From Lachnospiraceae bacterium (lineage in GTDB: Bacteria > Bacillota > Clostridia > Lachnospirales > Lachnospiraceae), in contig JAQXTA010000010.1 of NCBI GenBank assembly GCA_029219245.1, positions 1 through 45,500 of the forward strand: a DNA stretch of 45,500 nucleotides, read 5' to 3'. The notes below the pieces were generated by a model. It was not told where the DNA came from and searched no databases. It saw only the letters and a program-made list of their open reading frames with translations. Made by a program: the position numbers and the translations under genes. Shown here piece after piece: positions 1-45,500 of this stretch; within the stretch, counting starts at the first letter, position 1; each line of letters starts with the position of its first letter.

Positions 1-268
1 CTATCGTAGGAATCTGCTGACTTGGATTTACATCCGCATAGATATGTAATTTTTTTATCTCTGCTAATGTATAATCTCTTACAAAGCCAATCGACTCCGT
101 AGTCCTGTCCACTCTTTCATCATGGATTACCACGATTTCTCCATCCTTTGTAAGCTGTATGTCCAGTTCGATACCTGTCAGATTGTTTAATCCGATTGCC
201 TTTTCAAATGCTAACAGTGTATTTTCAGGATACCGTTGGCTGCAACCTCTGTGTGCCCATATCTTCAT
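1..268 (-). CDS. Glycerophosphodiester phosphodiesterase (C-terminus off the window)
   Basis: Only the first 89 codons are in the window; the gene runs off the left edge. The protein begins MKIWAHRG and shows the catalytic signature of the GDPD TIM-barrel family in order: HRG near residue 6, PENTLLAFEKA, then GIELDIQLTKDG with the acidic metal ligands, then VIHDE. The family hydrolyses glycerophosphodiesters to sn-glycerol 3-phosphate and an alcohol. The start is the ATG at 268, with a modest AGAGGA 11 bases upstream. It lies 23 bp behind the cytidylyltransferase fusion gene on the same strand, so the two are probably cotranscribed, and both fit glycerol-phosphate or polyol-phosphate metabolism. 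The family is clear; the exact substrate is not. Confidence 0.9.
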   Translation of the reverse strand, partial: MKIWAHRGCSQRYPENTLLAFEKAIGLNNLTGIELDIQLTKDGEIVVIHDERVDRTTESIGFVRDYTLAEIKKLHIYADVNPSQQIPTI

Positions 269-291
269 GCTATCTTTTATCCTCTATATTT

Positions 292-1629
292 TTACTCTCT
301 ATTTTCTTTCTCCAAAAAAGTTTCCATGATTCCAGAAATTGTTATACTTTCTGTTCTAGTCAATTTAAATTCACTTTTATGGTTTCCATTGATCTGATTG
401 AGCATATCGCTGATTTCATATCGAAGTCCATCTCCCAAGAATCTTTCCGAGTATTTTTCTACCTTTGATGCATCCTCATAGTGTACTTCAAAGTATGTTG
501 TCTTCCACCAGGGTGCCTCTGCAACGATATATCCCTTTGCACCTGCGATCAGAAGTCTTCCTTCGCTCTTTATGCCAAGTCCACAGGTAATTGTTGCAAG
601 CCCTTTGGGGAATTTCAGGGATACCTTAGTAAATAGATCAATATGCCCAGCCCCATAGATACTGTCAAAGGAGATGTCCTCATATTCACAGCCTAAAAGC
701 TTCATGACCGGCAATAGACAATAACTTCCAAGTTCCAGAAAGCTTCCACCATACTTCGTATCCGTCAATTCTCTTGACTCCGTATTTTCCAGTTTGGTAA
801 AGCAGGCATCCACATATCGGATATTTCCAATCAGTCCGCTCCGGGCTACATCCATCAGTTTGGTAAATCCCGGACAATATGCTGTCTTAATTCCTTCAAA
901 CAGAATCTTATTTCTCTGTTTTGCTATATCAAAAAGTTCTTCTGCCTGTTCTTTCTTCAGTACAAAGGGTTTCTCACATATGACATGTTTGTCATGTTCC
1001 AGTGCATCCTTTACATATGCATAATGCGTCTCATGTGGTGATGCTACATATACGATCTCTGTTTTCTCGTAGAGTTCCTCTAATGTTTCAAAAGCATCGA
1101 TTTCATATCTCTTGGCAAATTTAACAGCACTCTCCTTATGGGGATTATAGGCTCCCTGTACACTGACACCGCTTACGCTCTTGGCTTCCATCAGGAATCT
1201 GCTTGTTATCCTGCCAGTGCCTATGATACCAATTCGCTGGATCTTAAAATTCTGGTTTCTAAGCATCGTGCTCGATACGTTCTTTGTTCTCTCCAGATAT
1301 ACTACCTTGCAATAATCCTCCATATAGTCAAAGTTACCGATCCAGTCACTTCCTACTGTAAAGATATCTACCTTGTACTTCTGTACATCACTTACCTTCT
1401 GACCGATTGTTTCTTCTATAATAATCTCATCTGCAAACCCCGTCTTCTTGACATTTTCAATCCTTGTCATCAGGTCATCCACAACATTCAGTTTTCCTCT
1501 TGTTCTGTCATAATTCTCCGTAGTGACTCCCACGATCAGATAGTCACCTAGTGCTTTTGCTCTTTGCAGGAGCCTGTAATGACCTTCATGAAAAAGATCA
1601 AAGGTTCCATATGTTATTACTTTTGTCAT
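292..1629 (-). CDS. Fused TagD-like cytidylyltransferase and Gfo/Idh/MocA oxidoreductase
   Basis: This 445-residue protein joins two enzymes. Residues 1-128 are a nucleotidyltransferase of the glycerol-3-phosphate cytidylyltransferase type, with GTFDLFHEGH at 8-17 and RTKNVSST at 114-121 (the family's RTxGISTT position). From residue 131 a Gfo/Idh/MocA NAD(P)-dependent oxidoreductase follows, with RIGIIGTGRI as the Rossmann glycine motif and the family's EKP at 219-221. The first domain should load CTP onto a polyol phosphate or glycerol phosphate. The second should oxidise or reduce a sugar or polyol, so the fusion could make and activate an unusual CDP-polyol. The substrate is unknown. Beside it lies the wreck of a CDP-glycerol-transferase-like gene, a possible former partner. 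Confidence 0.88.
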   Translation of the reverse strand: MTKVITYGTFDLFHEGHYRLLQRAKALGDYLIVGVTTENYDRTRGKLNVVDDLMTRIENVKKTGFADEIIIEETIGQKVSDVQKYKVDIFTVGSDWIGNFDYMEDYCKVVYLERTKNVSSTMLRNQNFKIQRIGIIGTGRITSRFLMEAKSVSGVSVQGAYNPHKESAVKFAKRYEIDAFETLEELYEKTEIVYVASPHETHYAYVKDALEHDKHVICEKPFVLKKEQAEELFDIAKQRNKILFEGIKTAYCPGFTKLMDVARSGLIGNIRYVDACFTKLENTESRELTDTKYGGSFLELGSYCLLPVMKLLGCEYEDISFDSIYGAGHIDLFTKVSLKFPKGLATITCGLGIKSEGRLLIAGAKGYIVAEAPWWKTTYFEVHYEDASKVEKYSERFLGDGLRYEISDMLNQINGNHKSEFKLTRTESITISGIMETFLEKENRE

Positions 1630-1703
1630 GATGTCATTCCCCCGTTTCTAAAATCTTTTATTCCAAACTTTTCATTACATACCTGTATATTTTTTCTCTA
1701 CAA

Positions 1704-2344
1704 TCACCGAATAAATAATGTTTTTCCAGCCACTCAAAACAGTGAAGTTACGCTTGTTCCCGCATCACCTATATAAGCATCACATAACGCAATCGTATTG
1801 GCGATCTTCGGTGTGTCATCATAAATGCCAAATCACTTTCCAGATAATATTTTTTTAAGAGCATCATAAATTGGCTTATAGTTTGCACGCATAGATTCAA
1901 AAGTAGATTCCAGAAGCGGATGCGACCGCCACACCAAGCAGGCACCATTTCTGTTAACAAAGCATTAAAACAGGCATTCCCTTTTTTCAGGAAATTTACC
2001 AAATTTAGGAGATTCAAGTGGTAAAAAATTTTCTCCGGTAAATTAGCATCAAAATATTTACGATATTTTTCAGTTTGAATAATAATGTAATCCACATAAT
2101 AATTAGGGTGGAATGGCATTTTACGTTTCACTCATTCCGCCCGCAGTGGCATAGTATGGAAGATATACCTTATTGGTAAATTTTTTTAAGCTTTTTGAAC
2201 AAAAAGGGACGTTCTCTCGTCACATTATTGAATTGGTTATACGGATTATAAATGAAAATCGCATTTTCTGCTTTAATCAGCATTTCGTGTAAGCTTTGAA
2301 TAATTTCTTTTAATTGTTGCTTCTGAAATTTACGCATATCTTCC
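1704..2344 (-). pseudogene. Decayed CDP-glycerol glycerophosphotransferase-like gene
   Basis: No intact frame exists here, but reading all three minus-strand frames recovers successive pieces of one protein. Near 2344-2198 there is a helical segment ending ERPFLFKKLKKIYQ and a stop. Next, in another frame, comes VYLPYYATAGGMSET, then DYIIIQTEKYRKYF (around 2090), then FLPLESPKFGKF in a shifted frame. Further on are VWRSHPLLESTFESMR, FGIYDDTPKIANTIALCDAY and GDAGTSVTSLF, with in-frame stops between them. These motifs recall the TagF/CDP-glycerol glycerophosphotransferase-like proteins common in Lachnospiraceae glycan clusters; the family name is from memory, while the lesions are directly visible. 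At least five frameshifts or stops are present. A 120-codon open frame at 1769-2131 is only one fragment of it. Confidence 0.75.
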
Positions 2345-2417
2345 TGATTCCACTTTTCCCTTTATCTTCCACTTATAACAAAGTACAAACAACTATTCGT
2401 CTAAAACATCTATTTAT

Positions 2418-2456
2418 CAAAAAAACCTGTCATTGCTTTTGTTGCAATAACAGGTT
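2418..2456 (-). terminator. Intrinsic terminator behind the Rpn-type gene
   Basis: Read on the minus strand, AACCTGTTATTGC and GCAATGACAGGTT form a 13-bp stem with one mismatch and a 7-base loop, followed at once by a run of seven T. It lies about 170 bp downstream of the stop of the gene at 2630-3592 and should end that transcript. Confidence 0.8.
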
Positions 2457-2517
2457 CTATTACATCTATTTCTGCCTCCATGCAACTTGTACAGCCATCC
2501 TTGCTTTTCATTATAAA

Positions 2518-2533
2518 ATAACTTATAAGTTAT
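2518..2533. repeat. Perfect 16-bp AT-rich palindrome
   Basis: ATAACTTATAAGTTAT is a perfect palindrome, and its right arm is shared with a second, imperfect inverted repeat running on to about 2542. It sits in the gap between the Rpn gene stop and its terminator, so it is not in an obvious operator position. Function unknown. Confidence 0.45.
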
Positions 2534-2629
2534 TATAACTTATATCGGCAGAATATGATAAAATATTAGAGTGTGGTTTTTGTTTTTAGTCAGTCCCACT
2601 CCTCAGTAAAGTCTCAAGGAAACTACATC

Positions 2630-3592
2630 TTATACGGTTGCAAGACATCCGCTTTGAAGAAATTGTTTATAAATCTCATCTACTTCATCTGTTTTAACCG
2701 TTTCTATTGCTTCATAGATTCGTCGAACCATTACTACGTCTTCTTCCAGCATATCTGCAGTTTCCGCAGCAGTATAGTTTTTAGTCCATTTCTTATAGGT
2801 TTGCCGGATTAATTTCAGGATTTCACCTTCTGCTCGTCCTTCCTCTCGTCCTTCCTCTCGTCCTTGTGCCAATTTTTCTTCTCTTTCCAATTCTAATTGT
2901 CTTTCAAAAGTATAATCTAAAGTTGTCACTTTCACTACCTCCGAACGATGATCTATCAAAAAGTCCTTCAATACATTTTCTTTAATGCATCTGTCGATTG
3001 CCAACTCTATTGCATGCTCTAATTCATCAAAACCAAGTTCCCGGTGAAACTGCCTTACATAATCGACAAAAGTCATGTAGTCACGCAAAAATGGACATTT
3101 ATCAAGTAATTCCTCATTTCTGCCATAATTAATATTATATACCGTACATTTTAATTCCAGTTCCGGATCTTCTACCGGACACAAAAACGCATCTGATAAT
3201 TTTAATTCATACTGTTCCGGCTGTTCTTTTGTTCCATTATAAAAAATAGCAAACTTAGGTGTCGGGATTTTAACAAGAGAATTTCCGAAAATATTCTTTT
3301 TTTGCTTTTTTATTATTTTCTCCAAAATATTTGCCAGATAAATAAAACTTCTAAGCGGCATATTAGGACAAACCGTTGATTGATGCTCATAAATGCTCAA
3401 GCGCATATCTAAAATAAAGGCTGCATCATTACGAACCGAAAGAGAGATTCCACCATCCAACCGACACATCTCTACCATTTCCGGATTCGTATAATTTGAG
3501 TCATTCATTGCATTATAAAGTTCCAACGCGTTATTTGGATCTTCCATCAGCATACTAAACACATCACTTTTGTACTCTCTGTTTCCTGTCAT
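2630..3592 (-). CDS. Rpn-family PD-(D/E)XK nuclease / putative transposase
   Basis: This 320-residue protein resembles the Rpn (recombination-promoting nuclease) and putative-transposase family in Clostridia. The core near residues 45-80 (AAFILDMRLSIYEHQST, then NPNMPLR-like CPNMPLRSFIYLA) carries the conserved D-x-x-x-S-x-Y-E-H-Q-S-T block. IPTPKFAIFYNGT and a CIKENVLKDFLIDHR segment follow. After about residue 225 it becomes a charged coiled-coil tail rich in Glu, Arg and Gly. A strong AAGGAGG site precedes the ATG. The gene stands alone with its own terminator. Such proteins cut DNA and often spread as selfish or horizontally moved genes; whether this one is active cannot be told. It faces away from the glycosyltransferase at 3928. 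Confidence 0.75.
   Translation of the reverse strand: MTGNREYKSDVFSMLMEDPNNALELYNAMNDSNYTNPEMVEMCRLDGGISLSVRNDAAFILDMRLSIYEHQSTVCPNMPLRSFIYLANILEKIIKKQKKNIFGNSLVKIPTPKFAIFYNGTKEQPEQYELKLSDAFLCPVEDPELELKCTVYNINYGRNEELLDKCPFLRDYMTFVDYVRQFHRELGFDELEHAIELAIDRCIKENVLKDFLIDHRSEVVKVTTLDYTFERQLELEREEKLAQGREEGREEGRAEGEILKLIRQTYKKWTKNYTAAETADMLEEDVVMVRRIYEAIETVKTDEVDEIYKQFLQSGCLATV
2833..2866 (-). repeat. 12-bp tandem microrepeat inside the Rpn gene
   Basis: Two perfect copies and one partial copy of CTCGTCCTTCCT (plus strand) stand in tandem. They encode a repeated Arg-Glu-Glu-Gly in the coiled-coil tail. Because 12 bp is four codons, slippage would change tail length without breaking the frame. Confidence 0.85.
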
Positions 3593-3866
3593 ATTTTCCT
3601 CCTTTTCCGGCAGGAACCTATGACATCACGATTCCTGCTTTTTCAATAAATAAATGGATTTTAAAAGCATGAATTTTCGTGAATAATTAACTATGATATA
3701 CTTTTATGATTTTTGAAAACGTGAAGTCCCCTAATGACCACGCCTAATATGAAAATATGCTTTGAATGAAGTATAACATTTCGCGGTTCTATAAGCAAGC
3801 GTTTTTTCAACTTTTTCTTTTCTTAATTGTGTATGTCTTATACCATACCTAAAATATCAACAAGTT

Positions 3867-3895
3867 TTCCGCATAACACATTTTTATGTTATACT
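3867..3895 (+). promoter_or_regulatory. Probable sigma-A promoter of the glycosyltransferase at 3928
   Basis: TATACT at 3890-3895 is a good -10 box, 17 bp behind a weak TTCCGC -35. The 16-base stretch GTTATACTATTCTTAT at 3888-3903 recurs with one change (GTTACACTATTCTTAT) before the related gene at 27612, which supports a shared promoter type. The rest of the gap from 3593 to 3866 shows only AT-rich sequence and one weak inverted repeat. Confidence 0.5.
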
Positions 3896-3927
3896 ATTCT
3901 TATCAAAGAAAACGAGGTTACACACCA

Positions 3928-5109
3928 GTGAAAGTATTATTTATTGAATGGGCAAGTTTTGGGAATAACGATATCAAAGAAGCATTTGCATCAGAGGGGC
4001 ACAGCGTTGTCTGTTTTCCTTTTTCCAATAAAGATGCAAGAAGAGATGCTGAAATTGAAGCAGCATTATCAGCCACTTTACACCAAGAGGTGCCGGATGT
4101 TGTTTTTTCTTTCAACTATTTTCCGGTCATTTCCAATGTCTGCAAAAAAGAAGATGTGCGATATATTTCCTGGATTTATGACAGTCCCTATGTCATGCTG
4201 TATTCCTATACGGTCATCAATCCCTGTAATACCATTTATGTCTTTGATAAGGAACTCTATCTGGAATTTCATAATGCCGGAATTCCTACAGTACACTACA
4301 TGCCAATGGCGGCAAATACTGATCGGCTTGATAAAATCATGCCGTCAGTCTGTACTCCACCGGATAAAGCTGCTGATTACGCCTCGGACAAACTCCCGTA
4401 CCTCTATAACATATCCTTCATCGGTTCTCTTTATACGGAGCAGCACAATTTCTTTGACCGTATGACGACATTATCTGATTATACCAGAGGCTATCTGGAC
4501 GCCCTGATGACTGCCCAGATGAAGGTACAGGGGTATAACTTTATACAGGAATCGCTCTCTCCCATTATGGAAGACTTATATAAAGCATTGCCGATGGATC
4601 CTAATCCGGACGGCGTAGAAACCAAAGAATACCTTTACGCTCAATATGTTATCAACCGAAAAATAACCGGGTTGGAGCGTACCGATTTAATTCATGCCAT
4701 TACAGAGCATTTTGCTTTCGACCTTTTTACACCAAATAAGGATTTTTCTATGTCGAACTTAAACAATCATGGTCCGGTGGGTTATTACAAACAGATGCCA
4801 CTAGTATTCAAGCAAAGCAGAATCAATTTGAACATTTCTCTGCGCAGCATCAAAAGCGGTATCCCGCTTCGGGCTTTCGACATTATGGGAAGCGGTGGTT
4901 TTCTGCTCAGTAATTTTCAGGCAGATTTTCTGGATGATTTTGTACCGGGTGAAGATTTCGTCTATTATGAGAGCAAAGAGGATTTATTATATAAAATCGA
5001 TTACTACTTACAACACGAAGAAGAACGAGTTACAATTGCCCGTAACGGCCACGATAAAGTTGCCGCAGGTCACACCTTCCGACATAGAATAAGGGAGATG
5101 CTGGCATAA
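3928..5109 (+). CDS. DUF3880/CgeB-type glycosyltransferase
   Basis: This 393-residue protein has the two-part build of the DUF3880 plus glycosyltransferase-1-like family (CgeB/spore-maturation type). An N-terminal Rossmann-like half contains FSFNYFPVISNVC and SWIYDSPY. A C-terminal half contains NISFIGSLYTEQ, then SRINLNISLRSIKSGIPLRA, then DIMGSGGFLLSNFQADF. The glycine-rich segment is where GT-B enzymes hold the sugar nucleotide. The GTG at 3928 is chosen over an in-frame ATG at 3886, because ACGAGG lies about ten bases before it and all relatives begin directly with the first beta strand (VKVLFIEWAS). It is closest to the protein at 27612-28796 (shared GSLYTE and QMKV-GYNFI blocks). Flagellin or surface glycosylation is inferred from context; the sugar is unknown. 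Confidence 0.85.
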   Translation: MKVLFIEWASFGNNDIKEAFASEGHSVVCFPFSNKDARRDAEIEAALSATLHQEVPDVVFSFNYFPVISNVCKKEDVRYISWIYDSPYVMLYSYTVINPCNTIYVFDKELYLEFHNAGIPTVHYMPMAANTDRLDKIMPSVCTPPDKAADYASDKLPYLYNISFIGSLYTEQHNFFDRMTTLSDYTRGYLDALMTAQMKVQGYNFIQESLSPIMEDLYKALPMDPNPDGVETKEYLYAQYVINRKITGLERTDLIHAITEHFAFDLFTPNKDFSMSNLNNHGPVGYYKQMPLVFKQSRINLNISLRSIKSGIPLRAFDIMGSGGFLLSNFQADFLDDFVPGEDFVYYESKEDLLYKIDYYLQHEEERVTIARNGHDKVAAGHTFRHRIREMLA

Positions 5110-5123
5110 GCCGCATCTCCCTT
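5091..5123. terminator. Bidirectional terminator hairpin between convergent glycosyltransferases
   Basis: AAGGGAGATGC plus GGC pairs with GCC plus GCATCTCCCTT, giving 14 bp with one bulged T and an ATAA loop. The TAA stop of the plus-strand gene lies in that loop, so the hairpin starts inside the coding sequence. T-runs are short on both sides. It separates the transcripts of 3928-5109 and 5133-6320. Confidence 0.6.
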
Positions 5124-5132
5124 CCATTTCAC

Positions 5133-6320
5133 TTAATCCCCTTCTATTTCAAAAAGCTTCAAAAGTCCACTCGTGTAATTAAATTTCTCCCTTACCATTT
5201 TTTGTCCCGCTTCCGCAATCTTCTGACGTTTCTGCTCATATTTCAGGTAATAATCCATTTTTTCCTTGCACTCTTCCAGGCTTTGAAATGTTACAATTTC
5301 TTTATTCTCCACAAAATACTCTGCGATTTCCGGCTGCCAATTCGATAATACAAAACCACCGCATGCCATAATATCAAGTACTCTTAAAGGAATTCCTGAA
5401 TGAATCGAACGCAGGGAAAGATTCAGATTAATCCTACTGCCGGCAAAAATCAGTGGCATCTGTGTATGATAATCAACAACTCCTTTATGATATTGCTGCA
5501 ATTGCGGGAGATTTTTCAAATCCGAACCGGTATATAAACAAAATCGATATTTTTCTCCAAACTTTTCCGCAACCTCTGTCAATAAAATTCTACGTTCTTC
5601 TACAGTCACTTTCTTTTCCAGAACAGTGGCAAACAAAAGTTCTTCCGGATTTGCAAAATAATCATCGCCAAGCATCAGTCCCTGTTCTTCCATCTTCTTC
5701 TGTATCAGACACAAATCTACCTCACCAGATGCGACTGCTTCCCGTAAATAGTCTTTCTCATAGGAAAAGCTCTGTTTCTGTATTGCTTTGTCTATTCCCG
5801 TCATTTTATTCCGAAACAGTCTGTCATAATAATTATGTTCATCCGTATAAAAAGATCCTACAAATGAGATATCACAATGATACTTTTCTTTATCTGCTTT
5901 TGTATCAATTGCCTTTGCAAAGTATTCTGTATCCACAGATAAAGGAACATGATAAACAGTTTTTACTCCTTTTCCCTGCAATTTTCTTACCATTTCTTTA
6001 TCAAAGATTCCGATATGGTTACACGAAAGCATGACATGTTTTGCATATAAGGTAAAATGAGGACAATCATATACCCAGGCATAATAAGGAATTTTACATG
6101 TGTCACAAATCATGGAAATAATCGGGAAATAATTAAAAGAAATCACGCCTTCTATTCCTTCTTTATGAATAAAGGGTATCATTTCCGCTGCAAGTTCCAT
6201 ATCACGTGTATAATGCTTGCACACCTTTTTGAACCACACCATTTCAAATCCCAGATTTATTAAATTGTCAGCCAGTATTTGTTCATTATTGGCTTGCCAG
6301 GAGTACAATAATAGTTTCAT
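5133..6320 (-). CDS. DUF3880/CgeB-type glycosyltransferase
   Basis: This 395-residue paralogue of the neighbouring gene begins MKLLLYSWQANNEQ after a clean AAGGAG. Family landmarks are ISFNYFPIISMIC, WVYDCPHF, ISFVGSFYTDEHNYYDRLF, SRINLNLSLRSIHSGIPLR and DIMACGGFVLSNWQPEI. The last of these is the presumed nucleotide-sugar pocket of the GT-B fold. It is the last gene of a leftward cluster (9246 to 5133) whose members are separated by 15 to 30 bp or overlap, so they are probably one transcript. It converges on 3928-5109 across a shared hairpin. Its sequence is nearer the protein at 21872-23032 than its own neighbour. Acceptor and donor are unknown. Confidence 0.87.
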   Translation of the reverse strand: MKLLLYSWQANNEQILADNLINLGFEMVWFKKVCKHYTRDMELAAEMIPFIHKEGIEGVISFNYFPIISMICDTCKIPYYAWVYDCPHFTLYAKHVMLSCNHIGIFDKEMVRKLQGKGVKTVYHVPLSVDTEYFAKAIDTKADKEKYHCDISFVGSFYTDEHNYYDRLFRNKMTGIDKAIQKQSFSYEKDYLREAVASGEVDLCLIQKKMEEQGLMLGDDYFANPEELLFATVLEKKVTVEERRILLTEVAEKFGEKYRFCLYTGSDLKNLPQLQQYHKGVVDYHTQMPLIFAGSRINLNLSLRSIHSGIPLRVLDIMACGGFVLSNWQPEIAEYFVENKEIVTFQSLEECKEKMDYYLKYEQKRQKIAEAGQKMVREKFNYTSGLLKLFEIEGD

Positions 6321-6335
6321 AGATCTCCTTAGATT

Positions 6336-7154
6336 TTATTCTTTAATTGCTTTCAACAGTAATTTTTTTGTTTCCTGATAAAATCCACACTTATGGGAAA
6401 GTATTAATAGTTCTCGTATAATGCCATCCAGAACATTTTCCTGCGCCATTAGCTTCCAGTATTTAGAAATCATATAACATCTTGCTTCCAGATATCCATT
6501 AATGTTTTCTGAAACACTATGCTCCGACTGGTAAACTTCAACCAAAATGTCTTCAACAAACTCTATTTCCCAGAATTCTGCAATTCGAAGAACAAGCTCC
6601 CAATCTTCAATGCATTTCAAGCTTTCATTAAATCCGCCTGCCTGTTCTAAGCATTTTTTTCGAAATAACATTGTAGGTGTTCCAATAACATTTTCTCTCA
6701 GCAAGAGAAATAATATATTGCCTTCCAGCTTTTCCTTATCTATCCAGCGTTCCGGACATACTACCTTCTCACCATTTCTCCCTTTTCCATTCATGCGACA
6801 ATAAACGAGTCCGACTTTTTCCGATGCATGTACCATTTTCTGCATCTGCTTTTCTAATTTTTCCGGCAACCACACATCATCACTATCTTGAAAAGCAATA
6901 TACTCACACGTTGCCATCTGAATACCCACGTTACGTGCATGGGAAGCTCCACTGTTGTCTTTCAAACGTATGTATCGTATTCGTTCATCTTCAAACCTTT
7001 CAATAACATTCCGCGTATCATCTGTGGATCCATCATCCAAAATAAGCAATTCAAAATTCTCATATGTCTGTGTCAAAATACTGTTTATTGACCTTGCAAT
7101 CACCTGCGCCCTATTATAAGTCGGAACGATAATACTTATCTTATCCTTCATCAT
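6336..7154 (-). CDS. GT2 family glycosyltransferase
   Basis: This 272-residue, single-domain GT-A enzyme has KISIIVPTYNRAQVIARSI at the N-terminus, then LLILDDGSTDDT, the HARN motif, and FQDSDDVW carrying the DxD metal-binding aspartates near residue 95. Family 2 enzymes invert the anomeric centre and use UDP- or dTDP-sugars. The C-terminal GGFNESLKCIEDWELVLRI holds the ED motif of the catalytic base. Two ATGs abut at the start, after GAGGAG. It lies 15 bp upstream of the CgeB-type gene in a leftward glycan cluster. No membrane segment is evident, so it probably works in the cytoplasm on a protein or lipid-linked acceptor. Confidence 0.88.
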   Translation of the reverse strand: MMKDKISIIVPTYNRAQVIARSINSILTQTYENFELLILDDGSTDDTRNVIERFEDERIRYIRLKDNSGASHARNVGIQMATCEYIAFQDSDDVWLPEKLEKQMQKMVHASEKVGLVYCRMNGKGRNGEKVVCPERWIDKEKLEGNILFLLLRENVIGTPTMLFRKKCLEQAGGFNESLKCIEDWELVLRIAEFWEIEFVEDILVEVYQSEHSVSENINGYLEARCYMISKYWKLMAQENVLDGIIRELLILSHKCGFYQETKKLLLKAIKE

Positions 7155-7184
7155 TCGACTCCTCTCTTATCCCAAAATAGGTTA

Positions 7185-8168
7185 TTATCTGCCTTTATTT
7201 ATATTTTTTTTAAATTCTTCCTGATTTATTTCTGGAAGGCTATGAATTTTTTCCAACAGCCTTCGCAAGTTTACTTGCAAATCATATCTCTCTCGTCCAA
7301 TCTGATGGAATAACTCCAAATTCTGAAGTGCTGGAAGATATCCTTGAATAATATCCATAACAAGCTCCACCCCTGTTACTTTTCTATCAAATCCCCTGCC
7401 AGAAAAATTATAATTCGCTGCTATCGCAAAATTGTTTTTATTCAGCCACCCAGGACCACCATGAATATCATAACAGTAGACCGGTACTTTACATCCAAAA
7501 CAATACTGCACCGTCTTACCAATTGTAATTACTACATCATACCGTACCAGAAGTTCTGGCGTTACCAATACGCTTTGGTATTCCTGTCCGAAAATATCTG
7601 TCTCAATTCCATTGCTTCTAAAAATAGCAACGGCTTCTTTTATTTCCTCCGCCACATGATTAGAAACAATGCAAATCTTTTGCAGCATCTTTCGATTCTC
7701 TCTCATGGTTTCAAAATATTCAGGCAAAATATAATTTGGAAAAATAATAATGTTCTCTTCCTTTACCCCCAGCGTTTTCATCCGATCATAAGTTTCACTA
7801 CTATTTGCCATACAAAGTGTTAGATCATTCGCGCACTCTGGGGGATACTCAATGCTAACCCATGGCGATAATGAGCTAAAAATCACTTTTTTGTATTTAA
7901 TATCTTTCCTAATAAGGCAATCCATAAAGATGGTATTATGATGACCAATTATTATATCATATTCTTTTAAAACCAGATTTTTTTCCTTTACATTGGTAAA
8001 AAGAATTCCACTATCTTTGAATTGAAGCATTAATGGTTCTCCAAGCTCATAGGCCGCCGCTTCTACCCGATAACCCATTTGTACCAACGCAGAACCAATA
8101 GAACAGACATCTAATTCTGAACCCGTATAATCCTTTATCATTCTATTTGTTAGCAAAATATTACTCAT
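7185..8168 (-). CDS. GT-B/GT4-like glycosyltransferase
   Basis: This 327-residue protein starts MSNILLTNRMIKDYTGSELD, a GT-B opening in which the acceptor-side loop follows the first strand. It continues with YDIIIGHHNT and CMANSSETYDRMKTLGV, where the last resembles the linker and second-domain start of family 4 enzymes. The usual E-x7-E donor-binding pair at the end is not obvious, and the protein is shorter than a typical GT4 (about 350-400), so it may be a divergent or single-purpose enzyme. AAGGAGAG precedes the ATG. It sits between a GT2 and a Glyco_tranf_2_5-type gene with short gaps, which supports a role in building the same glycan. Confidence 0.65.
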   Translation of the reverse strand: MSNILLTNRMIKDYTGSELDVCSIGSALVQMGYRVEAAAYELGEPLMLQFKDSGILFTNVKEKNLVLKEYDIIIGHHNTIFMDCLIRKDIKYKKVIFSSLSPWVSIEYPPECANDLTLCMANSSETYDRMKTLGVKEENIIIFPNYILPEYFETMRENRKMLQKICIVSNHVAEEIKEAVAIFRSNGIETDIFGQEYQSVLVTPELLVRYDVVITIGKTVQYCFGCKVPVYCYDIHGGPGWLNKNNFAIAANYNFSGRGFDRKVTGVELVMDIIQGYLPALQNLELFHQIGRERYDLQVNLRRLLEKIHSLPEINQEEFKKNINKGR

Positions 8169-8183
8169 TCGTTCTCTCCTTCA

Positions 8184-8849
8184 TCACTTCTCAAAATACT
8201 CTTTCAAGAATTTCTTTCGTTCTTCTTCATATCCTTGTAAATTCACAAAACCACAATCATGTACACACCATGGTTGCTTCATTTGTGGTACTACTACCCT
8301 ATACCCCCGTCTGATAAACTCCATACTCTGGGAACAATCATAAAAATCCCATTTATCAAAGAAATCTTCTCTCCAACAAATATCATACTGCGTTACCATA
8401 AGAAATCCGTCTATTGCTTCTACTTCAAAAAAATCTGATTTAATCTTTTCATCCTCCGGATTAGATACCAAAGATGTTTCATAAATATGCTGTTCATACA
8501 CCTTCCCACAACGGACTGTTTCCCACATAATACCGGATGTAGGCAGCTTTGGGGCACCAATATTCCCAATCATGCCTATTTTTTTATCATTTTTAAAAAT
8601 ATCCAAACAATCCTGTATAAAATTCTGATTTATAATAAATGTATCCTGATGTAAATATACTTTATACTTCGCCTTGGAATACTGCATTGCCTCATTATAC
8701 CCTGCTGTCATAGACTTTGCCTTTTCTACAGTAAGTATATCAATCTGATATCCTTTTGGTACAATCAAATAATTGATATAATGCAAACATTCTTTTGTAT
8801 ACAGTTTGTCATTGCTGCAAATAATAAAACAAAATTCTTTATCATTCAT
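8184..8849 (-). CDS. GT-A glycosyltransferase family protein
   Basis: This 221-residue protein begins MNDKEFCFIICSNDKLYTKE and holds AKSMTAGYNEAMQYSKAKYK, YLHQDTFI, then GMIGNIGAPKLPTSG and EAIDGFLMVTQYDI. The order (small NTP-sugar fold, HQDT in place of DxD, then a conserved GxxG and D-G-F block) resembles the Glyco_tranf_2_5/StrF-like branch of the GT-A superfamily. Similar proteins recur in clostridial glycan loci. It overlaps the upstream gene by 8 bp, so translation is coupled; the ATG lies inside TTACATGAATGA. The acceptor is unknown. Confidence 0.72.
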   Translation of the reverse strand: MNDKEFCFIICSNDKLYTKECLHYINYLIVPKGYQIDILTVEKAKSMTAGYNEAMQYSKAKYKVYLHQDTFIINQNFIQDCLDIFKNDKKIGMIGNIGAPKLPTSGIMWETVRCGKVYEQHIYETSLVSNPEDEKIKSDFFEVEAIDGFLMVTQYDICWREDFFDKWDFYDCSQSMEFIRRGYRVVVPQMKQPWCVHDCGFVNLQGYEEERKKFLKEYFEK

Positions 8850-9246
8850 GTAACTCTTTTCCTTTTATTACCTTTAAGACTTTTTCCTTATGGACAACAC
8901 TATACTCTATAATTGTTATTAACTCGTAGGAAGAAATCTCATTCTGTATAAGAAACAGATAGAATTCCTGTAATCCATTCCCTATCACATCAAAATCAAT
9001 TCTTCTCAAATAAAATTTCAACACAGTATAGCGCTCTAATAATTGCGAGACATTTTGTACCTTTTCAAAAATTGTCTTCTGCCTTGCGTCTTTTTCCTGT
9101 TCATATATCTTAGTTAAATAGAAAATCGTAGCAAGTTCATTGCTGTGCTCCGTAATATTTTTGTATGTAAGCAGCACTTCCTTTATTTTGTCATACTCAT
9201 GTGTACATAATAATTCATCTATTTTTCTCAATAATTCTGTGTTCAC
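8842..9246 (-). CDS. Small helical protein, first gene of the leftward glycan cluster
   Basis: This 134-residue protein matches no family I recognise. It is mostly helical, rich in Leu, Glu, Lys and Ile, with one Cys, and has no signal peptide or membrane segment. It resembles the helical, TPR-like stretches that in other glycosyltransferases are fused to the catalytic domain. Its overlap with the glycosyltransferase at 8184-8849 suggests a partner subunit, but that is inference. The start is GTG at 9246 with AGGAG six bases away. It is transcribed divergently from the gene at 9313; the 66 bp between them must hold both promoters. Confidence 0.6.
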   Translation of the reverse strand: MNTELLRKIDELLCTHEYDKIKEVLLTYKNITEHSNELATIFYLTKIYEQEKDARQKTIFEKVQNVSQLLERYTVLKFYLRRIDFDVIGNGLQEFYLFLIQNEISSYELITIIEYSVVHKEKVLKVIKGKELHE

Positions 9247-9312
9247 AATACGCTCCTAAACATAGATTTATTTGGTAAGTTATGATACTATATTAACATG
9301 GAGAAAAAAAAT

Positions 9313-11550
9313 ATGCACCCAATATCTGTTTGTATTATAGCAAAAAATGAAGAAAAAAGAATTGAACGTTGTCTGTCCTCCGTTAAACCCTACGGTTTTG
9401 AAATAATCGTTGTCGATACGGGTTCGACGGATACGACAAAGGAAATCGCTTCCAGGTATGCCGACAAAATTTTAGACTTTACCTGGTGTGACGATTTCAG
9501 TGCTGCCAGAAATTTTTCTCTTCAAGCAGCCAGTAACAACTGGATTTTTATGATGGACTGTGATGAATGGATTAAGAGTATTGATGTAGAAGAACTGAAC
9601 TTTTTCAGGAAACATCATTCCGACAGTGTAGGTGCAATTTCCAGAGAAAATCTGGTTACGGAAAACGGTCAACTCGTTTTGAATAATACAGACCATACCG
9701 AACGTTTTTTTAATAAAAAACTTTATCATTATACAGGCATTATCCACGAACAGTTAACTCCTATTCATGGTAATGATTTTCCCTGTCTTTTATTGCATAC
9801 TACCATTGAACATACTGGATATGATATGACTCCGGAACAAAAAATCGCCAAAGGGAAGCGTAATCTTTCCCTGTTACATAAACAATTAGCAAAAGAACCT
9901 GAGAATCCTTATGTCTATTATCAGATTGGAAAAGGATATGAAATTATTGAGGACTATGAATCTGCCTGCAAATATTACGGAGAAGGATTGTCTTTTGATG
10001 TTGATCCATCCTTAGCCTATGTACAGGCAATGGTAATCTCTTATGGCAACACCCTGCTTTTAACAAACCAGTACAATACTGCCCTTCAATTTGAACGAAT
10101 CTATGACACCTTTGCCACTACTGCCGATTTTGTCTATCTGATGGGACGTATCTACATGGCAAACGAACAATACCCGAAGGCTATTGAACAATTCTATAAA
10201 GCAACTACCATAGAAACATGCAAATTCCATGGTGCAAATAGTTTCCTGAGTTATTATCACATTGCTTTGATATGTGAGAAATTAGGCGATATCGACAATG
10301 CCATTACCTATTATAAAAAATGTGGTAACTATCCACCGGCTATGGAAAAGATAGCATGCTTATCCACCATGCTGTCACATAACGATACACACAAAAAATA
10401 CAAACGTATCGCACTGTTTGGCAGTGATATTTTTATTTTACAGTATATCATGGAACAGTATCAGAAAGCATTTCAGAACATGGGTTATGAAACTTTTGTC
10501 TTTCCAAGCACTACAACCCAGGAAGAATTTACGCAAAATGCCGAAAAATTATTTTTATTCCATGAACAGGGGCTGGATGCAGTCATCACATTCAACAATC
10601 GCGGTTTTCAGATGCCTCTGGGAAAACAAATTTCACTCTGGGATAAATGGAGTGTCCCATGCTACAACATATTAGTGGATCATCCGATGTACTATTTTGA
10701 TACATTGGATCAAAGTCCGGCACAGGGAATTGTCGTTTGCTCAGATAGGAACCATGTAAACTATGTAAAACGCTTTTATTCTTCTGTAAAAAAGGCTCTT
10801 TTCCTGCCTACTGCCGGTGAAGAACTCCGTCCCAATGAGGAAAAAAAGCCAATAAAAGACCGTACAATAGATGTACTCTTTATTGGAAGCTATAAATATC
10901 ATTCCGATTATACTTATGATGCCATAGACGAATTAGTAATGGATTATCTGATTAGCAATCCGCACGAAACTTTAGAGCAGGCAATCGAAACCTGTCTAAA
11001 AAATATACAGCCCAGTCTATCCGACATGGAATTAAAGGCTATCATTCAAAAACACCGCTTCGTAGAAACAAATTTAAGTTCTATGTACCGGTTGGAAATT
11101 ATCCGTTCCTTAACAGAGGCAGGCATTACTGTCACTGTTTATGGCAACGGTTGGGAAAACACTGATATTTATATGAATCCTTATTTTATCTGCCATTCTA
11201 CTGTACCATTTAAAGATGGGCTTGCTTTGATGGAAGACAGTAAAATTGTATTAAATCAACTTTCCTGGTTTAAGGACGGTGGAAGTGAACGTATTTTCAA
11301 TGCCATGTTACAAAAAGCGGTTTGCGTTACCGATGACAGTACTTATCTGAGAGAGATTTTGGCACATCAGAAATCTGTTGTTTTTTATTCTCTGAATGAA
11401 CTGGAAAAGTTACCTGGTCTTATCAAGGAATTATTAAACCAGCCTGCTAAAATGCAGCAGATTGCCGATTGTGGATACCAGACTGCGCAGAGCAACCACA
11501 CTTGGGAGAAACGGGCCGAACAACTATCCGACATCATTGCTTCGTCATAG
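9313..11550 (+). CDS. Multidomain glycosyltransferase: GT2 + TPR + CgeB
   Basis: This 745-residue enzyme has three parts. Residues 1-200 are a GT2 domain with ISVCIIAKNEEKRIERCL, DTGSTD and the MDCDEW metal-binding site. About 200-360 are TPR-like helical repeats (NPYVYYQIGKGYEIIEDY and similar). From about 364 on it is a CgeB-like GT-B module with VLFIGSYKYHSDYT, VYGNGWEN, KIVLNQLSWFKDGGSERIFN and VTDDSTYL. The ATG at 9313 is preferred to one at 9298: the earlier ATG has no ribosome site, whereas its own GGAG sits nine bases before 9313, and the paralogue at 14893 starts at the same place. The same modules exist as two separate genes at 14893 and 13692. It is first of four rightward glycosyltransferase genes. 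Confidence 0.87.
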   Translation: MHPISVCIIAKNEEKRIERCLSSVKPYGFEIIVVDTGSTDTTKEIASRYADKILDFTWCDDFSAARNFSLQAASNNWIFMMDCDEWIKSIDVEELNFFRKHHSDSVGAISRENLVTENGQLVLNNTDHTERFFNKKLYHYTGIIHEQLTPIHGNDFPCLLLHTTIEHTGYDMTPEQKIAKGKRNLSLLHKQLAKEPENPYVYYQIGKGYEIIEDYESACKYYGEGLSFDVDPSLAYVQAMVISYGNTLLLTNQYNTALQFERIYDTFATTADFVYLMGRIYMANEQYPKAIEQFYKATTIETCKFHGANSFLSYYHIALICEKLGDIDNAITYYKKCGNYPPAMEKIACLSTMLSHNDTHKKYKRIALFGSDIFILQYIMEQYQKAFQNMGYETFVFPSTTTQEEFTQNAEKLFLFHEQGLDAVITFNNRGFQMPLGKQISLWDKWSVPCYNILVDHPMYYFDTLDQSPAQGIVVCSDRNHVNYVKRFYSSVKKALFLPTAGEELRPNEEKKPIKDRTIDVLFIGSYKYHSDYTYDAIDELVMDYLISNPHETLEQAIETCLKNIQPSLSDMELKAIIQKHRFVETNLSSMYRLEIIRSLTEAGITVTVYGNGWENTDIYMNPYFICHSTVPFKDGLALMEDSKIVLNQLSWFKDGGSERIFNAMLQKAVCVTDDSTYLREILAHQKSVVFYSLNELEKLPGLIKELLNQPAKMQQIADCGYQTAQSNHTWEKRAEQLSDIIASS

Positions 11551-11590
11551 TGCTTCCCACTCCTAAAAAGATAACGGAAAGGATACCGAA

Positions 11591-13732
11591 ATGGAAAAAT
11601 ATATCAGCATTATCATTCCATGCTATAATGTAGAATCCTATATTGACCGTTGCTTTCAGTCACTTCTTGCCCAGACAATCGGTTTTGACAAACTGGAAAT
11701 CATTCTGGTCGACGATTGTTCTACCGACCATACCTGGGACAAACTGACAGCAATCGAAGCAGCCTATCCGGAATCTGTCATGATTATCCATTGTGATGAA
11801 AACGGTCATCAGGGCAGAGCAAGAAACATTGGCTTGCAGTATGCTTCCGCGCCATACATTGGCTATGTGGATTCCGATGACTGGATTGAGCCGGATATGT
11901 ATGAGAAATTATATGAAAAAATTGTTACCTACGACTGCGACCTTACAATGTGTCAGAATTGGCGGGATACTGCAGTACCCGGACAGGTGCTAGCTCCAAA
12001 GCTGACCGGACAGTCTAACCGCATGTTTGAAATAGATACGCAGGAAAAACGCGGAACTTTTTTGGTATGTGGCTCTATCGGCTATGGAGTATGGGATAAG
12101 CTCTTTAAACGGGATTTTCTGATTGATAACCAGATTTTCTTTCCAGAAGGGCTTGCTTACGAAGACCATTTTTTTTCTACACTTTTATACCTGTATGCAT
12201 CCAAAGTCTATATCTTAGAAGAACGGCTTTATCACTATTATGTAAATCCTGCTTCCACTGTTCTAAGTCCGAATGCAGCCCATCATTTTGATATTCTGAC
12301 CATCGATATGATGATGTGGGAGGAATGTGCTAATCGCGGGTTTTTAGACAATTACCGCAAAGAATTAGAATACCAGTTTCTTACTTTGTGCTATCTGGCA
12401 GCGATAAAAATGATCAGCCTACGTCTGACGAAGGTTCCTTACGACTTTTTTCTCCGGTTAAAAGAAGAAACCTTGAAACGTATACCGAATTATCATGAAA
12501 ACCCTTATGTGAAAGACTATGTAACAGAATTTAACCAGACTCTTTTGCAATTGCTGGATTTTCCAATCAGCGAATCTGATTTGGCTGCTGTCTGTAAGGC
12601 AGTTGTAAAGAAACACGCAAAAGGTGTTTTGCAAATATACGTTATGACTCATGTCAACTTCAGCGCACCTGACGATCCGATTTATCATCCGCTTCATGTT
12701 GGGCGTGCGCTCAAGGGGGATTTGGGTTATCCCGGAGATGATACCGGTGATAATATTTCCCATTTAAATCTTTATTACAGTGAGCTTACCGGTCTGTATT
12801 GGGCATGGAAAAATATCCGTAACACAGAATATATCGGTTTATGCCATTACCGAAGATATTTTTTAAACGAAAACCATTCCATTATGACAAAAGCCGATTT
12901 TCTTCCTATACTGGAAAAATATAATGTAATTATTTCGCAGCCTGTTTTTTCCGAAAAATGCTATCGTGACAGCTATGCGGAAGCCCACACTATTCATGAT
13001 CTGGAAGCAGTAAGCGAAGCAATCGCAACCCTTTATCCGGATTGCATGCCAATTTTTCAGGATGTACTTTCCGGCAGAAAACTATACTGTGGAAATCTCT
13101 TTGTTACTACCAAAGAATTATTTGACGATTACGCGCAATGGCTATTTTCCATTTTTGAACTAGCTTCCAAGCAAATTGATGTCAGTACCTATGATGATTA
13201 TCACAAACGTGTTTACGGTTTTTTATCCGAACAGCTTCTCTTCGTCTGGGTTCTCTACCGAAATCTGACTTGGTGCGAAGTTCCTATTGGTTTTACACAG
13301 GAAAAAGCTGAAACACTCACCCTGAAAGAACAACTGTCCTCTCTTTTTGCGGAGAAGAAAATAGAGGAGGCACATACCCTTTTTCTGAATACTATGAAAG
13401 TTCGTCCGGACGTCATGCTTTCCGGTTCTGACTTTCATCAGGAATTAACTACCATTCTTCGCATCATCCATATTTGCGAGGAAGAAAGAAAACAGGACTG
13501 TCCTTCTTTTTTAAACTACACAACTGATTTACGGAAATTGACAGCACATTACAATCGTATTGCAGAGATTCTTAACAAATGTGCAGATTCCACACCATTT
13601 AATGCAGATTTTGACTACTTAAAGCATACCGCCGTATCTTCCTGTGCAATCGATATTATGATACCAATCATAGGCAAAGGAGAAAAAAGAAATGAGATTT
13701 GTACTATTTTACGAAGCAACGGAATCCTTTAA
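11591..13732 (+). CDS. GT2 glycosyltransferase fused to DUF4422
   Basis: This 713-residue protein opens with a GT2 domain (YISIIIPCYNVESYIDRCF, LVDDCSTDHTW, ARNIG, VDSDDWIEPD). After a helical linker, a DUF4422 domain spans about 346-566. Its hallmarks are visible: IYVMTHVNFSAPDD, the L-H-V-G-R-A segment, DDTGDNISHLNLYYSELTGL, and LCHYRRYFL. A 145-residue helical tail follows. DUF4422 belongs to the GT-A world and often occurs with or fused to GT2 in capsule and glycan loci. Two catalytic centres in one chain suggest addition of two successive sugars. AAGGA precedes the ATG. It overlaps the next gene by 41 bp, so the two are translationally coupled. Confidence 0.88.
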   Translation: MEKYISIIIPCYNVESYIDRCFQSLLAQTIGFDKLEIILVDDCSTDHTWDKLTAIEAAYPESVMIIHCDENGHQGRARNIGLQYASAPYIGYVDSDDWIEPDMYEKLYEKIVTYDCDLTMCQNWRDTAVPGQVLAPKLTGQSNRMFEIDTQEKRGTFLVCGSIGYGVWDKLFKRDFLIDNQIFFPEGLAYEDHFFSTLLYLYASKVYILEERLYHYYVNPASTVLSPNAAHHFDILTIDMMMWEECANRGFLDNYRKELEYQFLTLCYLAAIKMISLRLTKVPYDFFLRLKEETLKRIPNYHENPYVKDYVTEFNQTLLQLLDFPISESDLAAVCKAVVKKHAKGVLQIYVMTHVNFSAPDDPIYHPLHVGRALKGDLGYPGDDTGDNISHLNLYYSELTGLYWAWKNIRNTEYIGLCHYRRYFLNENHSIMTKADFLPILEKYNVIISQPVFSEKCYRDSYAEAHTIHDLEAVSEAIATLYPDCMPIFQDVLSGRKLYCGNLFVTTKELFDDYAQWLFSIFELASKQIDVSTYDDYHKRVYGFLSEQLLFVWVLYRNLTWCEVPIGFTQEKAETLTLKEQLSSLFAEKKIEEAHTLFLNTMKVRPDVMLSGSDFHQELTTILRIIHICEEERKQDCPSFLNYTTDLRKLTAHYNRIAEILNKCADSTPFNADFDYLKHTAVSSCAIDIMIPIIGKGEKRNEICTILRSNGIL

Positions 13733-14876
13733 TTATTTTACAGATGAAATAGCTCATGAGCTGGCAAACCGCGGCCACGATACTTTTATTCTGGATTTAT
13801 TAAATCCTGCTGCACCTTCTCACTCTATGCAGGAACTAATGTCCTACTGCGAGCAGAAAGTAGATGCGGTTATTTGTTTCAACCGCGCCGGTATCCATAA
13901 TGATACTTATATTGATTTATGGAATATGATGGATGCATGTACGGTACATATACTTATGGACCATCCGCTCAGGCTGCATCCGACGATGGAGAAGCATCCA
14001 CGCAAGTACATTCAGTTCTGCCCGGATGAAGAACATGTTTCCTATGTAAAAAAATATTTTCCGAATGTAGAACATATTGAATTCCTTGCTCATGCCGGAA
14101 CATTGGATACCGAACCACCAATTCCATATCAAGACAAAAAATATGACATCCTGTTTTCCGGTACCTATTATATACCGGAAAGCAAACTTCACGAATTAAA
14201 TTATGTTTGTCCGGAAGGTTCTCCTCTATCTGAAATCTATATGCAGATTGCAGAGGATCTGATAAAGCATACCGAAAAATCCTTAATTCAATCTGTTTTG
14301 GATGTTCTTGCTACAAACCGGATGCCACTCAGTGACAATGCTGTCAAAACTATTATGCGCGGTATGACACCAATCGACTGGATGGTCCGCATGTATTACC
14401 GGGGAAAAGCAGTCCAGGTACTTGCAGAAGCCGGTTTTGATGTACATGTTCTGGGACGAGGCTGGGAGAATCATCCCTGCGCCGGTGCCCAAAATCTCCA
14501 CATTTTATCCGACCGTATTGACCTTGCCGATACTTTCGCATATATGCGTAATGCCCGGATTAACTTAAATGTCATGCCATGGTTTAAAGAAGGTACACAC
14601 GACCGCATTTTCAACACGATGCTGCGCCACTCCATCTGTCTGACCGATTCCAGTACCTGGCTGGACACCCATTATGAAAACGGCAAAGATATTGTTTTAT
14701 ATGATCTGAAGCAGTTAGACAAATTACCGGAGATTACGAAATATTGGTTAAATCACCCTGTAGAGGCATGGGAACTAATCGAACGGGCATATACCAAAAC
14801 TGCCGAAAACTATACATGGATAAACTGCGTGGATTCTATTTTGGAGAGTCTCGCCAGGAACTATGGAATACAGTAA
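13692..14876 (+). CDS. CgeB-type glycosyltransferase
   Basis: This 394-residue protein corresponds to the C-terminal module of the gene at 9313 as a free-standing enzyme. Shared landmarks are DAVICFNRAGI, HILMDHPLRLHP, ILFSGTYYIPESK, VHVLGRGWENHP, ARINLNVMPWFKEGTHDRIF and LTDSSTWL. The start is inside the previous gene, with AAAGGAG a few bases ahead of the ATG at 13692. No membrane segment is seen. The ending KTAENYTWINCVDSILESL is shared with other CgeB proteins. Most likely it works with the GT2-TPR protein just downstream as the split form of the fused enzyme; the sugar is unknown. Confidence 0.87.
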   Translation: MRFVLFYEATESFNYFTDEIAHELANRGHDTFILDLLNPAAPSHSMQELMSYCEQKVDAVICFNRAGIHNDTYIDLWNMMDACTVHILMDHPLRLHPTMEKHPRKYIQFCPDEEHVSYVKKYFPNVEHIEFLAHAGTLDTEPPIPYQDKKYDILFSGTYYIPESKLHELNYVCPEGSPLSEIYMQIAEDLIKHTEKSLIQSVLDVLATNRMPLSDNAVKTIMRGMTPIDWMVRMYYRGKAVQVLAEAGFDVHVLGRGWENHPCAGAQNLHILSDRIDLADTFAYMRNARINLNVMPWFKEGTHDRIFNTMLRHSICLTDSSTWLDTHYENGKDIVLYDLKQLDKLPEITKYWLNHPVEAWELIERAYTKTAENYTWINCVDSILESLARNYGIQ

Positions 14877-14892
14877 AAAGTGAGGAAAAATT

Positions 14893-15954
14893 ATGCTTCC
14901 TATTTCTGTTTGTATTATTACCAAAAATGAAGAAGAAAACATCGAAAAATGCTTAAAGCCTTTGCGTGCCTATGATTGGGAGATTCTCGTAGTAGACACC
15001 GGTTCTACGGACCATACCAGAGAAATCGCCTCTCGATATGCGGACAAAGTACTGGACTATGCCTGGACACAGGATTTTAGTGCTGCCAGAAATTATTCCA
15101 TTGCACAGGCTTCTTATGATACAATTCTTATTATTGACAGTGATGAATTTCTTCTGGAAATTGATATCGATGCAATCCTGGTTTCCATGGAAGAAACCCC
15201 AACTCATATCGGTCTTCTTTCCAGACAGAATCATTATCAGATGAATGGAACCGACAGCGTTTATGTAGATCTGGTAGAACGCCTTTTTTCTCGGAAATAT
15301 TATCATTATCAAGGTATTATCCATGAACAGGTTGTATTAAAGGAACCGGAAAAATACTCCTATGGAACCTATCAGATTCCCCTCATCCTCAACCATGTCG
15401 GCTATAATGGCAGTGAAGAGGCATTACTTGAAAAAGCCCAGCGTAATATCTCTTTATTAGAAAAAGATTTAGAAATGCATCCGGCTAACCCTTATACATA
15501 CTTCCAATTAGGACAATCCTATAATTTAATTCATGACGATGAAAAAGCATGCTATTATTATGGCAAAGGGCTTTCCTACGATGTTGATCCTGCCGCCGAA
15601 TATGTACAGATGATGGTAATCGGATACGGATATGCCCTGCTTCATCTGAACCGGACCGAAGATGCTCTTGGACTCGCCGCTGTCTATGATGCTTTCGCAG
15701 TTTCCGCTGATTTCATTACCTTAATGGGACTGATTTATCTACGTAATAATCAATATATGAAAGCCATGTTAGAATTCGTGAAAGCACTTTCCTGCAAAAA
15801 TGCTCATGTAGTCGGTGCCAACAGTTTCATTCCTTCCTATAATATTGGACTGATTAATGAAATGATGGGAAATAAGGAGATGGCTCTTATACATTATCGC
15901 AGATGCGGTAACTTTCCCATGGCACTGGAAAAAATCAAAGACTTAACGGAATAG
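14893..15954 (+). CDS. GT2 glycosyltransferase with TPR tail
   Basis: This 353-residue protein has a GT2 catalytic domain (ISVCIITKNEEENIEKCLKP, DTGSTDHTRE, IIDSDEFLLEID) on residues 1-190. TPR-like helices follow (NPYTYFQLGQSYNLIHDDEK, LMGLIYLRNNQYMKAMLEF). The build resembles SunS-type enzymes that modify peptides, and TPR glycosyltransferases that act on proteins, so flagellin or another flagellar protein is a reasonable acceptor by context. GAGG lies nine bases before the ATG at 14893. It is closely related to residues 1-360 of the protein at 9313. It ends 20 bp from a convergent GT8 gene, with no terminator hairpin visible between them. Confidence 0.87.
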   Translation: MLPISVCIITKNEEENIEKCLKPLRAYDWEILVVDTGSTDHTREIASRYADKVLDYAWTQDFSAARNYSIAQASYDTILIIDSDEFLLEIDIDAILVSMEETPTHIGLLSRQNHYQMNGTDSVYVDLVERLFSRKYYHYQGIIHEQVVLKEPEKYSYGTYQIPLILNHVGYNGSEEALLEKAQRNISLLEKDLEMHPANPYTYFQLGQSYNLIHDDEKACYYYGKGLSYDVDPAAEYVQMMVIGYGYALLHLNRTEDALGLAAVYDAFAVSADFITLMGLIYLRNNQYMKAMLEFVKALSCKNAHVVGANSFIPSYNIGLINEMMGNKEMALIHYRRCGNFPMALEKIKDLTE

Positions 15955-15974
15955 TGACTGAATATCATTAATCT

Positions 15975-16913
15975 TTATGACTCTCTGCCACATAGTTTTT
16001 GGCATAATTCCATCGCTTTATTAAGGCTTTCTTTAAGTTCCTTATTCTCTTGTAATAATGCACGAATCGTCTGATAGGAGTCATCCGAAAGTCCATTCCA
16101 GAATACTTCCTCCATCATCTCAATATAGAATGGTGTTTCTTTTGCATACAGCCACCAGATTTTCTCCATTTCATAGTGCACTCCGCTATACTTCCATGGC
16201 TTACGACCGGCGAAATGAATAATTTTCATTTCGGATAATGTTTCCTCATTCAACGATACATTCTGGGAAAATACATTATATTTTGTATTATCTACATATA
16301 ATACATTCCCGAAATGTAAATAGTTCAAAAGGTCTTGATCCGGATTTGTCAGAGAATATCCTGCTCTTTCTGCTATCCTATAGTAATCTTCAAAGCAACA
16401 TCTTTTTCTGACTTTATCTAAATCATATAGAATCATTCCTGAATTAAAGTACCGCAGTTCTTCACCAAACTCAGCAAATAATTCCTTTTGCTCTTTACTA
16501 TAATTTCCCTGTATCATTGGGTCATCTGCAACTGCCAGTTCCATTTCCTGCATATCCATATTATAAAATTCTTTAATAGAAGCATGAACAATAATATCAA
16601 TATCCAAATATAGAACCCTGTTTACTATTTGAGGCAAAACTTCTCCCATAAGCAAGCGAAAGTAAATCTCCCTTGTCCAGTTTTCTGTAATGGGCAATTT
16701 CATCAGACGTGACTCCATATCTATCTTTAAATATTCTATTTTCTGTATGTCCTCTACAGCAAGGCTATTCAACAGCCTTTTATCTTCCTCAGTCAAACCC
16801 TGATGCAATACATAAACACGAATCTTACTACTTCTATTGTTGGAAAACAAAGAATATAACATAACATATGCATACCGGATATAACGGCTATTAACTGCAA
16901 TGGCAATATTCAT
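15975..16913 (-). CDS. GT8 family glycosyltransferase
   Basis: This 312-residue retaining enzyme of the GT8 (LgtC/glycogenin-like) type has MNIAIAVNSRYIRYAYVML at the start. The metal-binding VLYLDIDIIVHASIKEF follows near residue 100, then RYFNSGMILYDLDKVRK, NPDQDLLNYLHF and IIHFAGRKPWKY, the usual order of GT8 motifs. The ATG at 16913 is chosen because AAGGAG sits at the right distance. A longer open frame exists upstream, but it runs through the flagellin terminator and antisense-frames the flagellin gene. It lies directly behind that terminator, so its expression may depend on read-through from the flagellin transcript. A role in flagellin glycosylation is plausible but unproven. Confidence 0.88.
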   Translation of the reverse strand: MNIAIAVNSRYIRYAYVMLYSLFSNNRSSKIRVYVLHQGLTEEDKRLLNSLAVEDIQKIEYLKIDMESRLMKLPITENWTREIYFRLLMGEVLPQIVNRVLYLDIDIIVHASIKEFYNMDMQEMELAVADDPMIQGNYSKEQKELFAEFGEELRYFNSGMILYDLDKVRKRCCFEDYYRIAERAGYSLTNPDQDLLNYLHFGNVLYVDNTKYNVFSQNVSLNEETLSEMKIIHFAGRKPWKYSGVHYEMEKIWWLYAKETPFYIEMMEEVFWNGLSDDSYQTIRALLQENKELKESLNKAMELCQKLCGRES

Positions 16914-16930
16914 ATAAGAATCTCCTTTTA

Positions 16931-16960
16931 TAAAAAAGAGCCGCCCATTGGGCGGCTCTT
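16931..16960 (-). terminator. Strong intrinsic terminator of the flagellin gene
   Basis: On the minus strand, AAGAGCCGCCC and GGGCGGCTCTT form a perfect 11-bp GC-rich stem with a 3-base loop, followed by a T-run. It lies about 40 bp behind the flagellin stop, and its T-run almost touches the ribosome site of the GT8 gene. Confidence 0.93.
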
Positions 16961-17001
16961 GGTAGTTTACTAAGCAATGTGCATTCTTACTTACTATGTA
17001 A

Positions 17002-17931
17002 TTAGCCAAGTAAGGACAGTGCCAACTGGTTAGACTGATTAGCCTGAGATAACATAGATGTACCAGCCTGCTGTAAGATATTGTTGTTAGAGTATTTAAC
17101 CATCTCTGTAGCAATATCTGTATCACGAATCTGAGATTCTGCAGCTGTTGTATTCTCAACAATGTTATCCAGATTGCTGATTGTGTGCTCAAGTCTGTTC
17201 TGAACAGCACCAAGATCGGAACGCTGTTTGGAAACTTCCTGTAAAGCAGCTTTAACGAATGCATTCAAGCTTGCAAAATCTTTTTCAACAGCAGATGTAT
17301 CAATATCATCTTTGTCAAAATCATAATAGAATTTGCTCATGATATCATCCAATTTTGCGGACAAATCAACTGTGTTCTTACCGTCTGTGCTATACTTCTT
17401 TGTGCTCTGATTCTCTTCAACAAGATCTCTCAAACCACCCATACTCATATCCTGAATGGTAATAGAAATATGCTGACCAGCTTCTGCACCAACCTGAAGA
17501 GCTTTTCCAGTGAACTCACCTGTTAACAGGTTCTGCTCATTGAATGTTGTTGTGCTCTGTACACGATCGATTTCAGACATTAACTGCTGAACTTCAGTCT
17601 GGATATAAGAACGATCTGTGGATGTCAAAGTAGCATTTTCTCCTTTAACAGCCAATTCATTCATACGCTGTAACATATCATGTACTTCATTCAATGCACC
17701 TTCTGCTGTCTGTACGCAAGAAATACCATCCTGTGCATTAGCAGATGCCTGTGTAAGACCTCTGATCTGACGTCTCATCTTCTCGGAAATAGCTAAACCT
17801 GCTGCATCATCTGCTGCGCGGTTAATCTTGTAACCAGAAGATAATCTCTCAGTGGATTTTGCCTGAGCGCTTGTTGTTAAACCAAGCATTCTGTTAGAGT
17901 TCATTGCTGTAATGTTGTGTTGTACTACCAT
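17002..17931 (-). CDS. hag: Flagellin (major filament protein)
   Basis: This 309-residue flagellin has the N-terminal D0/D1 signature (VVQHNITAMNSNRMLGLT, LSSGYKINRAADDAAGLAIS) and the C-terminal one (GAVQNRLEHTISNLDNI, SQIRDTDIATEMV, NILQQAGTSMLSQANQ). Only a short variable part separates them at about 140-215, so it is a compact Firmicutes-type flagellin. It polymerises into the filament after FliS-assisted export. The TLR5-contact pattern is kept (R89, L93, E113). Cys72 is unusual in a flagellin. AGGAGG precedes the ATG, and the gene has its own sigma-28 promoter, a 125-base structured leader and a strong terminator, all signs of very high expression. It is the likely main filament subunit among three flagellin genes here. 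Confidence 0.97.
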   Translation of the reverse strand: MVVQHNITAMNSNRMLGLTTSAQAKSTERLSSGYKINRAADDAAGLAISEKMRRQIRGLTQASANAQDGISCVQTAEGALNEVHDMLQRMNELAVKGENATLTSTDRSYIQTEVQQLMSEIDRVQSTTTFNEQNLLTGEFTGKALQVGAEAGQHISITIQDMSMGGLRDLVEENQSTKKYSTDGKNTVDLSAKLDDIMSKFYYDFDKDDIDTSAVEKDFASLNAFVKAALQEVSKQRSDLGAVQNRLEHTISNLDNIVENTTAAESQIRDTDIATEMVKYSNNNILQQAGTSMLSQANQSNQLALSLLG

Positions 17932-17939
17932 AATATATT

Positions 17940-18029
17940 CCTCCTTGAATTTAACGCGGCTTCCATGCCGCTTTCTTTTTTGTTTGTAATGGCTCTGTTA
18001 GTTCGTACGCTACTTCCAGCACCATTACA
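17940..18029 (-). promoter_or_regulatory. Flagellin mRNA leader with CsrA-site-like hairpins
   Basis: In the transcript, GCGGC-AUGGAA-GCCGC (17956-17971) presents GGA in a hairpin loop just upstream of the AGGAGG ribosome site (17940-17945), which itself contains GGA. Further upstream UGUAAUGG (17985-17992 complement) pairs with CCAUUACA (18022-18029), enclosing a small hairpin with another loop GGA (near 18015). GGA in loops plus a GGA in the Shine-Dalgarno is the layout CsrA represses in the Bacillus subtilis hag leader. csrA and fliW lie 13 kb away in this window. Binding is inferred. Confidence 0.65.
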
Positions 18030-18065
18030 GTTGGTTAAGTAAGTTATTTCCTTTACTTGTAATAT

Positions 18066-18092
18066 ATATCGGTGCTTTTCCGATTTACTTTA
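18066..18092 (-). promoter_or_regulatory. Sigma-28 (FliA/SigD) promoter of the flagellin gene
   Basis: On the minus strand TAAA (18089-18092) is followed after 15 bases by ACCGATAT (18066-18073). The consensus is TAAA-N15-GCCGATAA. Transcription should start near 18058, giving a leader of about 125 bases. Confidence 0.9.
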
Positions 18093-18119
18093 GAGCTTTT
18101 TGAAACTTTTTTTATTTTA

Positions 18120-18596
18120 TTATTTTTTATTATCATAAAACTGCGGTGCCACACAATTGAGATTATTCATGCTGTTGTAGTAATTCCGCGCCACCTTTGA
18201 TTTGGAAACACTCTGCTGAATAGACTGTTTTTCCTTCTTAAACTGATTCTCTGCGAGCATTTTATTACGCATATTACCGGTATTCACTACAACTACCTTG
18301 TCTGTAATCTGTTGAATCATGCTCTGCAGCTTTGCAATTTCATGCCGATACTGTTCCTTATGCTTTAAAACTTCCTCTCTCAGTCTTTCATACAAAGTTT
18401 CAAAACCACTATCCAGTTTTTCCAGTTTTTCAACCAATCCTGCCTGTGCATCAATTGTCGCATCAAAAGCATCCATATCAAAGGAATCCTGTTTCAAAAT
18501 ATGCTCCTGCACACCATTCTGTTTAATTAATTCATCCAGAATCTGTATCTTTTTTTCCAGACTTTGTATTAATATCTGCATTCCGTTCTTTCCCAT
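18120..18596 (-). CDS. FliT/FlgN-like helical flagellar chaperone (putative)
   Basis: This 158-residue, almost wholly helical protein has a coiled-coil middle (LYERLREEVLKHKEQYRHEI) and a basic, flexible C-terminus. It lies 10 bp behind fliS, the place where FliT, the export chaperone of the FliD cap, is usually found. Sequence alone does not prove FliT; FlgN-like or other small export chaperones look alike. The ATG at 18596 (MGKNGMQ) is preferred over one 27 bp upstream because AGGAGG sits six bases before it. A stretch of about 110 bp with no hairpin separates it from the flagellin promoter. Confidence 0.6.
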   Translation of the reverse strand: MGKNGMQILIQSLEKKIQILDELIKQNGVQEHILKQDSFDMDAFDATIDAQAGLVEKLEKLDSGFETLYERLREEVLKHKEQYRHEIAKLQSMIQQITDKVVVVNTGNMRNKMLAENQFKKEKQSIQQSVSKSKVARNYYNSMNNLNCVAPQFYDNKK

Positions 18597-18606
18597 AAAA
18601 GTCCTC

Positions 18607-18984
18607 CTATGCCTTATGTGCACGTTTCATGACTTCTTTCCATGTATCACGAACACTACGCAGGTGCATATTGACTTCTTCCAGAATTTCCTTGTCTTTG
18701 CTAACATTTGCTTCAAACAATCTGCGTAAAAGATAGACATAAATTCTATCAAAATCTTCCCATACCGGATATTTGTGATCCAGTGTATTACGGAATTCTT
18801 CAATGATACGCTGTGTTTTCATAATATTCGTATGTGCTTTTTCAATATCGTTCTGTTCGATTCCCATAATTGCTATATTGCAAAACTTAATAGCTCCCTC
18901 ATAAAGCATCAGCGTTACTTCTGCCGGAGATGCAGTTAAAATTTTATTTCTGTTATACTGTTCATATGGATTCTGTACTGGCAT
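18607..18984 (-). CDS. fliS: Flagellar export chaperone FliS
   Basis: This 125-residue protein has the FliS pattern: PYEQYNRNKILTASPAEVTL at the N-terminus, LMLYEGAIKFCNIA, then helices with HTNIMKTQRIIEEFRNTLD, and YVYLLRRLFEANVSKD. FliS binds the C-terminal D0 tail of flagellin in the cytoplasm, prevents early polymerisation and hands it to FlhA. AGGAGGAG lies ahead of the ATG. It follows fliD across a hairpin and is followed by the FliT-like gene, the standard fliD-fliS-fliT order. Confidence 0.95.
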   Translation of the reverse strand: MPVQNPYEQYNRNKILTASPAEVTLMLYEGAIKFCNIAIMGIEQNDIEKAHTNIMKTQRIIEEFRNTLDHKYPVWEDFDRIYVYLLRRLFEANVSKDKEILEEVNMHLRSVRDTWKEVMKRAHKA

Positions 18985-19020
18985 TGTTACTTCTCCTCCT
19001 TGATTTTCATTCTACCTGCA

Positions 19021-19054
19021 AGAATAGAAAGAATGTCCCTATAACGGGACATTC
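19021..19054 (-). terminator. Hairpin with T-rich tail between fliD and fliS
   Basis: GAATGTCCC and GGGACATTC make a perfect 9-bp stem with a 6-base loop. The minus-strand tail is TTTCTATTCT, a weak U-tract. It may only partly terminate, lowering fliS relative to fliD, or protect the fliD mRNA end. Confidence 0.6.
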
Positions 19055-19056
19055 TA

Positions 19057-21252
19057 TCAACCTCCAAACATACTGGATACTGCACTGTTTTTGGATTCCA
19101 ATTTGGCAAGTGCTGTTTCCATAGCAGAGAATTTAGCATACCATTTATCCATAAGGGCATTTACTTTGTCTTCCTGCTTGGATATCTTCTCTTTATATGC
19201 ATCATACTCTTCCTTCATTTCTTTGTCATTATATACAGTAAATGCGCTACTCAATGAAGATGTTGCCATTTTGTCTGTCAAATCGCTATAAACATTTTTG
19301 GCTAATTGACTAAAGAATTTTGTAACGGTTTCCGGATCTGATGCTATCATTGCCTCTAAAGTCTTTTCATTTGAAGCTGTATAGGAATCATCCTTATCAC
19401 CATCTATATGGTACGCATTTCTCTCATTGTCCGGTGCATTGAAATATCCCAGAGTATTAATACCAAAATCAGACAAATACATCGTCTTTCCATTTACATC
19501 AATACCACGCATCATAATGGTCTTCATGGCATCTGCTATATTTCCCAAGGTCTGATCCCTGCGAAGTAATGAATCTTTAATCTTCTTTTCCCAGTCTTCA
19601 ATTTCAGATTCCGCCATTGCCTCTTTTTCCTCTGAAAGAAGTGGTTCATAGCCTTTGGAGGATTCTGCATTATACATGGAGTCCATCTCGTTAATCAACT
19701 TATTGTATTCTGTAAAAAACTTCTTAATACTATCATAAATACCTTCTGTATCCTCACCGGTTGTAAGCGTAATTGACTCATTAGTCTCTGCCAATACCGT
19801 AATTGTAAGACCATTCACTTCAAAGGTATTCGTATCGGATTTAAACTCTGCTTTATTCAGATAAATAATCGCATCCTGACCCTGTTCCTTAGTTGCTGTT
19901 GAATTTGCTGCATATTTCCCATTTAGGACATCCTGTGCCGTCTGAATCTTCTCAGCAAATTCAGTTCTGACATTCGCTTCCAGAGCCGCAGTTCCTGTCA
20001 CATTGTCATCAGCATCTACAGTAAAGTTCGATGCATTCTGTGCCATCTTATCATCATTTACTGCAATGGTTGCTTCATGACCTTCTACCGCTTTTACGAT
20101 GCTATACTGACCATTTACTTCATTGAAAGCTGCCTGCTTTTCTGTCACATCTGAGTTTGCATCGGTGACTGCCTGTTTGGCCTGTTCCAGTTCTGTTTCT
20201 GTTGCAGTTCCGGATTCTTCCAATGTTTTCAAAGCATCCTCTGCTGCCTGTAAGACCGCCTTTGCATCGTCTAAATCCTTTTTCAGACCACCGTTTCTCT
20301 CCATAACCGGATTTCCACTGTCATCAAGTACTGCATTGCCGTTCTCATCCAACTTGGTCGTTTCCGGTCCATACAGCTCTTCATATAGTTCAGCTGATGT
20401 CTTATCAGCCACATAACCCGGATCTGCTTTTAATTTATCAATTTTATCCTGCAAATCCTGATTTGCCTTTAAAAGACCATCATTCTCTTTCTTGTAGGAT
20501 GCGGCACGCTTTGCTACTTCGGAGGCAATCTTTGCTTCATATGCCGCTGCATTTTCCGGTTTTGCATAGTCTGCCCATGTTTTATACTCATCACTTGCAA
20601 TATCCTCTGCTGCCAGAAGTCCCAGTTTGGAAAGAGCCTTCATACCACCTTCATTACTGCCGGATAAAATAAAATTACCATCAGCACCTGTAGTTTTAGA
20701 ACTTACGAAGAATCTCTGATTCTTCTCATCAAAGTTTGCATTTACCCCCGCTGCCTGCAATTTACTCACAATATCAGAAATCTTAGTTGTTTCATCGACT
20801 TTTATTTCTGTAGATTTGCTCCCCATCGAAACGGTAAAGCTACCGCTTCCCGTAAATCCAAGATCTGCCAATGTACTGGATGCTATATACTTTGTACCAT
20901 CGGAACCTGTAATGTCTCCACCGGTCAAATAACCAGCTTTTGCCATTTGTTCGATTTTCATATTCTGTACGCCATTAACAGATTCAGAACCAGTAACTAC
21001 ACTAACAGCATTTGCATTGGATACTTTTGTCGTTTTTTTCTGAAATGAAGACTCAAATCTCATATCACTCAGTACATTGCTGTAAAAACTATATATTTTT
21101 GTATTCAGTGCTTTCCAAGCATCTTGTTTCCAGCTAAGCTTTGTCTGTGCTTTTACCAGAGAATTTTTCTTGGCACTCTGTGCGGAAGCTAATTCTGTAA
21201 TAATGCTTTCTGTATCAAGACCGGAATACATCCCTGTTATTCTGATTGGCAT
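19057..21252 (-). CDS. fliD: Flagellar filament cap protein FliD
   Basis: This 731-residue protein has an N-terminal FliD domain (PIRITGMYSGLDTESIITEL, TKLSWKQDAWKALNTKIYSF) and a C-terminal FliD domain ending in a coiled coil (EKISKQEDKVNALMDKWYAK). FliD caps the growing filament tip and folds incoming flagellin. It is well over the usual 450-500 residues. The extra length is mostly a coiled-coil-rich insertion at about 225-400 (KENDGLLKANQDLQDKIDKL and a second run rich in Ala, Glu and Gln), likely an exposed adhesive or structural arm. A good ribosome site precedes the ATG. It is 24 bp from flaG and in the same unit. Confidence 0.95.
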   Translation of the reverse strand: MPIRITGMYSGLDTESIITELASAQSAKKNSLVKAQTKLSWKQDAWKALNTKIYSFYSNVLSDMRFESSFQKKTTKVSNANAVSVVTGSESVNGVQNMKIEQMAKAGYLTGGDITGSDGTKYIASSTLADLGFTGSGSFTVSMGSKSTEIKVDETTKISDIVSKLQAAGVNANFDEKNQRFFVSSKTTGADGNFILSGSNEGGMKALSKLGLLAAEDIASDEYKTWADYAKPENAAAYEAKIASEVAKRAASYKKENDGLLKANQDLQDKIDKLKADPGYVADKTSAELYEELYGPETTKLDENGNAVLDDSGNPVMERNGGLKKDLDDAKAVLQAAEDALKTLEESGTATETELEQAKQAVTDANSDVTEKQAAFNEVNGQYSIVKAVEGHEATIAVNDDKMAQNASNFTVDADDNVTGTAALEANVRTEFAEKIQTAQDVLNGKYAANSTATKEQGQDAIIYLNKAEFKSDTNTFEVNGLTITVLAETNESITLTTGEDTEGIYDSIKKFFTEYNKLINEMDSMYNAESSKGYEPLLSEEKEAMAESEIEDWEKKIKDSLLRRDQTLGNIADAMKTIMMRGIDVNGKTMYLSDFGINTLGYFNAPDNERNAYHIDGDKDDSYTASNEKTLEAMIASDPETVTKFFSQLAKNVYSDLTDKMATSSLSSAFTVYNDKEMKEEYDAYKEKISKQEDKVNALMDKWYAKFSAMETALAKLESKNSAVSSMFGG

Positions 21253-21276
21253 CTATAATTACCTCCTGTTTTTACC

Positions 21277-21726
21277 TTATCTCTTTTCATCCACAAGAAT
21301 ACCGGCCATTTCCCATACTTTGGCAATCATATCCAAGGTTTTTTCCGGCGGAAATTCTTTAATAATTTCCTTGGTATCCTTATCTACGATTTTGATGGTA
21401 ATGCGGTTTGTTTTCTCATGAATACCAAAAACAGCCTCTTCGTTACTGTTATTTATTTTTCGATTCATTTCCGCAATTGCTTTTTTCAACTGTTCTGAAG
21501 AAGATTGCGTTTTCATTGTCTGCTGTTGGGAAGTTTCATTTCCCTCTTTGTTACTATTGCCTTCACCATCTTCTGCCTGTATCTGTGTAACAGCTGCTGT
21601 AGTAGTATCTACATTTACTGTCTGTCCGTCTGCAGGAACTTCCGTGTTCACTGGTGCTGTCGGCTGAATCTTGGTTACTGCCTGTGCTTGAAATGTCATC
21701 GCGCTGCTTAATGGTTCAATTGCCAT
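21277..21726 (-). CDS. flaG: FlaG family protein
   Basis: This 149-residue protein has a low-complexity, Thr/Gln-rich first half and a C-terminal FlaG domain (EAVFGIHEKTNRITIKIVDK, TKEIIKEFPPEKTLDMIAKV). FlaG proteins accompany fliD in many flagellated bacteria and affect filament length; the mechanism is unclear. GGAGGTGAT precedes the ATG. A candidate sigma-28 promoter lies about 50 bp upstream, so it probably opens the flaG-fliD-fliS-(fliT) unit. Confidence 0.88.
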   Translation of the reverse strand: MAIEPLSSAMTFQAQAVTKIQPTAPVNTEVPADGQTVNVDTTTAAVTQIQAEDGEGNSNKEGNETSQQQTMKTQSSSEQLKKAIAEMNRKINNSNEEAVFGIHEKTNRITIKIVDKDTKEIIKEFPPEKTLDMIAKVWEMAGILVDEKR

Positions 21727-21772
21727 TGTAAATCACCTCCGTGTGATAATAAAATAATTAGTTTCTTATGTA

Positions 21773-21801
21773 AAATCGTCCACAATACGTTTTGCTTTTT
21801 A
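21773..21801 (-). promoter_or_regulatory. Candidate sigma-28 promoter of flaG-fliD-fliS
   Basis: Minus strand: TAAA at 21798-21801 and GACGATTT at 21773-21780. Spacing is 17 rather than 15; with the preferred 15 the -35 reads AAAA. A weaker match than those before hag, flgM and the flagellinolysin gene. Confidence 0.5.
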
Positions 21802-21871
21802 TAACATAATTTATGAACATAATAAAGCCTGAAACGTACTCTCTATTATGTATATCGAAAAAAATTTAAAA

Positions 21872-23032
21872 TTATTTAGAGTTTGGAAACAAAATTGAAA
21901 TTATTTTACCTACTTGATGTTCATAAGTATAGTTTTCTTTCACCCTTTTATATCCATTTATCCCTATTCTGGTTCTTTCACTGTCATGCTTCAGATAATA
22001 ATCAGCCTTTTCAATTAATTCTTCCGGTGTTTTAAATGTCACGATTTCTTTATCTTCCTCAAATAATTCCGGAATTTCTTCCTGCCAGTTTGATAACACA
22101 AATCCACCCACACTCATTACATCAAAAACCCTCGCCGGAATACCCGTTTCAATGCTTCTCAATGTAATATTCAAATTAATTTTACTGGAATAAAATACCT
22201 TTAGTGCTTCGCTCCCTGCACTAACCTCTGGAAATCTTTTTATTCCTTCAGGTACCTGTTCTATTGCTCTGGTATACAGATTTATATCATATCTCTCTGC
22301 CAGAAGTTCCATCAAAAGTGTTCTCTCTACATTGGTCAACTTCCGCTCAAAGAATAAAGTTCTAATGAAGTACTCATCGTCCATCTCATATTGATTGTCA
22401 AAAAGTTCCGGGCATACATAACGAATAGTTTGTATCCATTCCGGCGAAAGCTTTATCCTACCCTTCCCATCCCACAGAAATGCGTTCTTCTCAATAATGT
22501 CAGAAAAAGCACTTTGTGCTCTGCCTGAAAATCGCTCAATACATTTGTCATATATATTCTTTGTATATAGACTGCCAACAAAGGACATGGCACAGCTATA
22601 CTTTTGAATCTCGTCATCAGTAATTATTAGTGTTTCTCCCCAGACAGTATCCGCCGCCAGAGGCAAATGATATACATTCATGTGCCCATTCTTTTTCTGT
22701 AACAGATATTCCATGTAATCAAAGTAGAAAAGATAACAATTATCATACCTGGAATCCGGAACCCATGTGGAATAAGTCGGTGAGTCCATACACCAAATAG
22801 CATATTTCATATTTAATTTATTGGTGACTCTCGCCACAGAAACGGTAAAAATATTTGATAAAACAAAATCAACTTTATATTTTTTTAAAAAATCTTCTAT
22901 TTCTTTCTCTTCATCTTCCCCTAAATCTTCCATTGGTTTTGGATAACATGCTACTTCATGCCCCAGTCTGTCCAATGTAAATATGATGCTGGGACATTCT
23001 TGTATTTTACTGCCTGTAAATAAAATTCTCAT
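21872..23032 (-). CDS. DUF3880/CgeB-type glycosyltransferase inside the flagellin cluster
   Basis: This 386-residue paralogue of the gene at 5133 has FVLSNIFTVSVARVTNKL, AIWCMDSPTYSTW, AMSFVGSLYTKNIYDKC, SKINLNITLRSIETGIPARV and DVMSVGGFVLSNWQEEIPEL. It lies 17 bp behind the interrupted flagellin and reads in the same direction, so it should be cotranscribed with flagellin genes. That is the most direct evidence in the window that this family acts on flagellin. AAGGA lies 11 bases before the ATG. About 145 bp without a gene separate it from flaG, holding the flaG promoter. Sugar donor unknown. Confidence 0.87.
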   Translation of the reverse strand: MRILFTGSKIQECPSIIFTLDRLGHEVACYPKPMEDLGEDEEKEIEDFLKKYKVDFVLSNIFTVSVARVTNKLNMKYAIWCMDSPTYSTWVPDSRYDNCYLFYFDYMEYLLQKKNGHMNVYHLPLAADTVWGETLIITDDEIQKYSCAMSFVGSLYTKNIYDKCIERFSGRAQSAFSDIIEKNAFLWDGKGRIKLSPEWIQTIRYVCPELFDNQYEMDDEYFIRTLFFERKLTNVERTLLMELLAERYDINLYTRAIEQVPEGIKRFPEVSAGSEALKVFYSSKINLNITLRSIETGIPARVFDVMSVGGFVLSNWQEEIPELFEEDKEIVTFKTPEELIEKADYYLKHDSERTRIGINGYKRVKENYTYEHQVGKIISILFPNSK

Positions 23033-23049
23033 TTTACACTTTTCCTTCT

Positions 23050-23814
23050 TTACTGTAATAACTGTAGAACATAATTGGGTTGCTGATTTGCCTGTGCGAG
23101 CATACTTGCACCTGCCTGCTGTAAAATATTATTATTGGAATACTCTACCATCCTTTCAGCGATATCGGTATCACGAATAACTGCCTCCGAAGCCTGTGTA
23201 TTTTCTTCCACGTTCTTGTTGATATTATAAGCATGCTCCAAGCGGTTCTGATAAGCGCCAAAAGTGGAACGCTGCCTGCTGACATCCGTTAATGCCTGCT
23301 TAATTTCATCAATTGCTTTATCGGTATCCTCTCTTGTCAGTACATTAGTATCCTCAAGTCCTAAATCCTTGACACTAAAAAAATCATACAACACTTCAAT
23401 GTGTTGCCCACCTTCCGTCCCTGCCTGCACGAAAAAGCCACAGGTCCCGCCATAAACAGGCACATCTATCTTGTGTGATTTCTCACTTGCTTCATGTATA
23501 GTATTGCTGTCATTCGTTCCAGAAGTCGTATAAAGGTCTACAATCGTATTACTATTTAATGCACTATTAATGCGGTTCAATACACTCTGTTCCGTATCTG
23601 TCTTGGAATTGACAGATACGGTAATTGTAAAACTCCCCACATTATTCGATGTTTGACCGTTTCCATAAGTATAGGAATCAGTTGATTTCAGTGAAAAATA
23701 GATATTAATATACCCGGTTCCCCCTTCATTGCAGGCACCACCATTTGCCGGATTTAATAATCCTGGTGTGTTCGTCGTATTATCACCATTAAGTGCCGCC
23801 ATGACAGAACCCAA
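23050..23814 (-). CDS. Flagellin, C-terminal portion downstream of the TGA
   Basis: This 254-residue frame could start at a TTG at 23814 behind an AAGGTGAGGGG stretch, or at an ATG at 23802, but neither resembles a natural flagellin start. It contains the end of the variable domain (two Cys) and the C-terminal signature: LGLEDTNVL, VSRQRSTFGAYQNRLEHAYN, AVIRDTDIAERMVEYSNNN, ILQQAGASMLAQANQQPN. It is best seen as the rest of the interrupted gene; independent initiation is possible but unsupported. Confidence 0.6.
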   Translation of the reverse strand: MGSVMAALNGDNTTNTPGLLNPANGGACNEGGTGYINIYFSLKSTDSYTYGNGQTSNNVGSFTITVSVNSKTDTEQSVLNRINSALNSNTIVDLYTTSGTNDSNTIHEASEKSHKIDVPVYGGTCGFFVQAGTEGGQHIEVLYDFFSVKDLGLEDTNVLTREDTDKAIDEIKQALTDVSRQRSTFGAYQNRLEHAYNINKNVEENTQASEAVIRDTDIAERMVEYSNNNILQQAGASMLAQANQQPNYVLQLLQ

Positions 23815-23889
23815 AGTCCCCTCACCTTTTTCAGTCGAAGACTTTATATTGTATGATTTATAATACTCTTTCTTGCCGTTTTTCCAATA

Positions 23890-25119
23890 TCAGGACCAAT
23901 CCCACCAGATATGTTCATCCTTATCTTCTGTTTCGGATGCATTATAATATCTTACAGAATCAGAGGTCGCAGTCACTTCACCAATGCCATCCATATAAAA
24001 AGTAAATTCCCAATTATCGGTGCAGTTCTGTGCTATTGCGACATCTGCCGTTCCACCTGCCGGCACCTTTGTCAGATTTCCACCTGTTGCCTGTGTTTGT
24101 ACCAGAGTTCCACTTCCATCTGACGGCTCTAAAAACTTATCATCCGCAGCATCAAAATTATGTCCGTATCCATTCGTATTACTATTTACATTATGATTCG
24201 ATGCGTATGCTGCGGAATAATACAGGCTGGCACTCCCAATGCTAACCCCGGCTGTACTTGTGGAAGAACCATTATTCTTTTCAAATCGCACAGACATGGA
24301 AGCATAAGATGATGATGACATTTTTGTTCCGTCAATACATTGAATAATATCATCAACCGTGGCTTCCTTCTGCACAGAAAGCGAAACCTTATTTTTAAAA
24401 ACCGGATTGCCGTTACTGTCATACAGTAAATTGCCCGCTGTTTTATCACCAAAATAGTCGCTCATTTCAAAGCTATAATTATTTGCTTTTAACGTATCCC
24501 AATCAATGGTTCGCGTACTATAACTATTACCATCATATCCAATCCAGCTTACCGATACACCGGTATCATCCGCACTTATATTATACCCGTTGTATGCAAG
24601 TACACCGCAGTTTGCATTCGTCACATCACGATTTTGTGCACCATTCTTATATTCTACCGCCTGCTTTAATGTCGTTCCAATCTGAACAGCATAGGGGGAA
24701 TCTGGATCCCATATTCGTCTTTCATTGAAAGTGGTTGTTTCAAAGATACGATCCAGTTCTTTTTTTAATGCCTGCACCTCACTGTCAATATAACTTCTGT
24801 CTTCTTCCGTATTAGTATCATTGCCTGCCTTAACTGCCAGTTCATTCATACGTTGAAGCATATCCTGTACTTCATTTAAAGCACCTTCTGCTGTCTGTAC
24901 ATAGCCAATCCCTTCTGAAATGTTGTCTGCCGCCTGATGCAGACCACGAATCTGCCGGCGCATTTTCTCAGAAATTGCCAGTCCTGCCGCATCATCCGCA
25001 GAACGATTAATCCGGTAACCGGAAGATAACTTCTCTGCACATTTGGCATTCTTTTTTGTATTCACTTTAAACTGCCTACTTGCGTTCCCTGCAAGCATAT
25101 TATGTTGCACTGACAGCAT
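23890..25119 (-). CDS. Flagellin, N-terminal portion up to the in-frame TGA
   Basis: These 409 residues hold the export-competent N-terminus (LSVQHNMLAGNASRQFKVNT, LSSGYRINRSADDAAGLAIS, MLQRMNELAVKAGNDTNTEE) and more than half of a long variable domain rich in Ser, Asn, Tyr and Gly. There are three Cys in the variable part, rare for flagellins. Without the C-terminal D0/D1 this piece could be exported but should not join a filament, and FliS would not bind it. AGGAG stands nine bases before the ATG, 34 bp after the zinc-ribbon gene. Confidence 0.8.
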   Translation of the reverse strand: MLSVQHNMLAGNASRQFKVNTKKNAKCAEKLSSGYRINRSADDAAGLAISEKMRRQIRGLHQAADNISEGIGYVQTAEGALNEVQDMLQRMNELAVKAGNDTNTEEDRSYIDSEVQALKKELDRIFETTTFNERRIWDPDSPYAVQIGTTLKQAVEYKNGAQNRDVTNANCGVLAYNGYNISADDTGVSVSWIGYDGNSYSTRTIDWDTLKANNYSFEMSDYFGDKTAGNLLYDSNGNPVFKNKVSLSVQKEATVDDIIQCIDGTKMSSSSYASMSVRFEKNNGSSTSTAGVSIGSASLYYSAAYASNHNVNSNTNGYGHNFDAADDKFLEPSDGSGTLVQTQATGGNLTKVPAGGTADVAIAQNCTDNWEFTFYMDGIGEVTATSDSVRYYNASETEDKDEHIWWDWS

Positions 25120-25153
25120 CCTTGCTACTCCTATATTCTAAATTAGCGCAAAC

Positions 25154-25531
25154 TCAGTCCCACTCACCAGTCACGTTTTCTTCTAATAAATTTTCATTAC
25201 AGATAGGACAAGCTATGTTTTCTATCTTTTCCACGTTTTTTACTTTTCTTCTGCATACAGGACATACCCCCGTATACTTCTCATCCTGCTCCGGAAACTC
25301 CAATACCGGAACGCTTATTATCTGGCTGCAGGCACTACAAATTGCCGGTTCATACCGAAAATCATACATGACAGGAGGAATCTGGCTGCTGTATATGCCT
25401 ATGTGCTGTGCTTCTTTTGCCTCAAACAGTTCTACAAGTTTTCCCAGGTTTCCATGTTGAAGGCCACATCCGGTTCGTATTACCCATTCACTTTTGCATG
25501 ACCGGCATCTTATCCGCCTAATATCTCCCAT
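25154..25531 (-). CDS. Four-CxxC zinc-ribbon protein between two flagellin genes
   Basis: This 125-residue protein has four CxxC knuckles (CRSC near residue 9, CSAC near 70, CPVC near 90, CPIC near 108), enough to form two zinc ribbons. A conserved-looking RTGCGLQHG follows the first pair. No signal peptide or membrane segment is seen. Similar small proteins occur in Lachnospiraceae without a known role. Position is the main clue: it starts 17 bp after the flagellinolysin gene and ends 34 bp before the next flagellin, so it is cotranscribed with a zinc-dependent protease-flagellin. A metal-handling or chaperone role for that neighbour is a guess. It ends with TGA. Confidence 0.72.
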   Translation of the reverse strand: MGDIRRIRCRSCKSEWVIRTGCGLQHGNLGKLVELFEAKEAQHIGIYSSQIPPVMYDFRYEPAICSACSQIISVPVLEFPEQDEKYTGVCPVCRRKVKNVEKIENIACPICNENLLEENVTGEWD

Positions 25532-25548
25532 GCACTATCCTTTCCGCT

Positions 25549-27408
25549 CTATCCAAGAAGGCTTAAAATCATTTCCGGCTGGTGATTCGCCTGTGTCAAG
25601 ACAGACTGCCCTGCCTGTAACAAAATCTGATTATTGGAAAATTCTACCATTTTTTCTGCAATATCAGTATCTCGGATTGTGGATTCCGATGCAGTGGTAT
25701 TTTCTACAATATTGTCAAGATTGGCAATTGTATGTTCCAGCCTATTCTGAACAGCACCATAGGAGCTTCTTACCTTGCTTACTGCATTCAACGCATTCTT
25801 TATCTGTTCAATAGCATCGCCCGCCGCTGCAATCGTTTTCACATTGGTATCTTCCAGTCCAAGTGCTTTCGCATCCATCTGGTATAATGTCAAATCAATA
25901 TGTTGTCCCGCTTCCGAACCAACCTGTAAGCTTATCGTTGGCGGTTTATTGCTTGCATCCACATGTACTTTGGTACCTCCGATATAAAATGCCTGTATCG
26001 GTGCAGTGTTTCCTAATATATCCGTTCCACCTGTTCCAAGCGATGGTGTAACAACAGAACCGGCACCATCCTTAGAGGCATAAGAAAGCTGTCTGACAAA
26101 GGAAACCAGATTACTGTCGCCATTTGCAAACAAACCCTCAAGTGCACTTTCCGTTAATCCGGTGTTTTTCTGGATGGCGGCTGCCAAACTGTCACCACTC
26201 AATAAATCCGAAAAAATCTTATCCATTCCGGCCGCTATGTTGGCACCAGTTACTGCTCCTCCTCCGTTTGCCAGATAGCCCAGATATGCACACCCCAGAT
26301 AACCATGTCCGTATGGTCTCCCCGACATTGTATACTTTTTCAGGTAATTTGCAATATTGGCATCCTGACTGCTGTCATTTTCATCGGAAAGTTTTCCTGC
26401 ATAGTAAGTTAAGTAGCTATTCCAGCCTGTCGTATATCCTCCTCCGGAAAGTTGCGCCGTACCCTCTTTAAACCATGTCGGATACGCATCTCCAGTTCTT
26501 CCACTCATACCATCTGTTAAATTATACTGCATAACAGTATGCATCAATTCATGTGCAAGTGTGGATTCCAACACGCCGGCATTACTACCAGTTCCTGCCG
26601 CATCTTCCTCATCAAAATCGGCCGTATCTACTTTTACTAGCATATTTATGGCTTTACCGCCACCATAACTGTAAGAATACTGCGCATATGCGAGTGTATT
26701 GCCGGGTCCATCCAGGAAAGAAACATCCAGCGACATTTCTATGGTGTCACTTCCTGTTGCTGTTTTTAAAGATGGAAAGTTATCGAAAATCTGTTTAATG
26801 GCATTTGGCAAAAGTTCATTTGCTATTTTATCTGCCAGGGCATTCCCCGTTGAAATCACTCCACCGGCTCTTGCCATACTGCCTGCTCCACTATAATCTG
26901 TTCCAATTGCAAAGGAATCACTTGTCATGTTATAAGACAATTCATAATGGTAAGTTTCCATTACCATTGCGGACATTGGAGACATACCCTTTTCCGGGAA
27001 AAGGCTCAACTCGTTAAATACTGTATAATTAGCTGTTTCATTGATTGCCTTTTTCAAGTGCTGTACTTCTGTATCCACCATCTCTCTGTCAGAGTCTGTC
27101 AGTGTTCCGTTTGCAGCCTTTACTGCAAGTTCATTTCCCCGATGCAGCATGGAATGAATCTCTTCCAGCGCGCCTTCTGCAGTCTGCACCATGGAAATAC
27201 CATCCTGTGCATTAGCAGATGCCTGTGTCAATCCGCGAATCTGCCGGCGCATTTTCTCAGAAATTGCCAGTCCTGCTGCATCGTCTGCCGCTCTGTTAAT
27301 TTTATATCCCGAAGATAATTTTTCTATACTTTTAGCACCTTTTCTTGTATTTGTTTTAAATTGTCTGCTTGCGTTCCCTGCGAGCATATTATGTTGTACT
27401 GACAGCAT
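25549..27408 (-). CDS. Flagellinolysin: flagellin with inserted zinc metallopeptidase
   Basis: This 619-residue protein has normal flagellin ends: LSSGYKINRAADDAAGLAIS at 31-50, GAVQNRLEHTIANLDNIVEN at 551-570 and STIRDTDIAEKMVEFSNN at 576-593. The central insert at about 145-480 holds a metallopeptidase. The zinc site LAHELMHTVMQY places HExxH at 286-290, and YPTWFKEGTAQLSGG gives Glu315 as the probable third ligand, a gluzincin layout. This matches the flagellinolysin family, whose described members assemble into proteolytically active filaments. Both active-site motifs are intact. A sigma-28 promoter lies 80 bp upstream, so it is coexpressed with the flagellar regulon. It heads a unit with the zinc-ribbon protein, the interrupted flagellin and a CgeB glycosyltransferase. 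Substrate unknown. Confidence 0.93.
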   Translation of the reverse strand: MLSVQHNMLAGNASRQFKTNTRKGAKSIEKLSSGYKINRAADDAAGLAISEKMRRQIRGLTQASANAQDGISMVQTAEGALEEIHSMLHRGNELAVKAANGTLTDSDREMVDTEVQHLKKAINETANYTVFNELSLFPEKGMSPMSAMVMETYHYELSYNMTSDSFAIGTDYSGAGSMARAGGVISTGNALADKIANELLPNAIKQIFDNFPSLKTATGSDTIEMSLDVSFLDGPGNTLAYAQYSYSYGGGKAINMLVKVDTADFDEEDAAGTGSNAGVLESTLAHELMHTVMQYNLTDGMSGRTGDAYPTWFKEGTAQLSGGGYTTGWNSYLTYYAGKLSDENDSSQDANIANYLKKYTMSGRPYGHGYLGCAYLGYLANGGGAVTGANIAAGMDKIFSDLLSGDSLAAAIQKNTGLTESALEGLFANGDSNLVSFVRQLSYASKDGAGSVVTPSLGTGGTDILGNTAPIQAFYIGGTKVHVDASNKPPTISLQVGSEAGQHIDLTLYQMDAKALGLEDTNVKTIAAAGDAIEQIKNALNAVSKVRSSYGAVQNRLEHTIANLDNIVENTTASESTIRDTDIAEKMVEFSNNQILLQAGQSVLTQANHQPEMILSLLG

Positions 27409-27486
27409 CCCTGCTTACCTCTTCTTGCTTTAAATATCTTTCAAAAAATTAACCCGTATCTTTACCTATATAAATATATGCTAGTT

Positions 27487-27514
27487 TTATCGTCAGAAAA
27501 ATTTTGTAAGTTTA
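27487..27514 (-). promoter_or_regulatory. Sigma-28 promoter of the flagellinolysin operon
   Basis: Minus strand TAAA (27511-27514), 16-base spacer, GACGATAA (27487-27494), one base off the GCCGATAA consensus. The region is shared with the divergent gene at 27612. Confidence 0.82.
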
Positions 27515-27543
27515 GAATTATTTTATATTTTTTATTTTACTAT

Positions 27544-27571
27544 TTCAACTTTTTTCTTTTTCCGTTACACT
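27544..27571 (+). promoter_or_regulatory. Probable sigma-A promoter of the glycosyltransferase at 27612
   Basis: TTCAAC at 27544-27549, 16 bases, TACACT at 27566-27571. The block GTTACACTATTCTTAT at 27564-27579 is 15/16 identical to that before the paralogue at 3928. Confidence 0.5.
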
Positions 27572-27611
27572 ATTCTTATAAAATAAATGAAAATAAAACA
27601 TTGGAGAAGAT

Positions 27612-28796
27612 ATGGAAATCTTATTTTATCGTTACAACAGTATCTGCGAACCGGACATTATGCAGGTCTTTACCGATTTTGGTATAACCGTACATACCGA
27701 AGATATAGAAATGACTGACAAGCATGTCACACCTTCACAATGCGCTTCTAAAGTCATGGAATGGATTATGGGACATCAGCTTGCCTTTGTGTTCAGTATC
27801 AATTTTTTTCCGGCCATCTCCTATACCTGTAACCGCTTCCATGTGCCTTATGTCTGTTGGAGCGTGGACAGTCCTGTGGCGGAGCTTTTTTCCAATGCCC
27901 TGAAAAATGAATGGAACCGGATTTTCCTGTTTGACCATGCACAGTATGAATTCTTTCATCCCTATAATCCGGAGCATATTTATTATTTGCCGCTTGCCAC
28001 AAACGTAAAGCGATGGGAAAAAGTAATTCTGGATATGACAGAAGAGGATTTTTACAAATACGGAAGTGATGTTTCTTTTGTTGGCTCCCTTTATACGGAA
28101 AAATGCCGTTATGACCGGATTGCATCTTCGCTTTCTGAATATACGCAGGGTTATGTTAATGGGCTGATACAGGCACAAATGAAGGTAAACGGTTATAATT
28201 TTATTTATGATACACTTCCAGAACGAGTCATTGAGGAAATCGTTTCCGCCGATCCGAATTTTTATAAATGGGAAGACGTTTTTTTAGATACCGACCGCTA
28301 TCTGGCAGCCCACCAGTATATCGGGATGAAGCTAGCCGCCGTAGAACGTCAGGAACTTCTTGGTGCTTTATCGGAGCATTTTCAAGTAGCATTGTATACA
28401 CACAGTGATACCCGTGCTTTGCCTAAAGTGTATGCGATGGGCGGTGCATCCACTCTGACGGAAATGCCGAAAGTCTTCCATGCAAGCAAAATCAACCTGA
28501 ATATTACCATGCGGCCGATTGAAACCGGACTGTCACTTCGTATATGGGATGTGCTTGGCTGCGGTGGTTTTCTGTTGACGAATTATCAGGCGGAAATCCC
28601 GGAATATTTTGAAATCGGAAAAGATTTGGAGGTCTATGAAAGCAAACAGGATTTAATCAATAAGGTGGATTATTATCTGAACCATGATGATAAACGCATG
28701 GAAATCGCATTAAACGGCTATGAAAAAACAGCCGCATATCATACCTATGAAATGCGGCTTGCTCAAATGATTAAAATATTAAGTATACAAAATTAA
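27612..28796 (+). CDS. DUF3880/CgeB-type glycosyltransferase, divergent from flagellinolysin
   Basis: This 394-residue enzyme has FVFSINFFPAISYTC, CWSVDSPVAELF, VSFVGSLYTEKCRYDRI, SKINLNITMRPIETGLSLRI and DVLGCGGFLLTNYQAEIPEY. The closest relative in the window is 3928-5109. GGAG lies six bases before the ATG. It is divergent from the flagellinolysin gene, with about 200 bp between the starts. Its last 24 codons lie in a 57-bp segment that is repeated at 30216, and a terminator hairpin acting on the opposite strand is embedded there. The role in flagellin glycosylation is inferred from position and paralogy. Confidence 0.87.
   Translation: MEILFYRYNSICEPDIMQVFTDFGITVHTEDIEMTDKHVTPSQCASKVMEWIMGHQLAFVFSINFFPAISYTCNRFHVPYVCWSVDSPVAELFSNALKNEWNRIFLFDHAQYEFFHPYNPEHIYYLPLATNVKRWEKVILDMTEEDFYKYGSDVSFVGSLYTEKCRYDRIASSLSEYTQGYVNGLIQAQMKVNGYNFIYDTLPERVIEEIVSADPNFYKWEDVFLDTDRYLAAHQYIGMKLAAVERQELLGALSEHFQVALYTHSDTRALPKVYAMGGASTLTEMPKVFHASKINLNITMRPIETGLSLRIWDVLGCGGFLLTNYQAEIPEYFEIGKDLEVYESKQDLINKVDYYLNHDDKRMEIALNGYEKTAAYHTYEMRLAQMIKILSIQN
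28726..28782. repeat. 57-bp direct repeat, left copy (end of glycosyltransferase gene)
   Basis: The first 44 bases (28726-28769) are identical to 30216-30259, and the next 13 differ by two bases. This copy is inside the 3' end of the gene at 27612. The two copies bracket the ATPase gene. Confidence 0.93.
28730..28759 (-). terminator. Terminator hairpin behind the ATPase gene
   Basis: Minus strand: a 13-bp stem (AGCCGCATTTCAT with one mismatch) and 4-base loop, then GTTTTTT. It lies 43 bp past the ATPase stop, inside the convergent glycosyltransferase coding region. On the plus strand there is no T-run. Confidence 0.7.
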
Positions 28797-28801
28797 ATGA
28801 A

Positions 28802-29998
28802 TTATGGTGTCTCCAAAAAGTCTACTGCATTTTTATGAATAATTCCATTTTGGGAATAATCCAAGGTATCCATAGAGATAAGGTATTTCGGGAAATTATC
28901 ATCTACCTCCTTGAAGGCACCTATTTCTCTTTCCAGAACCTTTTCATCTGTCAGATAATAAGCAACCTGATAATATTCTTTCTTCCCATCCTTAACAGCC
29001 ACAAAATCAATTTCACCTTTCGTTGTTTTTCCGACATATACTTTGTAGCCACGCACTAACAGTTCATTATATATTACATTTTCCAACAGAGCACCATATT
29101 CTGTCTTCATACCGGTATTGCGTATCTTTCCAAAGCCGGCATCCGTCAGATAATATTTGTCCATTCTGGTAAGAATCTTTTTCCCTCTGATATCATATCT
29201 GCCTGCCCGGTTAACAAGAAAGGAGGCTGTAATATGCTCCAGATAATGATACAGCGTTTCTGTTGAAATCTTTCTATCCACGCTTTCCATATATTTTACA
29301 ATCGATTTTGCCGAAAAAATCTGTGACGGATTCAATACCAAATATTCCACAATACGATTCAATAAATCCTGATTTTGAATGTTGCTCCTTAGCATAATAT
29401 CTCTTAAGAGAATAGAATCATACAAATCATTCAAAAGCACTCGGGTTTCCTGTTCCGTCCGCATAAGGAAACGTTGTGGCATTCCACCCCATACAAAATA
29501 ATCTTCAAATAGTTCTCTTTTTTCCTGTGTTGTTGTTACCTGTTTCAACTCACATACTTCCCGAAAGCAAAAAGGCATAATCTGGAAACTTACATAACGA
29601 CCGGATAACAGGGTTGCAAACTCTCCGGAAAACAGTTTCCCATTGCTGCCTGTAATAAAAATACTAACATTATACACTGCGCGGAAGGAGTTAATTGCTT
29701 TTTCAAAATTCTGTACTTGTTGAATTTCATCAAACAATAAATAGTATTTCTTATTTTTGTCAATCCTATCTTTAATATATTGGTACAACATCATTTCATC
29801 TTGGATGAAAGCATACTCCAAGTCCTCAAAGTTAATATAGATGATTTGCGACTCATCACACCCTGTAGCTAATAATTCTTCCATGATTTGTGATAGAATA
29901 ACAGATTTTCCGCTTCGCCTTAATCCAACCAATATTTTTATCAGATCTGATTCATAAAAAGGTCTTATTTTTTGCAAATATAATTCTCTTTGTATCAT
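28802..29998 (-). CDS. AAA-type ATPase with DUF4143 C-terminus
   Basis: This 398-residue protein has an AAA_14-type ATPase half with Walker A GLRRSGKSVIL, Walker B YYLLFDEIQQVQNFEK and sensor ITGSNGKLF. The DUF4143 half follows (YFVWGGMPQRFL, FSAKSIVKYMES, MDKYYLTDAGFG). The end, TKGEIDFVAVKDGKKEYYQV, keeps the acidic and E/Q-x-x pattern of the PD-(D/E)XK nuclease-like fold seen in this family. The ATG at 29998 is chosen over a TTG 18 bp earlier, because GAGG stands nine bases ahead of it. These proteins are scattered, often as solitary movable genes; their function is not settled. The gene breaks the flagellar block, has its own AT-rich promoter with three regular repeats, and is flanked by 57-bp direct repeats. 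Confidence 0.85.
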   Translation of the reverse strand: MIQRELYLQKIRPFYESDLIKILVGLRRSGKSVILSQIMEELLATGCDESQIIYINFEDLEYAFIQDEMMLYQYIKDRIDKNKKYYLLFDEIQQVQNFEKAINSFRAVYNVSIFITGSNGKLFSGEFATLLSGRYVSFQIMPFCFREVCELKQVTTTQEKRELFEDYFVWGGMPQRFLMRTEQETRVLLNDLYDSILLRDIMLRSNIQNQDLLNRIVEYLVLNPSQIFSAKSIVKYMESVDRKISTETLYHYLEHITASFLVNRAGRYDIRGKKILTRMDKYYLTDAGFGKIRNTGMKTEYGALLENVIYNELLVRGYKVYVGKTTKGEIDFVAVKDGKKEYYQVAYYLTDEKVLEREIGAFKEVDDNFPKYLISMDTLDYSQNGIIHKNAVDFLETP

Positions 29999-30085
29999 AT
30001 TTCTTTCCTCAAGCAATTCTCAATCTACTGTTATGCTTTTACTATCTTAACCCCATTATAGCAAAATCATTCCACTTTTTCAATT

Positions 30086-30190
30086 TAATTTTGTTCTATC
30101 GAAATTATTTATGTATTTATTTCTTTTATTTTGTTTAAACGAAATAATTTAACATTGTTTATTATTTATTTTGTATCATCGAAATTATCT
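30086..30190 (-). promoter_or_regulatory. Three operator-like repeats at exact 40-bp spacing
   Basis: Three 25-bp copies of TTATTTTGTnnnAnCGAAAT followed by nATyT begin at 30086, 30126 and 30166, with 15-bp unrelated spacers. Each contains an imperfect dyad, ATTTTG-N6-CGAAAT. The 40-bp period would place the copies on the same DNA face. They lie 90-190 bp upstream of the ATPase start, so they probably bind a regulator, perhaps one encoded elsewhere. They are not explained by any gene. Confidence 0.72.
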
Positions 30191-30215
30191 CAGCACTCCC
30201 TGTTGAATATAAAAC

Positions 30216-30272
30216 AAACAGCCGCATATCATACCTATGAAATGCGGCTTGCTCAAATGTTTCAAATATTAA
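30216..30272. repeat. 57-bp direct repeat, right copy
   Basis: Near-identical to 28726-28782 (44 bases exact, two changes after). It lies between the ATPase promoter region and the end of csrA. Confidence 0.93.
30220..30249 (-). terminator. Terminator hairpin behind csrA
   Basis: Same 13-bp one-mismatch stem as at 28730, followed on the minus strand by GTTTGTTTTATATT. It should end the flgM-to-csrA transcript. Confidence 0.65.
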
Positions 30273-30280
30273 CCAAGTAA
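30221..30280 (+). pseudogene. 3' remnant of a CgeB-type glycosyltransferase gene
   Basis: In plus-strand frame this reads AAYHTYEMRLAQMFQILTK and then TAA, the same C-terminus as the gene at 27612 (AAYHTYEMRLAQMIKILSIQN) with a different last few residues. Upstream of 30216 no related coding sequence remains. It overlaps the last 12 bp of csrA on the other strand. It is either the original end of the glycosyltransferase gene, pushed away by an insertion, or the last trace of a lost tandem paralogue. Confidence 0.7.
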
Positions 30281-30487
30281 ATTCTGTAGGGCTTCCAGTC
30301 CATCTAAATTCATGGCTTCCTTGTTGGAATCCTGAATCTGGATGTAAACCTCTTTTCGGTAAATCGGTACTTCCTTCGGTGCGCTGATGCCTAGCTTCAC
30401 CTGTTCACCTTTGATTTCCAGCACTGTAATTTCAACGTTATTGTTTATAATCAGTGCCTCGTTCTTCTTTCTGGATAAAGCTAACAT
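30269..30487 (-). CDS. csrA: CsrA translational regulator
   Basis: This 72-residue protein starts MLALSRKKNEALIINNNVEI and has the conserved VKLGISAPKEVPIYRKEVY with the RNA-contacting Arg. CsrA dimers bind GGA in RNA hairpins and block translation. In Bacillus the target is the flagellin mRNA and FliW is the antagonist. The ATG follows the fliW TAA with no gap, and AGGTGA lies inside the end of fliW, so the two are tightly coupled. It is the last gene of the flgM operon. The tail after residue 60 is slightly longer than in enterobacterial CsrA, as usual in Firmicutes. Confidence 0.96.
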   Translation of the reverse strand: MLALSRKKNEALIINNNVEITVLEIKGEQVKLGISAPKEVPIYRKEVYIQIQDSNKEAMNLDGLEALQNLLG

Positions 30488-30946
30488 TTACTCACCTGCT
30501 TTCTTATTCGCATTCAGGATATCGTAAATCGGAAATTTTACCTGATATTCATCACCGTCTACAATTACCTGTATCGCTTTTTTCTCTGCTGCGTTAATAA
30601 CAATCGGTCCCTTCAGATTAACAGACATCTTTGTCAGATCCTTCGGTACCGTAACCGTAACAAGTACTAACATCTCCTCCGGTGTCAGATCACCCAGTTG
30701 TTTTAACAGTTCATCATCCACCTCCGGATTATACTCCGGACTTACCAGAAGCGGGTCCATAACAGGCATTGCAAATGCCGGTTCCTGTAAGGACTGAAGC
30801 CAGTGAATCGTATCGGTTCCTTTTTCGGAATCATGAAGCAGTGCGAACTGTGTCAATTCCGGAAAGCCGACAATTCCTTGCGGGAATGTAATAATCTTAT
30901 CGTCATCAATTGTAATTTCACCAAATACCTTCGTTGTAACCTTCAT
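30488..30946 (-). CDS. fliW: Flagellar assembly factor FliW
   Basis: This 152-residue protein has the FliW signature: FGEITIDDDKIITFPQGIVG, then GFPELTQFALL, and the block LVLVTVTVPKDLTKMSVNLK with GPIVINAAEKKA. FliW binds CsrA allosterically and also flagellin. When flagellin is exported, FliW is freed to take CsrA off the flagellin mRNA. Here it sits directly before csrA and after flgL, so hook completion, FlgM export and flagellin translation control share one transcript. Confidence 0.96.
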   Translation of the reverse strand: MKVTTKVFGEITIDDDKIITFPQGIVGFPELTQFALLHDSEKGTDTIHWLQSLQEPAFAMPVMDPLLVSPEYNPEVDDELLKQLGDLTPEEMLVLVTVTVPKDLTKMSVNLKGPIVINAAEKKAIQVIVDGDEYQVKFPIYDILNANKKAGE

Positions 30947-30995
30947 AGCTTTTCCCTCTCCGGGGACGGTTCTCCCCTTGTATTATTCCCATCTT

Positions 30996-32468
30996 TTAAA
31001 TATAATTCATCAGATTTGTCTGCATGATTTTGCTGGTTGCCATCAGTGCCGCTTCATAGGTAAGCTCTGAGCTTTTCAGTTGCACCGCTATCTCGCTGAC
31101 ATCCACATCCTCATTGCTGCTCTGCAGATCCTTAAAGGTCGCTTTCTGGTTCATCAGTCTGTCGCTGATTAAATCCAGACGGCTTCCTCTTGTACCGTTA
31201 TTGGTAATCGCTACATTGGTAGCATCAATATAACTCTGATATTTTGTCATCTGATTTTCAAATTTTGTCTGGATATTCTCCCGGATATATGTATACGCCT
31301 TGTTTGCGGCATCCAGTTGTTTCTGCAGATCTTCGTATTCCGTAGTATCTTCTGCTACTTCTGCCATTTTGGCCTCAATGCCGGAAATTTTGGCTTCCAC
31401 ATCCTTCAACTGTTTGCTGTAAATTTTGAAATCATCCATATCGCGTTTGGCATCATGGGTAAATACTTCTTTTGCCTGGGTATTGACCTGGATTTTCTGG
31501 TTAAAGCCTACATCATAGTAGATATCCTGATCTTTTTTCTCCTCATTGTATTTGACACCATCGCTCTCACATTTGAAATAGTGTACCGGGTTAATATCGC
31601 CTTCTTCCCAGTTGCTCTTGCTGTAGCAGAAGGTAACCTGCGTATCTTCCTTAAAATTATCCTGATAATACTTTTCACTGAATACAATTTCACCGGTGGA
31701 GGAAATATAAGCAACATCACAATTTCCGTCTTTGATATCCTTATAAGCCGTTTCTGCATCGGTATAAGCCTTGGCCGTCGCTGCCTGTTCTGCAGCAGTC
31801 CCCTGCTTAATACGGAATCCATAATCGCCCACAGCTACTTCATTGATATCGTTGTAGGCAAGCCGGAAACGATACAATGTTGTATTGCTGACCTGCAGTT
31901 CATCCGTAATATTCGACCAATCCGTATAGCTGATTGCAGAAATATCATTATAACCTAATGTTTCCTCAATAGCAAAGGTCTTCGGATTTGCCGGATCCTT
32001 CGTAAACTCTTTGATATCTTCTGCCGTAAAAGTAATCGGGGTATCTGTCCGGTATCCGGAGAAAACATATCTGCCCGCATAATCCACATTTCCACTTGCA
32101 TAAAACTCTTTGGTCAGAGATTCCATCTGTGTCAGAATAATATCCAGATCTTCCGATTTCATAGACTTTTTGGAACCATCTGTTGCCTGCTTATATAAAT
32201 CAGTCAGAACATCATCTACTTTGTTCAGTGCATCTCCGGTTACGGTAAGCCAGCTATCTGCATCCGGTGCATTTTTGTCATAATACTGTGATACAGAGGA
32301 TACATTGGAACGGAGACGCAACGCACGGATTGCCACTACCGGATCATCCGACGGTCTGGTTATCTTGCTCTGGTTTGTCATCTGATTGCTCAGCTTATCC
32401 TCCAGAATCTTATTTTGATTGATGTTATACAACGAGTTGTTTCGCATGATTTTATTGGTTATTCTCAT
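30996..32468 (-). CDS. flgL: Flagellar hook-filament junction protein FlgL
   Basis: This 490-residue protein has flagellin-like ends: MRITNKIMRNNSLYNINQNK, QMTNQSKITRPSDDPVVAIR, and at the C-terminus SSNEDVDVSEIAVQLKSSEL with LTYEAALMATSKIMQTNLMN. FlgL (HAP3) joins the second hook-associated ring to the filament. It is much longer than the enterobacterial protein (about 317), owing to a large middle region with a coiled coil near 340-400. AAAGGTG precedes the ATG. It follows the two flgK genes by 19 bp. Confidence 0.94.
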   Translation of the reverse strand: MRITNKIMRNNSLYNINQNKILEDKLSNQMTNQSKITRPSDDPVVAIRALRLRSNVSSVSQYYDKNAPDADSWLTVTGDALNKVDDVLTDLYKQATDGSKKSMKSEDLDIILTQMESLTKEFYASGNVDYAGRYVFSGYRTDTPITFTAEDIKEFTKDPANPKTFAIEETLGYNDISAISYTDWSNITDELQVSNTTLYRFRLAYNDINEVAVGDYGFRIKQGTAAEQAATAKAYTDAETAYKDIKDGNCDVAYISSTGEIVFSEKYYQDNFKEDTQVTFCYSKSNWEEGDINPVHYFKCESDGVKYNEEKKDQDIYYDVGFNQKIQVNTQAKEVFTHDAKRDMDDFKIYSKQLKDVEAKISGIEAKMAEVAEDTTEYEDLQKQLDAANKAYTYIRENIQTKFENQMTKYQSYIDATNVAITNNGTRGSRLDLISDRLMNQKATFKDLQSSNEDVDVSEIAVQLKSSELTYEAALMATSKIMQTNLMNYI

Positions 32469-32487
32469 GGTATATCACACCTTTCTT

Positions 32488-34314
32488 TTAAACACCTGTT
32501 TCCAGAATCAGTCTGTCATAAACCTCTGTCAAAGTAGAAATCATCTTGGATGCCAGTGTATAGGAATTTTGGTATTTTACAAGGCTTACTGCCTCTTCAT
32601 CTTCATCTACTCCCGAAATGGAAGTTCTCTGATTTTCGATACTGACTTCCAGACTTAAGTATGTACTGTAAAAAGTATTGGCATCGCTGGCATTGAGTGC
32701 TGCATCGGAAAGTACGCACTCTAAGAAACCGCCTGCATCCCTTCCGCGGAAGCTGAACTGGTTTTTGTCGGTCAGCAAAGAAATCACCTTTTTTACCTGT
32801 TCGCATTCTTCCACACCGTTTGCTGCATCGCTTCTTGTACCAAGCAAAGAAGCATCTTTTATCAGTTCCTTGGAAATAGCAAAATTTCCTGCTGTCAGAT
32901 AATAATAGCCTTTGCCGTTCTTCTTCGAGTCATTCAACTGGGATTCGGTGTACTGTCCATCTGTTGTAACAAAATCACCGGTAAAAAGAATTCCGGCATC
33001 CTCTCCCTCACTTGTTACACCCTGTGTAAAAATGTTGTTAACCGCTTTGGAAAAATCTCTTATCCACTCATTCATCTGTGCCATGTAATAGGGAACGCCC
33101 TGATATTTTACACAGGCACCGATGCTTGCTTCTTTTCCATTCTTCCCGGTAATCAACGGCTCATCACTCTTCTCATTATCAATCGTAAAAGTATATTTGC
33201 CATCTCCGTCATAGGACCAGTCTGTGTAATAATAAATCTGGTCACCAATCACAATCGTACCACCGGTATCCGATAAATTACATTTACTCATACTGTTCAG
33301 ATACTCTGCGGTTGTAGCTATCTTTACGTTGCTGGTCTGTTTGTTATAAGAAACCGATTCCACCTTACCTGTAAAGCCTTCTCCGTTATTGCCATCACGC
33401 ATCTGAATCAATCCGCGAAGCTCACCATACATGGATTCGTTATAAAGTCCAAACTCTGTACCATTCGACCAGACAATATCATAAAGACCATCCACATCGG
33501 TCTGATTTACTTTTTCATCAAACCTTCTCGCCTTACAGATTAACTGATTGTAATCATTCTGGTCAACCAGTGTCTGCCCGCCGGCAATTCTGACAATCAG
33601 ACGGTTTGCTCCTGTTTCATTCCCCGCCTGGTCATAAATCGGAACTTCTGTGGTATCCACATCTACAATCGCAGAAAGCTCATCCAGCAAAACATCCCTT
33701 TTATCACGCAGTTCATTAGCAATCGTGCCCGTCATTTCGATGACATTAATCTGTTTGTTGATGGTCGCCAGATCCTGCGCAATGGAATTAATCTTATCAA
33801 CGCGGATTTTAATTTCGTCATTGACATCTGACTGTAGGTTCTGTAAATCACCATACATATTATTAAAATAATCAGCCATACTCTTTACGGTAGAAATAAA
33901 CTGCGCTTTCGTAGAATCAGAGTTGCTGTTTTTGGTAATTTCCTGTAAAGCATTGGATACCTGATTAAAAACGGTTTTAAAACCGGTCACATTATCATCC
34001 GTCAGATACTCCTCTAACATCTTCATATAGTATGCCTTGACATCATATTCACCAAGCTTTGTTTCATTGTCCCGATATTTTGTATCATAAAAGCTGTCAC
34101 GAATGCGTTCAATCGCAATAGTATCCACACCGGCACCTGCACATCCGTAAGTTGCAAAAACGCGCAGCGCATTGTTCGCCTCCTGTTTTACTGCCTGCCG
34201 GCTGTAACCATCCGTACTGGCATTTGCAATGTTATTTCCGGTCGTATTTAATGCTGCGTTGGCAGCTCGTAAACCCGAGGATGCAATTGTTAAACCAAAA
34301 AATGTAGATGACAT
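32488..34314 (-). CDS. flgK: Flagellar hook-associated protein FlgK, copy nearer flgL
   Basis: This 608-residue protein begins SSTFFGLTIASSGLRAANAA with the conserved ALNTTGNNIANASTDGYSRQ. It ends with the axial-protein motif EAVSLVKYQNSYTLASKMIS followed by TLTEVYDRLI. FlgK (HAP1) forms the ring between hook and filament adaptor. It differs strongly in the middle from the paralogue at 34333. One Cys (YGCAGAG) lies near residue 58. The usual family length is 450-650. It lies 18 bp behind the other flgK and 19 bp before flgL. Confidence 0.93.
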   Translation of the reverse strand: MSSTFFGLTIASSGLRAANAALNTTGNNIANASTDGYSRQAVKQEANNALRVFATYGCAGAGVDTIAIERIRDSFYDTKYRDNETKLGEYDVKAYYMKMLEEYLTDDNVTGFKTVFNQVSNALQEITKNSNSDSTKAQFISTVKSMADYFNNMYGDLQNLQSDVNDEIKIRVDKINSIAQDLATINKQINVIEMTGTIANELRDKRDVLLDELSAIVDVDTTEVPIYDQAGNETGANRLIVRIAGGQTLVDQNDYNQLICKARRFDEKVNQTDVDGLYDIVWSNGTEFGLYNESMYGELRGLIQMRDGNNGEGFTGKVESVSYNKQTSNVKIATTAEYLNSMSKCNLSDTGGTIVIGDQIYYYTDWSYDGDGKYTFTIDNEKSDEPLITGKNGKEASIGACVKYQGVPYYMAQMNEWIRDFSKAVNNIFTQGVTSEGEDAGILFTGDFVTTDGQYTESQLNDSKKNGKGYYYLTAGNFAISKELIKDASLLGTRSDAANGVEECEQVKKVISLLTDKNQFSFRGRDAGGFLECVLSDAALNASDANTFYSTYLSLEVSIENQRTSISGVDEDEEAVSLVKYQNSYTLASKMISTLTEVYDRLILETGV

Positions 34315-34332
34315 GTTCTCACCTCTCGTTTC

Positions 34333-36015
34333 CTATCTTCCTAATGTTGTCAGAATGTGCTCCAGCATCTCACTGATAACATTGATATAACGGCTGGATG
34401 CATTGTATGCATTCTGGTACATTATCATGTTCGTCAGTTCTTCATCCGAGGAAACCCCAACGATTTGTTCCCTTGCGCTGTTTAAAGAATCAACGGTAAC
34501 CGTCTGGCTTTCCTGAATGGAAGCAAATACAGCACCGGAATTAGCAACCTGGGAAACCAGATTTTTATAGTAGTCATTAAAGCAGACCGGTGTCTGCACA
34601 TTTGGATTCAACGTATAAACCGTTTCCTGGAAGGCTTTCTTCAATTCTTCCATAGTGGCATTGTCTTCGGAAGAATCAGCCAGACGGAATGTTAACAGTG
34701 CCGGATTCTGACGAAGTTCCATGTTAACTACCAGATTGTTGACATTCCAACCGGTTTCCACTACCGTTCCGTCCGGCAGGGTAACTGTTTTCCCCTCATC
34801 AATAATCCGGGTAAATAACTGATAAGGTTCCCCCTTTTCATCTCTTAAGTAGTCCGAGTCCGGATAAACTGCGGATTCCCGATTTGCCGCATCTGCCAGA
34901 ATTCCGTTTATTTTCGTTGTTACCGCATTGATTAACTGATCAAACTCGGCTTCAATATTCATAATAATCGACTGGGAAATCTGTCTGTCATACCAGCCTT
35001 CTTCATATTCCCCATCCGGATTGATATCCTTGATTTCCAATCCGGTAGCTCTGTGGTCTCCTCTGGCTAAAAGAATGCCTTTTAACGAACCGATATCCGT
35101 ATTCAAATCGGATGCTATCGTCTTGGTTAAATCAAATACTTTGGCGGCATCCAGACTTTCTTCGGTTAATATTTTCTTACCTTCTTCGGTATAAGTATAG
35201 GTAGCATACATCTCCCAATATGGTGTGTAAAATCCAGTCTGTTGGTCTTCATAAAGTGACATCTGGTTTACCAGACCACCCTTTACCAGATCCACACCTT
35301 CAAATTTCACGCTCAGATATCCCATATCATCTTCGGCATAGGAGATGTTTCCCATTTTGGCGAGTTCATCCAATAGCTGATTACGCTGGTCTCTCAAATC
35401 ATTGGCATGTTCAACCCCACCAGCTTCTATTTTAATAATATGCTCATTCAGTTCCTCAATGGTCTGGGCATACTGATTAATCTGATCCACTTTCTGCAGG
35501 ACAGACTGATTCATATTGTCCTGATAATCGCATAAGCTTTGATATACTGCCGATGCTTTTGTAATAAATTCATGGGAACGTGTCACAAACAGGTTCTGGT
35601 TTACCGCACTGGTCGGATCCTTGCTGAGTTCTTCCACTGCGGTCCATAAATTCGTAAGTGCTTCTGAGAATTCATGTCCCTCATTGGATTCTCCCAGAAT
35701 GTCCTCTATCTCTTCCATAGCATTATAAGATACCTCGTAAAAGGCACTCCTGCCAGACTCACGACGATAGTTTTTATCCAGAAAATAATCTCTTACCTGT
35801 CTTGTTTGGGAATAATTGACACCTAAGCCCAACTGCTGCCAGCTTACGGTAGAACTCTTGGAAATGGTATTATATGACCTTGTTCCAAGCGCTACCTGCT
35901 GTCTGGTATAGCCCTCAGTGTCTAAGTTAGACATGTTATGCGCTGTTGTATTTAACGCATTTTGTGAAGTTTGTAATCCTGATACGCCCAAATAGAGGCT
36001 TCCCATCAATGACAT
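34333..36015 (-). CDS. flgK: Flagellar hook-associated protein FlgK, copy nearer flgN
   Basis: This 560-residue protein opens MSLMGSLYLGVSGLQTSQNA with ALNTTAHNMSNLDTEGYTRQ and ends TNMIMYQNAYNASSRYINVI. Both ends fit FlgK. The middle is acidic and coiled-coil-rich (KVDQINQYAQTIEELNEHII). Its N-terminus departs from the classic ANAALNTTGNNIAN form, so it may be specialised, for instance forming a separate ring layer or alternating with the other copy. It follows flgN by 27 bp in the flgM operon. Confidence 0.92.
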   Translation of the reverse strand: MSLMGSLYLGVSGLQTSQNALNTTAHNMSNLDTEGYTRQQVALGTRSYNTISKSSTVSWQQLGLGVNYSQTRQVRDYFLDKNYRRESGRSAFYEVSYNAMEEIEDILGESNEGHEFSEALTNLWTAVEELSKDPTSAVNQNLFVTRSHEFITKASAVYQSLCDYQDNMNQSVLQKVDQINQYAQTIEELNEHIIKIEAGGVEHANDLRDQRNQLLDELAKMGNISYAEDDMGYLSVKFEGVDLVKGGLVNQMSLYEDQQTGFYTPYWEMYATYTYTEEGKKILTEESLDAAKVFDLTKTIASDLNTDIGSLKGILLARGDHRATGLEIKDINPDGEYEEGWYDRQISQSIIMNIEAEFDQLINAVTTKINGILADAANRESAVYPDSDYLRDEKGEPYQLFTRIIDEGKTVTLPDGTVVETGWNVNNLVVNMELRQNPALLTFRLADSSEDNATMEELKKAFQETVYTLNPNVQTPVCFNDYYKNLVSQVANSGAVFASIQESQTVTVDSLNSAREQIVGVSSDEELTNMIMYQNAYNASSRYINVISEMLEHILTTLGR

Positions 36016-36042
36016 AACGTTACCGCCCTTAACAATCTATTC

Positions 36043-36561
36043 TTACTGTTTGGCATCAAATGATTTACGGCTTGTGCCTATCATATCGCCGGTATTATAT
36101 GCGCCTTTGTTATAATTTGCAGTTTCCGGTGCCGCCTTCATCGACTGAAGGACATTCATATTAAATTTCACCATCTCAAGCGCGCTCTGTACCAATTCAC
36201 GATTCTGCTCATTTACTCTCGCTACATTTTTTACATTGGCTTTCAGTTTATCAAACACAGTGGCCAGCTTCTGCTGTTCCTCCGGTCTGGAAGCAAGCAT
36301 CTTGATTAAATCTGCAATTTTTAATTTGGTAACATCCTTGTTAAGTACGTTCGCTATATCTTTCACAGCCTCATTTCGGATAACGTCTAAATGATTGATT
36401 CTGCTTACGATAAGCTGTTCTTCATCCGTGATTTTCGCTAATTTTTCCAAATCCTCTGACACAATGACAGGTGTTTTCTGCATGGACAGCGTCAGTAAAT
36501 TCTCATACTCCGCACTTTCCTTTTCCAAAACATCTATCAGGTTTTCCATTAAACTTGCCAC
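36043..36561 (-). CDS. flgN: Flagellar export chaperone FlgN
   Basis: This 172-residue helical protein has the FlgN pattern (LMENLIDVLEKESAEYENLL, then TDEEQLIVSRINHLDVIRNE and VNEQNRELVQSALEMVKFNM). FlgN holds FlgK and FlgL in the cytoplasm before export, and those genes follow it here. The start is GTG at 36561 with AGGTGAG upstream; an internal ATG four codons later is too far from that site. Confidence 0.9.
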   Translation of the reverse strand: MASLMENLIDVLEKESAEYENLLTLSMQKTPVIVSEDLEKLAKITDEEQLIVSRINHLDVIRNEAVKDIANVLNKDVTKLKIADLIKMLASRPEEQQKLATVFDKLKANVKNVARVNEQNRELVQSALEMVKFNMNVLQSMKAAPETANYNKGAYNTGDMIGTSRKSFDAKQ

Positions 36562-36586
36562 GCCAAAATCTCACCTTTCACTGTGT

Positions 36587-36868
36587 CTATTGATTGGATT
36601 TTTCTTCATACTGCTGTAATAACTTCTCTGCAAAGCTCTCCCCGCTTACCTGATAAGTACCGTTCGCAATACTTTCCTTAAGAGGAGCAATCAGATTTTC
36701 TCTCACATCACTGCTTGCGGCAACGGCTGCTTTGGCGGTCTGGATATCCTTGCCAAAACGAGAAATCTGTAACTGGTCGGAAATACCATTTGCTGCCTGC
36801 TTATGTGCTTTGGTCGTTTTCTTGGTGCTATATAGCTGTTGAACCTGAGTATATGCCTCAATACGCAT
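36587..36868 (-). CDS. flgM: Anti-sigma-28 factor FlgM
   Basis: This 93-residue protein has the FlgM arrangement: MRIEAYTQVQQLY, a linker, DQLQISRFGKDIQTAKAAVA, and the sigma-binding end REEN-like VRENLIAPLKESIANGTYQV followed by SGESFAEKLLQQY. FlgM keeps sigma-28 inactive until the hook is complete and FlgM is exported. The ATG at 36868 is chosen over one 45 bp upstream because a full GGAGGAG stands before it. The gene carries its own sigma-28 promoter, so FlgM limits its own operon, a feedback loop. Confidence 0.93.
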   Translation of the reverse strand: MRIEAYTQVQQLYSTKKTTKAHKQAANGISDQLQISRFGKDIQTAKAAVAASSDVRENLIAPLKESIANGTYQVSGESFAEKLLQQYEEKSNQ

Positions 36869-36925
36869 TTCAGACTCCTCCTTCCTTTCCATTTCAAACA
36901 GTCCTTTTCTCAACTGTTACTAATT

Positions 36926-36952
36926 GTATCGGATTTTTTCAAAAAGACTTTA
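36926..36952 (-). promoter_or_regulatory. Sigma-28 promoter of the flgM-csrA operon
   Basis: Minus strand TAAA (36949-36952), exactly 15 bases, TCCGATAC (36926-36933). It stands between the response regulator stop and flgM. Confidence 0.9.
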
Positions 36953-36971
36953 GAGGATGCTGCGTTTTTTT

Positions 36972-37787
36972 TCAATCTAACTCCGATTCCTCCATTCTGC
37001 AGAGTCTGCCACAAGTTTCCTCGCTCCAGGAATAGTCCGCCATATATTTACCGTCAAACAAAGTTTCTTTGATATCTTTTCCATCTAATACTTCATAGTA
37101 ATCACAACAAATCTCCTGCCGGTTAACATGGCAGCTTCCTCTGGAAGTGACAAATACCGACTCAATACCATAATGCTGAAAAAGTGCTTTAAGATAGGCC
37201 ACCGATTTCCGATACAGGCATTTCACCCTGTCATCATAATCTCTATTCTCCCAAAGTAAATCAGTAGCCTTCTTCATACTCACTTCTCCGCCTTCATAAT
37301 CAATACAGACTGCCAGAAGTTCTTTCGCTTTCTGATTCCTAAATTCTACAAACTGTCCGTCAATAAACACCTCAAAATTGCCAAACGTTTTGACCGTCAC
37401 TCTCTTTTGAAGTCTCCCGGACAAATATTTTGCCCTTTCAAGAACATCCGTAGCTTCTTCCATAAGATACGGCTTTAACACAAAATAGTCTGCCTTGACA
37501 TCCAGCATTGCATCCCGCAGGTATTTTTCATAGGAAGAAATATATATAAGAATAATCTTTTTATTGATTTCTCTCAGCTTTCTTCCCAATGCAATCCCAT
37601 CCAGCACCGGCATCCTGATATCCAAAAGGGCACAATCCACCGGATGACTCTGTGCATAAAAGAGCGCTTCCGGTGACTGGCTGAAAATAGCCACCAGTTC
37701 AATATCTCTTTTACAATTCTCTAATATAAATTGTCTCACGCTCCATAATTCATCATCTACCAGAATGGTCTTGACTCTCACCTGCAT
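36972..37787 (-). CDS. Response regulator with SARP/winged-helix output
   Basis: In this 271-residue protein, residues 1-120 are a receiver domain (VKTILVDDELWSVRQFI, phospho-acceptor Asp56 in CALLDIRMPVLDG, YISSYEK, and VLKPY with the conserved Lys). Residues 130-245 (TVKTFGNFEVFIDGQFVEFR, KAKELLAVCIDYEGG) form a winged-helix domain of the SARP/Trans_reg_C-like type found in clostridial regulators. AAGGAGGG precedes the ATG. It follows the giant hybrid kinase by 47 bp, its likely partner, and lies just upstream of flgM, so it may control motility genes. The gene ends in TGA. Confidence 0.85.
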   Translation of the reverse strand: MQVRVKTILVDDELWSVRQFILENCKRDIELVAIFSQSPEALFYAQSHPVDCALLDIRMPVLDGIALGRKLREINKKIILIYISSYEKYLRDAMLDVKADYFVLKPYLMEEATDVLERAKYLSGRLQKRVTVKTFGNFEVFIDGQFVEFRNQKAKELLAVCIDYEGGEVSMKKATDLLWENRDYDDRVKCLYRKSVAYLKALFQHYGIESVFVTSRGSCHVNRQEICCDYYEVLDGKDIKETLFDGKYMADYSWSEETCGRLCRMEESELD

Positions 37788-37834
37788 TCTCCCTCCTTAT
37801 GTTTCTACGGAAAGCAAGGAAAGTAACATCCGTT

Positions 37835-40800
37835 TTATGATTCATGCATCCGATAATTCATATCTTCATCCATAAGTTCCAGCATAATGTCTGCAATCCG
37901 GGGGTCAAACTGGCTTGCTTTTCCCTTTTCAACTTCACCACGAACAACTTCCTGTGGCAGCACATCCCGGTAACTACGTTTGGATGTCATGGCATCATAG
38001 GCATCTGCAACCCCAATGATTCTCGCTATCTCTGGAATTTCTTCCCCTTTCAGCTTATCCGGATAGCCTTTTCCATCATATCGTTCATGGTGCCATCTCG
38101 CACCGATTGCAATATCCGGTATCTCTGATATTTCATTCAAAATATTACTACCAATAACCGGATGCGTTTTAATGATTTCATATTCTTCATCCGTCAGCTT
38201 CGACGGTTTATTAATAATTTCCCGCGGGATACCTATTTTGCCTATATCATGCAGCAATGCAGCATATTGAAGACGCTCCAGTTTTTCACCCGAATATCCC
38301 ATCTGCTTGGCAATCATGACAGAATATTCTGCCACTCTTGTCGAATGACCGTTCGTATAGGAATCCTTGGCATCAATCGTGCTTGCCAATGCATGCACCA
38401 TCTGCAGAGACATTCTTTCTACACTCTGTCGCCGTTTCTCGGCTACCTCCGTCTGCTTTTCCACTTCCTTTTCCAAATTTTTCTGTAAATAGGAAAGTTC
38501 GAGAATTCTCTGAATTCTCTGTGTAGCAACATCTTTTCGGAACGGCTTTCGTAAAAAGTCAATCGCTCCTTCGCTGAATCCCTGTACCTCTGTATTTTCA
38601 TCTTCATCCGAAGTCAGGAAAATAACCGGTATGTCCGCATATTTTTCATTATTTTTCAATATACGGATCAAATCATGTCCGTCCATATCCGGCATATGTA
38701 CATCCAACAGCATTAAATCCGGCTGATATTCCTTTAATTGCTCCAATGCTTTCTGACCGGACTGTACGGCAGACACATTATATTCTTCCTGCAACATGCT
38801 TGTAACAGCCTTACAATTAATCTCATCATCATCCACAAGCATAATGTGGGCACGCTTATCTTCTTCCAGCCCTTCCAGACGTTTGCACATTTCCTCCGTC
38901 AAGCGGATAACCTCTTCCATGGCAACATCTGCCATACTGACTCCAAGCTGTTCTAGCATTGGCTGCATGTCTGCGGGGAATGCAAAGGTCTCCAGTTCTT
39001 TCATAGCTTCATCTGCCGTATCCAGATCAAAGCTGTCCATTGCATCATGCAGACGAAGCAATGTCTGCCGCATCTTTTCGACCGGTACTTTGGTCTGGCT
39101 TTCCTGTGCCGCCTTTCCATAACTTTCCAGAATTTTCTTGTAACTGCGGTACCATTCCATCAGCTTAGGATTCCGCTCCTCAATCTGTTCCTTATCCCCG
39201 GCATTGCCAAGCTGCTCCATTTGATAAAACTGCTCCGATAATTCCAGTGCTCCTATCATTCTGGCTGTATTTTTCAAAGCATGGACCTCAATGGTATAAT
39301 CACGAAGCATACCATCTGCAAGACACTTTTCCAACTTGACTGTCTTTGGCTCAATCAGTTTATAAAAATCTCCAAGCAGTTCCAAAAAAAGTTCCTTAGA
39401 GCCACAGTTCTTAATTCCTTCGGCAACATCCAGCCCCTCAATAACCGGAAGTTCATCCTCCACTGCATCCTTCTTTGCCAAATCTTGCGCATCGACAGTC
39501 GTTGTGGTTTTCTCCGGTTGTTCTTTTTCTGCCATTGTCACCAGTTCTTCCGGCAGCCACCGCAAAATACACTTTGCAATATCCTTCAGCTTAATCGGCT
39601 TGGCAACAAAGTCATCCAGCTTTTCCCGTAAAAACATTTCTCTCGCTTCTGCTGTTGCATTGGCCGACAATGCTATAATCGGCAGTTTCTGATAAAAGTC
39701 ATCTTCCAGCTTACGAATTTCCCTGGTTGCCTCAATGCCATCCATAACCGGCATCATATGATCCATGAAAACAAGATGATATTTCTTTTCCTGTACCATC
39801 GCGACTGCTTCTTTTCCGTTTTTTGCCGTATCAATCCGCATCTGAAACGGTGCCAGTAATCCCTTGGCAACCTTCAGATTCATTTCATTATCATCTACAA
39901 TCAGTATGTTTGCTTCCGGTGCTGTAAAATGCATTTCTTCCTCTACCGCACTCTGAAATACCAATTCCTCATGATTCAAAAGCTGGCAGAAATTTAAGCT
40001 GTATACCGGTTTGTTTAAAATTGTAACATTCCTGTTAGAAAAATTTTCTAACATTGGATTCTGCAAGATGCATACCGTACCGTTTTTATCAAGCAATTTT
40101 CTTTTTTCTTCTTCTGATATTCCTTCCACATCATCCGCAATCAGAAATTCTATATCCGGTAAGGAAGAATCTTCTGCCTGAACATTTCCCAAATCAACAC
40201 AGTTTACATGATAGGATGCAGCCAGCTTCCAAAGCTGTCTTTTTACTATTTCATTATCAATCCGGATACCCACCGTTCCCTGTTTTTCCGGTTCTGTTTT
40301 CAGTCGTGCTGCGCATCTGCCGTCCACAATCTTCTGCGGCAGTGAAAAGTAGAAAGTGCTTCCCTCTCCATACTTACTTCTGACACCAATATCTCCATGC
40401 ATCAGTTCGACAAGTTGTTTGGAAATGGCAAGTCCCAGTCCTGTGCCCTCTTTATCCCGGTTTTTCTTGGTATCTACCTGTTGAAAGGAGTCAAATAGTT
40501 TTCCTAAATCTTCTTTGCGGATTCCCTGCCCGGTGTCCTCAACCAAGAAAGTCAGTTCCATTTTTTCCTCATCAAGAGCCTCCGCTTTTACGGTCAGTTT
40601 TACATAGCCTTCCTCCGTAAACTTAATGGCATTGTTCATCAGATTGATGATAATCTGCCGCAGTCTCTGTCCGTCACCATACAGTTTTCTCGGCATATTT
40701 CTGTCAATATCGTACAAAAGTTCCACTTTTTTATTGCCAATCCGATTCAAGAAAATCATTGCCAGATCATGAAACATGGACATGGGCTCATATTCTTCTT

Positions 40801-41728
40801 CAATAATTTCCAGCTTGCCGGATTCGATTTTGGAGAAATCCAGAATATCATTGATAATCGTAAGCAGGGCAGCTCCGGAATTTTTAATGTTATTCAGATA
40901 CTCTCTCGTCTGCTTAGAATGCTCCTCCCGAAGCAGTATATCTACCATACCGACAATTGTATTCATCGGTGTCCTGATTTCGTGGGACATATTGGACAGG
41001 AATGCAGACTTTGCTTCATTGGCAGCCTCTACCTTCTGCATGTTCAATGTCTGTTCATAATAATAAGAACGCTTATTTCCCTGCATAATCAGAATAATAA
41101 TGGTAACCGTCAAAACAAAGGCCGTAATACCCATCAAAAGCATATTGATAACATAGCGGTCCACCAGAACATCATTATAAGCATTTGCTACCGGTTTGGT
41201 ACTCAAGGTATTCGAATAAAACATCATCAGAACCCCGACTACACAAAGCAGAATTTTTTCCCACTTCAGTATATTCCGATGCATCATTTCCCGATTAAAT
41301 TTTTTCCGCCATTTTCTACCTATAATCAAGAACAGAAGAAGCAAGGCAATAAGAATTCCATAAACAGTAAAACTATAAATAATGGTATATTTTTCGGACA
41401 TTCTAAGCAATGCCACCGGAAGAACCAGAATAGGAACAAAAAGACCGTTGATAATTCCCGTAATCGGAAAAATCAAAAAGAAACCACGCAAACGATGTTC
41501 TTTCCTTGCCAGACTGATATTCAATCCACCTGCCAACAGTAATATTACCATTGCAACATCTTCCCCAAACCACCGGAAGGAAGCCCCTACCAGGAAAATG
41601 CTGACCAGATAATACATACACTGCTTCCGGGATTCCAGTCCATGTTCCAGAAATATATACCGCTCCGTCATAAATATGCCTATATATATTAAAATTAACT
41701 CTAATAGAACATTAATCTCGTACAGCAT
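37835..41728 (-). CDS. Hybrid histidine kinase with two receivers, Hpt and HD-GYP
   Basis: This 1297-residue signalling hub has several membrane helices at about 1-215, then HisKA with FLSNMSHEIRTPMN (His249) and a HATPase with NLMNNAIKFTEEG, DTGQGI and GTGLGLAI. A degenerate receiver-like stretch spans about 485-590. Receiver 1 has FMDHMMPVMDG (Asp656). An Hpt domain has VHALKNTARMIGA (His816), receiver 2 has LLDVHMPDMDG (Asp1009), and an HD-GYP domain has LLHDIGKIGIP (HD 1160-1161) and HHERYDGKGYP. The last is a cyclic-di-GMP phosphodiesterase signature, so phosphorelay and c-di-GMP breakdown are in one chain. The ATG at 41728 has GGGAG upstream; a GTG at 41761 is possible but lacks a ribosome site. 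A good sigma-A promoter precedes it. Low c-di-GMP usually favours motility, which fits the neighbours. Confidence 0.9.
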   Translation of the reverse strand: MLYEINVLLELILIYIGIFMTERYIFLEHGLESRKQCMYYLVSIFLVGASFRWFGEDVAMVILLLAGGLNISLARKEHRLRGFFLIFPITGIINGLFVPILVLPVALLRMSEKYTIIYSFTVYGILIALLLLFLIIGRKWRKKFNREMMHRNILKWEKILLCVVGVLMMFYSNTLSTKPVANAYNDVLVDRYVINMLLMGITAFVLTVTIIILIMQGNKRSYYYEQTLNMQKVEAANEAKSAFLSNMSHEIRTPMNTIVGMVDILLREEHSKQTREYLNNIKNSGAALLTIINDILDFSKIESGKLEIIEEEYEPMSMFHDLAMIFLNRIGNKKVELLYDIDRNMPRKLYGDGQRLRQIIINLMNNAIKFTEEGYVKLTVKAEALDEEKMELTFLVEDTGQGIRKEDLGKLFDSFQQVDTKKNRDKEGTGLGLAISKQLVELMHGDIGVRSKYGEGSTFYFSLPQKIVDGRCAARLKTEPEKQGTVGIRIDNEIVKRQLWKLAASYHVNCVDLGNVQAEDSSLPDIEFLIADDVEGISEEEKRKLLDKNGTVCILQNPMLENFSNRNVTILNKPVYSLNFCQLLNHEELVFQSAVEEEMHFTAPEANILIVDDNEMNLKVAKGLLAPFQMRIDTAKNGKEAVAMVQEKKYHLVFMDHMMPVMDGIEATREIRKLEDDFYQKLPIIALSANATAEAREMFLREKLDDFVAKPIKLKDIAKCILRWLPEELVTMAEKEQPEKTTTTVDAQDLAKKDAVEDELPVIEGLDVAEGIKNCGSKELFLELLGDFYKLIEPKTVKLEKCLADGMLRDYTIEVHALKNTARMIGALELSEQFYQMEQLGNAGDKEQIEERNPKLMEWYRSYKKILESYGKAAQESQTKVPVEKMRQTLLRLHDAMDSFDLDTADEAMKELETFAFPADMQPMLEQLGVSMADVAMEEVIRLTEEMCKRLEGLEEDKRAHIMLVDDDEINCKAVTSMLQEEYNVSAVQSGQKALEQLKEYQPDLMLLDVHMPDMDGHDLIRILKNNEKYADIPVIFLTSDEDENTEVQGFSEGAIDFLRKPFRKDVATQRIQRILELSYLQKNLEKEVEKQTEVAEKRRQSVERMSLQMVHALASTIDAKDSYTNGHSTRVAEYSVMIAKQMGYSGEKLERLQYAALLHDIGKIGIPREIINKPSKLTDEEYEIIKTHPVIGSNILNEISEIPDIAIGARWHHERYDGKGYPDKLKGEEIPEIARIIGVADAYDAMTSKRSYRDVLPQEVVRGEVEKGKASQFDPRIADIMLELMDEDMNYRMHES

Positions 41729-41796
41729 GCCTGTTTCTTCTCCCATCACAAAAATGCTCACAAAAAGCTTATGCTAATTCGTTTCTGATAAAACAA

Positions 41797-41825
41797 ATTC
41801 TAACAAATATTGCCTTTCTTTTCAA
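41797..41825 (-). promoter_or_regulatory. Sigma-A promoter of the hybrid kinase
   Basis: Minus strand TTGAAA (41820-41825), 17-bp spacer, TAGAAT (41797-41802), close to consensus. It lies right after the terminator of the chemoreceptor gene. Confidence 0.85.
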
Positions 41826-41833
41826 TTAAAAGA

Positions 41834-41890
41834 ATAGCGGGAGAAGATAGCAACCCCATGTATTTAGGTGCTACCATTTTCTCCCACTAT
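41834..41890 (-). terminator. Terminator of the chemoreceptor gene
   Basis: ATAG-GGGAGAA pairs with TTCTCCC-CTAT around a second, bulged stem (TAGC-ACC with GGTGCTA). The minus-strand tail CTATTCTTTTAATTG is T-rich. It starts 27 bp after the stop at 41917. Confidence 0.7.
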
Positions 41891-41916
41891 CCAAAAAATG
41901 TGAAGTCTTACTATTT

Positions 41917-43722
41917 CTATACAGAAAACCGGTTAACGTCAATCTGTAATTCTTCAATATCCTTCTTCAAATCAGCTACGGTATCCTTTGAATTGCTTAC
42001 CGTCTGTGCCAGTTCTGAAGTCATAACAGAGGTTTCCTCTGAAGAAGCTGCATTATCCTGTGCCAATGCATTTAAAGTATCCAGCACGGCAGTAATACTC
42101 TGCCGCTGACGTTCTATTTCATCAGTCATGGTGCCAATTGTTGCAATCGACTCCATACAACGGTTCAGATCGGTATACAGATGATCGAAAATATCCTGTG
42201 TATCATTCAATACATCAACCTGATGTTCCACGGTTGAATTTACCTTGTCCATAACATTCAAGGATTTTGCAGAATTATCCAGCAGATTATCAATAATCTT
42301 GGATATTTCATCTACCGCCTGTGTTGACTGGTTCGCAAGTCCGCCTATTTCCGTAGCAACTACCGCAAAACCTCTGCCGCTCTCTCCGGCACGTGCCGCC
42401 TCAATGGATGCATTCAAGGCCAGCAGATTGGTTTGCTCCGCAATGGCTTCAATCAAGCCCGCCGCCTTCCGGATATTTTCTGCTGCTACATTGGTTGCTT
42501 CTGCCTGTTCATGCATATTGGCAACATCTTCTTTGGTCTTAATATTCGCCTGCACAAGTTCTTTGATTTTATCCAAGCAATCCTGACTACATTTACGCAT
42601 AGCATCAGAATTCTCACTCAAGTCAGCAACCGCTTTGGAAGTGCTGTCAATACCGCCCGCAATGGCATTTACTTCATTTGTGGCATCCATCGTGGAACCG
42701 GCCTGCTGTGTTATGTTCTGTGCAATTCCTTCTACCGCAGTATCCACCTCAGTAATGGAATCTTCCATTTTTATAAAAGCCGCATCGAATTCTTCAATTA
42801 CACCACTGATATTCTGTGAAACTCTGGTAATTTCCTTAACAAGCGAATTAATCTGTTTTCTTGCCACATTCAGATTTTCTGCAGCCACACCAAGCTCATT
42901 CTTCTGTTTCACAATGACATCCTCTGTCAAATCCCCTTTGGAAAGACTGACCGCAAAATGCTGCACTTTTCTAAGCGGTATGACTACTGTTTCACCTACA
43001 ATCATCGATACCACCGCTGTTATGATAAGTAATACAACACAGCAGATGGACATAATCAGACAGGAATGATGGAATTTATCTGTAATTGCCTGCCGCACCT
43101 CTGCCATTTCAACTTCCATATCGTCAACATAATTTCCTGTGGAAACTGCCCAGCCCCATGGTTCAAAGTAACCGGAATAAGCTACCTTTGGTGCAACGGT
43201 AACACCGTCTGCTTTGGTAAAATAAAATTCGTTATATCCACCGCCTTCCGAAGACTGGCATACCTTCATAATTTCCTGGATAATCATGACACCGTTCTGG
43301 TCTTCCAATTCATACCGGTTATTACCTTCCTGCTCCGACAGAATCGGATGCATCACCAAAGTATACTCACTATCATCAATCCAGAAATACCCGCTTCCAT
43401 CATCCCGGTAGCGCATGGAACGTACAATTTCTGCCGCCTCTTTTTGGGCCTCCTCTTCAGACATCTCTCCTGCCGCAGCTTTGTCATATTCAGCCTGTAA
43501 AACTGCCAGTACACTCTGTACCTGTGACTTGATTTCTGCCCGATATCCTTCATCCTTAGCTGTTTGATACTTTTCATACGCATCGTTTGAAATGGATTTG
43601 GCTGTCACAACACCAATCACACCAATAACGACAGCAATTATAGCGCCCAAAAGGACACATATACTGATCAGCGTAGTCCGCAAGCTTTTTGCGTTGCTTT
43701 TTTCTGTTTCTCCTTTCTTCAT
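41917..43722 (-). CDS. Methyl-accepting chemotaxis protein with single Cache domain
   Basis: This 601-residue receptor has a first membrane helix at about 14-41 and an extracellular sCache_2-type domain, with [29 protein letters not shown], and [21 protein letters not shown] second helix lies near 225-250, then HAMP, then the signalling hairpin with tip [20 protein letters not shown] and [11 protein letters not shown]. sCache_2 domains typically sense small organic acids; the ligand here is unknown. The ATG at 43722 is preferred because GGAGG lies eight bases ahead of it, inside an upstream in-frame ATG at 43737 that has no ribosome site. Confidence 0.92.
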
Positions 43723-43751
43723 TCCCACTGCCTCCATGCTTTTTTTATTTC

Positions 43752-43781
43752 AGTATATACCCCAATGCTTTACTTACGCAA
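43752..43781 (-). promoter_or_regulatory. Probable sigma-A promoter of the chemoreceptor gene
   Basis: Minus strand TTGCGT (43776-43781), 18-bp spacer, TATACT (43752-43757). No sigma-28-type CCGAT box is seen here, so the receptor may be expressed apart from the late flagellar genes. Confidence 0.5.
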
Positions 43782-43855
43782 GAATCATTTTCCACCAAAT
43801 CACAAATGTCCGCTGTATCTAATTGCTCTTTGAAAATTCTGATTACACTTTTCAT

Positions 43856-44113
43856 TCAGTTCCAATAAGGCTTTTGATCTTTATGGGTAAATTCTTTCAT
43901 ATTATCCCGATATGATGCTAATCGGGATTCATACTCTGTTTGCTGTTTATCATTTAAGGTTCCCGCAGCGACAAATTCCTGCAGTTTATCCTCAAATTCC
44001 CGTAACGCATCCTGCGCGGCATCTTTATAATTATTGGATACATTGGAATCAATACGTGCAATGATTGCTTCCAACTCTTTGTTTTTCTTACTTCCTTTTA
44101 GAAATGCAAACAT
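43856..44113 (-). CDS. Small helical protein of unknown function
   Basis: This 85-residue, highly charged helical protein begins MFAFLKGSKKNKELEAIIAR. It has no Cys, no membrane helix and no motif I recognise. The middle (YKDAAQDALREFEDKLQEFV) is amphipathic, suggesting coiled-coil pairing. GAGGAAG precedes the ATG. It lies 23 bp after the macrodomain gene and is probably cotranscribed with it. Confidence 0.65.
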   Translation of the reverse strand: MFAFLKGSKKNKELEAIIARIDSNVSNNYKDAAQDALREFEDKLQEFVAAGTLNDKQQTEYESRLASYRDNMKEFTHKDQKPYWN

Positions 44114-44136
44114 AACTCTTCCTCAACAAATTTTGA

Positions 44137-44682
44137 TTATTTCTTCTGTTTCTTTAGTTTTGCCTCCGTTTCTCTCAATACCTCCTGATATATCCGGTAT
44201 GTCTTATCATCAAAGCATGAGAAAATCACAGTAATACTGTATTCCTTATTTTGCTCAAACCAATCTGATACAGCCTTAGTTGCAATCTGCGTCGCCTCCA
44301 AAACCGGATAACCATACACGCCTGTTGATATTGCCGGGAAGGCAATACTATGAATATCATGCTCCCGGGCAAGGCTTAATGAATTCCAGTAACAATGATA
44401 CAAATCCCTTTCATCTTCTGGCCTGCCAGCATAAACAGGACCGACCGTATGAATGACATACTTCGCGGGAAGCCGGTATCCTCCGGTAATCTTTGCTTCT
44501 CCGGTTTTACAACCATGAAGTGTCTTACACTCCTCCAATAGTTCTCGACCGGCAGCCCGGTGAATTGCACCATCAACGCCTCCGCCACCCAACAGCGTTC
44601 TGTTTGCCGCGTTCACAATGGCATCCACAGGAAGTCTTGTAATATCTCCTCTGTCGATCGAAACCTTTTCTAAAAATCCCAT
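44137..44682 (-). CDS. Macrodomain protein (ADP-ribose / O-acetyl-ADP-ribose hydrolase type)
   Basis: This 181-residue macrodomain has RGDITRLPVDAIVNAANRTL, LLGGGGVDGAIHRAAG, then GEAKITGGYRLPAKYVIHTV and FPAISTGVYGYPV. The Asn of NAAN, the GGGGVDGAI loop and the STGVYGYP loop are the ADP-ribose-binding parts typical of the TARG1/MacroD-like YmdB group. Such enzymes remove acetyl or ADP-ribosyl groups from ADP-ribose derivatives. The ATG at 44682 has GAGG eight bases ahead; a longer form from 44736, whose ATG overlaps the TGA of the peroxiredoxin gene, is also possible. Confidence 0.9.
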   Translation of the reverse strand: MGFLEKVSIDRGDITRLPVDAIVNAANRTLLGGGGVDGAIHRAAGRELLEECKTLHGCKTGEAKITGGYRLPAKYVIHTVGPVYAGRPEDERDLYHCYWNSLSLAREHDIHSIAFPAISTGVYGYPVLEATQIATKAVSDWFEQNKEYSITVIFSCFDDKTYRIYQEVLRETEAKLKKQKK

Positions 44683-44732
44683 ATACTTTTCCTCGCAATT
44701 ATTCATTTGCTTTGCTGATGAAAGTATGATTT

Positions 44733-45191
44733 TCATTCGCCAAGTTCCTTAAGCACATTCTCGGGATCATCTGCCGCCTTTACCTTATCATTGGCCTTGA
44801 TGATGATTCCCTTTTCATCAATTAAGTATGTGGTACGCACTACTCCCATGGAAACCTTGCCGTAGTTCTTCTTTTCCTTCCAGACATCATAAGCCTCGAT
44901 AACCTTGCGCTCCGGGTCTGCCAGCAGTGTAAATGCCAATCCGTATTTCTCTTCAAATTTCTTGTGGGAAGCTACAGAGTCCTTGCTCACTCCGAGAATG
45001 ACCGCACCCTTTTCCGTAAACTGAGGATATCTCTCAGAAAAACCGCATGCCTGCTTGGTACAGCCCGGAGTATTATCCTTCGGATAAAAATACAATACAA
45101 CCTTCTTGCCCGCATAATCAGACAGCTTATGCATCTGTCCATTCTGATCCGGAAGTTCAAAATCCAGTGCCTTCGTTCCAACTTCTAACAT
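44733..45191 (-). CDS. bcp: Thiol peroxidase of the Bcp/PrxQ type
   Basis: This 152-residue peroxiredoxin has LEVGTKALDFELPDQNGQM, YFYPKDNTPGCTKQACGFSE with the peroxidatic Cys in TPGCT and a second Cys five residues on (the PrxQ resolving position), then VILGVSKDSVASHKKFEEKY. It reduces hydrogen and organic peroxides with thioredoxin. Length and motifs are normal. AAAGGA precedes the ATG. It lies 15 bp after a rhodanese gene and overlaps the longer form of the macrodomain gene, making an oxidative-stress-type set. Confidence 0.95.
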   Translation of the reverse strand: MLEVGTKALDFELPDQNGQMHKLSDYAGKKVVLYFYPKDNTPGCTKQACGFSERYPQFTEKGAVILGVSKDSVASHKKFEEKYGLAFTLLADPERKVIEAYDVWKEKKNYGKVSMGVVRTTYLIDEKGIIIKANDKVKAADDPENVLKELGE

Positions 45192-45206
45192 ATAAAACCA
45201 TCCTTT

Positions 45207-45500
45207 CTATTGCTCAATTTCTCCTGTCCAATCCATGATTCCGCCAAATTCAATGATATTGCTATATCCCATAGCTGCAAGCTTTGCAGCGGCCTGCTTA
45301 CTTCTATTACCACTTCTGCAATAAACATAAATCACCTGCTCCTTGTCCGGAAGTTCTGTCGGTTCTGTATTAAGGATATCCTCATTCGCTACATTAATTG
45401 CTCCCGGTATATGCCCTTCGGCAAATTCATCTGCCCGTCTGACATCAAGGATGATATAGTCGCCCTCTGTCATAAAAATATCTTTTGCCTCATCCATAGT
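45207..45500 (-). CDS. Rhodanese-like protein (N-terminus possibly beyond window)
   Basis: At least 96 residues form one rhodanese domain: MTEGDYIILDVRRADEFAEG, HIPGAINVANEDIL, then VYVYCRSGNRSKQAAAKLAA-like IYVYCRSGNRS with the active-site Cys, and GYSNIIEFGGIMDWTGEIEQ. Such domains carry sulfur as a persulfide. An ATG exists at 45497, but the frame stays open to the edge (ACT precedes it) and many relatives have a lipoprotein or signal-like extension, so the true start may lie outside. It probably heads or continues the bcp-macrodomain operon. Confidence 0.88.
   Translation of the reverse strand, partial: TMDEAKDIFMTEGDYIILDVRRADEFAEGHIPGAINVANEDILNTEPTELPDKEQVIYVYCRSGNRSKQAAAKLAAMGYSNIIEFGGIMDWTGEIEQ

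Follow-up and report, generated by a model that had tools for sequence, protein, structure and literature searches.

The window, i.e., the whole stretch of DNA analysed here (positions 1 to 45,500 of contig JAQXTA010000010.1, to which all coordinates refer), contains a flagellin gene that carries a metallopeptidase. This locus raises two questions: whether the gene encodes an intact flagellinolysin, and what part is played by the small gene that adjoins it.

An Intact Flagellinolysin With a Conserved Zinc-Peptidase Motif

The features of the peptidase-bearing flagellin gene are as follows.

25549..27408, minus strand: flagellinolysin gene, 619 aa, with flagellin D0/D1 ends and a variable region that holds a gluzincin-type metallopeptidase (NF033876, Pfam)
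26998..27408, minus strand: N-terminal D0/D1, residues 1-137; PF00669 (Flagellin_N) at residues 4-137, E 3.9e-38
25555..25809, minus strand: C-terminal D1/D0, residues 534-618; PF00700 (Flagellin_C), E 4.5e-24
26029..26841, minus strand: metallopeptidase region, residues 190-460, from AlphaFold2 confidence and a sequence profile that finds M9 collagenases
26539..26553, minus strand: HELMH zinc-binding/catalytic motif, residues 286-290; H286, E287 and H290 invariant in 52/52 relatives
26464..26466, minus strand: Glu315, candidate third zinc ligand, in WFKEG; invariant in 52/52
26626..26628, minus strand: Asp261, matching by spacing count the published calcium-site Asp (site described in PMC5595980); D in 46, E in 5 and N in 1 of 52

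The original prediction of an intact flagellinolysin was confirmed. The 619-codon reading frame is open on the minus strand from 27408 down to 25549, the plus frame there having many stops, and the NCBIfam equivalog model NF033876 (flagellinolysin) matched residues 112-549 with 212.8 bits against a cut-off of 205. The complete D0/D1 ends that had been claimed were also recovered: both flagellin domains scored over the Pfam cut-off, are complete or nearly so, and flank the inserted domain. Similarly, the claims of an HExxH motif at residues 286-290, of Glu315 as its candidate third ligand, and of a full set of catalytic residues were borne out by H286, E287, H290 and E315. Residue conservation was read from an alignment of 52 out of 161 relatives, which came from two homology searches (120 listed of 687 matches in one, and 41 from the other). 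The motif AHExxH...[WF]xxEG is kept in all 161. The residue at the Asp261 column is acidic (D or E) in 51 of the 52 aligned relatives, its assignment to the calcium site being made by spacing count.

In the AlphaFold2 model of the flagellinolysin, the block mean pLDDT was 71-97 from residue 191 on, with block means of ≥ 90 for residues 331-450 and < 50 for most of residues 147-183. A fold search with the whole model was uninformative on the peptidase fold because the D0/D1 part fills the match list, the 50 rows shown per answer being flagellins. A profile of the peptidase region (28 rows) was compared with PDB sequences and found the clostridial collagenases (M9) ColT (the best match, E 2.7e-4), ColG (from 5.1e-4) and ColH (1.6e-3 to 0.07), as well as a neutral metalloprotease. 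The peptidase region of the window itself had no Pfam M9 match, and two relatives remained below the M9 cut-off (23 vs. 26 bits). The profile result agrees with the remote relation to M9 reported for the flagellinolysin peptidase in PMC5595980. On sequence grounds, the window protein is a further member of the published flagellinolysin family, with predicted activity.

Two members of this family have been characterised. FliA(H)/FlaMP of Clostridium haemolyticum assembles and is proteolytic (PMC5595980), and HgrFlaMP of Hylemonella gracilis, which has the same architecture, is a zinc peptidase that depends on calcium and has casein and flagellins among its substrates (PMC7643111). By analogy with both, the window flagellinolysin may be displayed on the filament and act as a protease there (PMC5595980; PMC7643111). 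It shares with FliA(H)/FlaMP and NF033876 the flagellin ends, the HExxH motif, the third-ligand Glu and an acidic residue at the calcium-site position. In contrast to FliA(H)/FlaMP, the Lachnospiraceae-type copies have about 45 additional residues after D1 in the alignment rows shown (window residues roughly 145-190); moreover, they lie on a separate branch of flagellin backbones and are accompanied by the partner gene described below. Residues R90, L94 and E114 of the D1 part, presumably contact positions for Toll-like receptor 5, are invariant columns among the 52 relatives.

A Small Cysteine-Rich Gene Adjoins the Flagellinolysin

A further gene in the window, which the original prediction had overlooked, is the new part of this locus.

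25154..25531, minus strand: partner gene, beginning 17 nt after the flagellinolysin stop; 125 aa, four CxxC pairs, Trp-Asp at the C-terminus

The eight cysteines (four CxxC pairs), the initial MG and the terminal WD are invariant in 24 of 24 partners. In a broader set (n = 21) that includes distant members down to about 20% identity, WD ends all 21 proteins and the Gly two positions before the Trp is kept in 20; one member (L098) is missing two cysteines, and two members have CxC as the first pair. No Pfam match to the partner was found at 1e-3, and in a relaxed search with three members, all listed Pfam and NCBIfam matches fell below the cut-off (for Pfam, the best 25 of 32 matches). The AlphaFold2 model of the partner consists mostly of strands (pLDDT 88.9) and gave no Foldseek match at E ≤ 0.001. 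Its sequence, on reading, has no obvious signal peptide. The partner is probably a small cytoplasmic zinc-ribbon protein, with putative zinc binding. A search of a set of 5.8 billion proteins found 38 proteins, including the window's own.

Linkage Between the Partner and Flagellinolysins

A homologue of the partner lies directly downstream of the flagellinolysin in 21 of 21 Lachnospiraceae-type loci (L007-L027, L013 being the window), and none lies directly downstream in L006 and L028. Among the loci on GTDB contigs, the partner stands beside 10 of 10 flagellinolysins. In 61 related genomes, the partner profile matched 17 places in 16 genomes: 15 of them adjoin the 15 flagellinolysins, and the remaining two are a copy at a contig start (G009) and a fragment (G033). 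All 15 flagellinolysins of the same genus (> 140 bits, in 14 of 37 genomes) have the partner, downstream in 12 cases and upstream in 3 (G007, G021, and G031:C28), so the linkage survives a change of gene order.

We also analysed larger samples. In the family, the profile matched in 13 of 299 genomes. Seven of these matches adjoin flagellinolysins, the window's own included; one (G157) lies beside a 989-aa flagellin with HExxH, one (G301) is at a contig edge, and four are weaker (G107, G065, G210, and G099). The stretches around the distant relatives in G107 and G065 contain no flagellin. Three of the 10 flagellinolysins of the family (G336, G338, and G152) have no partner in the stretch taken, which for G152 is limited by a contig of 3.7 kb. 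In the class, matches occurred in 10 of 391 genomes: G000, G574 (a pair), G586, G730, and six weak ones; no flagellin lies within 10 kb of the distant relative in G730. Over these searches, the weak matches include G210, G099, G728, G488, G213, G682, G451, and G317. The G586 locus was considered as a partner beside an ordinary flagellin, and this reading was rejected: the neighbour is a flagellinolysin truncated at its active site.

Several broken flagellinolysin copies each still adjoin the partner gene, namely L101 (G343), L102/L025 (G091), L017 (G030), and L121 (G586). In G030 and G091 the frame is interrupted, in G586 it is truncated at the active site, and the broken copy of G343 has lost the catalytic Glu.

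A second type of partner, a frame of 104-106 aa with CxxC pairs, the start MGxxF and the end FYD, was found downstream of four flagellinolysins (L117, L118, L128, and L135) of other families in three genomes. The main partner profile gives this type 15-19 bits, and hhalign reports a probability of 92% over 80 columns, although CxxC repeats can inflate such scores. From these sequence comparisons, common ancestry of the two types is possible. Of 47 distinct flagellinolysin frames, 34 have a partner of either type and 13 have none recognisable in their flanks; in this count most flanks were searched over 1-3 kb, L025/L102 and L131/L136 are each taken as one gene, and the frames counted are those with an intact motif, flagellins such as those of G343, G586, and L132 being left out. 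The 13 frames include strong members of other families (L116 and L130) as well as G336, G338, and G152, and therefore the partner is not needed everywhere.

Joint Presence and Absence at One Site, and Co-divergence

In five genomes (G001, G002, G013, G015, and G032), the pair lies between two genes that we take to be scpB and dac. An scpB gene is present in 30 of the 31 genomes searched, 23 of the 31 being without a flagellinolysin of > 140 bits. In 16 of these 30 genomes, scpB is followed directly by dac within about 105 nt, i.e., the site is empty. No dac lies within the stretch in 12 of the 30, in the case of G015 because the pair intervenes, and in G035 the scpB-dac gap is 1.07 kb. In G033, where no flagellinolysin was found, a 63-codon remnant of the partner (its 3′ end) remains between scpB and dac. 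Based on this joint presence and absence and on the remnant, the simplest reading is that the pair has been gained and lost as a unit.

We next consider whether the two proteins diverged together. The co-divergence set comprised 23 pairs, with L017 left out because its frame is broken. With the backbone removed, the partial correlation between partner and peptidase distances was 0.61 and 0.71, and 0 of 999 permutations was as high; without the three divergent pairs, it was 0.41 and 0.53, and at most 1 of 999 permutations was as high. With the peptidase removed, the partial correlation between partner and backbone distances was 0.38 and 0.44 (0 of 999 permutations as high), so that shared descent explains part of the correlation. 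The sequence distances thus lend support to a contact between the partner and the peptidase.

A Sigma-28-Type Promoter Box and the Flagellar Context

27487..27514, minus strand: sigma-28-type box TAAA-N16-GACGATAA, 78 nt before the flagellinolysin ATG

The flagellar-class (sigma-28) promoter claimed for this gene was supported. We compared the box TAAA-N16-GACGATAA with what we take to be the sigma-28 (FliA) consensus, of the type TAAA-N14-16-GCCGATAA, and found 11 of 12 matches; among 500 Markov shuffles, 5 scored at least as high. Most relatives have a comparable box upstream, usually with a spacing of 16 as well. The window and 19 relatives were then scored with a box that was loosened after the sequences had been inspected: of these 20 upstream regions, 16 had at least 11 of 12 and 10 had 12, against 1.15% and 0.4% of 4,000 random 200-nt stretches from nine loci. 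L024 has no clear sigma-28-type box (score 9); the test left out L006 and L028, which are of other types, and L025, in which no start was found in frame. Ahead of the partner, in seven partner-first loci and G301 (at a contig edge), a box was convincing in two of eight (L094, 10/12; L096, 11/12) and none was clear in six; in L098, a 10/12 box precedes the flagellinolysin rather than the partner. Co-transcription is only partly supported at these loci.

The genome encodes FliA (sigma-28), with 267.8 bits against a cut-off of 189.6, and FlhA is also over its cut-off. The window encodes FlgM, FlgN, FliW, FliS, FliD, FlaG, and two FlgK-like proteins, the genes for the latter standing in tandem at 32488-36015 on the minus strand. 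A further gene is, from its position, presumably flgL. Glycosyltransferase genes flank the flagellin genes at 21872-23032 (minus strand), 27612-28796 (plus strand), and 15975-17264 (minus strand), two with DUF3880 and one of the GT8 type, which suggests glycosylation of the flagellins. The next flagellin gene, at 23050-25119 on the minus strand, is broken by an in-frame TGA at 23890-23892, which leaves Flagellin_N and Flagellin_C on separate pieces of the one frame. In genomes of the same genus, flagellins of comparable length (about 686-705 aa) run without a break. The TGA may be a genuine lesion or may stem from the assembly.

Distribution of Flagellinolysins and Their Flagellin Backbones

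NF033876 was over its cut-off in 13 of the 61 related genomes. At > 140 bits, it matched 15 places in 14 of 37 genomes of the genus and one in another family (G055). A sample of 299 genomes of the family yielded flagellinolysins in 10 (E ≤ 1e-30), and they occurred in 6 of 391 genomes of the class and 8 of 398 of the phylum (E ≤ 1e-20). On GTDB contigs, 11 loci matched the query, nine of them from Lachnospiraceae; ten of the 11 are flagellinolysins, the exception being L028, a flagellin whose middle part is of another kind. At least two close relatives among the 120 listed of 687 matches already bear the name flagellinolysin at NCBI. In viral contigs, the search pattern matched in eight stretches, none of which encodes a relative. 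Among plasmids, 188 records matched, with identity always < 60% and query coverage always < 80%. Neither search therefore pointed to carriage by phages or plasmids.

In another lineage (L129, L131, L134, and L136-L138), YIKEG, YVKEG or YIAEG replaces WF.EG; some of these genes are in tandem or occur at two places per genome, and no partner lies within about 1 kb of them. An HExxH...EG peptidase is also present in very long flagellins of 961-1094 aa (L094, L097, and L092).

In a D0/D1 tree of 92 rows, 63 of them with the peptidase, the 36 Lachnospiraceae-type flagellinolysins form a cluster (100/100) together with 16 ordinary flagellins from the same genus, apart from the Clostridium/Bacillus type. 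L002, an ordinary flagellin encoded in the window's own genome, lies elsewhere on a long branch. The ordinary flagellins included are a partial sample, i.e., the best-scoring matches from 30 loci. The peptidase label changes at least three times on starred branches; therefore, the peptidase has moved between flagellin backbones or been lost repeatedly, as was proposed in general in PMC5595980.

A Proposed Role for the Partner

The flagellum-borne protease is of a kind already known, and the adjoining small partner gene is undescribed. The word search of the main text of PMC5595980 gave no mention of a CxxC/Trp-Asp partner. For HgrFlaMP, whose host is a Gram-negative freshwater bacterium, the neighbours named in the accessible text of PMC7643111 are a NUDIX hydrolase, a MarR regulator and others, and no such partner. 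No such partner appeared in the titles and opening abstract lines listed for open-licence PMC papers on proteolytic flagellin (15 of 24), proteolysis and flagellin in Lachnospiraceae (10 of 99), flagellin with zinc-ribbon chaperones (3 of 3) or flagellin and metallopeptidases in Lachnospiraceae (9 of 9), and in the articles that use the word flagellinolysin, chaperone occurs only in reference to FliS.

We propose that the two genes form a unit in which the partner probably works intracellularly on the peptidase, as a chaperone or an inhibitor, before flagellar export. The flagellinolysin gene would be one of the late flagellar genes, read from a sigma-28 promoter of its own. Its product would be secreted by the flagellar export apparatus and co-polymerised with the cell's ordinary flagellins, and a zinc peptidase would thereby be placed on the filament surface. 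The partner would bind the peptidase part in the cytoplasm and keep it unfolded or inactive until export, and its invariant C-terminal Trp-Asp would be the likely contact. Export, assembly and proteolysis of the window flagellinolysin are assumed here after the published members, and the zinc binding, contact and chaperone or inhibitor role of the partner are put forward in this study. The genomes with the partner hold several other flagellins, and it is the peptidase-bearing ones that the partner accompanies. Because of this company, the lack of an obvious signal peptide and the confident model, a cytoplasmic chaperone or inhibitor is favoured.

Dedicated flagellar export chaperones such as FliS and FlgN are likewise small genes beside their presumed cargo genes, and the partner resembles them in this respect. 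It differs from them in that it is cysteine-rich and mostly made of strands in the model, and separate fliS and flgN genes are present in the window; neither FliS nor FlgN was among the Pfam matches or listed fold matches of the partner.

Regulation and zinc loading are the main rivals to a chaperone or inhibitor role. Zinc ribbons often bind nucleic acids, and the partner could, given that the two genes are adjacent, be a nucleic-acid-binding regulator that tunes flagellinolysin expression. We consider this unlikely: no regulator family was over its cut-off, the fold search gave no match within its threshold, and a protein contact accounts better for the invariance of the C-terminal residues and for the way in which partner divergence tracks the peptidase. 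A role in metal loading or folding, in which the partner gives zinc to the peptidase instead of restraining it, is also quite improbable. A match to HypA covers only part of the HypA model, HypA is listed for the window's partner only at E 1.4, and L098 does without two of the cysteines. In addition, flagellins are exported unfolded, and zinc loaded in the cytoplasm would thus be wasted.

Two further explanations fare worse. The window flagellinolysin could be a decaying copy that is inactive or not assembled; such decay is seen in the interrupted, cut or mutated copies of G030, G091, G586, and G343, and the neighbouring flagellin in the window is interrupted. The 619 open codons, the catalytic residues and the NF033876 score over the cut-off make this very unlikely here. 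Least plausible of all is a mere passenger, a neighbour that stays without functional coupling. In favour of it, short intergenic gaps on the same strand occur in any operon and distant partner relatives stand without a flagellin nearby (G107, G065, and G730), but linkage in two gene orders, joint presence and absence at scpB-dac and the 15 of 15 pairs in the genus speak against it.

Within the favoured chaperone or inhibitor role, a more specific version can be put forward as a rather speculative suggestion. The partner might represent an undescribed protein family whose dedicated task is to guard a flagellum-borne protease inside the cell: a double zinc ribbon would dock its Trp-Asp in the peptidase cleft and hold the cleft closed, or the protein unfolded, until the export gate is reached, with a distant Phe-Tyr-Asp version in a second lineage. 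If true, this would explain how a cell escapes self-digestion while it builds a filament of active protease.

The export of many protease copies through the flagellar channel without harm to the cell is a question that the accessible texts of PMC5595980 and PMC7643111 leave unaddressed, and with the conserved partner gene it can be put to the test on two proteins. Of the two flagellinolysins characterised, one is from an animal pathogen and the other from a freshwater bacterium. The pair described here is found repeatedly in commensal-type Lachnospiraceae, whose flagella, judging from their presumed habitat, would meet mucus and host proteins.
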